A stretch of DNA of 44,914 nucleotides from Flavobacteriales bacterium (GTDB lineage: Bacteria > Bacteroidota > Bacteroidia > Flavobacteriales_F > PHOS-HE28), in NCBI GenBank assembly GCA_017987115.1, contig JAGNUG010000020.1:1-44914 (forward strand), read 5' to 3'. Position 1 is the first letter of the stretch, and each line of letters begins with the position of its first letter. Below, piece after piece: positions 1 to 44,914 of the stretch. Position numbers and translations under genes: made by a program. The notes beneath the pieces are model-generated. The model saw nothing but the letters and a program-made list of their open reading frames with translations, did not search any database and was not told where the DNA came from.

Positions 1-2
1 CT

Positions 3-302
3 CACCGTGACTGTATGAAGTGCTCCGGGAAAGTGGTGATCTGGAAAAAAGGTGAGGAGATCCTACGCGTTACCGGTCGCAAGGACCAATGGGGCGAAGT
101 GGAAGAATTCATCTGCAACACCTGCCGTTTCGAGAAAAAAGGCTCGAAGGATTGGATCGAGGAAGGTCCAAGAAAGATCGATCGCCACAGCGTGATCAAC
201 CAAGGCCACTACCAACTGAAACGCCAACAAAAACTGTTGGATACAGCTGCTCCGGATGCGCCGCAATTGGAGCCGTTCAAGCTGAAAGGATTGGAGGGGT
301 GA
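3..302 (+). CDS. nuoG: NADH-quinone oxidoreductase subunit G, C-terminal part (5' end outside window)
   Basis: The frame is open from the left edge and ends at TGA 300-302, so only the last 99 residues are present. The segment begins HRDCMKC and contains RVTGRKDQWGEVEEFICNTC, which matches the iron-sulfur region of the short NuoG found in Bacteroidota, where the large molybdopterin-type domain is missing. The visible cysteines (CMKC and CNTC) are probable cluster ligands. NuoG belongs to the peripheral arm of complex I and passes electrons from NADH toward quinone. The gene is followed by 610 bp without a gene and then by nuoH to nuoN, so it is the last peripheral-arm gene of the nuo cluster. 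The methionine at position 15 is internal and is not the start. Confidence 0.9.
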   Translation, partial: HRDCMKCSGKVVIWKKGEEILRVTGRKDQWGEVEEFICNTCRFEKKGSKDWIEEGPRKIDRHSVINQGHYQLKRQQKLLDTAAPDAPQLEPFKLKGLEG

Positions 303-550
303 TCTTCTGAATTCGGACCAACGTTCGTAGTCCAATTTCCTTATCGGAATGTTTGGACACAGCGCGTAATACGCTGACGAATACTTCGATAGGGACTTAC
401 ATGAATACCCTAAAAAAGGATCAGGGGCCGCATACCATGATTTAAGGCTCTCCCGGTAGACCGACTTACTGAAGTTGCCTCCAATTCACCGAACCACCCC
501 TCTCACCACGGCACTTAAGCCCCTTTTCCAAGATCTTCTAGTTCGTCATC

Positions 551-594
551 GTGACCGATAACATTCTTAAGACGATAAATTCGAGATCGGTCAC
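551..594. repeat. 9-bp perfect inverted repeat, 26-nt loop
   Basis: GTGACCGAT at 551-559 is the exact reverse complement of ATCGGTCAC at 586-594. It lies in the nuoG-nuoH gap and is followed by a second small palindrome at 602-616. There is no U-tract, so it is not a standard terminator. It may be a transcript structure or a pair of protein-binding half-sites. Confidence 0.5.
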
Positions 595-765
595 TCACTT
601 CGTGAAAAAATTTCACTTCAGTGGTCCGCGGGAGAGGACGGGATCGCAAATTTAGCGTTTCATCAAGATAGTTTTATCGTCAGCATGGCTTTTTTCGCCT
701 GATCCTTGTCAGGTATTGTTCAATAGAAACATACGAGGGATGAAAAAGTTCGGATCATATTCAAC

Positions 766-798
766 AGAAGATCATTGTTGATCCAATAACGATCTTCT
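766..798. repeat. 8-bp perfect inverted repeat, 17-nt loop
   Basis: AGAAGATC (766-773) pairs with GATCTTCT (791-798). It sits about 42 bp upstream of the probable nuoH promoter, a position that would suit a regulator-binding site or a hairpin ending the upstream transcript. Function is unknown. Confidence 0.4.
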
Positions 799-839
799 AA
801 TTACCAACGATCAGTGGTGATTTTTCGATCCAATAATCC

Positions 840-869
840 TTGCGTTAAAGAGAGCATTGGCTACTTTCG
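840..869 (+). promoter_or_regulatory. Probable Bacteroidota-type promoter for nuoH-nuoN
   Basis: TTG at 840-842 and TACTTTCG at 862-869 are separated by 19 bp. This is close to the Bacteroidota consensus TTTG-(19-21)-TAnnTTTG, with one mismatch in the -7 element. The element ends 43 bp before the nuoH ATG. It would give the membrane-arm genes their own transcription start, separate from nuoA-G. Confidence 0.5.
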
Positions 870-912
870 CGACCGTTCTGGTATCCGTATACTGGAACAT
901 TGACCTCGAAGG

Positions 913-1929
913 ATGCTGCCTACGTTGATCTTCTTATTGGTTCTGTTCGTGGTAACGCTATCAGTAGCAGCGTATTCCACATACGGGGAACGTAAAGTTG
1001 CAGCCTTCATTCAGGATAGGATCGGGCCTAATCGTGCAGGTCCTTTCGGGTTACTTCAGCCCCTGGCCGATGGTGCCAAAATGTTCATGAAGGAGGATTT
1101 CATTCCTGCTACTGCGAACCGCAAGCTCTTTTTCCTCGGACCCGCCATTGCCATGACCACCGCTTTGTTGACGGGGGTTGTTATTCCATGGGGTGGTACG
1201 CTCGAGGTCTTCGGAACTAAGATAAACCTACAAGGTACTGACCCAGAGATCGGCATTCTCTATGTCTTCGCCATCCTGAGTATCGGGGTCTATGGTATCA
1301 TGCTAGGTGGTTGGGCCAGTAACAACAAATTTGCATTGCTCGGTGCAATTCGAGCCGCTAGCCAAATGGTGAGCTACGAGTTGGCCATGGGCATGAGCAT
1401 TGTGGCGTTGGTAATGCTCACCGGCACATTGAGCTTGAGTGGTATCGTGGAGTACCAGATCGCAACACATTGGGGTATCGTGCAACAGCCGTTGGGTTTC
1501 CTACTCTTCCTGATCTGTGCTTTTGCCGAAGCGAATCGCGCTCCGTTCGATATGCCGGAATGCGAAACTGAATTGGTGGGCGGATATCATACCGAATACA
1601 GTAGCATGAAACTGGGTTTTTTCCTCTTTGCGGAATACACCAATATGTTCATGAGCAGTGCGGTCATTTCCACCCTATACTTAGGTGGATATGATATTCC
1701 GGGGATCCACGGTCTGGGTTGGGACCCGAACATCGTTACGATCCTAGGGATGATGGCCATGTTCGCTAAGACTTTCTTTTTCATTTTCTTCTTCATGTGG
1801 GTGCGTTGGTCGGTACCACGTTTCCGGTTCGACCAATTGATGAACCTAGGCTGGAAAACGCTGATCCCATTAGCGATCCTGAACATCCTATTAACAGGCG
1901 GTTGGCTTGTATTCAAGAACGGGTTCTGA
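913..1929 (+). CDS. nuoH: NADH-quinone oxidoreductase subunit H
   Basis: This 338-residue polytopic membrane protein links the peripheral and membrane arms of complex I and helps form the quinone-binding chamber. It begins with a hydrophobic helix (MLPTLIFLLVLFVVTLSVAA) followed by the family signature YGERKVAAFIQDRIGPNRAG. The conserved acidic loop is present: AFAEANRAPFDMPECETELV, then GYHTEYSSMK. Length and motifs are normal for the family. The ATG at 913 is chosen because it directly precedes the first helix. The stop (TGA 1927-1929) shares its last base with the nuoI ATG, so the two are probably translationally coupled. Confidence 0.97.
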   Translation: MLPTLIFLLVLFVVTLSVAAYSTYGERKVAAFIQDRIGPNRAGPFGLLQPLADGAKMFMKEDFIPATANRKLFFLGPAIAMTTALLTGVVIPWGGTLEVFGTKINLQGTDPEIGILYVFAILSIGVYGIMLGGWASNNKFALLGAIRAASQMVSYELAMGMSIVALVMLTGTLSLSGIVEYQIATHWGIVQQPLGFLLFLICAFAEANRAPFDMPECETELVGGYHTEYSSMKLGFFLFAEYTNMFMSSAVISTLYLGGYDIPGIHGLGWDPNIVTILGMMAMFAKTFFFIFFFMWVRWSVPRFRFDQLMNLGWKTLIPLAILNILLTGGWLVFKNGF

Positions 1930-2519
1930 TGGCAACCACAATGCAACCCCTTACCAACCGATCCAAAGTGGTCAGCAATAAGAAGATGACGCTGATGGAG
2001 CGCATCTACTTGCCAAGCATCATCGGTGGCTTGTGGATCACCCTGAAGCATTTTTTCCGGATCAAACGGCCAACGATCCAGTACCCGGAGGAAACGCGCC
2101 CGATGAGCGATATCTACCGTGGCCAACATGTTTTGAAGCGTGATGACCAAGGGCGTGAACGCTGTACCAGTTGTGGTTTGTGCGCGGTTGCTTGTCCTGC
2201 CGAAGCGATCACCATGACAAGTGCTGAACGTAAAAAAGGCGAAGAGCATTTGTACCGTGAAGAGAAGTATGCGTCGGTATACGAGATCAATATGTTACGT
2301 TGCATTTTCTGCGGCGATTGTGAAGATGCATGTCCGAAGGAGGCCATCTTCCTTACCGATCGCATCGTGCAAGCCGATTACTTGCGCATGCCATTCGTTT
2401 TCGGGAAGGACGAATTGGTGGAGCCTGTTGCAAAAGACAAACGAATAGACGTAACCAAACGTCAGACTCCGGCCGTGATCAAATTCAAACAACAAGAGCG
2501 TTTCGCGCATAACCGCTAA
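1929..2519 (+). CDS. nuoI: NADH-quinone oxidoreductase subunit I (2x[4Fe-4S] ferredoxin-like)
   Basis: This 196-residue subunit carries two [4Fe-4S] clusters that pass electrons from NuoG to the terminal cluster in NuoB. Two ferredoxin motifs are visible, CTSCGLCAVACP (about residue 78) and CIFCGDCEDACP (about residue 121), each with the CxxCxxCxxxCP pattern. The N-terminal segment around GGLWITLKHFF is the usual amphipathic helix contacting the membrane arm. The open frame extends further upstream into nuoH, but the ATG at 1929 overlaps the nuoH stop by one base and gives a normal family length. An internal ATG four codons later is an alternative. Confidence 0.96.
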   Translation: MATTMQPLTNRSKVVSNKKMTLMERIYLPSIIGGLWITLKHFFRIKRPTIQYPEETRPMSDIYRGQHVLKRDDQGRERCTSCGLCAVACPAEAITMTSAERKKGEEHLYREEKYASVYEINMLRCIFCGDCEDACPKEAIFLTDRIVQADYLRMPFVFGKDELVEPVAKDKRIDVTKRQTPAVIKFKQQERFAHNR

Positions 2520-2521
2520 GC

Positions 2522-3106
2522 ATGCAGTACCTCTTCTATTTGTTCGCATTGTTCAGCTTGGTAAGTGCAGCATTCGTTGTTGCTTCCCGTAGTCCGGTGA
2601 ACAGCGTGATCGCATTGATCCTCTGTTTCCTCAGCATTGCAGGTCATTATATTCTTCTGAATGCGCAATTCCTTGCCATGGTGCATGTGATCGTATACAC
2701 CGGTGCGATCATGGTGTTGTTCCTCTTCGTGATCATGCTTCTGAACCTGAATACGGTGAGCGAATTCCGTAAATCATTGGCCACACGGATCGCAGCAGTT
2801 GCTTCAGGTGGACTGTTGTTCCTGACGCTCATGGCGGCGGTGCGACAAGGGATCACCGTGGCACCACAAGTCGGAGATCTGGATGGCAGCGTTGGACTGG
2901 TTAAAAGTGTCGGACTTTGTTTGTTCAATGACTTTTTATTGCCGTTCGAAATGAGCAGCGTGTTGTTCCTTAGTGCGATGGTCGGAGCTATGATGCTGGC
3001 CAAGCGCGAAACACCAAGCGACCTGCCGAAACCTTATACAGGAAACGAATTGCGTGCAGCTACTCCGCCCACGATGGACCCATCCAATACGCAAGGTAGT
3101 AGATAA
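2522..3106 (+). CDS. nuoJ: NADH-quinone oxidoreductase subunit J
   Basis: This 194-residue membrane subunit of complex I has about five transmembrane helices. The N-terminal part shows the family pattern: a first helix, then SRSPVNSVIALILCFLSIAG and the conserved stretch MVHVIVYTGAIMVLFLFVIM, which includes the pi-bulge helix near the quinone channel. The C-terminus is a short polar tail. It starts 2 bp after the nuoI stop, and its stop codon shares one base with the nuoK ATG at 3106, in line with tight translational coupling. Confidence 0.96.
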   Translation: MQYLFYLFALFSLVSAAFVVASRSPVNSVIALILCFLSIAGHYILLNAQFLAMVHVIVYTGAIMVLFLFVIMLLNLNTVSEFRKSLATRIAAVASGGLLFLTLMAAVRQGITVAPQVGDLDGSVGLVKSVGLCLFNDFLLPFEMSSVLFLSAMVGAMMLAKRETPSDLPKPYTGNELRAATPPTMDPSNTQGSR

Positions 3107-3435
3107 TGGAGCCGATCATCAGCGCCATACAAGTAGTTCCATTGGAGCATTATGTGTTCCTCAGTTTTGCGCTGTTCAGTATCGGTGTTACGGGCGTTCT
3201 GTTCCGCCGCAATACCATCATTTTGATAATGTGCTTGGAGCTGATGTTCAATAGCGTGAACCTGCTACTGGCTGCATTCAGTGCCTACCACAGTGATCCC
3301 AGTGGGCAGGTTTTCGTTTTCTTCATCATGCTGGTAGCCGCTGCGGAAGTAACGGTTGGTCTTGCCATATTGGTCATGATGAAACGGAATGTGGATAGCA
3401 TTGACGTGAACCAATTGAATCGATTGAAGTGGTGA
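3106..3435 (+). CDS. nuoK: NADH-quinone oxidoreductase subunit K
   Basis: This 109-residue, three-helix membrane subunit is homologous to MrpC of antiporters. The two conserved membrane glutamates proposed to relay protons are visible in LIMCLELMFNSVNL and LVAAAEVTVGLAI. The protein starts near PLEHYVFLSFALFSIGVTGV, typical of the family. The ATG at 3106 overlaps the nuoJ stop by one base, and its own stop (3433-3435) overlaps the nuoL GTG start. Confidence 0.97.
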   Translation: MEPIISAIQVVPLEHYVFLSFALFSIGVTGVLFRRNTIILIMCLELMFNSVNLLLAAFSAYHSDPSGQVFVFFIMLVAAAEVTVGLAILVMMKRNVDSIDVNQLNRLKW

Positions 3436-5333
3436 ATTTCGACACACTCGTTCTCTGGAGCTGGTTAGTGCCGGTGCTACCCTTGGTGGGAGCGATCATC
3501 AACGCCGTATTGCGTCGTTCGTTGAGCGGAAATACAAGCGGTGGTTTCGCAACGCTCATGGTGTTGGGGTCGTTCTTGGTGAGCCTGCTCTTGTTCATGG
3601 GACACGACCCTGCGGCGCATCCCGTAATGGTGGTCAAATTCTTTGATTGGATCAATGTGGGCGGCATGGAGATCCCGTTCGCATTCCAGATCGATGCGCT
3701 TTCATTGACAATGATGCTGATCGTCACCGGGGTCGGCTCGCTGATCCATCTGTATTCTGTTGGCTACATGCACGACGATAAGCGAGTGGCCACATTCTTT
3801 GCCATGCTCAACCTGTTCACATTCGCCATGTTGTTGTTGGTGATGGGTGCGAACTATTTGATCACGTTCATCGGTTGGGAAGGCGTTGGTCTTTGCAGCT
3901 ATTTATTGATCGGTTTCTGGTACACGAAGACGGAATTCAATTACGCTGCACGGAAAGCGTTCGTCATGAACCGCATCGGCGATGTTGGTGTCGTACTGGC
4001 GTTGTGCTTGCTTTTCAACTTGTTCGGCACGTTGAACTATTCGGAGATCATGGAACGCGCTGGATCATTCGGTACGGGACATTCAATGATCGTTGGTGCA
4101 ACACTTCTGCTGTTCGTTGGCGCGATGGGCAAAAGCGCGCAGATCCCCTTGTTCACTTGGCTGCCCGATGCTATGGCTGGTCCAACTCCGGTAAGTGCAT
4201 TGATCCACGCGGCTACCATGGTTACGGCCGGTATTTTCCTTATCGTTCGGAGCTCCGTGTTGTTCGAACTCGCACCGTTCACCAAGGACCTGATCCTCTA
4301 TATCGGAACGGCAACCGCGCTGTTGGCCGCCAGTATAGGCCTGTTCCAGAACGATATCAAAAAAGTACTTGCCTATTCTACGGTCAGTCAATTGGGATAC
4401 ATGTTCGCCGCGCTTGGTCTGGGTGCATACAGTGCAGGTATGTTCCACGTTACCACGCACGCGTTCTTCAAAGCCTTATTGTTCCTTGGCGCTGGCAGCG
4501 TGATCCATGCACTTGGTGGCGAACAGGACATTCGTAAAATGGGTGGATTGAAAGGCGTTACAAAGATCACGTTCATAACTTTTTTGATCGGAACTGTAGC
4601 CATATCCGGTCTACCACCGTTGAGCGGGTTCTTCAGTAAGGACGCGATCCTCGCGCATGCATTCCAGGATAACCCCGTGGTTTATGGCTTGCTGTTGTTC
4701 GGTGCGGTGCTCACGGCGTTCTACATGTTCCGGTTGTTGTTCCTTACGTTCTATGGAACCTATCGCGGCACTGCTCATCCACATGAAAGCCCATTGGTGA
4801 TCACAGTGCCGTTAATGGTGCTTGCGGTGCTAAGTATTGTTGGGGGCTTTTTCAATGTCCCGCATATTTTCGGTGGACATGAAGGGATGAAGAGCTACTT
4901 GGCCACTGCAGCCGATGGCATCAACAGTGAAAGCCTACACTTGAGCCATACTACGGAGTGGATCCTGATGGGACTCAGTACTGGACTGGTGATCCTTACG
5001 ATCGCCTATGCGTACGGTAAGTTCGTCAAGAAGACTTCATTGGATGGCGATCCTGCTGAACTGTTCGGACTGAAGAAATTGATCGCCAACAAATGGAAGC
5101 TGGACGAGCTTTACGCGTTTCTGTTCGAAAAACCCTACGGTTGGATCAGTGCCCATTTCTTCAGCATCGGCGAAGAGAAACTGATGGTGCCGCTTATGAA
5201 CGGCGTGGGCAATATGACCATTCGCGCCGGTAAAGTGATCAGTCGGTTGCAGACCGGTAACACCAGCTTCTATGTGTTCGGTATGGTTGCCGGCATTCTT
5301 GTTTTTCTGTTGATCACCCTATTCGCCAATTGA
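3429..5333 (+). CDS. nuoL: NADH-quinone oxidoreductase subunit L (antiporter-like)
   Basis: This 634-residue, largest antiporter-like subunit of complex I pumps protons and carries the long lateral helix. Family marks are IDALSLTMMLIVTGVGSLIH, FIGWEGVGLCSYLLIGFWY, LPDAMAGPTPVSALIHAATM and GLPPLSGFFSKDAIL. The C-terminal region (about 480 onward) contains the amphipathic helix and a final membrane anchor. No ATG lies near the 5' end. Two adjacent GTG codons at 3429 and 3432, both overlapping the nuoK stop, are the only sensible starts, so initiation is probably by GTG with coupling to nuoK. The nuoM ATG follows the stop after 1 bp. Confidence 0.96.
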   Translation: MVNFDTLVLWSWLVPVLPLVGAIINAVLRRSLSGNTSGGFATLMVLGSFLVSLLLFMGHDPAAHPVMVVKFFDWINVGGMEIPFAFQIDALSLTMMLIVTGVGSLIHLYSVGYMHDDKRVATFFAMLNLFTFAMLLLVMGANYLITFIGWEGVGLCSYLLIGFWYTKTEFNYAARKAFVMNRIGDVGVVLALCLLFNLFGTLNYSEIMERAGSFGTGHSMIVGATLLLFVGAMGKSAQIPLFTWLPDAMAGPTPVSALIHAATMVTAGIFLIVRSSVLFELAPFTKDLILYIGTATALLAASIGLFQNDIKKVLAYSTVSQLGYMFAALGLGAYSAGMFHVTTHAFFKALLFLGAGSVIHALGGEQDIRKMGGLKGVTKITFITFLIGTVAISGLPPLSGFFSKDAILAHAFQDNPVVYGLLLFGAVLTAFYMFRLLFLTFYGTYRGTAHPHESPLVITVPLMVLAVLSIVGGFFNVPHIFGGHEGMKSYLATAADGINSESLHLSHTTEWILMGLSTGLVILTIAYAYGKFVKKTSLDGDPAELFGLKKLIANKWKLDELYAFLFEKPYGWISAHFFSIGEEKLMVPLMNGVGNMTIRAGKVISRLQTGNTSFYVFGMVAGILVFLLITLFAN

Positions 5334-5334
5334 G

Positions 5335-6786
5335 ATGCAAGTGCTTATCCTCTTGCTGATCCCATTCATTACAGCGTTGCTGCTTATGGCGATCCGTCCA
5401 ACGGCTGCGGCAAAAGTGGTTGCGTTGGTATCGTCACTCCTTACGTTGATTGTAGCACTTTGGCTTTGGAAGAATTTCGGAGGTGTTGAGGCGACCTACT
5501 ACGATCATGTTTGGATCGCGGAGTGGGGCTTGAATTTTAAACTCGGTTTCGACGGTACTGGCCTGCTGATGGTGATCCTGACCGCAGTGATCTTTCCGTT
5601 CATTATCGCTACAGGTTTCAAACAGGACCTGCGTCAACCTTCTTTGGTGAATGCGCTGTTGCTGTTCTCACAAAGCTTCATGTTAGGTGTGTTCACCGCG
5701 CAGAATGCATTCCTCTTTTACATTTTCTATGAGCTATCACTGGTGCCGATCTTCTTCTTACTGTTGTATTGGGGAGGTGAGCATCGCAGGATGATCACCG
5801 TGCGGTTCTTCATATACACGTTGCTCGGTGGCTTGGCGTTGTTGTTCGGGATCGCCTACTTGGTGGTGCAAGAACCAACACACAGTGCAGACTTTGCAGC
5901 GCTCGCGAATTTGAACATCGGTGGGGATACCCAGATCTGGTTGTTCTGGGCGCTGTTCCTGGCCTTCGCGATCAAGCTTCCCATCTTCCCGTTCCACAGT
6001 TGGCAGCCGAATACGTATACCATGGCACCGTTGCAAGGCACCATGGTATTGGGTGGCGTTATGCTGAAGATGGGCCTCTATGGAACGTTGAAATTCGTTT
6101 TCCCGATCGTACCTGAAGGAGTTGCTTACTGGCAGAACACCGTGATCTGGTTGAGCATTATTGGTGCTGTGTACGCCGGGATCATTGCGTTCCGTCAACA
6201 CGATTTCAAACGGTTGGTCGCGTATTCCTCATTGAGCCACGTGGGTATTCTCACAGCTGGTCTTTTTGCTTGGAATACCTACGGCGTGAGTGGATCGTTG
6301 TACCAAGCTTTCGCGCATGCTGTGCTCGTGGTCGCCATGCTCTACATCGTTGGCGCCGTGAAAGAACGTGTGGGAAGTAGTGAACTCGGTGCAATGGGTG
6401 GACTTAAATTGAAGACACCACGATTGGCTGCATTGTTCTTATTGGTCATGCTGAATGCGATCGCGTTGCCGTTGACGCAAAGCTTCATTGGTGAGTGGCT
6501 CATGTTCAATGGTCTTTGGCAAATGGATGGCGGTGCATGGATGGCATTCGGCGCGGTGATCACCATTGTGATCGGTGCTATCTACATGTTGTATGTCTAC
6601 CAGCGTATCATGCTCGGACCGGATAAATGGCAACTGGATATGCCTGATGCCGATACCACGGATCACCTTTTCTTGGTGCCGTTGATCGCGATCACATTGA
6701 TACTCGGTATCTATCCCGCTCCGATCCTCGACCTGGTGAATGGTCCCGTGCAGCTTATGATCAACGCTTTCCCCATACTCCATTGA
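5335..6786 (+). CDS. nuoM: NADH-quinone oxidoreductase subunit M (antiporter-like)
   Basis: This 483-residue antiporter-like proton-pumping subunit has about 14 transmembrane helices. The conserved glutamate helix is visible in FYIFYELSLVPIFFLLLYWG, and the broken-helix region in PFHSWQPNTYTMAPLQGTMV followed by LGGVMLKMGLYG. The lysine and histidine region of the second half-channel lies in DFKRLVAYSSLSHVG. Length is normal. It sits 1 bp after nuoL and 1 bp before nuoN. Confidence 0.97.
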   Translation: MQVLILLLIPFITALLLMAIRPTAAAKVVALVSSLLTLIVALWLWKNFGGVEATYYDHVWIAEWGLNFKLGFDGTGLLMVILTAVIFPFIIATGFKQDLRQPSLVNALLLFSQSFMLGVFTAQNAFLFYIFYELSLVPIFFLLLYWGGEHRRMITVRFFIYTLLGGLALLFGIAYLVVQEPTHSADFAALANLNIGGDTQIWLFWALFLAFAIKLPIFPFHSWQPNTYTMAPLQGTMVLGGVMLKMGLYGTLKFVFPIVPEGVAYWQNTVIWLSIIGAVYAGIIAFRQHDFKRLVAYSSLSHVGILTAGLFAWNTYGVSGSLYQAFAHAVLVVAMLYIVGAVKERVGSSELGAMGGLKLKTPRLAALFLLVMLNAIALPLTQSFIGEWLMFNGLWQMDGGAWMAFGAVITIVIGAIYMLYVYQRIMLGPDKWQLDMPDADTTDHLFLVPLIAITLILGIYPAPILDLVNGPVQLMINAFPILH

Positions 6787-6787
6787 T

Positions 6788-8158
6788 ATGAGCGCCTTGA
6801 TCCTTCTATCGGTACTCGGTGTGATCGTCCTCTACTTGGGCTTGTTCGGGAACAAGAAGTTATTGGCCCCGGTCGCTATTCTCGGTCTTTTAGGAGCTTT
6901 GTATTTTTTCCGAACGGGTTGGCACCTGAGCCATCCCATGTTCAGCACGATGGTGCGCTTCGACCAATTCAGCGTGCTGTTCAATAGCGGGTTGATCGTG
7001 ATCACGATCCTTATCTTCCTCTTTGGTGTGGATTACTATGAGCGCATGAAGGAGCATGTGGCGGAGCATTATACATTGATGTTGTTCTCGCTCGTTGGCG
7101 CGATATTGATCGTGAGCTACAATAACTTGTTGGTGTTGTTCCTCGGCATTGAGATCCTTAGCATTCCCCTTTACGTGTTAGCTGGAGGAAAACGTAAAAG
7201 CCTGCGTAGCGGTGAAGCTGCTTTCAAGTACTTCCTGCTCGGCTCTTTCGCTTCCGGATTTTTCTTGATGGGCATTGCGCTGTTGTACGGTTCTACCGCA
7301 TCGTTCGACCTCGCTACGATTCAGACCTATGCCGATGCTAACATCGCACAACCGAGCATGTTGTTCGTGTTGGGCTTGTTCTTCACAGCAATTGGATTGT
7401 CGTTCAAGATCGCTGCTGCACCATTCCATTTTTGGAGTCCCGATGTGTATGAAGGTGCGCCCACCTTGGTTACTTCATTCATGGCTACTGTTGTAAAAAT
7501 GGCGGCCTTTGCTGCGTTCTACCGCTTCTTGGACATCACTGCTTTACCGCCGAGCATGACCAAAGCACTGATGCTGATGACGCTGGCCACCTTGTTCATC
7601 GGTAACATCGTTGCGTTGCGCCAGACCCAATTCAAGCGGCTTATGGCCTATTCCAGCATTGCGCACAGCGGCTTTTTGTTGATGGCCTTGTTGAGCCACC
7701 AGCCCAACACAGCGAGCGTGTTGTTCTACTACACCTTCACGTATGCCTTGGCAACGGTTGGTTTGTTCATCGTGCTTACCTTGGCAAAACGAGCCGCAAA
7801 TGGCGACGAGAACATTCAGATCTTCCGAGGCTTGTTCCAGGCCCGTCCGTGGTTGGCGATCGTTACCATGCTGCTACTGCTTTCATTGGCCGGCATACCG
7901 CTTACCGCTGGTTTCATTGCGAAGTATCAGGTCTTCCTGTTGGCCTTAGGCGCAGGCTTCATCAAACTCACGCTGTTTGCCGTTGTCATGGCCTTGATCG
8001 GCATCTACTACTACGTGCTTGTGATCCGTGAAGCATTCACACCAAGCGACAATGAGGCCGGAACCACGCTCGTGGTCTCACCGCTCAACTTGTTGGTGCT
8101 TTCGATCTGCGGGGTCTCCGTGATCTTGTTCGGCTTGATGCCGGGGTTGTTGAGTTGA
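6788..8158 (+). CDS. nuoN: NADH-quinone oxidoreductase subunit N (antiporter-like)
   Basis: This 456-residue antiporter-like proton-pumping subunit is the last gene of the nuo operon. Marks include LFLGIEILSIPLYVLAGGKR, KIAAAPFHFWSPDVYEGAPT with LVTSFMATVVKMAAF, and FKRLMAYSSIAHSGFLLM. The start ATG is 1 bp after the nuoM stop. The gene ends at TGA 8156-8158, and base composition changes soon afterwards in the small genes that follow. No clear U-tract terminator was found right after it. Confidence 0.97.
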   Translation: MSALILLSVLGVIVLYLGLFGNKKLLAPVAILGLLGALYFFRTGWHLSHPMFSTMVRFDQFSVLFNSGLIVITILIFLFGVDYYERMKEHVAEHYTLMLFSLVGAILIVSYNNLLVLFLGIEILSIPLYVLAGGKRKSLRSGEAAFKYFLLGSFASGFFLMGIALLYGSTASFDLATIQTYADANIAQPSMLFVLGLFFTAIGLSFKIAAAPFHFWSPDVYEGAPTLVTSFMATVVKMAAFAAFYRFLDITALPPSMTKALMLMTLATLFIGNIVALRQTQFKRLMAYSSIAHSGFLLMALLSHQPNTASVLFYYTFTYALATVGLFIVLTLAKRAANGDENIQIFRGLFQARPWLAIVTMLLLLSLAGIPLTAGFIAKYQVFLLALGAGFIKLTLFAVVMALIGIYYYVLVIREAFTPSDNEAGTTLVVSPLNLLVLSICGVSVILFGLMPGLLS

Positions 8159-8180
8159 GGTTGTAAACTCTTTTCTTGGA

Positions 8181-8540
8181 ATGTCGGATCTAACTTGGAA
8201 TGAGCAATATCTGATAATTGCACTTCGAACATTGAAATGGCGAATGCAAGCCAGAGGGTATTACGTTTCAGGCCTTGACTATAATTCGAGAGATGGTGAC
8301 TTCATTGAATTTTACAATCGGTCCGATAAAAAATCGGTTCTGTTCCAGTATAATCCTGGGTTCGATGTTATTGTAAAAGAGAAGAAGATCTTAGGAGGGG
8401 TTCATGAAATAAGATTGGTTCTTAAGAAAAACTCCGAAACCAGATTTAAAGCTCTACCAATGGACTTCAAAGGGCCTGATGGTTTGGAGTCAATCCTTAT
8501 CGCTTATTTAGAGCTTCTCGAAGCGGAGTATTTGAAGTAA
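8181..8540 (+). CDS. Hypothetical protein, 119 aa
   Basis: I do not recognise a family. The product is a soluble, mixed-charge protein without signal peptide or membrane helix; it begins MSDLTWNEQYLIIALRTLKW and ends in a Glu/Leu-rich helix. Its start lies 22 bp after nuoN. Codons are visibly more A/T-rich than in the nuo genes, which suggests acquired DNA. Together with the next gene and the adjacent IS element it forms a small accessory patch. The size and lack of known domains would fit an orphan immunity-type protein, but nothing in the sequence proves this. Confidence 0.6.
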   Translation: MSDLTWNEQYLIIALRTLKWRMQARGYYVSGLDYNSRDGDFIEFYNRSDKKSVLFQYNPGFDVIVKEKKILGGVHEIRLVLKKNSETRFKALPMDFKGPDGLESILIAYLELLEAEYLK

Positions 8541-8618
8541 GTGATTAAGTGATGCAAGTCATAGTCAAAGATCAGACAGGCATCATTGATACTATTAATC
8601 ATGAAATAACATAGTCCA

Positions 8619-9020
8619 ATGCCCTACTCTCAACAAGACCTTTGGAATGGACCAATGTCGTTCTGTGGAAAGGATATTGTGCGGGTATATGTTGGACCCT
8701 CAACAGTGAAACATTTGCAGGATAAGAAGATAGCCCTTGACGGAAGAAAATATGAAACTGGCGGTACAATTATTTTTAGTAACGGGCAGGAATTCAGAGC
8801 AAGATTCTGTATCGATACGACGTCATTCAACTTTGTAAACAAGGACAGCATTTATTTGAGTATCGGTGACGAATGGTATCACATTGAGGAACCTGAGCTC
8901 ATAACAAAATTGAATATTCGCGAAGAAGACATTTATCCTTTGAAATGGGCACCGGATAGACCATTGGACTATCACGTGAAACCACCGTATCTCTTGCAGA
9001 AAGAGAAGTTAACAAGCTAA
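8619..9020 (+). CDS. Hypothetical protein, 133 aa
   Basis: I do not recognise a family. The product is soluble, without signal peptide or membrane segment, and rich in beta-prone stretches such as GGTIIFSNGQEFRARFCI and SIYLSIGDEWYHI. The ATG at 8619 is the first in frame after a short intergenic stretch. The composition is A/T-rich like the gene before it. The stop lies about 30 bp before the left end of the IS element, so the insertion did not interrupt it. It may share an origin with the preceding 119-residue gene. Confidence 0.6.
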   Translation: MPYSQQDLWNGPMSFCGKDIVRVYVGPSTVKHLQDKKIALDGRKYETGGTIIFSNGQEFRARFCIDTTSFNFVNKDSIYLSIGDEWYHIEEPELITKLNIREEDIYPLKWAPDRPLDYHVKPPYLLQKEKLTS

Positions 9021-9093
9021 AAAGCTATCTTGGAACTATGATGGAGATTGTCTTGTAAGCTTCCCCAAGGTTCGGCCATTCAATACTGGAGGT

Positions 9094-9131
9094 GAAGAGA
9101 TCCTTGGCCCCGCGGGGCCAAGGATCTCTTC
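9094..9131. repeat. 38-bp perfect palindrome at the IS left end
   Basis: The 19 bases GAAGAGATCCTTGGCCCCG (9094-9112) are followed at once by their exact reverse complement (9113-9131). The stretch is very GC-rich in its centre and lies between the left terminal repeat and orfA. In RNA it would form a long hairpin that could block ribosomes or transcripts entering from outside, a known way of keeping transposase low. No equivalent is seen at the right end. Confidence 0.85.
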
Positions 9132-9166
9132 GGCCGGCCAGGGGCTACTTTCGAACACCAGTAGCC

Positions 9167-9400
9167 ATGAGAAAAAGCAAGTTCACCGAACACCAGATCG
9201 TCTCGATCCTCAAGCAACACGAGGCCGGGGTCAAGGTGGCCGATCTATGCCGAGAGCACGCGATCAGCAACGCCACATTCTATCAATGGAAGGCCAAGTA
9301 TGGAGGCCTGGATGCCAGTCAGCTCAAGCAGCTCAAGGAGCTTCAGGAGGAGAACGGACGCCTCAAGCGCATGTTTGCCGAGTTGAGCATGATGCCTTAA
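9167..9400 (+). CDS. IS3-family transposase orfA, prematurely ended by a frameshift
   Basis: The 77-residue product begins MRKSKFTEHQIVSILKQHEA and has the helix-turn-helix (VADLCREHAISNATFYQWKA) and leucine-zipper segment (LKQLKELQEENGRLKRMF) of OrfA, which binds the IS ends. After ELSM the frame runs into MMP-stop, whereas the usual OrfA tail ([11 protein letters not shown]) continues in another frame to a stop at 9430-9432. A net loss of bases not divisible by three has therefore occurred near 9389, possibly a 7-bp deletion. An upstream GTG at 9092 would start inside the palindrome and is unlikely. A TACTTTCG promoter-like element lies at 9146-9153. Confidence 0.8.
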   Translation: MRKSKFTEHQIVSILKQHEAGVKVADLCREHAISNATFYQWKAKYGGLDASQLKQLKELQEENGRLKRMFAELSMMP

Positions 9401-9409
9401 AACAAGTGA

Positions 9410-10231
9410 TCGAAAAGAAGTGGGGCGCCTGACGAGAAGCGCGAGATCGTTCAGGCGCTGGTCATCGAGCACGGCCACACCCAGCGGCAAGCTTGCCGCA
9501 GCATCGGCCTTGCCCGCAGCACCGCGCAGTACCACAAGACACCACCCGATGATACCACCATCATCCAAGCACTGGGACAGCTCACTGAGAAGCACCCGGC
9601 GATCGGGGTGTGGCAAAGCCATTACCGCATGCGTTTGATGGGTCATCGCTGGAACTTCAAGCGGGTATACCGGGTTTACACCGACCTGGGTCTGAACATC
9701 CGTCGCAGAGCTAAGAAGCGGCTACCTGCGCGGGTAAAGCAAGCATTGTTCCAGCCATCGGCCCCCAACGAGGTCTACAGCATCGATTTCATGCACGACA
9801 GCCTATGGGATGGCCGCACATACCGATTGCTCAACGTAATCGATGATCACAACCGCGAAGTCCTGGCTATCGAGGTGGATACATCACTACCCGCACTGCG
9901 CGTGATCCGTGTCTTGGAGCGCATCAAGGCAGAACGCGGCTTACCCAAGATGATCCGCGTGGATAACGGACCCGAGTTCATCAGCGCCAAGCTGGACCAC
10001 TGGTGCCGTGAGCACGGCATTACCCTGACTTTTATCCAGCCCGGAAAGCCCACTCAGAACGCCTATGTGGAACGCTTCAACGGAAGCATGCGCCGTGAAC
10101 TGCTAAGCGCTTATGTGTTCCGCTCACTGGATGAAGTGCGAGAAAAAACCGAAGAATGGATGGACGACTACAACAATCACAGACCTCACAAAGCGCTCGG
10201 GTACCGGTCCCCGACGCAAACTCAACCCTAA
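9410..10231 (+). CDS. IS3-family transposase orfB (DDE integrase catalytic part)
   Basis: This is the open frame for the catalytic half of the transposase. Visible parts are an N-terminal helical region starting at [20 protein letters not shown] (from 9428), then the rve core with catalytic residues in SIDFMHDSL (first Asp), [10 protein letters not shown] (second Asp) and [10 protein letters not shown] (Glu). The second Asp and the Glu are 35 residues apart, as expected for D-D-(35)-E. No ATG, GTG or TTG lies in frame before 9608, so it must normally be made as an OrfA-OrfB fusion by translational frameshifting. Because orfA is broken, correct fusion from this copy is doubtful. Confidence 0.85.
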
Positions 10232-10352
10232 AATAAATGCCTCTGAAAACTCCAGTTATGATCGGACCGAAAACAGGGGAAGCTTACAGTCTCAACCAAT
10301 CATTGGTGACGGCACCATTGATCGATCGATGCCAATAAAAACAAGTCTAGCC

Positions 10353-11699
10353 TTACCCAGGCTTCACCAACTCAAAATCCTCCAGAAATTTCGTGGTAAA
10401 ATTGCCTTTGCGGAACTGCTCGTTCTGCAGCAATTGCAAATGGAACGGTATCGTGGTGTGCACCCCTTCAATGACGTACTCGCTTAATGCACGTTCCATT
10501 TTATTGAGAGCCTCTTCGCGCGTTTGGGCACTTACGATCACCTTGCCGATCATGCTGTCGTAGTTCGGAGGGATCGTGTAGCCTGCGTAAACGTGGGTAT
10601 CTATTCGCACGCCGTGGCCGCCAGGACTGTGGTAGCTGGTGATCTTTCCTGGATTCGGACGCCAATTATTGAAGGGGTCTTCGGCGTTGATCCTGCATTG
10701 GATGCTGTGGCGCGTTGGCTCGTAGTTGAGTCCGCTGATCGGAATGCCCGCAGCGATCTTGATCTGTTCACGGATCAGGTCGTAATCGATCACTTCCTCG
10801 GTGATCGTATGCTCCACCTGGATCCGCGTGTTCATTTCCATGAAATAGAAGTTACGGTCCTTGTCCACCAGGAACTCGACCGTGCCGACACCTTCATAAT
10901 TCACACTGGCTGCTGCTTTGATCGCTGCTTCGCCCATTTTCTTGCGCAACGCTTTGGTCATGAAAGGCGATGGGGTTTCCTCCACCAATTTCTGGTGCCT
11001 GCGCTGTATGCTGCAATCACGTTCGCTCATGTGGCAGAACGTGCCATATTGGTCGCCAGCGATCTGGATCTCGATATGCCGTGGCTCCAAGATGTACTTC
11101 TCCATGTACATGCCCGCATTGCCGAATGCCGCACCAGCTTCTTGGCTGGCTTTTTCCATGGCCTCTTCAAATTCCTCTTCCTTCCACACCAAGCGCATTC
11201 CTTTTCCACCACCACCGGCCGTGGCTTTCAGAATGACCGGATAGCCGATCTTCTTCGCTTCTTTTTTTGCTACCGCAAGATCCGTCACCAAGCCCTCCGT
11301 GCCGGGCACACAGGGCACGCCCGCGGCGATCATCGTGGACTTGGCCGTAGCCTTATCACCCATGGCTTCGATCTGCTCCGGCAATGCACCAATGAATTTG
11401 ATCCCATGCTGTTGGCACAACTTGCTGAACTTGGCGTTCTCGCTCAAGAATCCGTAACCAGGGTGGATCGCATCCGCATTGGTGATCTCTGCCGCCGCAA
11501 TGATCCGCGACATCCTCAAGTAACTTTCACTACTAGGTGGGGGACCGATACAAACCGCTTCATCCGCGAAACGCACGTGCAGGCTTTCCTTGTCCGCTGT
11601 ACTGTAGACCGCAACGGACTTGATCCCCATCTCACGACAGGTGCGGATAACACGAAGGGCGATCTCTCCCCGGTTGGCTATCAGTATCTTCTTGAACAT
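10353..11699 (-). CDS. accC: Acetyl-CoA carboxylase, biotin carboxylase subunit
   Basis: This 448-residue ATP-grasp enzyme carboxylates biotin on AccB with ATP and bicarbonate, the first half of malonyl-CoA synthesis. The N-terminal domain begins [20 protein letters not shown], the ATP-grasp glycine loop is [15 protein letters not shown], and the catalytic and metal region is [20 protein letters not shown]. The C-terminal biotin carboxylase domain includes the [20 protein letters not shown] motif. Length is normal. It is the last gene of the leftward fatty-acid block, 176 bp downstream of accB. Its stop is about 60 bp from the IS element. Confidence 0.97.
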
Positions 11700-11704
11700 G
11701 GGAG

Positions 11705-11739
11705 GTTTTAGTAGTTAGCAGTCATCAGTGGGCAGTTGC
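11705..11739 (-). repeat. Degenerate heptamer array between accB and accC
   Basis: Read on the minus strand this is five consecutive 7-bp units: GCAACTG, CCCACTG, ATGACTG, CTAACTA, CTAAAAC, with the approximate consensus nnNACTG. The period is exact although individual bases vary. It occupies part of the 176-bp accB-accC gap. Confidence 0.5.
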
Positions 11740-11841
11740 AACAGCAATTTGCATTTGCAATTGCCACTTTCTGGTTTAGTTCAATTTGCGTTGGTGGCTC
11801 GCGGTAAGTGTCGAACTCGCAGCTAAATGTAATTTGCGAAA

Positions 11842-11876
11842 ATCCACCTTTCACCTATTACCATTCACCTTTTATT
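11842..11876 (+). repeat. Degenerate heptamer array next to the accB stop
   Basis: On the plus strand the units ATCCACC, TTTCACC, TATTACC, ATTCACC and TTTTATT follow one another with a 7-bp period. The last unit runs into the accB stop codon. The consensus differs from the array at 11705-11739, but the period is the same. Confidence 0.5.
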
Positions 11877-12364
11877 CAGGAAGGATCGACCAAGAATAAT
11901 GGCTGGTCGTACTCTACGGGTTTGGCGTCATCGACAAGCACTTTTACGATCTTGCCACTGATCTCACTTTCGATCTCATTGAAAAGCTTCATGGCCTCGA
12001 TGATGCAAATGGTCTTGCCCGGTTTGATCTCATCACCGACGTTGACGAAGATCGGCTTGCCCGGACCAGCTGCACGATAGAACGTACCGATCATTGGGGC
12101 TTTGATCGTAATGTATTTCGCATCCGCGGCAGGTGCTGCGGCCGGTGATGCGGCAACAGGAGCGGACGCAGGAGCTGCTGCCACTGGAGCAGGGGCAGCA
12201 GGCAGTGCGACAGGTGCAGGTGATGCTTGCGTTACGATGTGTACCTCCTTTTCCTTGCTTGGCGCTTTGATCGTGATCTTGAAATCCTTTTGTTCGATCT
12301 CCACTTCGCTTACGCCACTCTTGGCCACGAATTTGATCAGGTCTTGGATCTGCGTTAGGTTCAT
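11876..12364 (-). CDS. accB: Acetyl-CoA carboxylase, biotin carboxyl carrier protein
   Basis: This 162-residue carrier protein is biotinylated on the lysine of IIEAMKLFNE (Lys126) and shuttles carboxyl groups between AccC and carboxyltransferase. Domains are a short N-terminal helical segment (MNLTQIQDLIKFVAKSGVSE), a flexible Ala/Pro-rich linker (about 48-80) and the C-terminal biotinyl barrel (about 84-162), with the thumb-type region around GTFYRAAGPGKPI. It is preceded by fabH (55-bp gap with a small hairpin) and followed by accC. Confidence 0.97.
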   Translation of the reverse strand: MNLTQIQDLIKFVAKSGVSEVEIEQKDFKITIKAPSKEKEVHIVTQASPAPVALPAAPAPVAAAPASAPVAASPAAAPAADAKYITIKAPMIGTFYRAAGPGKPIFVNVGDEIKPGKTICIIEAMKLFNEIESEISGKIVKVLVDDAKPVEYDQPLFLVDPS

Positions 12365-12382
12365 GTGTCTGTGCTGTTTATG

Positions 12383-12405
12383 CCCGTGAGCACGGGACTA
12401 AAGTA
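12383..12405 (-). promoter_or_regulatory. Hairpin and promoter-like element before accB
   Basis: In the 55-bp fabH-accB gap the minus strand reads TACTTTAG (plus 12398-12405), one mismatch from TAnnTTTG, followed directly by the small perfect inverted repeat CCCGTG/CACGGG (plus 12383-12396). This could be a weak internal promoter with a structured 5' leader for accBC. No convincing -33 element was found. Confidence 0.25.
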
Positions 12406-12419
12406 TGAAAGTCAGCGGT

Positions 12420-13415
12420 TCATGCGTCATAGGACCACTTGATCCAGATCGAACCCCATGTGAATCCGCCACCGAATGCTGCCAGGATGATGTTGTCTCC
12501 CTTCTTCAATTTTGATTCCCACTCCCACAAACATAGGGGAATGGTACCGCTGGTGGTGTTACCGTATTTCTCGATGTTCACCATCACCTTATTGTCATCC
12601 AGCCCCATTCGCCGGGCAGTCGCATCAATGATCCGTTTGTTAGCTTGGTGCGGAACAAGCCACGCGATATCATCCGCTGTCAGCTTGTTCTTTTCCATGA
12701 TCTCCGCGCTCACATCGGCCATATTGGTCACCGCGAACCTGAAGACCGGCTTGCCGTCCTGGAATACGAAATTCTGTTTGGCCTCAATGCTTCGGGCAGT
12801 GCTTGGGATTACGCTGCCGCCCGCTTTTTGGTGCAAGTATTGGGCGCCGCTACCATCGCTACGCAGAATGCTATCCAAGATCCCTGTACCATCCGTTGTT
12901 GGTTCCAACAATACCGCGCCGCAACCGTCACCGAATATGATGCACGTCGTACGGTCCTCGTAGTCGATGATACTGCTCATTTTATCACCGCCCACGACCA
13001 CGATCTTCTTGTGTACGCCATTCTGAATGAACTGTGCAGCTGTTGTCAGGGCATAGAGGAAGCCACTGCAAGCGGCACCTAGATCGAAGCCCCATGCCTT
13101 TTTCGCACCGATCGCATCACAGACGATATTCGCGGTTGCAGGAAATACACGATCCGGCGTAACCGTCGCAACGATCATCAGGTCAATCTCTTCCGCAGAA
13201 ATACCACGTTTCTTCAATAGCCCTTGCACCGCCGGAATGGCCATGGCACTGAGGCCTTTTTCTTTGCCGGTAAGGATCCTGCGCTCTTTGATACCGGTGC
13301 GCTCCGTGATCCACTCATCACTGGTCTCAACCATGCCTTCGAGCACCTTGTTGCTCAACTTGAACTCAGGGACATACCCGAATACGGCTGTTATGGCTGC
13401 AGTGGTTTTGCTCAT
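12420..13415 (-). CDS. fabH: 3-oxoacyl-[acyl-carrier-protein] synthase III
   Basis: This 331-residue condensing enzyme starts fatty acid synthesis by joining an acyl-CoA primer to malonyl-ACP. The catalytic triad is visible: Cys116 in DLGAACSGFLYA, His256 in WLVPHQANKRI and Asn286 in EKYGNTTSGTIP. The N-terminal ERTGIKERRI segment and the C-terminal FGGGFTWGS are family signatures. The ATG (13413-13415) overlaps the plsX stop by 4 bp (ATGA), so the two are translationally coupled. Confidence 0.97.
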   Translation of the reverse strand: MSKTTAAITAVFGYVPEFKLSNKVLEGMVETSDEWITERTGIKERRILTGKEKGLSAMAIPAVQGLLKKRGISAEEIDLMIVATVTPDRVFPATANIVCDAIGAKKAWGFDLGAACSGFLYALTTAAQFIQNGVHKKIVVVGGDKMSSIIDYEDRTTCIIFGDGCGAVLLEPTTDGTGILDSILRSDGSGAQYLHQKAGGSVIPSTARSIEAKQNFVFQDGKPVFRFAVTNMADVSAEIMEKNKLTADDIAWLVPHQANKRIIDATARRMGLDDNKVMVNIEKYGNTTSGTIPLCLWEWESKLKKGDNIILAAFGGGFTWGSIWIKWSYDA

Positions 13416-14350
13416 TGCAATGCTTCCCGGATCCGTTGGTTCAATTTGCTGAGTACCACATCACGTGAGGCCATGATCATGCTTTTTACGGCAACATCAT
13501 TGCTGATACCGTGACCGATGATCACATTGCCGCTAATACCTAAGATCGGCAAGCCGCCATAATTCTCATAATTGAACCGATGTAAGAATGGGTCATCCAC
13601 TCCATGGTCTTCCAACAGGTCATGGAAACCTTCAACGACCTTCAATACCACGTTCCCTGTGAAACCATCACAGACCATTACATCGGCCTTGTTGTTGAAG
13701 AGATCGCGCCCTTCCACATTACCGACGAAGTTGTATTTTACCTGCTGCTTCATAATGCCATACGTGGCTTGCCGAAGCGCATCACCTTTTTTCTCTTCTT
13801 CTCCGATGTTGAGCAGGCCCACTTTTGGTGCTTCCACGCCATAAACGTGTTTTACGAGCATGGAGCCTAGCAGTCCGAACTGGGCCAGTACTTCCGGCTT
13901 GCAGTCAGCATTGGCCCCGACATCCAATAAAATGCCGATACCGCCTTTCTCCTTTGGAACAAGGGTAGGAATACAGGGACGTAAGACCCCTTCGATGGGC
14001 TTGATGAAGATAACACTGCCCACCAGCATTGCTCCGGTATTTCCGGTACTGGCGAACGCATTCAATTTGCCTTCCTTCAGCATATTGAACCCTACGCTGA
14101 TGCTACTTCGCGGTTTCGCTTGAAAAGCTTTGGTAGGGTTATCGTTCATGGTCATATCGTCCGTGCTTGGAACGATATCGAACTTGGCAGGATCAACGCC
14201 TTCTTTAGCAAGCTGGGTCTTGATCACCGTTTCATCACCAATAAGAACAAGGCGTACCTCTGCCGGAAGCTCGCTCAATGCAAGCACACTACCACGAACG
14301 GGGACTTCCGGCCCGTGGTCACTGCCCATGATGTCGACGCCGATCCTCAT
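13412..14350 (-). CDS. plsX: Phosphate acyltransferase PlsX
   Basis: PlsX makes acyl-phosphate from acyl-ACP for phospholipid synthesis. The start is set at the ATG at 14350, giving 312 residues beginning MRIGVDIMGSDHGPE, the standard family N-terminus; a frame extension to a GTG at 14371 has no support. Other marks are FASTGNTGAMLVGSV, LLDVGANADCKPEVL and VMVCDGFTGNVVLK. The small inverted repeat GCAAAA/TTTTGC (14354-14369) lies directly upstream of the start. The gene follows rpmF by 78 bp and overlaps fabH, as in the widespread rpmF-plsX-fabH arrangement. Confidence 0.96.
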   Translation of the reverse strand: MRIGVDIMGSDHGPEVPVRGSVLALSELPAEVRLVLIGDETVIKTQLAKEGVDPAKFDIVPSTDDMTMNDNPTKAFQAKPRSSISVGFNMLKEGKLNAFASTGNTGAMLVGSVIFIKPIEGVLRPCIPTLVPKEKGGIGILLDVGANADCKPEVLAQFGLLGSMLVKHVYGVEAPKVGLLNIGEEEKKGDALRQATYGIMKQQVKYNFVGNVEGRDLFNNKADVMVCDGFTGNVVLKVVEGFHDLLEDHGVDDPFLHRFNYENYGGLPILGISGNVIIGHGISNDVAVKSMIMASRDVVLSKLNQRIREALQ

Positions 14351-14428
14351 AGAGCAAAAAGCCTTTTGCACGAACGTGTACCCATTACAATTCGCGATGG
14401 GAGATCAGTGCTGCAAGGCTTGAGGCTT

Positions 14429-14623
14429 TTAGGCTTCAGCTTCGTTTCCTGCCACCATCAACTTTCCGTTGTAGTACAGGTCATCGCCCACTTTGTAGGC
14501 ACGGTGGCGCAAATGCACTTCTCCGTTGTTCGGGTCCTTGCTCAAGGTTGGTACTCCAGCTTTCTGGTGCGTACGGCGCTTGGCAGTGCGTTGCTTCGAG
14601 TGTCGACGTTTTGGATTTGGCAT
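14429..14623 (-). CDS. rpmF: 50S ribosomal protein L32
   Basis: This 64-residue protein of the large ribosomal subunit starts MPNPKRRHSKQRTAKRRTHQ, the basic N-terminus typical of L32. Of the zinc-ribbon cysteines found in many L32 proteins none is present (the region reads NGEVHLRHRAY), so this is the cysteine-free form. It lies 21 bp after the DUF177 gene, the usual conserved partner, and before plsX. Confidence 0.95.
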   Translation of the reverse strand: MPNPKRRHSKQRTAKRRTHQKAGVPTLSKDPNNGEVHLRHRAYKVGDDLYYNGKLMVAGNEAEA

Positions 14624-14644
14624 GGTCTTACTGGCAATTGCAGC

Positions 14645-15160
14645 TTAAGGCTGCTGGTTCTTCAATTTATCGAGTATTTCCCAACGGGGATCGGGAATGG
14701 GTTCGTGCTCTACACTATACTTACCGAGTACTTTTTCCACCTCTGGATCGCATTGGCCAGGTATGTGGACCAACCGCGCAGGTACTGATAGTCGCAGGCA
14801 TTCGTAAATGTAATGCGTCAAATTTACTTCATAGGCATGGGTTCCCAAGCCAATGAGTTCATCATCATCATATTCCTCCTCATCCGTCAGTTGGAATATC
14901 TGGCGTTGGTCTCCGATCAAAGCGAAGTCCATAGGTTCATTACAATGGTGACAACGCACTGCTACTGGGCCTTCCACATGAATATTGGTCACCAACATGG
15001 TCGCACTCTTGTCCATGGTCACTTTTACCGCCACATCACCGCCCTCAAAGTCCTCAACGCCAGCGGCATCAAAGAATTCCTTGCCCAATTGATAGGTGAA
15101 TGTATGTTCACCATCCTTCAGGCCAGAGAATGCAATGGTATGTTCCTTGATCGGGTCCAT
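14645..15160 (-). CDS. DUF177 (YceD-like) protein
   Basis: This 171-residue protein belongs to the DUF177/YceD family, which is almost always encoded just upstream of rpmF and linked to 23S rRNA and ribosome function. A CxxC pair is visible (VRCHHCNEPM), as is an acidic patch (LTDEEEYDDDELI) and the typical C-terminal stretch (CDPEVEKVLGKY, then DPRWEILDKLK). The ATG at 15160 (MDPIKEHTIAFSGL) is preferred. The frame could start at a TTG at 15178, but that codon lies within a TACATTTG promoter element, so it should not be in the transcript. Confidence 0.9.
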   Translation of the reverse strand: MDPIKEHTIAFSGLKDGEHTFTYQLGKEFFDAAGVEDFEGGDVAVKVTMDKSATMLVTNIHVEGPVAVRCHHCNEPMDFALIGDQRQIFQLTDEEEYDDDELIGLGTHAYEVNLTHYIYECLRLSVPARLVHIPGQCDPEVEKVLGKYSVEHEPIPDPRWEILDKLKNQQP

Positions 15161-15175
15161 TGGAAAAGCGGACGG

Positions 15176-15183
15176 CAAATGTA
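15176..15183 (-). promoter_or_regulatory. -7 promoter element (TACATTTG) of the DUF177-rpmF-plsX-fabH operon
   Basis: The minus strand reads TACATTTG, an exact match to the Bacteroidota -7 consensus TAnnTTTG, ending 15 bp before the ATG at 15160. No clear TTG lies 19-21 bp upstream. The element sits in the 89-bp gap behind pdxA, a plausible operon start. Confidence 0.5.
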
Positions 15184-15249
15184 GGTGTTTAGCGGGATCC
15201 GGCGTATGGAAGCGTAGCTATTCGTCGAACGTTGAATAAACTTGTATTC

Positions 15250-16308
15250 CTACCTATCCTTCTCCTTCTTCTGTGGCTGCAACGGGTTTGCGTTGATCTC
15301 TTTGTAACGTTCGCGGTTCCGGAGTATGTCACATGCCAACCAAATGGCGTTTCGCATGCTGCCTTCTTCAGCTATTCCTTTGCCTGCAATGTCCAGCCCA
15401 GTGCCGTGGTCCGGGCTGGTGCGCACAATGGGCAGACCAGCCGTAAAGTTCACACCAGTACCGAAGCTCAGGGCTTTGAATGGTGCCAAGCCTTGGTCGT
15501 GGTACATGGCCAAAACACCATCGAAGTGTTTGTAGGTGCCGTTACCGAAAAAGCCATCGGCGGAATAAGGACCCATGGCGTTTATGCCGATACTGTTGAG
15601 CTGCCGGACGGCTGGGGCGATCTGTTCTTTATCCTCACTGCCCAGGGTGCCGTTGTCTCCCGCATGTGGATTCAGGCCCAGGATCGCTATCCGAGGCTCG
15701 TTTATGCAGAAATCCTTCAGTAGACTTTGATGTAGAAGCCGCCCTTTGGCCAAGATGAGATCGGTGGTGATCGCCTTCGCTACGTCCTTGATCGGTATGT
15801 GGCCGGTTACCGTACCCACCCGCAGGTTGTCCGATACCAATAACATCAATACTTGACTGTCCGCGCCTGCCAAGTGTTGCAAGAATTCCGTGTGCCCCGG
15901 GAAAGCGAAACCGGCCTTTTGCATGCTGTTCTTGTCGATCGGTGCAGTCACGAGTACATCGATCTTCCCCGTTGCAAGGTCCTGCGCAGCGGTTTCCAGG
16001 CTTTTGATGGCATACACTGCCAATTCGCTTGATTGCTGCCCTAACTCGATAGTCACGTCCTCCTCCCATACGTTCACTATGTTGAATTTTTTGGGCACAG
16101 CATCTCGTGCATCGTTCACGCGTTGAAATTGAACCTCATCCAATTTCAGGGCTTTGCGATGGTGGCTTACCACATGGGCAGAGGCATAGAGCATAATGGT
16201 GGCATCCTGCACCATGCGGGTATCTTCCATACATTTCAGTATGGTCTCGATGCCGATCCCATTAAGGTCGCCACAACTAATTCCAATGCGTAAGGGTTTG
16301 TCGGTCAT
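15250..16308 (-). CDS. pdxA: 4-hydroxythreonine-4-phosphate dehydrogenase
   Basis: This 352-residue NAD-dependent enzyme of pyridoxal phosphate (vitamin B6) synthesis oxidises 4-phosphohydroxy-threonine. The N-terminus RIGISCGDLNGIGIETILK is the family start. Metal-binding histidines are visible in FPGHTEFLQ, LNPHAGDNG and AMYHDQGLAPFK, and the C-terminal TSPDHGTGLDIAGKG motif is complete. The end is a basic tail. It lies upstream of the DUF177 operon in the same direction, and a heptamer-periodic gap separates it from pepA. Confidence 0.97.
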   Translation of the reverse strand: MTDKPLRIGISCGDLNGIGIETILKCMEDTRMVQDATIMLYASAHVVSHHRKALKLDEVQFQRVNDARDAVPKKFNIVNVWEEDVTIELGQQSSELAVYAIKSLETAAQDLATGKIDVLVTAPIDKNSMQKAGFAFPGHTEFLQHLAGADSQVLMLLVSDNLRVGTVTGHIPIKDVAKAITTDLILAKGRLLHQSLLKDFCINEPRIAILGLNPHAGDNGTLGSEDKEQIAPAVRQLNSIGINAMGPYSADGFFGNGTYKHFDGVLAMYHDQGLAPFKALSFGTGVNFTAGLPIVRTSPDHGTGLDIAGKGIAEEGSMRNAIWLACDILRNRERYKEINANPLQPQKKEKDR

Positions 16309-16314
16309 TTTATT

Positions 16315-16402
16315 ATTGCTCGCTGCGCTCGATTACTAATTCCTCCCGTTGGTCGTATTCCTGATTCCTAATTGCTCGCTTCGCTCCATTCCTAATTCCC
16401 GG
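16315..16402. repeat. Heptad-periodic array with 56-bp-offset direct repeat (pdxA-pepA gap)
   Basis: The gap reads as consecutive 7-bp units, including CTCGCTG, CGCTCGA, TTACTAA, TTCCTCC, then CTGATTC, CTAATTG, CTCGCTT, CGCTCCA, TTCCTAA. A 29-bp segment at 16315-16343 recurs at 16371-16399 with few differences, exactly 56 bp (eight heptamers) later. It is neither a CRISPR nor a coding repeat. Confidence 0.6.
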
Positions 16403-16485
16403 GGTTCACCGCATTGGGCGCTGATCTGTCTTCGTTCTCCTGTCTTATTTCACGAAGCGTGTTCTACAGCGATATGAAAAGCTCC

Positions 16486-16541
16486 GGAACTGCTAGCTGC
16501 CTAATGCTTATTGCCAACTACTTACTGCAAACTACCTTCTC
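16486..16541. repeat. Heptad-periodic array before the pepA stop
   Basis: Eight successive plus-strand 7-bp units: GGAACTG, CTAGCTG, CCTAATG, CTTATTG, CCAACTA, CTTACTG, CAAACTA, CCTTCTC. The approximate consensus CYWACTG resembles the minus-strand array at 11705-11739. It lies immediately downstream of the pepA stop codon. Confidence 0.55.
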
Positions 16542-16551
16542 ACCCTTTCCC

Positions 16552-17985
16552 TTACTTCGTTGAACGATCTTTCAAAAACTGGTACAAGAGCCGCACGCCT
16601 GTGCCGGTTCCGCCTTTAGGTCGATATGCACTTCGCTTGTTAATGAATGCCGGGCCAGCAATGTCCAAATGGATGTAAGGGGCTGTGGTAAAATGCGCCA
16701 AGAATTTGCCTGCGGTCTGGGCGCCGCCTAGATCGCTCCCCAAATTCTTGATGTCGGCCACATCGCTTTTGATCTCATCACCGTATTCATCCCAAAAAGG
16801 AAGTCGCGCTGTGCGTTCATGGACTTTGGCACCAGCTGCTTCCAACAGCGCAAATTCCTTATCTGGTGCAGTGCCCATGACGACCGTGCCATACGTACCA
16901 ATGGCACGCATGGCAGCACCGGTCAAGGTGGCCATGGTCATGATCAGTTCCGGCTTGTACTGTTCACTGTAGCTGAGTCCATCTGCCAGGATCATTCTGC
17001 CTTCAGCGTCTGTATTCAACACCTCAACGGTCTTACCGCTGTGCATCCGGATCACATCTCCTGGTGCGTAGGCATTGCCACCGGGGCGGTTGTCCGTTGC
17101 GGGAATTATTCCAATGACATGGATCGGAAGTTTTTGACGTGCAACGATTGAAATAGCCCCTGCCACTCCTGCGGCCCCGGCCATGTCGCATTTCATTTGA
17201 TCCATGCTGTTGGCAGTCGGCTTCAGGCTAAGGCCACCGGTATCATAGACAACGCCTTTTCCCACGAGAACAACGGGTTTTTTATTGGTTGCGTTCTTCG
17301 GTTTCCATTCCAAGATACTGAAAGTGGGCTCATCTATGCTTCCCTTGTTCACGGCAAGTAGCCCGGTCAGGCCAGAGGCCTCGATCTGCTTTTTGTTCAA
17401 TGTGGTTACTGTGAATCCGCTTTCCTTACCAAGGTCCTTGAGTTCCGCTGCCAATTGCGGTGCATTCAAAAAACTCACCGGTTCATTGACGAGGTCTCGC
17501 GCAGAATGAACTGCAGAGCACACATCATCCAGTTCCTCGATCATTTTGCTGGTGACCTCCTTTGCATTCAACGATAGCCTGGACATTGTAGGCGCTACCT
17601 CCTTATCACTCATGTATTTGCTGAATGCGTAGCTACCAAGTAAAACTCCTTCTGTCATGGCCAAAGTGAGATCAGGGTCGTTCTGTAAACTTACTAGCTG
17701 TGCCGTTCTTCGCTTAGTAGCGTTCAGTTTATCGGCCATTTTATCGCCGGCACATCGTGCTTTTTCCAACTGTTGTGCGCGTTCGCCTTTGTGGACCATG
17801 TGAACCAGTACCAACCGCCCGCTGATATCAAGGCCAGCCATACCGGGGTCCACTTTGAGCTGCTCCACAAGGTATTGTCGGTCGTTGCGTTCAACGTCCA
17901 GTTGTCTTAGATCCTGGAGCGAATTGATGATGAACAACGTGTCCTTACCAGCGGTGGGGCGCGTACTTTTGGATAGTGCGATCAT
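16552..17985 (-). CDS. pepA: Leucyl aminopeptidase (M17 family)
   Basis: This 477-residue cytosolic metallo-aminopeptidase removes N-terminal residues from peptides. The C-terminal catalytic domain shows the two-metal site: VLVGKGVVYDTGGLSLKP (Lys and Asp), DMAGAAGV and the signature NTDAEGRMILADGLSY. The N-terminal macro-like domain is divergent. The frame is open for another 97 codons upstream to 18276, but that part overlaps the divergent gene at 18161 and does not look like protein of this family; the ATG at 17985 gives a usual length. No signal peptide is seen. Confidence 0.93.
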   Translation of the reverse strand: MIALSKSTRPTAGKDTLFIINSLQDLRQLDVERNDRQYLVEQLKVDPGMAGLDISGRLVLVHMVHKGERAQQLEKARCAGDKMADKLNATKRRTAQLVSLQNDPDLTLAMTEGVLLGSYAFSKYMSDKEVAPTMSRLSLNAKEVTSKMIEELDDVCSAVHSARDLVNEPVSFLNAPQLAAELKDLGKESGFTVTTLNKKQIEASGLTGLLAVNKGSIDEPTFSILEWKPKNATNKKPVVLVGKGVVYDTGGLSLKPTANSMDQMKCDMAGAAGVAGAISIVARQKLPIHVIGIIPATDNRPGGNAYAPGDVIRMHSGKTVEVLNTDAEGRMILADGLSYSEQYKPELIMTMATLTGAAMRAIGTYGTVVMGTAPDKEFALLEAAGAKVHERTARLPFWDEYGDEIKSDVADIKNLGSDLGGAQTAGKFLAHFTTAPYIHLDIAGPAFINKRSAYRPKGGTGTGVRLLYQFLKDRSTK

Positions 17986-18160
17986 TGATCTGCGGATATT
18001 GGCTTGATGGATTCTTGGAGAAGCGGGTAAAGATATCCATCCCAACGGGGAGCTGATCCTACGCTGGATCCATTGTGAACGATGGGTTGGATCGGTATAA
18101 GAACGAGCAACGGTTATGGTTCCTCGACAAGAACACCGAACTTTGTACGTTCCAATAGGC

Positions 18161-20806
18161 ATGAACCAGATAAAGGCTCTTTTCTCGTGTTGTTTGTTCG
18201 CGCTGATGTCAACATCGGCATTTGCGACCCATAATCGTGCGGGAGAGATCATCGTTTGTTCGTTGGGGGGGTTCACCTATCAGGCCACGATCATAACCTA
18301 CACGAAGCTAAGTTCCATCGCTGCGGATCGCAATGAATTGGAGTTGAATTGGGGAGACGGCACCCGGGATACCCTGGGCCGTAGTAGTGTTATAGATGAC
18401 ACTTCCCGTGACCTTCGTATCAATCGTTATGTTGGAAATCACCAGTACACCGGGCCAGGGAATTTCACGCTGACCATGGAAGACCCGAATCGGAATGCAG
18501 GTGTGAACAATATCCCCCAATCCGTTACTCAACCTTTCGCGCTTAGGACCACACTCACTATTTCTCCGAATACAGGGCAGAATTGTTCTGTTCAATTCTT
18601 GAATGAACCCATTCAGGATGCTTGTATTTTTCAGCCCTGGATCCATAACCCTGCGGCATTTGATCCTGATGGAGATAGCTTATCTTACGAACCAGCGGTA
18701 TGTCTTGGTCTTGGGGCTTTGCCCATACCGGACTATGTCTTCCCAAGTCCAGGGTTTACTGTACCACCTGATATTTACAGTATTGATCCAACAAATGGGA
18801 CCATTGTTTGGAATGCACCTAACGTGGCAGGTGAGTACAACATTGCATTCATAGTGCGTGAATGGAAGCTGGTTGGTGGGCAATGGTATGAAGTGGGTAG
18901 TGTCCTACGTGATATGCAGATCACGGTTATTTCATGTACGAATGTGCCTCCTGTGGTTTCTTTGGTTGCAGATACGTGTATTGAGGTGGGGTCGATCCTA
19001 TCCTTCAATGTTCAGGCGAGCGATCCGAATACGGATCAACTTGTAACACTCGAAGCTTTGGGCCAGCCATTCGAGGTGCCCATATCTCCTGCAACGTTCA
19101 TCAGTCCTTCACCTACGAACCCGATCAACGGTACGTTCAATTGGAACATCGATTGTAGTCATGTGCGGACCCTGCCTTATCAGATCGTATTCAGCGCAAC
19201 GGATAATGCCCAAGGGAATAATAACGCACAATTGAGCAATTATAGCGTGATGAACGTCAAGGTTGTTGCTCCTGCACCGTTGAATCCTTTAGCAACCCCA
19301 AGCGGTGATGAGATCGCGCTTACATGGGATGCGAGCGTGTGTGCGAATGCGACCGGCTATGATATCTACCGGCGTAACGGCTCATACGGATTTGTACACG
19401 GCTATTGCGAAACCGGGGTTCCTGCGTATACAGGTTACACGCAGATCGGATCCACTTCCGGGTTGAATTCGACGAGCTACACGGATAATGGGGCGCTTGC
19501 GATAGGCAGTGAATACTGCTATATGATCGTGGCATGGTTTGCGAATGGTGGAAATGCAGAAAGCTATGCAAGTGTGGAATTCTGTACGATCCTTGATCGC
19601 CAGGTACCGGTCATCACGAAGGTGAGCGTTGGGCTAACGGATGCTACTGCTGGAGTTGATACCGTGCATTGGAGCAGTGCCTATGATCTGGATACAATTG
19701 CGCGTCCAGGGCCTTATCAATTCAAATTGTATCGTGGTGATGGGTTCATGTCAGCGAACCAGTTGATCTATACGAGTGGGCTAAGCAATTTCATCGCCCA
19801 CCCGGATACCATGTTCGTTGATAACGGGATCGACACCGAGACCATGGCGCACGTATACCGTGTGGAATTACTGGGTGCTGGTGGGAATGATACGATCGGG
19901 TCCAGCAGTCCCGCTTCTTCCGTATTCATTGATGCAGATCCCAATGATGAACAGGTTACCATCTCGTGGACCTATCAGACCCCTTGGTTGAATACTTCTT
20001 TCGATGTGTACCGGTTCAATGGCGTTACGTGGGATCTTGTTGGCACAAGCACTGAAGAGAACTACGTTGATACCGGATTGGTGAATGGCGTAGAGTATTG
20101 CTACTATGTGGTGAGCACTGGAGCCTATGGCGATACGACCATTGTTTCACCCTTGTACAATTGGAGCCAAGAAGTGTGTGCAATTCCTGTTGACCTTACT
20201 CCACCGTGTGCGCCAACGGTTACATTGGACAATGATTGCGAGGAGCCATTGAACACCTTGCAATGGAACAACCCGAACTCCAGTTGTGCGGATGATACGT
20301 ATGGCTACTTCGTGTATTTCGCTGATTCATTAGGAGGAACATTCAACCTGATCGCGACGATCACGAATGCCGTTGATACGGTATTTACGCATGTTGATGG
20401 TGCTTCCGTTGCGGGTTGCTACTTGGTTACCGCTGTTGATACCGTAGGAAATGAAAGTGCATTCAGCACGCCGGTATGTGGTGATAATTGCCCGGAATAC
20501 ACGCTCCCGAATATCTTCAGTCCCAATGGGGATCGATCCAATGACCAGTTCGGTCCGTTCCCTTATCGCGGTGTTAAGGAGATCGATCTTGAGGTCTTTA
20601 ATCGCTGGGGGCAGATCGTATTCACAGCAACTGATCCGGATATCAATTGGAAAGGCACATACATGGATACCGACCAACCACTGCCGGATGGTGTGTATTA
20701 CTACGTATGCCAAGTGGTCTTCAGGCGTCTTGCTGGTGATGAAGCAATGGTGCTGAAAGGGTATGTGCATATCACTGGCAGCGGAGTTCCGGCTAGCCAG
20801 AATTGA
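18161..20806 (+). CDS. Large secreted protein with T9SS type B sorting domain
   Basis: The 881-residue product has a signal peptide (MNQIKALFSCCLFALMSTSA, cleavage after AFA, about residue 22). The mature N-terminus THNRAGEIIV with ELNWGDGTRDTL matches a common Bacteroidota family of surface proteins. The middle part contains Ig- and fibronectin-III-like modules (around 280-370 and several from 390 to 770). Residues about 782-881 form the type B C-terminal domain (LPNIFSPNGDRSNDQF, EVFNRWGQIVF, DGVYYYVCQV), which directs export by the type IX system. The ATG at 18161 is chosen because the signal peptide follows at once. Substrate or partner is unknown. The ribE ATG follows after 3 bp. Confidence 0.9.
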   Translation: MNQIKALFSCCLFALMSTSAFATHNRAGEIIVCSLGGFTYQATIITYTKLSSIAADRNELELNWGDGTRDTLGRSSVIDDTSRDLRINRYVGNHQYTGPGNFTLTMEDPNRNAGVNNIPQSVTQPFALRTTLTISPNTGQNCSVQFLNEPIQDACIFQPWIHNPAAFDPDGDSLSYEPAVCLGLGALPIPDYVFPSPGFTVPPDIYSIDPTNGTIVWNAPNVAGEYNIAFIVREWKLVGGQWYEVGSVLRDMQITVISCTNVPPVVSLVADTCIEVGSILSFNVQASDPNTDQLVTLEALGQPFEVPISPATFISPSPTNPINGTFNWNIDCSHVRTLPYQIVFSATDNAQGNNNAQLSNYSVMNVKVVAPAPLNPLATPSGDEIALTWDASVCANATGYDIYRRNGSYGFVHGYCETGVPAYTGYTQIGSTSGLNSTSYTDNGALAIGSEYCYMIVAWFANGGNAESYASVEFCTILDRQVPVITKVSVGLTDATAGVDTVHWSSAYDLDTIARPGPYQFKLYRGDGFMSANQLIYTSGLSNFIAHPDTMFVDNGIDTETMAHVYRVELLGAGGNDTIGSSSPASSVFIDADPNDEQVTISWTYQTPWLNTSFDVYRFNGVTWDLVGTSTEENYVDTGLVNGVEYCYYVVSTGAYGDTTIVSPLYNWSQEVCAIPVDLTPPCAPTVTLDNDCEEPLNTLQWNNPNSSCADDTYGYFVYFADSLGGTFNLIATITNAVDTVFTHVDGASVAGCYLVTAVDTVGNESAFSTPVCGDNCPEYTLPNIFSPNGDRSNDQFGPFPYRGVKEIDLEVFNRWGQIVFTATDPDINWKGTYMDTDQPLPDGVYYYVCQVVFRRLAGDEAMVLKGYVHITGSGVPASQN

Positions 20807-20809
20807 GCC

Positions 20810-21406
20810 ATGTTCACAGGTATCGTTGAAGCACTTGGCGAAGTTGTTGCAGTAACCAAGAATGGCTCGAACCGGGATCTCGTAATTGCAGCTGCCATTG
20901 CCCGAGAACTTGAGGTGGACCAGAGCATTTCACACAATGGTGTTTGCCTCACTGTTGTAGAAATTCATGGTGATACCTACATGGTTACAGCCGTTCAGGA
21001 AACTTTGGAACGGTCGAATCTTGGTGCGTTGAAAGTCGGAGACCCAATTGACCTTGAACGGTGTTTGCGCATCGGTGACCGCTTGGACGGGCACATGGTC
21101 CAAGGCCATGTTGACACCACTGTGAAGTGTATTGGAATTGAAGACAAGAATGGTAGTTGGGCCTTCACGTTCGCGCTACCGGAGCAATCCCATTTGTTGG
21201 TGGAAAAGGGTAGTGTGTGCCTCAATGGTGTAAGCCTAACGATCGCTGAACTGACCGATAGTTCGTTCAGTGTGGCCATCATTCCTTACACATTTGCACA
21301 CACAACGTTCAAGACCTTAAGAACAGGCCAATTGGTCAATGTGGAGTTCGATGTGCTTGGTAAATACGTGCAGCGAATGCTTCGCTCTCAATATCCTATT
21401 GCTTAA
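20810..21406 (+). CDS. ribE: Riboflavin synthase (alpha chain)
   Basis: This 198-residue enzyme makes riboflavin by dismutation of two 6,7-dimethyl-8-ribityllumazine molecules. It has the expected tandem duplication of two lumazine-binding domains: MFTGIVEALGEVVAV with SHNGVCLTVVE in the first half and GHMVQGHVDTTVKCI with SVCLNGVSLTIAEL in the second. It starts 3 bp after a T9SS surface-protein gene and has no room for a leader, so it probably shares that transcript and lacks an FMN riboswitch. The 3' end overlaps the convergent M1 peptidase gene by 11 bp. Confidence 0.96.
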   Translation: MFTGIVEALGEVVAVTKNGSNRDLVIAAAIARELEVDQSISHNGVCLTVVEIHGDTYMVTAVQETLERSNLGALKVGDPIDLERCLRIGDRLDGHMVQGHVDTTVKCIGIEDKNGSWAFTFALPEQSHLLVEKGSVCLNGVSLTIAELTDSSFSVAIIPYTFAHTTFKTLRTGQLVNVEFDVLGKYVQRMLRSQYPIA

Positions 21407-23327
21407 CGAACTGCACAACTGCGTTTCTATCCTCGCTCGTTATTCCGAGGTGGTAAACCCCCGATGCCAGGTGCTGTATGTTAATGTCGAGTTGACCTTG
21501 TCTCACTTGATCTGTCCATGACATGACAACCCTACCGGACGGATCCGAAACAGAAACGGTAACCGTTCCAAACAAAGCCATTCCAACGAATACGGAAAGT
21601 TGATCCGTTGCAGGATTCGGATAAGCGACCAAGCGATCGCTTTCAAATGCGGCTGGTGGGATTTTCGAGATAACAGTCTGGCCACTCAACACCCACACCT
21701 CAGGGTCGAATTGAGCACTGTCCGCACTGAACGGTAATTGAAATGTGAAGCGTTGACCACTATATGTGTGATCGAAGATGAGGGTAGTGTCACTTTCAGA
21801 ATTAGCGAACCGCATTGGGATCGGCATTTCAAAGAACTGAACACTTGGATGCGAAGTGGTCTGGTCCACCTCCACTGTTATCGTGTTATCCATGTTCTGG
21901 CTCCAACGGATCTTGTAGATCGGATAGCCCTCGCCGACGTACCAATCCGCAAAGAACTCGGTGAGGTCGATCCCACTTGTTGCTTCCAAATGTGCCTTCA
22001 GTTGCGGAGTTCTTGCGCTTCCATATTGCAAAGCAGGATCTGCCAGGTAATTGCGGCAACCGGCATAGAATGCATCATCTCCACATACCCAGCGGAGCAT
22101 GTGGACCAGAAATGCACCCTTGGCATACGTAAGTCTTCCGCTGAACAAACGCGGTATGGACGTTGTGTCCTGCACGCGTACACTTCCATCCGACCTGCTG
22201 GTGATATTGTCGCGCTGACTGTATTTGAAGGGCAACCATTTTTCCGGTGCCAGTTGCTCGTAGCAGATCCCACTCAAATACGTTGCGAACCCCTCATTCA
22301 ACCAGAGATCCTCCCATGAACCACAAGTAACCTTATCCCCGAACCATTGGTGCGCCAATTCATGCGCCATTAGCTCAAAACTGAATCCGCCCATGAAGCT
22401 CATGGTCTGGTGCTCCATACCGCCACCATAATTGAATTGAGCATGCCCATATTGCTCATTCGCAAAGGGGTATTCACCAAATAGGTCACTGTATAATTGC
22501 ATTTGTTCGATCAACATTGGTGAATCCTCTGATGCCGCTAAACTGTCTTCCGGATAGACATAGTTCTGGACTTCAATAACCCTGTCCTGTAATGGGACAA
22601 AGTCGCTGTACACAGCGTAATTGGTTGCGGCGAATGCGATCAGGTAATGGGCGATCGGATAACGGTGGCGCCAATGAAAGCGTACTTTCCCACTACCGAT
22701 AGGATCCTGGGATAGAAGCAGCCCGTTGCTCGCTACACGCTGACCATTGGGTACCGTAACGAACATGTCCAAGGAGTCTGCTTTGTCCTCCAGGTCTTCC
22801 TTGCATGGCCACCAATCACTTGCTCCGTAGGGTTCGCTTAATGTCCAAAGTACCGGCGTGCCGCTGTGCGTGGCTTGGTTGAAGGAACCGAGCCCAGCAA
22901 CAGGTGGAATGCCAGACCATGAAATGGTGATGGAATCCAGGATCCCGTCATCAATAGGCTGTGGTAGTGTTATGGCCAATAGGTCATTTTCGGAGAACCC
23001 TGTTAGCGGGGCTTCGTGGTATCTGATCGAGTCCACGTTCAGGTCGCTACTCAAGTCGAAGACCAACGCCGTTAGTGCAGCGGTTGATCTGAATACATGG
23101 GTGACTGTGCCCTGGATAGCACGAACCGCAGGGTCCACATGGAGATCCATACGGTGGTACTTCATGTCGTACCCACGCGGTGTTACTAACCGATCATCTT
23201 TTGTCCATCCCGGATATCCGCGCGATTCTGTTTCCGCGATCTCATGGATCTCGCACTTATCGTAAAGTACTTGTGCGGATAGTAAACGCCCAATGAACAA
23301 GCACAGGATGATGATCGGGGTACGCAT
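21396..23327 (-). CDS. Secreted M1-family metallopeptidase with T9SS type A sorting domain
   Basis: The 643-residue product has a signal peptide (MRTPIIILCLFIGRLLSAQ) and an M1 aminopeptidase core. The exopeptidase loop GGGMEH is at 301-306 (GAMEN in most relatives), the zinc site HELAHQWFG at 322-330, and the third ligand Glu345 in LWLNEGFATY. Residues about 569-643 (YPNPATDQLSVFVG, DPSGRVVMSW, LASGVYHLGI) are a type A sorting domain, so the enzyme is probably exported and bound to the cell surface. A likely role is peptide trimming for nutrition. It converges with ribE with an 11-bp overlap and lies downstream of metF in the same direction. Confidence 0.93.
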   Translation of the reverse strand: MRTPIIILCLFIGRLLSAQVLYDKCEIHEIAETESRGYPGWTKDDRLVTPRGYDMKYHRMDLHVDPAVRAIQGTVTHVFRSTAALTALVFDLSSDLNVDSIRYHEAPLTGFSENDLLAITLPQPIDDGILDSITISWSGIPPVAGLGSFNQATHSGTPVLWTLSEPYGASDWWPCKEDLEDKADSLDMFVTVPNGQRVASNGLLLSQDPIGSGKVRFHWRHRYPIAHYLIAFAATNYAVYSDFVPLQDRVIEVQNYVYPEDSLAASEDSPMLIEQMQLYSDLFGEYPFANEQYGHAQFNYGGGMEHQTMSFMGGFSFELMAHELAHQWFGDKVTCGSWEDLWLNEGFATYLSGICYEQLAPEKWLPFKYSQRDNITSRSDGSVRVQDTTSIPRLFSGRLTYAKGAFLVHMLRWVCGDDAFYAGCRNYLADPALQYGSARTPQLKAHLEATSGIDLTEFFADWYVGEGYPIYKIRWSQNMDNTITVEVDQTTSHPSVQFFEMPIPMRFANSESDTTLIFDHTYSGQRFTFQLPFSADSAQFDPEVWVLSGQTVISKIPPAAFESDRLVAYPNPATDQLSVFVGMALFGTVTVSVSDPSGRVVMSWTDQVRQGQLDINIQHLASGVYHLGITSEDRNAVVQFVKQ

Positions 23328-23381
23328 ATGCCTTGTACTACGAAGTTACGGCAATCCTCCCCGGTAACCACGAGGTATATC

Positions 23382-24338
23382 TCAGAACACGCTACCCACT
23401 ACTTGCTTTACAGCGTCGCTTTTGCCCATGGTGTAATAATGCAGGCATGGAGCACCTTTGGCCATCAATTCTTTCGATTGGGCAATGCTCCATTCTACGC
23501 CAACGGCCTTAACCGCATCGTTCGTCTTGCATTTTACCAGCTCTTTCGCGAAAGCATCCGGCAGATCCACACGGAACGTTTTGGGAAGGAATGCGATATG
23601 CCGCATGGTGGTGATCGGTTTCAGACCCGGTATGATCGGCACAGTGATCCCAGCTTCACGGCATTGTTCAACGAACGAGAAAAACTTGGAATTATCGAAG
23701 AACATCTGGCTGACCAAGTATTCAGCACCTGCATCCACTTTGTTCTTCAAGTAGGCAACATCCACATTCAAATTCAGCGCTTCAGGATGCTTTTCCGGAT
23801 AGCAGGCTGCACCAATGCAAAGGTCCGTGGGTGCCGCCTCCATTTCTTCATCGTGCAGATATTGTCCCTTGTTCAAACCTGCCGCTTGGCGGATCAGGTC
23901 TACTGCAAATGGGTGCCCTTCCCGCTCCGGGATGAAATGGGCTTCGTTCTTGATGGCATCTCCGCGCAAGGCCAACACGTTGTCGATCCCAAGAAAATTC
24001 AGCTCTATCAAAGCATCTTCGGTCTCTTCCCTGCTGAAACCGCCACAGATCAAATGTGGCACGGTATCAATATCGTATTTCGTCTTTATAGTAGCGCAAA
24101 TACCGATCGTGCCGGGGCGCTTACGAAGCCGGATCTTTTGTAATAACCCATGGCCACGCTCCTTGTAGATCACCTCCTCACGGTGGTAGGTCACATTTAT
24201 GAAACTCGGCTTGAACTCAAGGAGCGGATCAATGCCTTCGTAAATGGAATGGATGTCCTTGCCCTTAAGCGGCGGTAATATCTCAAAAGAGAAAAGCGTT
24301 CGCTTTTTGGCTTGTTTCAGATGATCGATGACCTTCAT
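23382..24338 (-). CDS. metF: Methylenetetrahydrofolate reductase
   Basis: This 318-residue FAD enzyme reduces 5,10-methylene-THF to 5-methyl-THF for methionine synthesis. Family marks are LFSFEILPPLKGKDI, PSFINVTYHREE, IDNVLALRGD and YLVSQMFFDNSKFF, followed by VPIIPGLKPITT. Length is normal for the bacterial single-domain form. The ATG at 24338 follows a TACTTTTG promoter element by 24 bp. That leader is too short for a SAM riboswitch. Confidence 0.96.
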   Translation of the reverse strand: MKVIDHLKQAKKRTLFSFEILPPLKGKDIHSIYEGIDPLLEFKPSFINVTYHREEVIYKERGHGLLQKIRLRKRPGTIGICATIKTKYDIDTVPHLICGGFSREETEDALIELNFLGIDNVLALRGDAIKNEAHFIPEREGHPFAVDLIRQAAGLNKGQYLHDEEMEAAPTDLCIGAACYPEKHPEALNLNVDVAYLKNKVDAGAEYLVSQMFFDNSKFFSFVEQCREAGITVPIIPGLKPITTMRHIAFLPKTFRVDLPDAFAKELVKCKTNDAVKAVGVEWSIAQSKELMAKGAPCLHYYTMGKSDAVKQVVGSVF

Positions 24339-24361
24339 GGATACGGAACTGGTTCTGGAGG

Positions 24362-24369
24362 CAAAAGTA
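24362..24369 (-). promoter_or_regulatory. -7 promoter element (TACTTTTG) of metF
   Basis: The minus strand reads TACTTTTG, an exact TAnnTTTG match, 24 bp before the metF ATG. It directly abuts the terminator hairpin of the upstream gene, so termination and new initiation are placed back to back. No good TTG at the -33 position was seen. Confidence 0.5.
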
Positions 24370-24370
24370 G

Positions 24371-24397
24371 AACGGCCACCGCAACACGGTGGCCGTT
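24371..24397 (-). terminator. Probable terminator of the 24418-26883 gene
   Basis: AACGGCCACCG (24371-24381) and CGGTGGCCGTT (24387-24397) form a perfect 11-bp GC-rich stem with a 5-nt loop, 20 bp past the stop codon of the leftward gene. On the minus strand it is followed by CTACTTTTG, a short T-rich run that doubles as the metF promoter element. Confidence 0.6.
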
Positions 24398-24417
24398 CAT
24401 TAAGGACATGGTAATAG

Positions 24418-26883
24418 TTAGCGCAGTATGGTCACGTGTCCGGTGTATTCCTTGTTGGCTTCAGGAACGGAAAGTACATAGAAATAGGTGCCGTCCGGAA
24501 CATCGCTTGCACGCCAATTGTTCGTGTAGTTCTCCTTCTCATAGATCTTGTTTCCCCAACGATTGAAGATGGTAAGGCTGTTCTTGTAGTACTGAACGTT
24601 CTCGAACACCAACGCTTCATTCACATTATCGCCGTTCGGGGAGAATACATTCGGGATCTCAATATCCGCAGGAAGGATCCGGAATGAGCCATTGATGGTG
24701 TCCGTACAGCCATCCGCTGCGGTAACGATCAATGTAACCGGGTAAGTTCCAGGAGTCTCATAGAAATTCGTTGTGTTAGGTAAGTTGCTTCCTCCATTGG
24801 CCGGGTCGAAGATCCATTGCCAATCGACGATGTTGGAACCATCTACACTTGAATTATCAGAGAACATGATCGTTGCACCGAACGGTTGTGGAGATGGAAG
24901 ATCCGTCACATAAGCCGCATTGATAGCTGAACCTACAGTAACGATGAACGGTGCGGAAGTTGTAGAACATCCTTCAGTATTGGTGACCGTAACGGAATAA
25001 GATCCTGTTCCAACAGTAATGGTAGGGTCGGTACTGGCGTTGGACCATTGATATGAAGCATAATTCTCTGTAGTGCCCAATACGGCCAGTGCACCTCCGC
25101 AACTGAACCCTGGCCCGGTAATAACAGGGTCAGGACTTGGTGCTCCGTTAACTACGAAGGGCTCGGATGGTAAGGAGCAATCACCCAATGAAATGGTGCA
25201 GATATAGGTATCAGGGCCACCACTGATGTTCGGACCGAAAGCACCATTGCTCCATTCATAGGTATCGTATCCCGCTGGCGCATTGATGAATGCAATGTCA
25301 CCATCACAGACCAATTGATCACCGGTGAGGATGATAGGTCCGGTGATGCCAGGGTTAACCACGATAGTGATCGTAGTATCATAGGTGCAACCGAAATTGT
25401 CAGTGACGGAGAATACATAGTCATGACTACCAACGCCTACTGGAGTTGCCACGCCTGCAAGTGGGTTGTTCGGATCTGAGGATACTCCATTACCTACCCA
25501 GTTGGAGGAGTCCGAAGTTGTTGTTCCCAGCACAGGAGTATAAGTTGTAAGGCTAGGGAATAGGGAGGAGTTGAAGGTAAGTCCCCAGTCGCATATGAAA
25601 CCATTGTCAGAACCCCAAAGGTCCGTTACCGTTAACGTCCACGTTCCATTCAAAAGACAGCCCTCCAATGCATTCATTGGGTTCAGACTTTCATAGGTGC
25701 CTGATGGAAGGGTGCCCCCAGCATTGTCGACCCAAGTCCCATTCGTCGCTGTTGGACTCCAACAGTATGTGTAGCACACGCCCATTGAGTCTGGTAAGCT
25801 GTCGTCATCAATGGGTTCACCTAAAAAGGTGCCCCCTCCATTTTGTTGATGGAACGTAACGCTTTGACCATTAGGGCAAGCTAATTGAATAACAAGATCG
25901 CCAATGAACGAATGCTCCATATCCACGCAAACTGATGGCAGGTCGTTTATATTCGTAAGCGTTTGGCCGGGAGCGAAATTGGTAAATGCTATTGAGGTGT
26001 TGAACGCAACACCTTGGTCATCCGGCAGGAAAAGACCTCCACCTAAGCTGGATTCCGGAAGTCCGGTCCATTGCACGGCAACCGGGTTTGCCAATAAATT
26101 CACGGATTCTCCTTCGCAGATCGTATCACCTGGTAATGTACCAGCGAAAATGGGCGTGGTGCTTACGAGGACCTGTAAGTCCACCAAATTGGTGTTATTG
26201 CAGTTATTATCATCCGTTAATGTCAGTTGTACAACATATTCGCCAGCATTCGGGAATGAATGTGTAACAATTGGCCCTGTAAGGCTGTCCTGGATCCCAT
26301 CATCAAAATTCCAATTATACTCCACCAAAGTGTTCGACCCTGCTGCTATGGATGCCGACCCATCGAATGTGATGACCTCTCCTTGACAAACCAACGCAGG
26401 AATTGCAGTTCCCATGGTAGCCGAAGCAGTAGGTGGTTCGCAAGGAGTTATGCAATTCAATGCTGCTGCAAAAATGCCTTCGCCGGTTTCATTGCTGGTG
26501 AAGGTTATCGTAAGGCAACCGGAAGTATTCGTAAAGCTTGAAGCAATAATGCCTGGATTGTCAGACCCGCTCCATACACCGATCAGCGGGGCACTTGTAT
26601 CTGCACCATCATAGATCGAAAGCTGATCTATTGGTGCACTTCCAGCCGTAGATAGGTTAAATGTGATCCATTGTAAGGAAATACCGGTACCGGTGGTTTG
26701 ATCCGAACATATCGTTATCATTTGTGTTTCGTTCGGCCCATAACCGGAAGCGCCCTCACCACCGCTATCCAATAACGCACCGGTGCATCCGTAAGCCGTT
26801 CCTCCATCCGCAATACTTATTATCTGAGCGTTGGCCGTATAAGCCAAGAGAAAGTATAAAGTCAAGAAACTGAGTATCCGCAT
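24418..26883 (-). CDS. Secreted CUB/PKD/P-domain protein with T9SS type B sorting domain (paralog 1)
   Basis: The 821-residue product has a signal peptide (MRILSFLTLYFLLAYTANAQ). Next come a CUB-like domain (about 22-145, with SIYDGADTSAPLIG), a PKD domain (about 165-240, YNWNFDDGIQDS), a proprotein-convertase P-like domain (about 292-438, VCVDMEHSFIGDLVIQL and LNGTWTLTVTDLW), Ig-like repeats, another PKD domain (VDWQWIFDPANGG) and the type B sorting domain (743-821, IPNVFSPNGDNVNE, IFNRWGNKIYE). The start is the ATG before the signal peptide, not the longer frame to 26967. The downstream half is strongly similar to the tandem gene at 27123-29633. A role in adhesion or in the surface matrix is likely but unproven. 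Confidence 0.9.
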   Translation of the reverse strand: MRILSFLTLYFLLAYTANAQIISIADGGTAYGCTGALLDSGGEGASGYGPNETQMITICSDQTTGTGISLQWITFNLSTAGSAPIDQLSIYDGADTSAPLIGVWSGSDNPGIIASSFTNTSGCLTITFTSNETGEGIFAAALNCITPCEPPTASATMGTAIPALVCQGEVITFDGSASIAAGSNTLVEYNWNFDDGIQDSLTGPIVTHSFPNAGEYVVQLTLTDDNNCNNTNLVDLQVLVSTTPIFAGTLPGDTICEGESVNLLANPVAVQWTGLPESSLGGGLFLPDDQGVAFNTSIAFTNFAPGQTLTNINDLPSVCVDMEHSFIGDLVIQLACPNGQSVTFHQQNGGGTFLGEPIDDDSLPDSMGVCYTYCWSPTATNGTWVDNAGGTLPSGTYESLNPMNALEGCLLNGTWTLTVTDLWGSDNGFICDWGLTFNSSLFPSLTTYTPVLGTTTSDSSNWVGNGVSSDPNNPLAGVATPVGVGSHDYVFSVTDNFGCTYDTTITIVVNPGITGPIILTGDQLVCDGDIAFINAPAGYDTYEWSNGAFGPNISGGPDTYICTISLGDCSLPSEPFVVNGAPSPDPVITGPGFSCGGALAVLGTTENYASYQWSNASTDPTITVGTGSYSVTVTNTEGCSTTSAPFIVTVGSAINAAYVTDLPSPQPFGATIMFSDNSSVDGSNIVDWQWIFDPANGGSNLPNTTNFYETPGTYPVTLIVTAADGCTDTINGSFRILPADIEIPNVFSPNGDNVNEALVFENVQYYKNSLTIFNRWGNKIYEKENYTNNWRASDVPDGTYFYVLSVPEANKEYTGHVTILR

Positions 26884-27085
26884 GGTAATTCTAAAGTAAT
26901 GCTTCGGTGTTAACTGGTCTTTGTCCGTCCGGCCTTTTTCAAAGGCTCGCAAACTTAAGACCTTCACAGCAATAATGATATTGTTAATTCGATCTGTTCG
27001 TGAAGTGCTAGGCAGGAATCCTTCAGATCAGAACAGTCAAATTCGCTCGGTCAATAGCTAGTACTGCCGTCCGTATTGTACGGTG

Positions 27086-27114
27086 ACGCCTAAGAATCAG
27101 TATTTATTAGGCGT
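27086..27114 (-). terminator. Possible terminator of the 27123-29633 gene
   Basis: ACGCCTAA (27086-27093) and TTAGGCGT (27107-27114) are perfect inverted repeats just past the stop codon of the leftward gene. The stem is short and no clear U-tract follows, so support is moderate to weak. Confidence 0.35.
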
Positions 27115-27122
27115 AGGCAATG

Positions 27123-29633
27123 TCAACGCAATATGGTCACGTGCCCGGTGTATTCCTTGTTGTTCTCGGGCACCTCCAATACGTAAAAATAGGTGCCGTC
27201 AGGTACGTCGCTCGCACGCCAGTTGTTCGTGTAATTCTCTTTCTCGTATACCTTGTTTCCCCAACGATTGAAGATGGTCAGGTTGTTCTTGTAGTATTGG
27301 AGATTCTCGAATACCAGAGCCTCGTTCATATTATCGCCGTTCGGGGTGAATACATTCGGAATGATGATCTCCTGTGGTAGGATCCTGAACGTGCCATTGA
27401 TCGTGTCCATACAACCATCAGCTGCCGTTACGATCAATGTAACAGGATAGGTTCCTGGGTTTTCGTAGAAATTCGTAGTGCTGGTTTGTGTACTACTTCC
27501 GTTAACTGGGTCGAAGATCCACTGCCAATTGACGATCGTGGACCCAACAACACTGGAGTTATCAGTGAAAATGACCGTAGCGCCCAAAGGTTGTGGAGAT
27601 GGGAGGTCCGTCATATACGCGGCATTGATATTTGAACCAACTGTAACGATGAACGGTGCGGATGTAGAAGAGCATCCTTCTGCGTTGGTAACCGTTACGG
27701 AGTAAGAACCGGTTCCTACCGTGATCGAAGGATCATTACTATTGTTGGACCATTGATAGGATGCATAATTCTCCGTGGTGGTCAACACTGCTGGAACGCC
27801 TCCACAATTGAATCCGGGACCAGTTATGATCGGATCCGGACTTGGAGCTCCGGTAACAACGAAGGGCTCGGATGGCAAGGAGCAATCGCCCAATGAAATG
27901 GTGCAGATATAAGTGTCAGGGCCACCACTGATGTTAGGACCGAAGGCTCCATTGCTCCATTCGTAGGTATCGTATCCTGCTGGTGCATTGATGAATGCAA
28001 TATCACCATCACACACCAACTGATCACCTGTGAGGTTGATCGGGCCCGTGATCCCTGGGTTTACTATGAGCGATATCGTGGTGTCATACGTACATCCGAA
28101 ATTGTCAGTAACGGAAAATACATAGTCGAACGTACCAACTGCTGTAGGTGTAGCAGTCGCTACCAATGGGTCCAACGGGTCAAGTACAACACCTGGGCCG
28201 CTCCAATTCGTTGAGTCCACGGTATTCACACCAAGCACTGGAGTGTACGACACAAGCGCTGGGTATAGAGATGGGTTAAAGCCAACGGACCAGGAACAGA
28301 TGAACCCGTCATCTATGCCGATATTATCCACGGCAGTAAAAGTCCAGTTACCATTCAAAGGACACCCGATCAACTGACTAAGCGGCTCAACACTGGTATA
28401 ATCATCCGGTATCAATACGTTCTGTCCTATTTCCACGGTTGACGGTTGTACGTTCGGAGAGATGCCATTGGTCGATGATTCTTCGAAAGTGCCATTTGTT
28501 GCCGTATTAGTCCAGCAATAATTATAACAAGTACCAGGTACTGGAGGTACTGTTTCAGTGTCCAAAGCATCACCAATGAACGTATTCGTTCCGCCTTGGT
28601 CGTGCATGATAACGGTCTGTCCGTTAGGACATGTCAACGAAAGGGTAAGATCACCCATATAACTATGTTCCATGCTCACGCAGATGGCATCCAGATCGCC
28701 TAAGGAGGAGACCGTTGACCCTAGCGCAAAACCATTGAACGTGATCGTGGATGTAAATGGAGTTGCTACAACGTCCGGCAAATAGATCCCTTCGCCGAAA
28801 TCCACATCCGGAATGGCAGACCACGGAGTGGCTGTAACTCCTCCTGTCAGTATTACTGATTCGCCCAAACAGATCACACTGTCCTGCACCATGGCTTGTG
28901 TGAATACCGGTGTAGTGCTTACGAGTACCTGTAGGTCAACGACATTAGTATTCTCACAGGCATTGTCGTCCGTGACCGTAAGTTGAACAACATATTGGCC
29001 CGCCTCAGTGAAAGCATGGGTTACGTTCGGTCCGGACAGACTATCAATGACTCCGTCCGCAAAATCCCAACTGTATTCAGCAATGTTGAATCCAGTTGCA
29101 GCCGTTGATCCTGAACCATCGAAGGTGATCACTTCTCCTTGACATACAAGTGCAGGTACAGCCTCGGACATCGTAGCAACAGCAGTTGGAGGGGCGCATG
29201 GCGTATAGCATTCAAGGGTTGCACTGAATTGACCCACCCCAGCTCCATCACTTGACCATTCGAGTGTGAGGCAACCGGAAGTGTTGAAGAATCCTGCAGA
29301 GACAACGGTCGCTGGACCTGTTCCAGTGAATGTGCCGATGATCGGTCCGGTATTGTCCATTCCATCGTAGATGATCAGTGCGTCCGCATCAGCACCGGTC
29401 GGCAGATTGAATGAGTTGAAATTCAGCCGCACATGCGTGCCGGTGGTCTGGTCCGCGCAAATGGTAATTGTAAAATCCTCATTATTTCCATAACCAAACC
29501 CTCCATCCCCGCCACTATCATATAGGGCACCAGCGCATCCGTACGCAAAGCCTCCATCAGAGATCAGTACTGTTTGTGCGTTCAGGGAGATCGTCGTTAG
29601 CAGAATTGCTGCAATTGAGCAGAGTTTGCGCAT
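27123..29633 (-). CDS. Secreted CUB/PKD/P-domain protein with T9SS type B sorting domain (paralog 2)
   Basis: The 836-residue product has the same architecture as the neighbour at 24418-26883: signal peptide (MRKLCSIAAILLTTISLNAQ), CUB-like domain (ALIIYDGMDNTGPIIG), PKD (YSWDFADGVIDS), P-like domain (ICVSMEHSYMGDLTLSL, LNGNWTFTAVDNIG), Ig-like repeats, PKD and a type B domain (IPNVFTPNGDNMNE, IFNRWGNKVYE). N-terminal halves differ clearly, but a 60-residue block (27855-28034 here, 25150-25329 there) is identical in protein sequence. The ATG at 29633 precedes the signal peptide. The pair is a tandem duplication, downstream of a sigma/anti-sigma-like pair in the same direction. Confidence 0.9.
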   Translation of the reverse strand: MRKLCSIAAILLTTISLNAQTVLISDGGFAYGCAGALYDSGGDGGFGYGNNEDFTITICADQTTGTHVRLNFNSFNLPTGADADALIIYDGMDNTGPIIGTFTGTGPATVVSAGFFNTSGCLTLEWSSDGAGVGQFSATLECYTPCAPPTAVATMSEAVPALVCQGEVITFDGSGSTAATGFNIAEYSWDFADGVIDSLSGPNVTHAFTEAGQYVVQLTVTDDNACENTNVVDLQVLVSTTPVFTQAMVQDSVICLGESVILTGGVTATPWSAIPDVDFGEGIYLPDVVATPFTSTITFNGFALGSTVSSLGDLDAICVSMEHSYMGDLTLSLTCPNGQTVIMHDQGGTNTFIGDALDTETVPPVPGTCYNYCWTNTATNGTFEESSTNGISPNVQPSTVEIGQNVLIPDDYTSVEPLSQLIGCPLNGNWTFTAVDNIGIDDGFICSWSVGFNPSLYPALVSYTPVLGVNTVDSTNWSGPGVVLDPLDPLVATATPTAVGTFDYVFSVTDNFGCTYDTTISLIVNPGITGPINLTGDQLVCDGDIAFINAPAGYDTYEWSNGAFGPNISGGPDTYICTISLGDCSLPSEPFVVTGAPSPDPIITGPGFNCGGVPAVLTTTENYASYQWSNNSNDPSITVGTGSYSVTVTNAEGCSSTSAPFIVTVGSNINAAYMTDLPSPQPLGATVIFTDNSSVVGSTIVNWQWIFDPVNGSSTQTSTTNFYENPGTYPVTLIVTAADGCMDTINGTFRILPQEIIIPNVFTPNGDNMNEALVFENLQYYKNNLTIFNRWGNKVYEKENYTNNWRASDVPDGTYFYVLEVPENNKEYTGHVTILR

Positions 29634-29742
29634 GGTCGGTCTGTTAATAGTGCGTCCTAATGTAATAGGTCTCATCAGAAATACGACCGGCAGTGTTCCT
29701 TGTCCGATAGTATGTTCGTTCAACCATTCAATACTGATCCAA

Positions 29743-30822
29743 TCAATTCAATCTGTTCCTATTGAGCCAAACCATCGTTGATCCGGTTTTTGAACGGCCA
29801 TCCTTGGTAATTGCCTCAACTGCGACCAAGTAGTATCCGTCCGAACAGTTATCGCCATTCCATACAGATCCGTTATCGGTACTAAAAACCTGAACATTCT
29901 CTTTAACGGAGAAGATCCGGACCATGACCTTTTCGCAACCTTCTGCAATCACTTCGAATGTGTCGTTGACGTTATCCCCATTCGGTGTAAAGGTGTTCGG
30001 AATGAACAACTCCGGTAAAGGTATAATGGGTTTTTCTTCTGTCAATGGTTGGTTAAGGCTTGGTTCGTCCATAACGTCTGTGGTCGCCGCTGATGGGCTC
30101 TGCTCCGGCTTAGTATTTTCCAGTTCCCCTTTAGCGGCTTCTGCTGCTTTGGTGGTCAGCTCATCGATGATCTGCGCAACGATGATGGGGCCATACACAG
30201 GTTTAGGATCCTCAGCTTGGGTCTTCCCTGTTTTCTCTTCATTCGTTTCTGGAGCACCCTGTACAAATCCATTCGATGGTTCTATCACGACCGGGTCAGG
30301 AGTGGCCTGCTTTGGAACTGTAGAAGGTAAAGGAGCTGCGCTTGCAGTTGTAGAGGAGTTCGGCACCACCGGTTTAACGACAATGCCCTGCTGATCAGTT
30401 GGTTCTGGGTTCGCTATAGAGGCGCCAATTTTCGATGGTATGGTCGTGGTCTCCACAGCTGGAAGACGTACTTCCTCGGAATCCTGAGGGACTTCGGCTA
30501 ATTCTACCGTTGTGTTGTTGGTCAGGAACAGCGCGGTTCCACCAATTACCAATGCCGTAACACCTGCTGCTGCCCAGCCCCATACGCTGCTGATGCTTGT
30601 CGCGGCCGGGTGGCCTAATTGACTACTGATATTGGACCAAACACTAGGATCAACAGATGCTTCATGACCCTGGAATTTTTCCTGGAACAGTTTGTTCACC
30701 GGGTCTGCCACTGGTGCACCCATTGCCAGTTTGGACTGGATGGCATCCCATGCACCAGGATCCACAGGCGATTCATGCCCTTGGAACCGCTCGCGGAACA
30801 GATCGTTCATTTCAAGACTCAT
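29743..30822 (-). CDS. Anti-sigma-like membrane protein with T9SS type B-like C-terminal domain
   Basis: This 359-residue protein has no N-terminal signal peptide. The cytoplasmic part has a duplicated motif, LFRERFQGHESPVDPGAW (8-25) and LFQEKFQGHEASVDPSVW (45-62), 37 residues apart. One membrane helix follows (about 81-100, WGWAAAGVTALVIGGTALFL), then a Pro/Thr/Glu-rich linker (about 105-270), then a gliding-motility/type B-like domain (274-356) starting IPNTFTPNGDNVNDTFEVI; the usual NRWG is replaced by SVKENV. It overlaps the end of the ECF sigma gene by 11 bp, or starts 1 bp after it if the ATG at 30810 is used. Context suggests an anti-sigma or sensor role; this is inference. Confidence 0.75.
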   Translation of the reverse strand: MSLEMNDLFRERFQGHESPVDPGAWDAIQSKLAMGAPVADPVNKLFQEKFQGHEASVDPSVWSNISSQLGHPAATSISSVWGWAAAGVTALVIGGTALFLTNNTTVELAEVPQDSEEVRLPAVETTTIPSKIGASIANPEPTDQQGIVVKPVVPNSSTTASAAPLPSTVPKQATPDPVVIEPSNGFVQGAPETNEEKTGKTQAEDPKPVYGPIIVAQIIDELTTKAAEAAKGELENTKPEQSPSAATTDVMDEPSLNQPLTEEKPIIPLPELFIPNTFTPNGDNVNDTFEVIAEGCEKVMVRIFSVKENVQVFSTDNGSVWNGDNCSDGYYLVAVEAITKDGRSKTGSTMVWLNRNRLN

Positions 30823-31369
30823 TGCCGTAATGATAGTGTTCAGCTACCTCCTTGGGTAGCATTTTTCGCAGGTAGGCCCGCGCTTTCATGAATTGCGATT
30901 TTGATGTATTCTCTGAGATGCCGAGCATTTCAGCGATATCGCGGTGCGGATACCCTTCAATTGCGAACAGGTTGAACACCGTACGATAACCAGTAGGTAA
31001 GTTCTGGATCAACCCGATTAACTCATCTGCCGACATGCCACTTAAAACATGCTCATCCTCCTGATGAAGGTATTCTGCTTCCGTAAGATCGATACTATGG
31101 TCGTACGGTTTGTTACGGCGGATATTATCCAATGCTGTGTTCACCATGGTGCGCGCAATCCATCCACCTAAAGGCCCATCGCCCCGGAAGTGGTCGATCT
31201 TCTGGAACACCTTAACAAAACCATCCTGAAGGATGTCCTGTGCTTGGTCCTTATTGTGGGCATACCGCATGCAAATACTCATCATTTTTCGCGCAAACTG
31301 CTGATAAAGAGCTTTTTGCGCTGCTGGATCGCCATGCGTGCAACCGTGCACAAGTTGTTCATCTGTCAT
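30812..31369 (-). CDS. RNA polymerase sigma factor, ECF type
   Basis: The 185-residue product has sigma-70 region 2 (QDILQDGFVKVFQKIDHFRG, IARTMVNTALDNIRR) and region 4 (LPTGYRTVFNLFAIEGYPHR, DIAEMLGISENTSKSQFMKA), with the short linker typical of ECF sigma factors. The ATG at 31369 (MTDEQLVHGCTHGD) is chosen; a longer frame to 31456 has no support. The stop lies within the first codons of the following membrane-protein gene, so the two are translationally coupled, as sigma/anti-sigma pairs often are. Possible targets include the T9SS cargo genes just downstream. Confidence 0.9.
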   Translation of the reverse strand: MTDEQLVHGCTHGDPAAQKALYQQFARKMMSICMRYAHNKDQAQDILQDGFVKVFQKIDHFRGDGPLGGWIARTMVNTALDNIRRNKPYDHSIDLTEAEYLHQEDEHVLSGMSADELIGLIQNLPTGYRTVFNLFAIEGYPHRDIAEMLGISENTSKSQFMKARAYLRKMLPKEVAEHYHYGNES

Positions 31370-31556
31370 GGCATTCCCGGTAGTGATGGGAATTAGCGTG
31401 GAAAAGTTGCCTGAGCTCCGCATTGATGGGGCTTTTTTGCAAGATACGACGTGCATTGGTTCAGGAGCACGGAAAATTTGACCATCCGATCATACTTGAC
31501 TGATCAGTTACCGTGCAGTAATAGCATCAGGGATCAGGTTCTCGCCTACCTTAAGC

Positions 31557-31564
31557 TACCTTCG
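31557..31564 (+). promoter_or_regulatory. Possible -7 element (TACCTTCG) for lepA
   Basis: TACCTTCG lies 33 bp before the lepA ATG and resembles TAnnTTTG with one mismatch, as at the nuoH promoter. No convincing -33 TTG is present. The 228-bp divergent region between the sigma factor and lepA must hold promoters for both. Confidence 0.3.
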
Positions 31565-31597
31565 CGGACTTTTTCGATCTTCGGCTTGGCCTTTTCC

Positions 31598-33385
31598 ATG
31601 GAACACATTCGCAACTTCTGCATTATTGCCCACATCGATCACGGTAAAAGCACCTTGGCTGACCGATTGCTACATATGACCGGTACCATCTCCGATCGCG
31701 ATATGCAGGCTCAGAATCTGGATGACATGGACCTTGAACGTGAGCGCGGGATCACCATCAAGAGCAAGGCGATCCAGATGGACTACACATTGAATGGGCA
31801 GAAGTACATCCTGAACTTGATCGATACGCCCGGCCACGTCGATTTCAGTTACGAAGTGAGCCGTTCCATTGCTGCTTGCGAAGGTGCATTGCTGATCGTT
31901 GATGCTACGCAAGGTATCCAAGCTCAGACCATCAGTAATTTGTATTTGGCATTGGAGCACGATCTGGAGATTATCCCGGTGTTGAATAAAATGGACCTAC
32001 CTAGCGCAAATCCTGAAGAGGTAAAAGATCAGATCGTGGATCTTTTAGGGTGCAAATTGGATGATATTCTAAGTGCTAGTGGCAAGACCGGGTTAGGAGT
32101 GGATAAAGTTCTGGAGGCCGTTGTGGCCCGCGTTCCTGCGCCAAAAGGTGACCCGAAAGCACCGTTGCAAGCACTGATCTTCGATAGCGTTTTCAATCCG
32201 TTCCGCGGGATCATTGCCTATTTCCGTGTGATGAACGGCACGATCAAGAAAGGCGATAAAGTGAAGTTTTTCAACACAGGCGTGGTCTATGATGCGGACG
32301 AAGTGGGCTGTTTGAAAATGACCATTCAGCCTAAACCTGATGTAAAGGCTGGCGACGTAGGTTATATCATCAGTGGGATCAAAACTGCAAGCGAAGTGAA
32401 AGTGGGCGACACGATCACACATGCTCTCCGTCCTTGTGCCGAAGGGATCAAGGGCTTCGAGGATGTGAAACCAATGGTCTGGGCCGGCATCTTTCCTGTG
32501 GAGACGGACGAATATGAAGAGCTGCGCGATGCCATGGAGAAGCTGCAATTGAACGACGCAAGTCTCACATGGACACCGGAAAGCAGCGCTGCATTGGGCT
32601 TCGGATTCCGCTGCGGTTTTTTGGGACTGCTCCACATGGAGATCATTCAGGAGCGTTTGCAACGCGAGTTCGATATGAATGTGATCACGACCGTACCCAA
32701 CGTAGGGTACACCGTGACCAAGACCAATGGCGATGTGCTGGAGATCCACAACCCGAGCGAACTGCCGGAGGTGATGCACATTGATAGCATTCAGGAACCC
32801 TACATTAAGGCACAAGTGATCACCAAGGCGGAGTATACCGGTGCGATCATGACGTTGTGCATAGAGAAACGCGGAATGCTCACCGGTCAGAACTACCTTA
32901 CCACTGATCGCGTTGAGCTCACCTTCGAATTGCCACTTGGAGAAGTGGTCTTCGATTTCTACGATAAATTGAAAAGCATTTCGCGTGGTTACGCAAGTTT
33001 CGATTATCATCCGATCGGCCAAAAGGAAAGTGACCTGATCAAACTTGACATCTTGTTGAACAGCGAGAAAGTGGATGCTCTTTCCGCATTGATACACCGC
33101 GACCATGCCCATGAACTGGGTAAAAAGATGTGCGGTAAATTGAAGGAGCTACTTCCTCGTCAACAATTCGATATCCCCATCCAAGCGGCCATCGGTGCCA
33201 AGATCGTAGCACGTGAAACGGTGAAGGCCTTGCGCAAGGATGTTACCGCAAAGTGCTATGGCGGCGATATTTCCCGTAAGCGCAAGTTGCTGGAAAAGCA
33301 AAAGGAAGGTAAGAAGAAGATGAAGCAGATCGGCAATGTGGAAGTGCCGCAGCAAGCGTTCTTGGCGGTGCTGAAGTTGGATTGA
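31598..33385 (+). CDS. lepA: Elongation factor 4 (LepA)
   Basis: This 595-residue translational GTPase acts on stalled or back-translocating ribosomes. GTPase motifs are visible: G1 AHIDHGKST, the [10 protein letters not shown] switch region, G3 DTPGH and G4 NKMD. The LepA-specific C-terminal domain includes [20 protein letters not shown]. The ATG at 31598 ([16 protein letters not shown]) fits the family start exactly; the open frame extends 49 codons further without support. It is divergent from the sigma factor gene. Confidence 0.97.
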
Positions 33386-33417
33386 TCCAAAGGGATCTGG
33401 TTGGTGGTCCGTGAAGG

Positions 33418-34959
33418 TCAACGACTGTCCGAAGTAGTCGAGTCCCTCACTGCCGTATAGATCCGAGCAAACTCATTTTCAAAACTTGGCTGGAACCGTT
33501 CTCCTATCAGTACCGGCCATGGGTGTTTGTTTACTTTTTGATCGATGCCCCGGCCGATGACCAGGATCTGATCCACCTCCGGGGGAAATCCCATGCGCCA
33601 ATGACGGAGCAGCCAATTGGGGTCCCGGGAAAAGCGAAGCCAATCGGGCTCTTTCGTTCTGGTATACGGACCATAGGACATCAGAAACTCGCTTGGCGCG
33701 ACGAGTATTCCGCTGTATTCAATGGCCACATAGGCCTGTATGTGCTGTTGCAACCGATCGGATCCGGCCATTACTGAGAGCACAATGCTGTTCGGTTCCA
33801 ATGCCGCACAAGCTTCCATTACCCCAGCGTGAACGTGTTCCAAACTCGAAAAAGAATTCTCGGCCTGCACCAGTCTGGTCGCATGCAAAGGCAATGCGCA
33901 AAGCGCAGCACCTCCGATCATTTGGGCAACTTTGCCTTTAGCTGCGCCAGCTATTGCGATAAGCCACAGTGCAAGAACCAAGAGGGCCAGCCAATGCACA
34001 CGATCTGAAATGATAAGCCTGCGGCCATGTGGCGAGTTGCTTAACCATGTGATCAAGAAAAGGACGAGGAAAAGAATGATCAACACATCATGCCACAACC
34101 ATGTGCGCCCATAGCGCCATCTTGCCCAAATTCCTGAGGCTATGGAGATCAAGAGCAAGAGCCCAATACCATGGATCAACCATTGTTCTCTGGTTTGATC
34201 AACTATTAATAGGGTCTTTAACAGAAATGTTCTGTTGAACGACGGAAGTGAGGTTGGTACCGGTATGTTGATGATCTGCAGGACACGATGCAATTGGAAC
34301 GCACCCACCAGCAGGATAACTGCACTCAACGAAATCCATTTATAGCGTTCCCGAGCGTTTGTCAAGAATGCGGTTCTGCGTTCTTGATGTAATTCGAATA
34401 AGAATGTAGGGAAAAAGAACAAACACAAAATGGCAGGTGCGCCTCTGTGTGTGAACCATGCAAGGATCGCGCCGATCAGCAACCCGACCCAGCGTGTACG
34501 TGGCTTTTCGACGTGCCATTTCCACCAAGCCACTGAACCGAGACTTAGTGCTACACTGAGTAGAAAGTGGAACAGTCCCATGATCAAAAGCGTGTTGAAC
34601 ATGATCGGAGCGAGCCAAAGAACCGGAACTCCGATCTGGGTGCCATGCGAGCGTAAAAAAGCGACTGCCGCGATCACTACTCCGCTGCTGACGAATGCTG
34701 CAAAAACGTTGTGAGTTTGTTCCGGGGTGAGGAAAAGAAGTAACAATGCCAAGATCCCGTCTCCAAGCCAACGAATGCCAATATAGTAATTGAACCCATG
34801 TGCTGTATGTTCATGTGTTGACCACGAAGCCTTCTGCAATGAAGCATGCAGAACATGCATGGGGCCATCGATGGTAATGAAGTATCGGAAGAACAGGGTC
34901 GCAGCCGCATTCATCAGAAGAATGCACAACAGAATTTTGGCGATGCGAGTTGGCTTCAT
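33418..34959 (-). CDS. Polytopic membrane protein, GT-C glycosyltransferase-like
   Basis: This 513-residue protein has about ten or more hydrophobic helices and a soluble C-terminal part (about 400-513). The first extracytoplasmic loop carries FITIDGPMHVLHASLQ, which resembles the acidic first-loop motif of GT-C type glycosyltransferases and of related uncharacterised Bacteroidota proteins. No other catalytic signature is recognised, so the function is tentative. The gene stands alone: it converges with lepA (32 bp apart) and lies 128 bp downstream of the lipoprotein gene. Confidence 0.7.
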   Translation of the reverse strand: MKPTRIAKILLCILLMNAAATLFFRYFITIDGPMHVLHASLQKASWSTHEHTAHGFNYYIGIRWLGDGILALLLLFLTPEQTHNVFAAFVSSGVVIAAVAFLRSHGTQIGVPVLWLAPIMFNTLLIMGLFHFLLSVALSLGSVAWWKWHVEKPRTRWVGLLIGAILAWFTHRGAPAILCLFFFPTFLFELHQERRTAFLTNARERYKWISLSAVILLVGAFQLHRVLQIINIPVPTSLPSFNRTFLLKTLLIVDQTREQWLIHGIGLLLLISIASGIWARWRYGRTWLWHDVLIILFLVLFLITWLSNSPHGRRLIISDRVHWLALLVLALWLIAIAGAAKGKVAQMIGGAALCALPLHATRLVQAENSFSSLEHVHAGVMEACAALEPNSIVLSVMAGSDRLQQHIQAYVAIEYSGILVAPSEFLMSYGPYTRTKEPDWLRFSRDPNWLLRHWRMGFPPEVDQILVIGRGIDQKVNKHPWPVLIGERFQPSFENEFARIYTAVRDSTTSDSR

Positions 34960-35041
34960 CGGCTGGAAAGTAGTTCTTCAACGCCAGCAATTATGATCCT
35001 GTTCTCAAACATTTGATCCGAAGGGTTGATCTTTGGAACGT

Positions 35042-35070
35042 AAAAAGCCCCGGCGTGGCCGAGGCTCTTT
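35042..35070 (-). terminator. Rho-independent terminator of the lipoprotein gene
   Basis: On the minus strand an 8-bp stem with one mismatch (GCCTCGGC, loop CAC, GCCGGGGC) is followed by TTTTTA. It lies about 20 bp after the stop of the leftward lipoprotein gene at 35088, giving a textbook intrinsic terminator. Confidence 0.8.
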
Positions 35071-35087
35071 GGATCCAACGTCATTCG

Positions 35088-36062
35088 CTAGAGTGCGTTC
35101 ACGTCATCCTCGAACTGCTGTATAGTAGTCGGAGAAAAGATCATTGGCACGTTCATATTGCTCGTTACATTCACTGTTGTGAAGGACGAGGAATACCCAA
35201 CGGCATCTTGTTTCAGCCCGACAATAACGGCCTGCATTCCTAATGGTACTTGCCAAGGTGCTTGATATGTCTCGGAGCCAATAAAATTCATGTTCAACAC
35301 TGCATTTTCCGACGGGAATGCCACCCAGACCAAGGTGCTATCCGTAGATTGCCCAGCAGGTAATGTTGATGTAAGTGTTGTCGTGTTCGGATAGTTCCAG
35401 AAGATATCGACGTTAGTCCAATTCAAAGAATCTCCGTTTATACCGTAGTTGAAATAGTACGGATAGGTATACGTGTAGTCCGTCGTGTCGTAGTATGCTG
35501 AATCAACGGAGATTATGGCGGAATCAATGCGGTCCCAGATCATGTTCCCATCTTCGTTCGGGTTACCACGGAACAGTTCCATATTCGGGTCGCCGACATT
35601 GGTGGGGATCTTTGCTATAAGGCCTCCATTCGTTATTTGCACCGGCACACTACCTTGGTTGGCATAGACATTGATCGCACCACCGCTGCGCAGCATTCTT
35701 AAGATTCCATTATCGTTTCCAACGGTCTGAACGTTCAACCAAAGCATGTCACTGATCGTAAGAACTTCTACCAACGATATCTGAACCTGACCGGTCACGG
35801 GTGTGCCATTCTCATAAACGAAGGCTCCAGGCTCAAAATCCAATTGCGTTCCTTTATTGCCCATTACCTGACCGCCTGTAGTAGCGTTCAAATTGAATGT
35901 TTGCGTCGCGTTGGCAATGTTGTTCGCGAACAAAGTTCGGAACGGTGAACTGGTTGTTACATCAGGCGGTATGGGTGAGGCAGGGTTATCCGGCTCCTTT
36001 TTACAGCCTACGATCACCGCAATGGCAATGACTGTAGTCAGGATCGTTGCTTTGGTCTTCAT
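35088..36062 (-). CDS. Hypothetical lipoprotein, 324 aa
   Basis: The N-terminus MKTKATILTTVIAIAVIVGC is a lipoprotein signal peptide with the lipid-modified Cys at position 20, followed by KKEPDNP. The mature part is rich in Thr, Asn, Gly and Tyr and predicted to be beta-rich; the segment GTQLDFEPGAFVYENGTPVT resembles a common theme in Bacteroidota surface lipoproteins (an extended strand after ZU5-like or carboxypeptidase-like domains), but I cannot assign a family. It is probably at the outer membrane. It has its own intrinsic terminator. Confidence 0.75.
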   Translation of the reverse strand: MKTKATILTTVIAIAVIVGCKKEPDNPASPIPPDVTTSSPFRTLFANNIANATQTFNLNATTGGQVMGNKGTQLDFEPGAFVYENGTPVTGQVQISLVEVLTISDMLWLNVQTVGNDNGILRMLRSGGAINVYANQGSVPVQITNGGLIAKIPTNVGDPNMELFRGNPNEDGNMIWDRIDSAIISVDSAYYDTTDYTYTYPYYFNYGINGDSLNWTNVDIFWNYPNTTTLTSTLPAGQSTDSTLVWVAFPSENAVLNMNFIGSETYQAPWQVPLGMQAVIVGLKQDAVGYSSSFTTVNVTSNMNVPMIFSPTTIQQFEDDVNAL

Positions 36063-36218
36063 TAGAGATGGAGTTTTGGTCGTGGCGTTAGTTATTTCCA
36101 GTGGTTACACTAACAAGACGTATGAAATGGCAAAAGGCTGCCTCATACCATTCGTTTATGATAGAGATCCTGACCCTTTTGTGGAATTTCATCATGATCA
36201 AGCCGCGTGAAACGTGAA

Positions 36219-39200
36219 TTATTCGACTGCAATGGTCACGGCATTCAAGACCTTACCTGCTCTGCTGACGCGAACCATGTAAAGCCCAACGCTCAACTCA
36301 CCTCGTTCCAGTACCAATGCTGAGGTACCATTCCCTTGCAATGTGCGTAAAACTCGACCGCTTGCGTCGATCACATCGATCATATGATCCTTGGTCAACA
36401 CCTCGTTGAAATCCAATCGTGTTCGGGCGTTGAATGGATTCGGAGTAACGGTCACACCTAATAGATCGTGGTCTCTAACATTCATAACGATCACTTGGTA
36501 CGGTTCGCTTGTTGCAACACATCCATATTCGCTGGTCGCTTGTACAGCGTACATGCCTGTTTCAGTCGCAGTGAATTGTTGCTCTGTGGCATCCGGGATA
36601 TTGTTGCCGTTCAAGAACCATTGGTAACTATCACTCGCATTGGCCTCCAGGACCGAACTTCCAAGATCGGTAATGCTCGCCGCAAATAAATTGCAATCCA
36701 CCAACGTGTTCAATGTGGTGTTCGTGATCACCGGTTCGTTAAGGTCGAAATAGATCGCAGCGGTATTCATGATCTCGGTGAGGTGAGGAGAACCTGCGTT
36801 CGGTTTGATGCGGTATTTGACAAAGCCGTTGCTGCCTGCCTCGTTCACGTTGCTGTCGGGCAAAAGAATACGTTCATAGCGGAATAGTGCGACCCGGTCT
36901 TCGTCTACCTGGATCCGTGTAAGCTCGTGCGAGGAAGCGAGAACCTCCATGGTGAGTGGATCCAGATCGGCATCAAGTGTGTCGAGTAATTGCACGGTGA
37001 ATGCCGTGTCCGTTCCTGTATTCTGGAAACGCACCGTGTACTCCAACCACTCAGTATCGATATCTACCGCTCCTGTAGCGCCATAGCCCTGCGGAGTTAC
37101 GAGTTTGTCGTTCGGGTCGAAGGCGCAGACTACAGGATAAGCATAAAGCGGTTGGGAGTAGTTCAGTGAAAGGTCCGAAGATGTGAGGGTGTAACCGAAG
37201 CCCTGCATGGTCCCGACCGGACCCACCTGTATCGTGAGCTGAACGAAGAACTCCTGAAACCACCCCAGGCTGTCCACGCTCCAGAAATAGTGTTGGCCGA
37301 CGATCGAGTCCGGTGGAGGCCACGCGCCCAATATGGACAGGTCCGGGTGGATCTCATAATCCAGGATGATTCCTTCTGGAATGGAAGTACCGGTATTGCG
37401 TAATTGGATCCACGTCATCACTTCGGAATTGCAGCGGAATGGTCCGGAATGAGTGATGCTGAAGTATTCCATATTCTCCGGTGCTATGGGTGCTAGGCCG
37501 ATGTCCAGGCCTGTCGCGATCGGAGCGGCCAACGTGAGCGTAGCGTTCAAGGTGTCCGGGTCATTGGTCACCTGATAGATCGAAGGTGGAGTGTGCCACA
37601 CATTCCACGAACCAGTGTCGGCCGGAAGGTCGTATTCGCCAAGACTGTTGGTCCACACCAGCACATTGCTCGCATCGGTGCGTACCAAGCGGAATGGCAC
37701 TTTGTGGTCGGTTGGGTCCAGTGTGGCGTTCAGATCGTAATCCATGAACACCGAACCGCGAAAGCGAAAGGCGTCGAAGAAGTGGTTCTGCTGCCAACTG
37801 ATCGTGCGGAATCGTGCTGTGACGAGGTCGGGAACTGCGTCGTTATTCACGTCTGCATAGATCATGGCCGCAGCACTTTCGGCCGTCGGGTCGATCAAAG
37901 TATTATTGCCCAGTTGGCCATTCCCGAGGTTCAGGTTGTAGTAGGTCTGGTGCGTATATCCGTTGCTTAATGCCCAAACAGCATCTAGGAATGAGTCACC
38001 ATTGATGTCCTTTAAGATCAGTGTGCGTGGCATGCCTAGCGGTGTTATGGAAAGTGTGTCAATGGTCATGTTGCCAACACCATTGTTGTAGTATCCCACG
38101 AGATAACCGTAACGGTATTCCAATATGTCAACGTCCATGTCACCATCAAGATCCCCCAGCGAGAATTCGTCCAAGGCAGTTCCTCCAGGTACGGTGGTGA
38201 ATATGCCGGTACCATCACTTAAGACTACCGTGCCGCCGATCACCAGATCTACAGTGCCATCGCCGTTCATATCCCCAGCCTTCACTGCTCCGACAACCAA
38301 GTCGACCGAGGGGTGTACCGTGAATTGGCCATTGCCATTATTCTCATACCAATTTCCGGTGCCGATCAGGTCAAGGTCTCCATCGGCATCCAGATCCACT
38401 TCGCAACGCGAAATACCAAGATCCGGCAATGTCCCCATGGTCCATGACGAGCCACCGTTATTGTTCCAAATGATCGCACAACTTCCGTCGTTGGTGATGA
38501 TATCCTGTAGTCCATCGTAGTCGAGATCAGCAGTTCGTGAAACCGCGATCTGGTTCTTGTTCTCAACCACCACTTGTTGCCGGCCAAATGTGCCGTCGCC
38601 GTTGTTCGCATACCAACAAACCCAGTCGCCATAGTAACTGGCGGTGACCAGGTCAAGATCACCGTCCAGGTCAATGTCCGCACCTGAGATGTCATACCCC
38701 CCGGCCATCGTTTGGCAGAACCGCTTTCGCAGACCAATGGTGCCATTGCCGAGGTTTTCATACCAGCCCGCGATATCCATACCACTACAGGCCAGTAGGT
38801 CCATACGACCATCACTATTCAGGTCGCCGATGCCGTAGGAGGTGCCCGTAAGGTTGTACCCGGAAACATTCTCAACGACCAATGTGGTCCATGTAACACC
38901 ACTTTGGTTCTGTAACAAGTGTACGTTGCATGATGTATTGGTGGCATAGCTGAAGTCCACATCGCCATCACCGTCGAAGTCCGCGATCGCTTGTGGTTCT
39001 GCGGAAAGTAGGTAGGGGATCGTATCACCTAAGTTGAAATTTCCGGATCCGTCATTTGCGAACCAGATGGTGCCACCGGGCATTCCGAAGCCGATCACAT
39101 CCACATCGCCATCGCCATCAACATCTCCACAGAATGGCTTTCCAGGTGCAACAAAGTCCGCAATAAATTGCTGAGGGCCGTAGTTGCCTGTACCTAAATT

Positions 39201-39833
39201 CGCATACCAGCCTACCTGGGCGTTGTCGCCACCGATCATCAGGTCAAGTAGCCCATCGCCGTTAATGTCCGCCTGCGATGCCGTGACACTTGTTGCTGCA
39301 CCCGTAGGACCGATCGCTGGCCCTGTGGAAAAGACGCCCGAGCCGTTATTCAACAATAGGTTCAATCCGTTAGCGCTCCGAACCACATCATCCACATCAC
39401 CATCGCCATCTATGTCCCTGAGCAAGCGTGCCGCTGTACCCGCACCGGTATACGGGCCTACTAGGGTAAGTATTCCGGTCCCGTCGTTCATGTACCAGTT
39501 ATTATCTGCTACAAGATCCGCATCGCCATCGTTGTCCATATCACACATGCTGGTTATTACGGCGTTGCCAAGCGACCCTGTGTACATTACTTGCAATGGT
39601 CCGAATTGCCCTGCGCCGAGATTCGGGAACCAGCTCAAGGTCCAATCATAGATGCTGCCGGATCCGGTAAGATTATATACAATGGGGTCCACGGACCCAT
39701 CACCATTGACATCACCGGCCATCATGCGCCTAGGGTAAGCTACTTCGCTCTCGAATGCAAGCTGCACTGGACCGAATTGCCCGAAGATCGCACTGCCAGC
39801 GAAGATGAGAAAGAGACAGGATATTCTGCGCAT
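36219..39833 (-). CDS. Giant FG-GAP/VCBS repeat protein with T9SS type A sorting domain
   Basis: The 1204-residue product has a signal peptide (MRRISCLFLIFAGSAIFGQ). Residues about 30-690 form FG-GAP/VCBS beta-propeller-like repeats with at least 14 calcium-type motifs such as DIDGDGDVD, DVDGDGDVD and DLDADGDLD. A SdrD-B-like module follows (FMDYDLNATLDPTDHKVPF), then a DUF7619-type domain (about 900-1040, YTVRFQNTGTDTAFTVQLLD and NTAAIYFDLNEPVITNT), an Ig-like module (about 1060-1120) and a type A sorting domain (1129-1204, VTPNPFNARTRLDF). The likely destination is the cell surface. The substrate or partner is unknown. Confidence 0.92.
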   Translation of the reverse strand: MRRISCLFLIFAGSAIFGQFGPVQLAFESEVAYPRRMMAGDVNGDGSVDPIVYNLTGSGSIYDWTLSWFPNLGAGQFGPLQVMYTGSLGNAVITSMCDMDNDGDADLVADNNWYMNDGTGILTLVGPYTGAGTAARLLRDIDGDGDVDDVVRSANGLNLLLNNGSGVFSTGPAIGPTGAATSVTASQADINGDGLLDLMIGGDNAQVGWYANLGTGNYGPQQFIADFVAPGKPFCGDVDGDGDVDVIGFGMPGGTIWFANDGSGNFNLGDTIPYLLSAEPQAIADFDGDGDVDFSYATNTSCNVHLLQNQSGVTWTTLVVENVSGYNLTGTSYGIGDLNSDGRMDLLACSGMDIAGWYENLGNGTIGLRKRFCQTMAGGYDISGADIDLDGDLDLVTASYYGDWVCWYANNGDGTFGRQQVVVENKNQIAVSRTADLDYDGLQDIITNDGSCAIIWNNNGGSSWTMGTLPDLGISRCEVDLDADGDLDLIGTGNWYENNGNGQFTVHPSVDLVVGAVKAGDMNGDGTVDLVIGGTVVLSDGTGIFTTVPGGTALDEFSLGDLDGDMDVDILEYRYGYLVGYYNNGVGNMTIDTLSITPLGMPRTLILKDINGDSFLDAVWALSNGYTHQTYYNLNLGNGQLGNNTLIDPTAESAAAMIYADVNNDAVPDLVTARFRTISWQQNHFFDAFRFRGSVFMDYDLNATLDPTDHKVPFRLVRTDASNVLVWTNSLGEYDLPADTGSWNVWHTPPSIYQVTNDPDTLNATLTLAAPIATGLDIGLAPIAPENMEYFSITHSGPFRCNSEVMTWIQLRNTGTSIPEGIILDYEIHPDLSILGAWPPPDSIVGQHYFWSVDSLGWFQEFFVQLTIQVGPVGTMQGFGYTLTSSDLSLNYSQPLYAYPVVCAFDPNDKLVTPQGYGATGAVDIDTEWLEYTVRFQNTGTDTAFTVQLLDTLDADLDPLTMEVLASSHELTRIQVDEDRVALFRYERILLPDSNVNEAGSNGFVKYRIKPNAGSPHLTEIMNTAAIYFDLNEPVITNTTLNTLVDCNLFAASITDLGSSVLEANASDSYQWFLNGNNIPDATEQQFTATETGMYAVQATSEYGCVATSEPYQVIVMNVRDHDLLGVTVTPNPFNARTRLDFNEVLTKDHMIDVIDASGRVLRTLQGNGTSALVLERGELSVGLYMVRVSRAGKVLNAVTIAVE

Positions 39834-40045
39834 ATGGATCGGTTTGGTATCGAAAGATAGACGCAGGATAGTGGGAACGGTTGTGTCTTAGGCAAATCCT
39901 TTGGTAGAAACTACTTTCCAAGGACTCTTTGGATGACGATCTGGATCTAATGGCTGAGGTTCATTAGCTGTTCTCTTCCGGTCTCAGGGTTACTGTAACT
40001 TTATGGATCATGTCCACGTCACATCATTAGAAACCCTCCCTCAAG

Positions 40046-40531
40046 GTGACCCTCTCCGACTATAATGCAGCTGTTGATGCCCATGCTGATGGTATCTATC
40101 GCTTTGCGGTGAAGCATCTTCGCGATCAGGAACAAGCGAAGGATGTGGTACAAGAAAGCTTCGCTAGGCTTTGGATGAAGGTGGATCAAGTGGATGCCAA
40201 TAAGGTGAAAAGTTATTTGTTCACCACAGCACACCATGCTATTGTGGATGAAGTGAGAAAAGGAACACGAAGCACTCGAATGGAAGAACACCATGAACGC
40301 ATGCAGCATGTAAGCCAATCGCAGCCGGACCTGAAGGCCGTGCTTGATGCTGCGCTGGCTACATTGCCGCCTATACAGCGCAGTGTGGTGCTCTTGCGCG
40401 ACTTGGAAGGTTATAGTTATGAAGAGATCGCTGAGTTAGTGGACCTGAACCTGGCACAGGTGAAGGTGTATATCTATCGAGGCCGTACGGCACTGAAGGA
40501 ATACATCGGCCATTTGGAAACAGTATTGTGA
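40046..40531 (+). CDS. RNA polymerase sigma factor, ECF type (second)
   Basis: The 161-residue product has region 2 (YRFAVKHLRDQEQAKDVVQE, SFARLWMKVDQVDANKVKSY) and region 4 (LPPIQRSVVLLRDLEGYSYE, EIAELVDLNLAQVKVYIYRG). The only suitable start is GTG at 40046; a nearby upstream ATG frame stops at once. The stop TGA shares bases with the GTG start of the next gene (GTGA, 4-bp overlap), a strong sign of translational coupling to its membrane partner. Upstream TAACTTTA (39997-40004) is a weak promoter candidate. Confidence 0.9.
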   Translation: MTLSDYNAAVDAHADGIYRFAVKHLRDQEQAKDVVQESFARLWMKVDQVDANKVKSYLFTTAHHAIVDEVRKGTRSTRMEEHHERMQHVSQSQPDLKAVLDAALATLPPIQRSVVLLRDLEGYSYEEIAELVDLNLAQVKVYIYRGRTALKEYIGHLETVL

Positions 40532-41889
40532 GCATACGCATTGACCATACCAACTACGAGGCCTACCTGCTTGATCGTTTGGAAGGAAACCTTTCACCCG
40601 CTCAAGAGCGTGAATTGGAAGCTTTTCTATTGATGAATCCTCATTTGGTGCCAGATGATGAAGAACTGCCTTCGTTGATGGTAATGGAAGCATCACTTTC
40701 CAAAGTGGAAAAGGAGGCGCTAAAGCGCGCACTTCCGCCAGTTGGAATGCCTGGCGAAGGCCCGTTAGGTGATATGCTGATCGCGCGATTGGAAGGAGAT
40801 CTTACACCGGCGCAGATCAATGCATTGGAGGCTTATCTAGTTGAACACCCTGAACATCAGAGTGCGGAACGGATCTATGCGTTGACCAAGTTGGTGCCTG
40901 AAGCGATGGGCTTTGCCGAAAAGGAATCACTGGTTCGGGCATTGCCTCCTGTGGGAATGCCATCGCTGTATACGGCAGAAGACTTCTTGATCGCACGAAT
41001 TGAAGGAGATCTGAACGCACAGCAAGAAGAAGCAATAGTAAAGTTGATCGAGCAGGACCACTCTTTGGCGCGCTCGTGGGCGTTGTTGCGACATACTCGT
41101 GTACAGCCTGACCCAATGGCGTTCCCTCACAAGGATGCATTGAAGAAAGGAGGGAAGGTGATCGCGATCGGAGCCCCCCGTTGGCAGATGGCGCTGGCTG
41201 TTGCAGCTAGTATAGCCGTATTGCTCGGTGTTGGTTTCTGGATGCTTCGTGAGGACCCTCAACGCATTCCGCAAGTGGCCGAGAAAGTTGAACCAGCGAA
41301 CAACCAGAACAAGACCACAACGACGAACGACCCTTTATCACCTGACAAGGAAACTGGTTACCCGGAGCAGCAGGTCGCTGAGAATGGAGTTGACCTTGAT
41401 GATAAGAACGTGGCTGCGTTAGAAGGCCCGATCACATCACAACAGAAAAGAGAAAAAGATTCGCCTGTGCAGCAGGAGAACGATGTGCCTATTGAGCGAC
41501 CCATACAACGCGATGAACTTCTGCAATTGGCTGAGCAAAAGGTCGTAGTACCTCCAGTAAAAATTGATCGTGCGGTACCAGAAAATGTAGAGGTTGCCGC
41601 AGTGCCCGCGTACACGGAGTCCTTGGCCGAAGCTACTGCGCCTGCTAAAAATACGAAGACGATATCAGTTCGTGAATTATTCGCATCTACCGTTCGTGAG
41701 CGTGTTCTGGATCAACCCGAAGCGACCACAGAACCTCTAGGAATGAACGATGCTGTTGCGGCTGTCAATAAAGGTTTGAAAGTGATCGCTGGTGACAAAG
41801 CCGGGCTGATGATCGATAATTCCGGTGGTCGCCGACGCACGTTCGACCTGCGCCTAGGGCGTAACCTTTCCATTACCGCTAAGCGGTAA
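40528..41889 (+). CDS. Anti-sigma-like membrane protein with three 70-residue repeats
   Basis: This 453-residue protein has three N-terminal repeats with an exact 70-residue period: YEAYLLDRLEGNLSPAQERE, GDMLIARLEGDLTPAQINAL and EDFLIARIEGDLNAQQEEAI (LEG or IEG at 18-20, 88-90 and 158-160). The segments ending EKEALKRALPPVGMP (61-75) and EKESLVRALPPVGMP (131-145) also repeat. A membrane helix (about 219-239) follows, then a long Gln/Glu/Pro-rich periplasmic region to the C-terminus. The repeats resemble the short anti-sigma helical motif of Bacteroidota (LxGxLxPxxxxxxExxL) and lie on the cytoplasmic side. Start is GTG, overlapping the sigma gene by 4 bp. Confidence 0.8.
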   Translation: MSIRIDHTNYEAYLLDRLEGNLSPAQERELEAFLLMNPHLVPDDEELPSLMVMEASLSKVEKEALKRALPPVGMPGEGPLGDMLIARLEGDLTPAQINALEAYLVEHPEHQSAERIYALTKLVPEAMGFAEKESLVRALPPVGMPSLYTAEDFLIARIEGDLNAQQEEAIVKLIEQDHSLARSWALLRHTRVQPDPMAFPHKDALKKGGKVIAIGAPRWQMALAVAASIAVLLGVGFWMLREDPQRIPQVAEKVEPANNQNKTTTTNDPLSPDKETGYPEQQVAENGVDLDDKNVAALEGPITSQQKREKDSPVQQENDVPIERPIQRDELLQLAEQKVVVPPVKIDRAVPENVEVAAVPAYTESLAEATAPAKNTKTISVRELFASTVRERVLDQPEATTEPLGMNDAVAAVNKGLKVIAGDKAGLMIDNSGGRRRTFDLRLGRNLSITAKR

Positions 41890-42098
41890 TGAAGATCGCC
41901 GAACAGCGGTCATCTGAGTAGAACGTTGTTACATACATTCTCTGATCCCCATCCGGTGGGACAAGATACCCGTCATGGTATGCGACAAAATCCACTCAAA
42001 CAACATTATTACCGTTCATCATAACCACCAGTTGAACCTGTAACCAACCGTGGCGTGTTGCCGTCTTATTCCCTGTAAACCAACAAACACCAACCACA

Positions 42099-42476
42099 AT
42101 GAAAACCATGATCTCCCGCTCCCTTTTCTTGTTAGCAACCATCGCAATTATTGGTCAGACCAAGGCGATCAACCCACCAACCAAAGCTGTTGATAACGCA
42201 TCCAAGCTCGCAAGTATGGAGCGTAACCTGGAACATGCGCTTAACCGGAACATGGCGTTCCCACTCTTGGCCAAAGAGAACATGCTTGGTGAGGTGTACG
42301 TAAGCTTCGTGATCGATAAAGAAGGGAAAGTGGAAGTGCTTTCATGCCATTCTGAGAACGTTGCCCTTTCGGATTATGTTCTTCGCAAACTCGCACGCAT
42401 CGACATTGGTGATAACCCTGAAGGAATTTGGAAGACCACTCATATGCGCTTCAATTTTCGTCCTGAGAACGGATGA
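42099..42476 (+). CDS. Small exported protein with TonB-C-like domain
   Basis: The 125-residue product has a signal peptide (about MKTMISRSLFLLATIAIIGQ, then TKA) and one C-terminal domain (about 50-125, GEVYVSFVIDKEGKVEVLSC, ending THMRFNFRPE) resembling the TonB C-terminal fold found in many small Bacteroidota proteins. There is no TonB-type membrane anchor or proline-rich spacer. It lies 209 bp after the anti-sigma-like gene and is closed by its own terminator. Its role is unknown; the operon context suggests the envelope. Confidence 0.8.
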   Translation: MKTMISRSLFLLATIAIIGQTKAINPPTKAVDNASKLASMERNLEHALNRNMAFPLLAKENMLGEVYVSFVIDKEGKVEVLSCHSENVALSDYVLRKLARIDIGDNPEGIWKTTHMRFNFRPENG

Positions 42477-42497
42477 GCGGATCGCCGTTCTTCCAGT

Positions 42498-42525
42498 GAA
42501 AGCCCTACACGCGTGTAGGGCTTTC
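42498..42525 (+). terminator. Intrinsic terminator after the TonB-C-like gene
   Basis: A perfect 28-bp palindrome centred on ACACGCGTGT (GAAAGCCCTACACG followed by its reverse complement) starts 22 bp after the stop at 42476 and is followed by TGTTGTT. The A/T flanks make it work in both directions. Confidence 0.75.
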
Positions 42526-42541
42526 TGTTGTTAGGAAGGTT

Positions 42542-42596
42542 CCGACCAATAGTCCATTAATGTGCTACAACAGGTTTGAGGAAATGTATTGGTCGG
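42542..42596. repeat. 10-bp perfect inverted repeat upstream of the barrel gene
   Basis: CCGACCAATA (42542-42551) is the reverse complement of TATTGGTCGG (42587-42596), with 35 bp between. It lies 105 bp before the outer-membrane barrel gene. It could be an operator pair or a transcript hairpin. No known regulator site is recognised. Confidence 0.4.
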
Positions 42597-42700
42597 TCCA
42601 AGATCGTACAGGTATGTATCGCCTGTTTTTATATGTATTCACTTGTAACAAACGGGGCCATACCTCGTCCTACAAATGAAGACTGCTAAAACCAACGACC

Positions 42701-43681
42701 ATGCGCACCTTAGTAACACTCACTCTGATCTGCCTTATAACAGGCATTTACGCCCAGACCGACACTACTGGAACACCTGAAGGCTTGGATGGACGCAACC
42801 TTGTGGTCGGCGTTAAGCCTGGCAAAGGTCTTTATGCGGATATTACAAAGGCGGATTCTACCGGAAAAGAAGATCGGGATACGATCCGGATCACGACCAA
42901 ACGGAAGATCATTAAGATTATTACGGAAACACGCGCCTTCGACTCTACAACCGTTGATGTTGAACAGCGCCTAAAGGATATTCGAAGAGGCCGGAGAAAT
43001 GACTTTACATACTGGGCGGGCCTGGATATCGGGGTGAACACGCTGATCGGTCCGGATGGTGATGCGGATCTGGATAAGGACGCTGAATTCATGGAGATCG
43101 ACAATTTGAAGTCTCGGTTCTTCAGTATCAATTTCATGGAACAGAAACTGGAATTCGGGAGCCACCATGCAGGCTTGGTAACTGGTCTTGGATTGGAGTT
43201 CGCCAATTACCATCTGAAGAACAATGTTCTACTTGCCTATGACCGGGATTCCATCTATGGCGTTCCAATGGAAAGCCCGGATTACCGAAAGAACAAGTTG
43301 CGTCAAATGGGTCTGCGCGTTCCGCTGATGCTGGAGTTCAACACAAAGCGTGCACCGCTGCCAACAGAGGATGAGATCCGTTCACGTACTGCAAAGAGCT
43401 ACAGCCGTAAGAATAATGTACATCTGGCTTTTGGTGTCATTGGTACATGGTATTTCGATACCATGTATAAGCAGAAGTACAGCATTGATGGTGTGAAACA
43501 CAAGGACCGTGACAAAGGGGACTACCTGCTCTTACCATACCGTGCAGCCGCAACCGTGCGACTTGGTTACGGTCCTGTCAATGTCTTTGCGGAATATGCA
43601 CTTACTCCGTTGTTCCAGAATAACAAAGGGCCGGAACTCACTCCGCTCAACATCGGTATTACACTGGTCGGGTTCAATTAA
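42701..43681 (+). CDS. Outer-membrane beta-barrel protein (PorT-like family)
   Basis: The 326-residue product has a signal peptide (MRTLVTLTLICLITGIYAQ), a polar N-terminal region rich in Lys, Asp and Thr (about 20-100), and then alternating amphipathic strands (FTYWAGLDIGVNTLIG, HHAGLVTGLGLEFANYHL, VPLMLEFNTKRAP, VHLAFGVIGTWYF, VRLGYGPVNVFAEYALTPL, LNIGITLVGFN). It ends in an aromatic-Asn stretch as expected for an outer-membrane barrel. It resembles the outer-membrane beta-barrel 2 (PorT) type. It follows the sigma, anti-sigma and TonB-C genes and may belong to that regulon. Confidence 0.85.
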   Translation: MRTLVTLTLICLITGIYAQTDTTGTPEGLDGRNLVVGVKPGKGLYADITKADSTGKEDRDTIRITTKRKIIKIITETRAFDSTTVDVEQRLKDIRRGRRNDFTYWAGLDIGVNTLIGPDGDADLDKDAEFMEIDNLKSRFFSINFMEQKLEFGSHHAGLVTGLGLEFANYHLKNNVLLAYDRDSIYGVPMESPDYRKNKLRQMGLRVPLMLEFNTKRAPLPTEDEIRSRTAKSYSRKNNVHLAFGVIGTWYFDTMYKQKYSIDGVKHKDRDKGDYLLLPYRAAATVRLGYGPVNVFAEYALTPLFQNNKGPELTPLNIGITLVGFN

Positions 43682-43751
43682 GCGTATGTCCAAATTCATA
43701 TAGGGTTCTTGAACGTCCCCGTATGGTACGCGCAATGAGGGGTTGGATCCG

Positions 43752-43786
43752 GAAGCCGCAAGCACGTCAGCGTGACTTGCGGCTTC
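43752..43786 (+). terminator. Probable terminator after the barrel gene
   Basis: GAAGCCGCAAG (43752-43762) pairs with CTTGCGGCTTC (43776-43786), and the inner CACG/CGTG extends the stem with a short loop and one bulge. It lies about 70 bp after the stop. Only GCATTTA follows, so the T-tract is weak. Confidence 0.6.
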
Positions 43787-43814
43787 GCATTTAGGTATTC
43801 GCCTGTCAACACCT

Positions 43815-43822
43815 ACTTTTGG
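43815..43822 (+). promoter_or_regulatory. -7 promoter element (TACTTTTG) for yebC
   Basis: TACTTTTG is an exact TAnnTTTG match, 45 bp before the yebC ATG. No good -33 TTG was seen. It lies just behind the preceding terminator. Confidence 0.45.
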
Positions 43823-43867
43823 CTACTTGTTCGCCAGTGCGGACATAGCTTACTACAGCGCATATAG

Positions 43868-44617
43868 ATGGGCCGCATATTCGAAAAACGTAAACACAAG
43901 ATCTTTGCTCGCAATGCCAAGTTGAGCAAATTGTTCAGCCGGATCGGAAAGGAGATCGCAATGGCCGTTAAGGCTGGCGGTCCTTCACCGGACAATAACA
44001 TCCGGTTGAAAATGGCCATGCAGAACGCGCGTGGCATGAACATGCCCAAGGAGATCGTTGAACGGGCCATAAAGAAGGCCGCGGGAGGGGATGAGGCGGA
44101 TTATGCAGAAATGACGTACGAAGGTTACGCACCCGGTGGCATTGCGATCTTTGTTGAAACTGCTACAAATAACACAACGCGTACCGTAGCGAACGTTCGC
44201 AGCTTTTTTTCCAAGTGCGATGGAACCTTAGGTACGTCCGGGTCTCTTGCGCATGTGTTCGATCGGAAGGCAGAATTCGTGATCGAGAACACGACGTTGG
44301 GTGAACGCGATCTGGACGAGTTCGAGATGGAGTTGATCGATGCTGGTGCCGATGATGTGATCCGTGATGACGAAACACTCACGGTACTTGCGGCTTTTAC
44401 GAGTTTTGGAGATATCCAACAAAAACTGGAGGGACTTGGTGTAGAAAGCAAAAGCGCAGAATTGAAACGATTCCCGTTGAGTACGATCCCTGCCGATATA
44501 GATACGGCCCGGAACGTAATGAAGTTGATCGACCTATTGGAGGAGGATGAGGATGTGAATACCGTTTACCATAACATGGACCTGACCGAAGAGGTTGAGG
44601 CCGAGTTGATGGGGTAA
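43868..44617 (+). CDS. yebC: YebC/PmpR family regulator
   Basis: This 249-residue protein belongs to the YebC/TACO1 family, which has been linked to transcription control and to translation of proline-rich stretches. It begins MGRIFEKRKHKIFARNAKLS; many relatives start AGHSKWANIKHRK, so the first residues are of the MGRIFE variant common in Bacteroidota. Further marks are GGPSPDNNIRLKMAMQNARG, MNMPKEIVERAIKKAAG and YEGYAPGGIAIFVE. Length is normal. It converges with the histidine kinase gene with a 15-bp gap. Confidence 0.96.
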   Translation: MGRIFEKRKHKIFARNAKLSKLFSRIGKEIAMAVKAGGPSPDNNIRLKMAMQNARGMNMPKEIVERAIKKAAGGDEADYAEMTYEGYAPGGIAIFVETATNNTTRTVANVRSFFSKCDGTLGTSGSLAHVFDRKAEFVIENTTLGERDLDEFEMELIDAGADDVIRDDETLTVLAAFTSFGDIQQKLEGLGVESKSAELKRFPLSTIPADIDTARNVMKLIDLLEEDEDVNTVYHNMDLTEEVEAELMG

Positions 44618-44632
44618 ATACCAGCAATTATC

Positions 44633-44914
44633 TTAATGCCCTGAAGCTCGCGTGGCAAATCGGATGTGATAGGTGGTGCCATTCTCGTCACCCTGCACTG
44701 CCATGCGCCCATTTAGCTGTTCCACAAGACTGTTGATCAACGATACACCTAATGTCTCTTGATCGCCAGCTATCTTTTCCTGGGGTATGCCTGTGCCATT
44801 GTCAGTATAGACGATGTCATAGTTCCTTTCATTGGCATGGTGGATCGATAATGATATTAGTCCTTCAGAACTACCTTGAAAGGCGTGCTTGAAGGAGTTG
44901 CTGATCAATTCGTT
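44633..44914 (-). CDS. Sensor histidine kinase, C-terminal ATPase part (5' end outside window)
   Basis: The frame is open to the right edge, so only the last 93 residues are visible. The HATPase_c motifs are present: N box NELISNSFKHAFQ, G1 box DNGTGIP and the G2-like region ETLGVSLINSLVEQLNGRMA. The N box form points to the HisKA_2 type of kinase. Its sensor part and partner regulator lie outside the window. The apparent start at 44908 is an internal TTG. Confidence 0.9.
   Translation of the reverse strand, partial: NELISNSFKHAFQGSSEGLISLSIHHANERNYDIVYTDNGTGIPQEKIAGDQETLGVSLINSLVEQLNGRMAVQGDENGTTYHIRFATRASGH

Follow-up and report, generated by a model that had tools for sequence, protein, structure and literature searches.

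Why should a membrane protein encoded directly behind an ECF sigma factor gene end in a domain that resembles the sorting domain of type B cargo of the type IX secretion system (T9SS)? To our knowledge, the matching of T9SS cargo synthesis to export is still a largely open matter, with the known circuit (PorA-PorXY-SigP) coming from one species. The protein in question is encoded by a locus at positions 29743-31369 of a 44,914-nt stretch of DNA, analyzed here as a whole and referred to as the window, from a Flavobacteriales bacterium (GCA_017987115.1, contig JAGNUG010000020.1).

The ECF sigma factor gene is carried on the minus strand (30812..31369; 185 amino acids from its ATG, with a longer open reading frame start at 31456), and its product matched both Sigma70_r2 (PF04542, 59 bits) and Sigma70_r4_2 (PF08281, 54 bits) in Pfam. 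Its partner follows on the same strand (29743..30822; 359 amino acids), either overlapping the sigma gene by 11 bp (ATG at 30822) or beginning at an alternative ATG at 30810, 1 bp past the sigma stop, much as an earlier note on this DNA had described the junction. The N terminus of the partner is made up of two “LFxExFxGHExxVDPxxW” helix-hairpin repeats, the first LFxExFxGHE...W hairpin at 30724..30810 on the minus strand (residues 5-33, with AlphaFold2 helices at 2-12 and 22-33; putatively sigma binding) and the second at 30613..30696 on the minus strand (residues 43-70, with helices at 41-50 and 59-68), the latter being the copy common to single-motif relatives. These are followed, likewise on the minus strand, by the sole hydrophobic span, a transmembrane segment at 30523..30594 (residues ~77-100, hydropathy peak at 82-100); by a disordered periplasmic linker rich in Pro, Thr, Glu, and Ala at 30019..30522 (residues 101-268, mostly with pLDDT below 60); and by the T9SS type B-like C-terminal domain (CTD) at 29761..30012 (residues 271-354). 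The AlphaFold2 model, built from 47 sequences, placed hairpins at 2-33 and 41-68 and a beta-sandwich with a pLDDT of 92-98 at ~270-355, with low confidence in between. No signal peptide was found at the N terminus, where the hairpin module precedes the only span. The single span without a cleavable signal peptide, the resulting anchorage in the inner membrane, and the long low-complexity linker were thus all as the earlier note had read them; the duplicated cytoplasmic motif, which it had also listed, is present here as two repeats, but the copy number in relatives is 1, 2, or 3, and the duplication is neither essential nor defining for the family.

Mean identity within the genus was 52% for the hairpins and 46% for the CTD versus 18% for the linker. 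The distance from the span to the CTD was 130-276 residues in 61 relatives, and the linker is long enough to span the periplasm to the outer membrane. Taken together as a pair, the two products are an ECF sigma factor and its candidate membrane-anchored anti-sigma factor. Pfam searches of the partner returned no match to a known anti-sigma family, the N-terminal module has no Cys residues from which to form an Hx3Cx2C zinc motif, and a comparison of the module with the sequences of the PDB returned no match. The class I anti-sigma domain family is known to include zinc-free members (PMC7406223); in addition, class I anti-sigma domains adjoin only 6% of the ECF factors of Bacteroidetes (PMC7406223), which leads one to expect anti-sigma factors of other classes there. 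A second ECF sigma gene in the window (40046-41889, plus strand) overlaps the gene of a 453-amino-acid protein that is spanned near its center by a membrane segment and has no Pfam match; this is probably a different type of sigma/anti-sigma pair.

The pairing itself was conserved. An orthologue of the same architecture was identified in 40 of 44 same-genus genomes (38 whole and 2 split by contig ends), and a sigma orthologue, 70-87% identical, lay directly upstream on the same strand in all 38 whole loci; with one further locus (G023), for which adjacency was read from coordinates, this amounts to 39 of 39 testable relatives. For the class at large, 60 sigma genes were taken from outside the genus, those closest to the one in the window, and the downstream gene was read in each: among the 56 assignable partners, 25 had a CHU_C-like end, 25 appeared by look to be barrel tipped, and 6 were short. 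A profile search placed the full-length, N-to-C CHU_C-tipped type in at least 43 of 295 class genomes and at least 13 family codes, a lower bound with six candidates scored per genome. The neighborhood check called for by the earlier note, namely that this domain combination recur next to an ECF sigma gene, therefore came out positive both within the genus and across family-level groups of the class, and the pairing of the sigma factor with a CHU_C-tipped partner is more than chance. Partner type also clustered on a tree of 64 sigma factors (5 changes of the CHU_C label versus 21.7 in shuffles), and the CHU_C-tipped type may have had a single origin on that tree.

A scan of the genome contigs with the anti-sigma protein returned cargo-type CTDs only. 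On contig C122 of the same genome (L092:1602-3536), there is a second, distantly related pair, an ECF sigma factor with a motif-span-PKD-PKD-CHU_C protein, followed by a gene for a CUB-type secreted protein resembling the window cargo. Tandem sigma pairs were observed at two loci of one family (L262 and L280, family code f15), where the genes behind the CHU_C pair are those of a further ECF sigma factor and a 249- to 259-amino-acid protein and then an excinuclease-like gene. Co-occurrence with the T9SS was set aside as a powerless test, SprA being found in 286 of the 295 class genomes; all 43 genomes with full-length CHU_C-tipped matches are among those 286. In Flavobacterium psychrophilum, the SM6 regulon counts an ECF/anti-sigma pair along with T9SS genes (PMC9723704); a link to it was left unused, as no CHU_C-tipped partner was found beside the six sigma genes identified in one Flavobacterium and one Maribacter genome.

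The earlier note knew of no anti-sigma factor with such a layout, a claim that does not stand in that general form. Dma proteins are dual membrane-spanning anti-sigma factors whose sigma factors, Das, belong to ECF21 of Bacteroides thetaiotaomicron (PMC13088901, citing Pardue et al. 2024 PNAS). They adjoin the ECF21 sigma gene and combine an N-terminal anti-sigma domain, a membrane helix, a disordered tether, and a C-terminal barrel (PMC13088901). Experimental precedent is available for Dma1/Das1 and Dma2/Das2 in B. thetaiotaomicron, where deletion of dma2 works via its sigma factor and neighboring genes are among the most induced (PMC13088901). The window protein resembles Dma in its place beside an ECF sigma gene, its one span, its long disordered tether, its occurrence in Bacteroidota, a putative N-terminal anti-sigma module, and a tip that would be directed to the outer membrane. 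It differs in the tip: in contrast to the covalent beta-barrel of Dma, it ends in a CHU_C beta-sandwich of ~85 residues, preceded in some lineages by PKD-like domains, and it could at most get to the outer membrane via binding to a barrel.

The barrel-tipped partners sampled here (Pfam OMP_b-brl_2 in 8 of 10 candidates tested) look to be of the Dma type, an assignment made by architecture. Their N-terminal modules aligned with those of the CHU_C-tipped partners at an hhalign probability of 98.8 (E 6.8e-17, 39 columns), and it is from this homology to the N termini of barrel-tipped, Dma-like proteins that the hairpin module is presumed to be the cytoplasmic sigma-binding part. By the same comparison, the window protein would be a Dma-like anti-sigma factor with a T9SS cargo domain in place of the barrel. 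At two loci (L353 in genome G083, in which no SprA was found, and L356 in genome G122), an ECF sigma gene is followed by a short motif-and-span partner and then by a separate secreted barrel-like protein, apparently a split version of the Dma plan; on this basis, the tip looks exchangeable. This suggests that the tip of the two-membrane anti-sigma factor is swappable among a fused barrel, apparently a separate barrel gene, and a T9SS domain. The literature covered here on anti-sigma factors with T9SS/type IX secretion and on CHU_C described no anti-sigma factor with a T9SS CTD.

How far the tip is a type B domain was addressed by sequence and by structure. The last ~90 residues matched CHU_C (PF13585) at 31.1 bits (Pfam gathering score of 27), whereas the match to TIGR04131 reached 23.2 bits, under the NCBIfam cut-off of 35. 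The partner CTD was among the lowest scoring of the 44 CHU_C matches in the host genome, as expected of a real but divergent domain. In a Foldseek search of the whole PDB, the best match of the predicted CTD was 8glk_D (E 4e-4), the CTD of the substrate NucA in a T9SS translocon complex, and realignment gave a Z score of 8.1 with 2.1 Å over 72 residues at 25% identity (residues 271-354). Further T9SS substrate CTDs matched at Z 7.4-7.5, but a Z of ~8 was also reached by unrelated Ig-like domains, and the fold thus supports but cannot alone prove a T9SS function. The structure prediction proposed earlier, then, turned up a beta-sandwich whose best match in the PDB is a T9SS CTD, while the type B assignment itself held only in part: the CHU_C score over the Pfam cut-off and the T9SS CTD fold speak for it, and the TIGR04131 score and a missing Arg-Trp pair speak against it.

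That pair emerged from a column comparison of 74 nonredundant anti-sigma CTDs aligned with 50 other type B CTDs. The Arg of the NRWG motif was present in 6 of the 74 versus 47 of the 50, and the Trp in none of the 74 versus 42 of the 50; the window CTD likewise lacks both. By comparison, the TPNGDG block kept its Pro and Asp without exception in both sets and its Asn-Asp almost without exception, the W.G block was likewise invariant in both, and the G.Y block was nearly so; a terminal Lys or Arg closed 55 of 69 anti-sigma CTDs and 49 of 59 cargo CTDs. Each of five conserved motifs in the SprB type B CTD is required for secretion (PMC12618676), and one of the five probably includes NRWG. The uniform loss of Arg-Trp, with other signature residues retained, supports the reading of the domain as a decoy, and the combination of a membrane anchor with the lack of a signal peptide suggests that the CTD is probably not exported. 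In many lineages, a PKD-like domain is found ahead of CHU_C in the partner. A stand-alone CTD of 136 amino acids, predicted to be secreted, is encoded by a gene that has a CHU_C anti-sigma gene on one side and type B cargo on the other (L282, 98-508, reverse complement, genome G231; also L205:1083-1493); it resembles the anti-sigma CTDs, is likewise without RWG, and might act in soluble form as a competitor or as a signal.

Two type B cargo paralogues lie directly downstream in the window, in agreement with the earlier note: cargo 1 (27123..29633, minus strand; open reading frame start at 29723), with a signal peptide, CUB/P-domain/PKD, and CHU_C at 80 bits, and its paralogue cargo 2 (24418..26967, minus strand), with CHU_C at 79 bits. 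A search of the minus strand from the anti-sigma gene to the cargo gave no terminator-like site, a weak negative. Across loci, the next codirectional gene encoded a type B cargo in 24 of 40 CHU_C pairs versus 0 of 20 barrel-tipped pairs (Fisher P of 2e-6 on raw counts of loci that are not independent), or, counted by family codes, in 8 of 13 versus 0 of 13; this contrast speaks for a link to the T9SS. The adjacency was complete within the genus (13 of 13) and partial outside it (11 of 27), where the immediate next gene was something other than cargo in over half of the CHU_C pairs sampled; restricted to supported independent contrasts, the comparison has too little power to reach significance. 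Cargo bodies differed among families and even among subclades of the genus, which argues that type B cargo identity, rather than one old neighbor gene, is kept. A special likeness of the anti-sigma CTD to those of its neighboring cargo was looked for and rejected, as none was seen. At four loci (L293, L302, L304, and L354), the gene behind a barrel-tipped pair encodes a secreted protein whose T9SS tail is type A-like.

Upstream of the sigma gene, a predicted ECF-type promoter was identified at 31383..31411 on the minus strand (GGCAAC-N16-CCATCAC), its -10 element deviating at two positions from the genus consensus, GGCAAC-N16-GCATCAT. GGCAAC-N16-GCATCA(T/C) or a near match stood directly 5' of the sigma gene in 35 of the 39 genus loci, always at the same spacing, as would suit an ECF sigma factor that drives its own expression. 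A genome-wide search with the strict form GGCAAC-N16-GCATCA recovered the sigma promoter itself and otherwise mostly coding-like matches, and any claim of a regulon is therefore limited to the sigma factor, the anti-sigma factor, and possibly the cargo operon.

From the features read directly in sequence or model (the pairing, the architecture, the homology to barrel-tipped partners, the CTD fold, the loss of Arg-Trp, the cargo adjacency, and the promoter-like element), we infer anti-sigma activity, docking, competition or force, sigma release, and a sign of response for which free and saturated shuttles are both possible activators. Type B CTDs bind PorP/SprF outer-membrane barrels (PMC9143113, PMC12618676). 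Given this binding, the 14 PorP/SprF genes in the host genome (none was found on the 44,914-nt contig), and the length of the linker, we propose that the tether would let the periplasmic CTD reach the outer membrane, where it may dock on the partner of type B CTDs, or vie with real cargo for it, that partner being possibly a PorP/SprF-family shuttle barrel or the SprA translocon. With a membrane anchor and an incomplete signal, the CTD would not be exportable; a change in occupancy of the docking partner, or a pull on the docked CTD, would relieve the hold on the sigma factor. Once released, the sigma factor would act at the GGCAAC-N16-GCATCAT promoter to drive transcription of the operon to which it belongs, in many lineages together with the downstream type B cargo gene, the outcome being a feedback between cargo supply and export capacity. 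CHU_C-tipped proteins would thereby gain the two-membrane reach of Dma by binding a barrel rather than by being one. That the anchored, probably nonsecretable mimic reads the availability of type B shuttles or translocons and so controls the sigma factor is a reading whose chances we consider about even. The fuller version, a checkpoint on type B export in which the nonexportable mimic gauges free shuttle barrels or translocons and couples cargo transcription to capacity in much of Bacteroidota, we put forward more tentatively and hold to be less likely than not.

The main rival to a T9SS-reading mimic is a repurposed Ig-like sensor or tether that makes no contact with the T9SS, has only ancestry in common with cargo, and binds a ligand of the outer membrane, peptidoglycan, or cell surface, in parallel to the supposed role of the Dma barrel tip. 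We give it a substantial if minority probability. The exchangeable tip of barrel-tipped and short family members, the absence of the NRWG motif that is near universal in cargo, the PKD-like domain added in front in many lineages, and the commonness of the fold all suit such a sensor; the other type B signature residues are, however, retained as strictly as in cargo, and cargo lies next door far more often than at barrel-tipped pairs. On both counts, the data lean against a generic periplasmic ligand sensor. At the other extreme, the CTD might be a working secretion signal, by which the T9SS pulls or exports the ectodomain after proteolysis and secretion consumes the anti-sigma factor in the manner of FlgM. 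Most anti-sigma CTDs do end in Lys/Arg as cargo CTDs do, and the other signature blocks are retained, yet a cleavable signal peptide is absent and the Arg-Trp pair has gone from what is probably one of the five motifs needed in SprB (PMC12618676), which makes this reading improbable.

Least probable of all, to the point of being very unlikely, is that the partner, anchored in the inner membrane, has a structural or gliding function and that its place beside a sigma gene is incidental. We found no biochemical test of a CHU_C-tipped member, and the N-terminal module is without a match among the sequences of solved structures, both of which leave room for it; against it stand the constant overlap or close abutment with the ECF gene in the genus and many families, the way in which partner type follows sigma phylogeny, and the homology of the module to the barrel-tipped partners of the Dma plan.

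The flagellar FlgM/FliA checkpoint is a familiar case in which a soluble anti-sigma factor, FlgM, is consumed by flagellar export. Common to it and the T9SS-reading mimic proposed here, in principle only and with no homology claimed, is an anti-sigma factor recognizable by the secretion machine on which it reports; unlike FlgM, which is soluble and exported, the window protein is membrane anchored and probably not exportable. Compared with T9SS type B cargo (PMC12618676, PMC9143113), the window protein has the same domain family and fold and all signature residues but Arg-Trp; unlike cargo, it is without a signal peptide, anchored in the inner membrane, under the TIGR04131 cut-off, and missing NRWG. 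In the Porphyromonas gingivalis circuit PorA-PorXY-SigP, the CTD-bearing PorA acts upstream of the ECF factor SigP, which controls T9SS genes (PMC7712824). A CTD-bearing protein and an ECF sigma factor are thus shared, but PorA has a signal peptide, is located at the cell surface, and acts via a two-component system, and SigP is bound by PorX rather than by an anti-sigma factor of the CHU_C-tipped type (PMC7712824).

The family described here is a compact, widely conserved candidate circuit in which the putative sensor carries the cargo's own address tag, and it extends the Dma idea to an anti-sigma tip that may be a swappable module. Among the proteins that carry the annotation “T9SS type B sorting domain-containing,” some may accordingly be regulators rather than cargo, and through the CTD of its anti-sigma factor the cell may sense the state of its own secretion machine.
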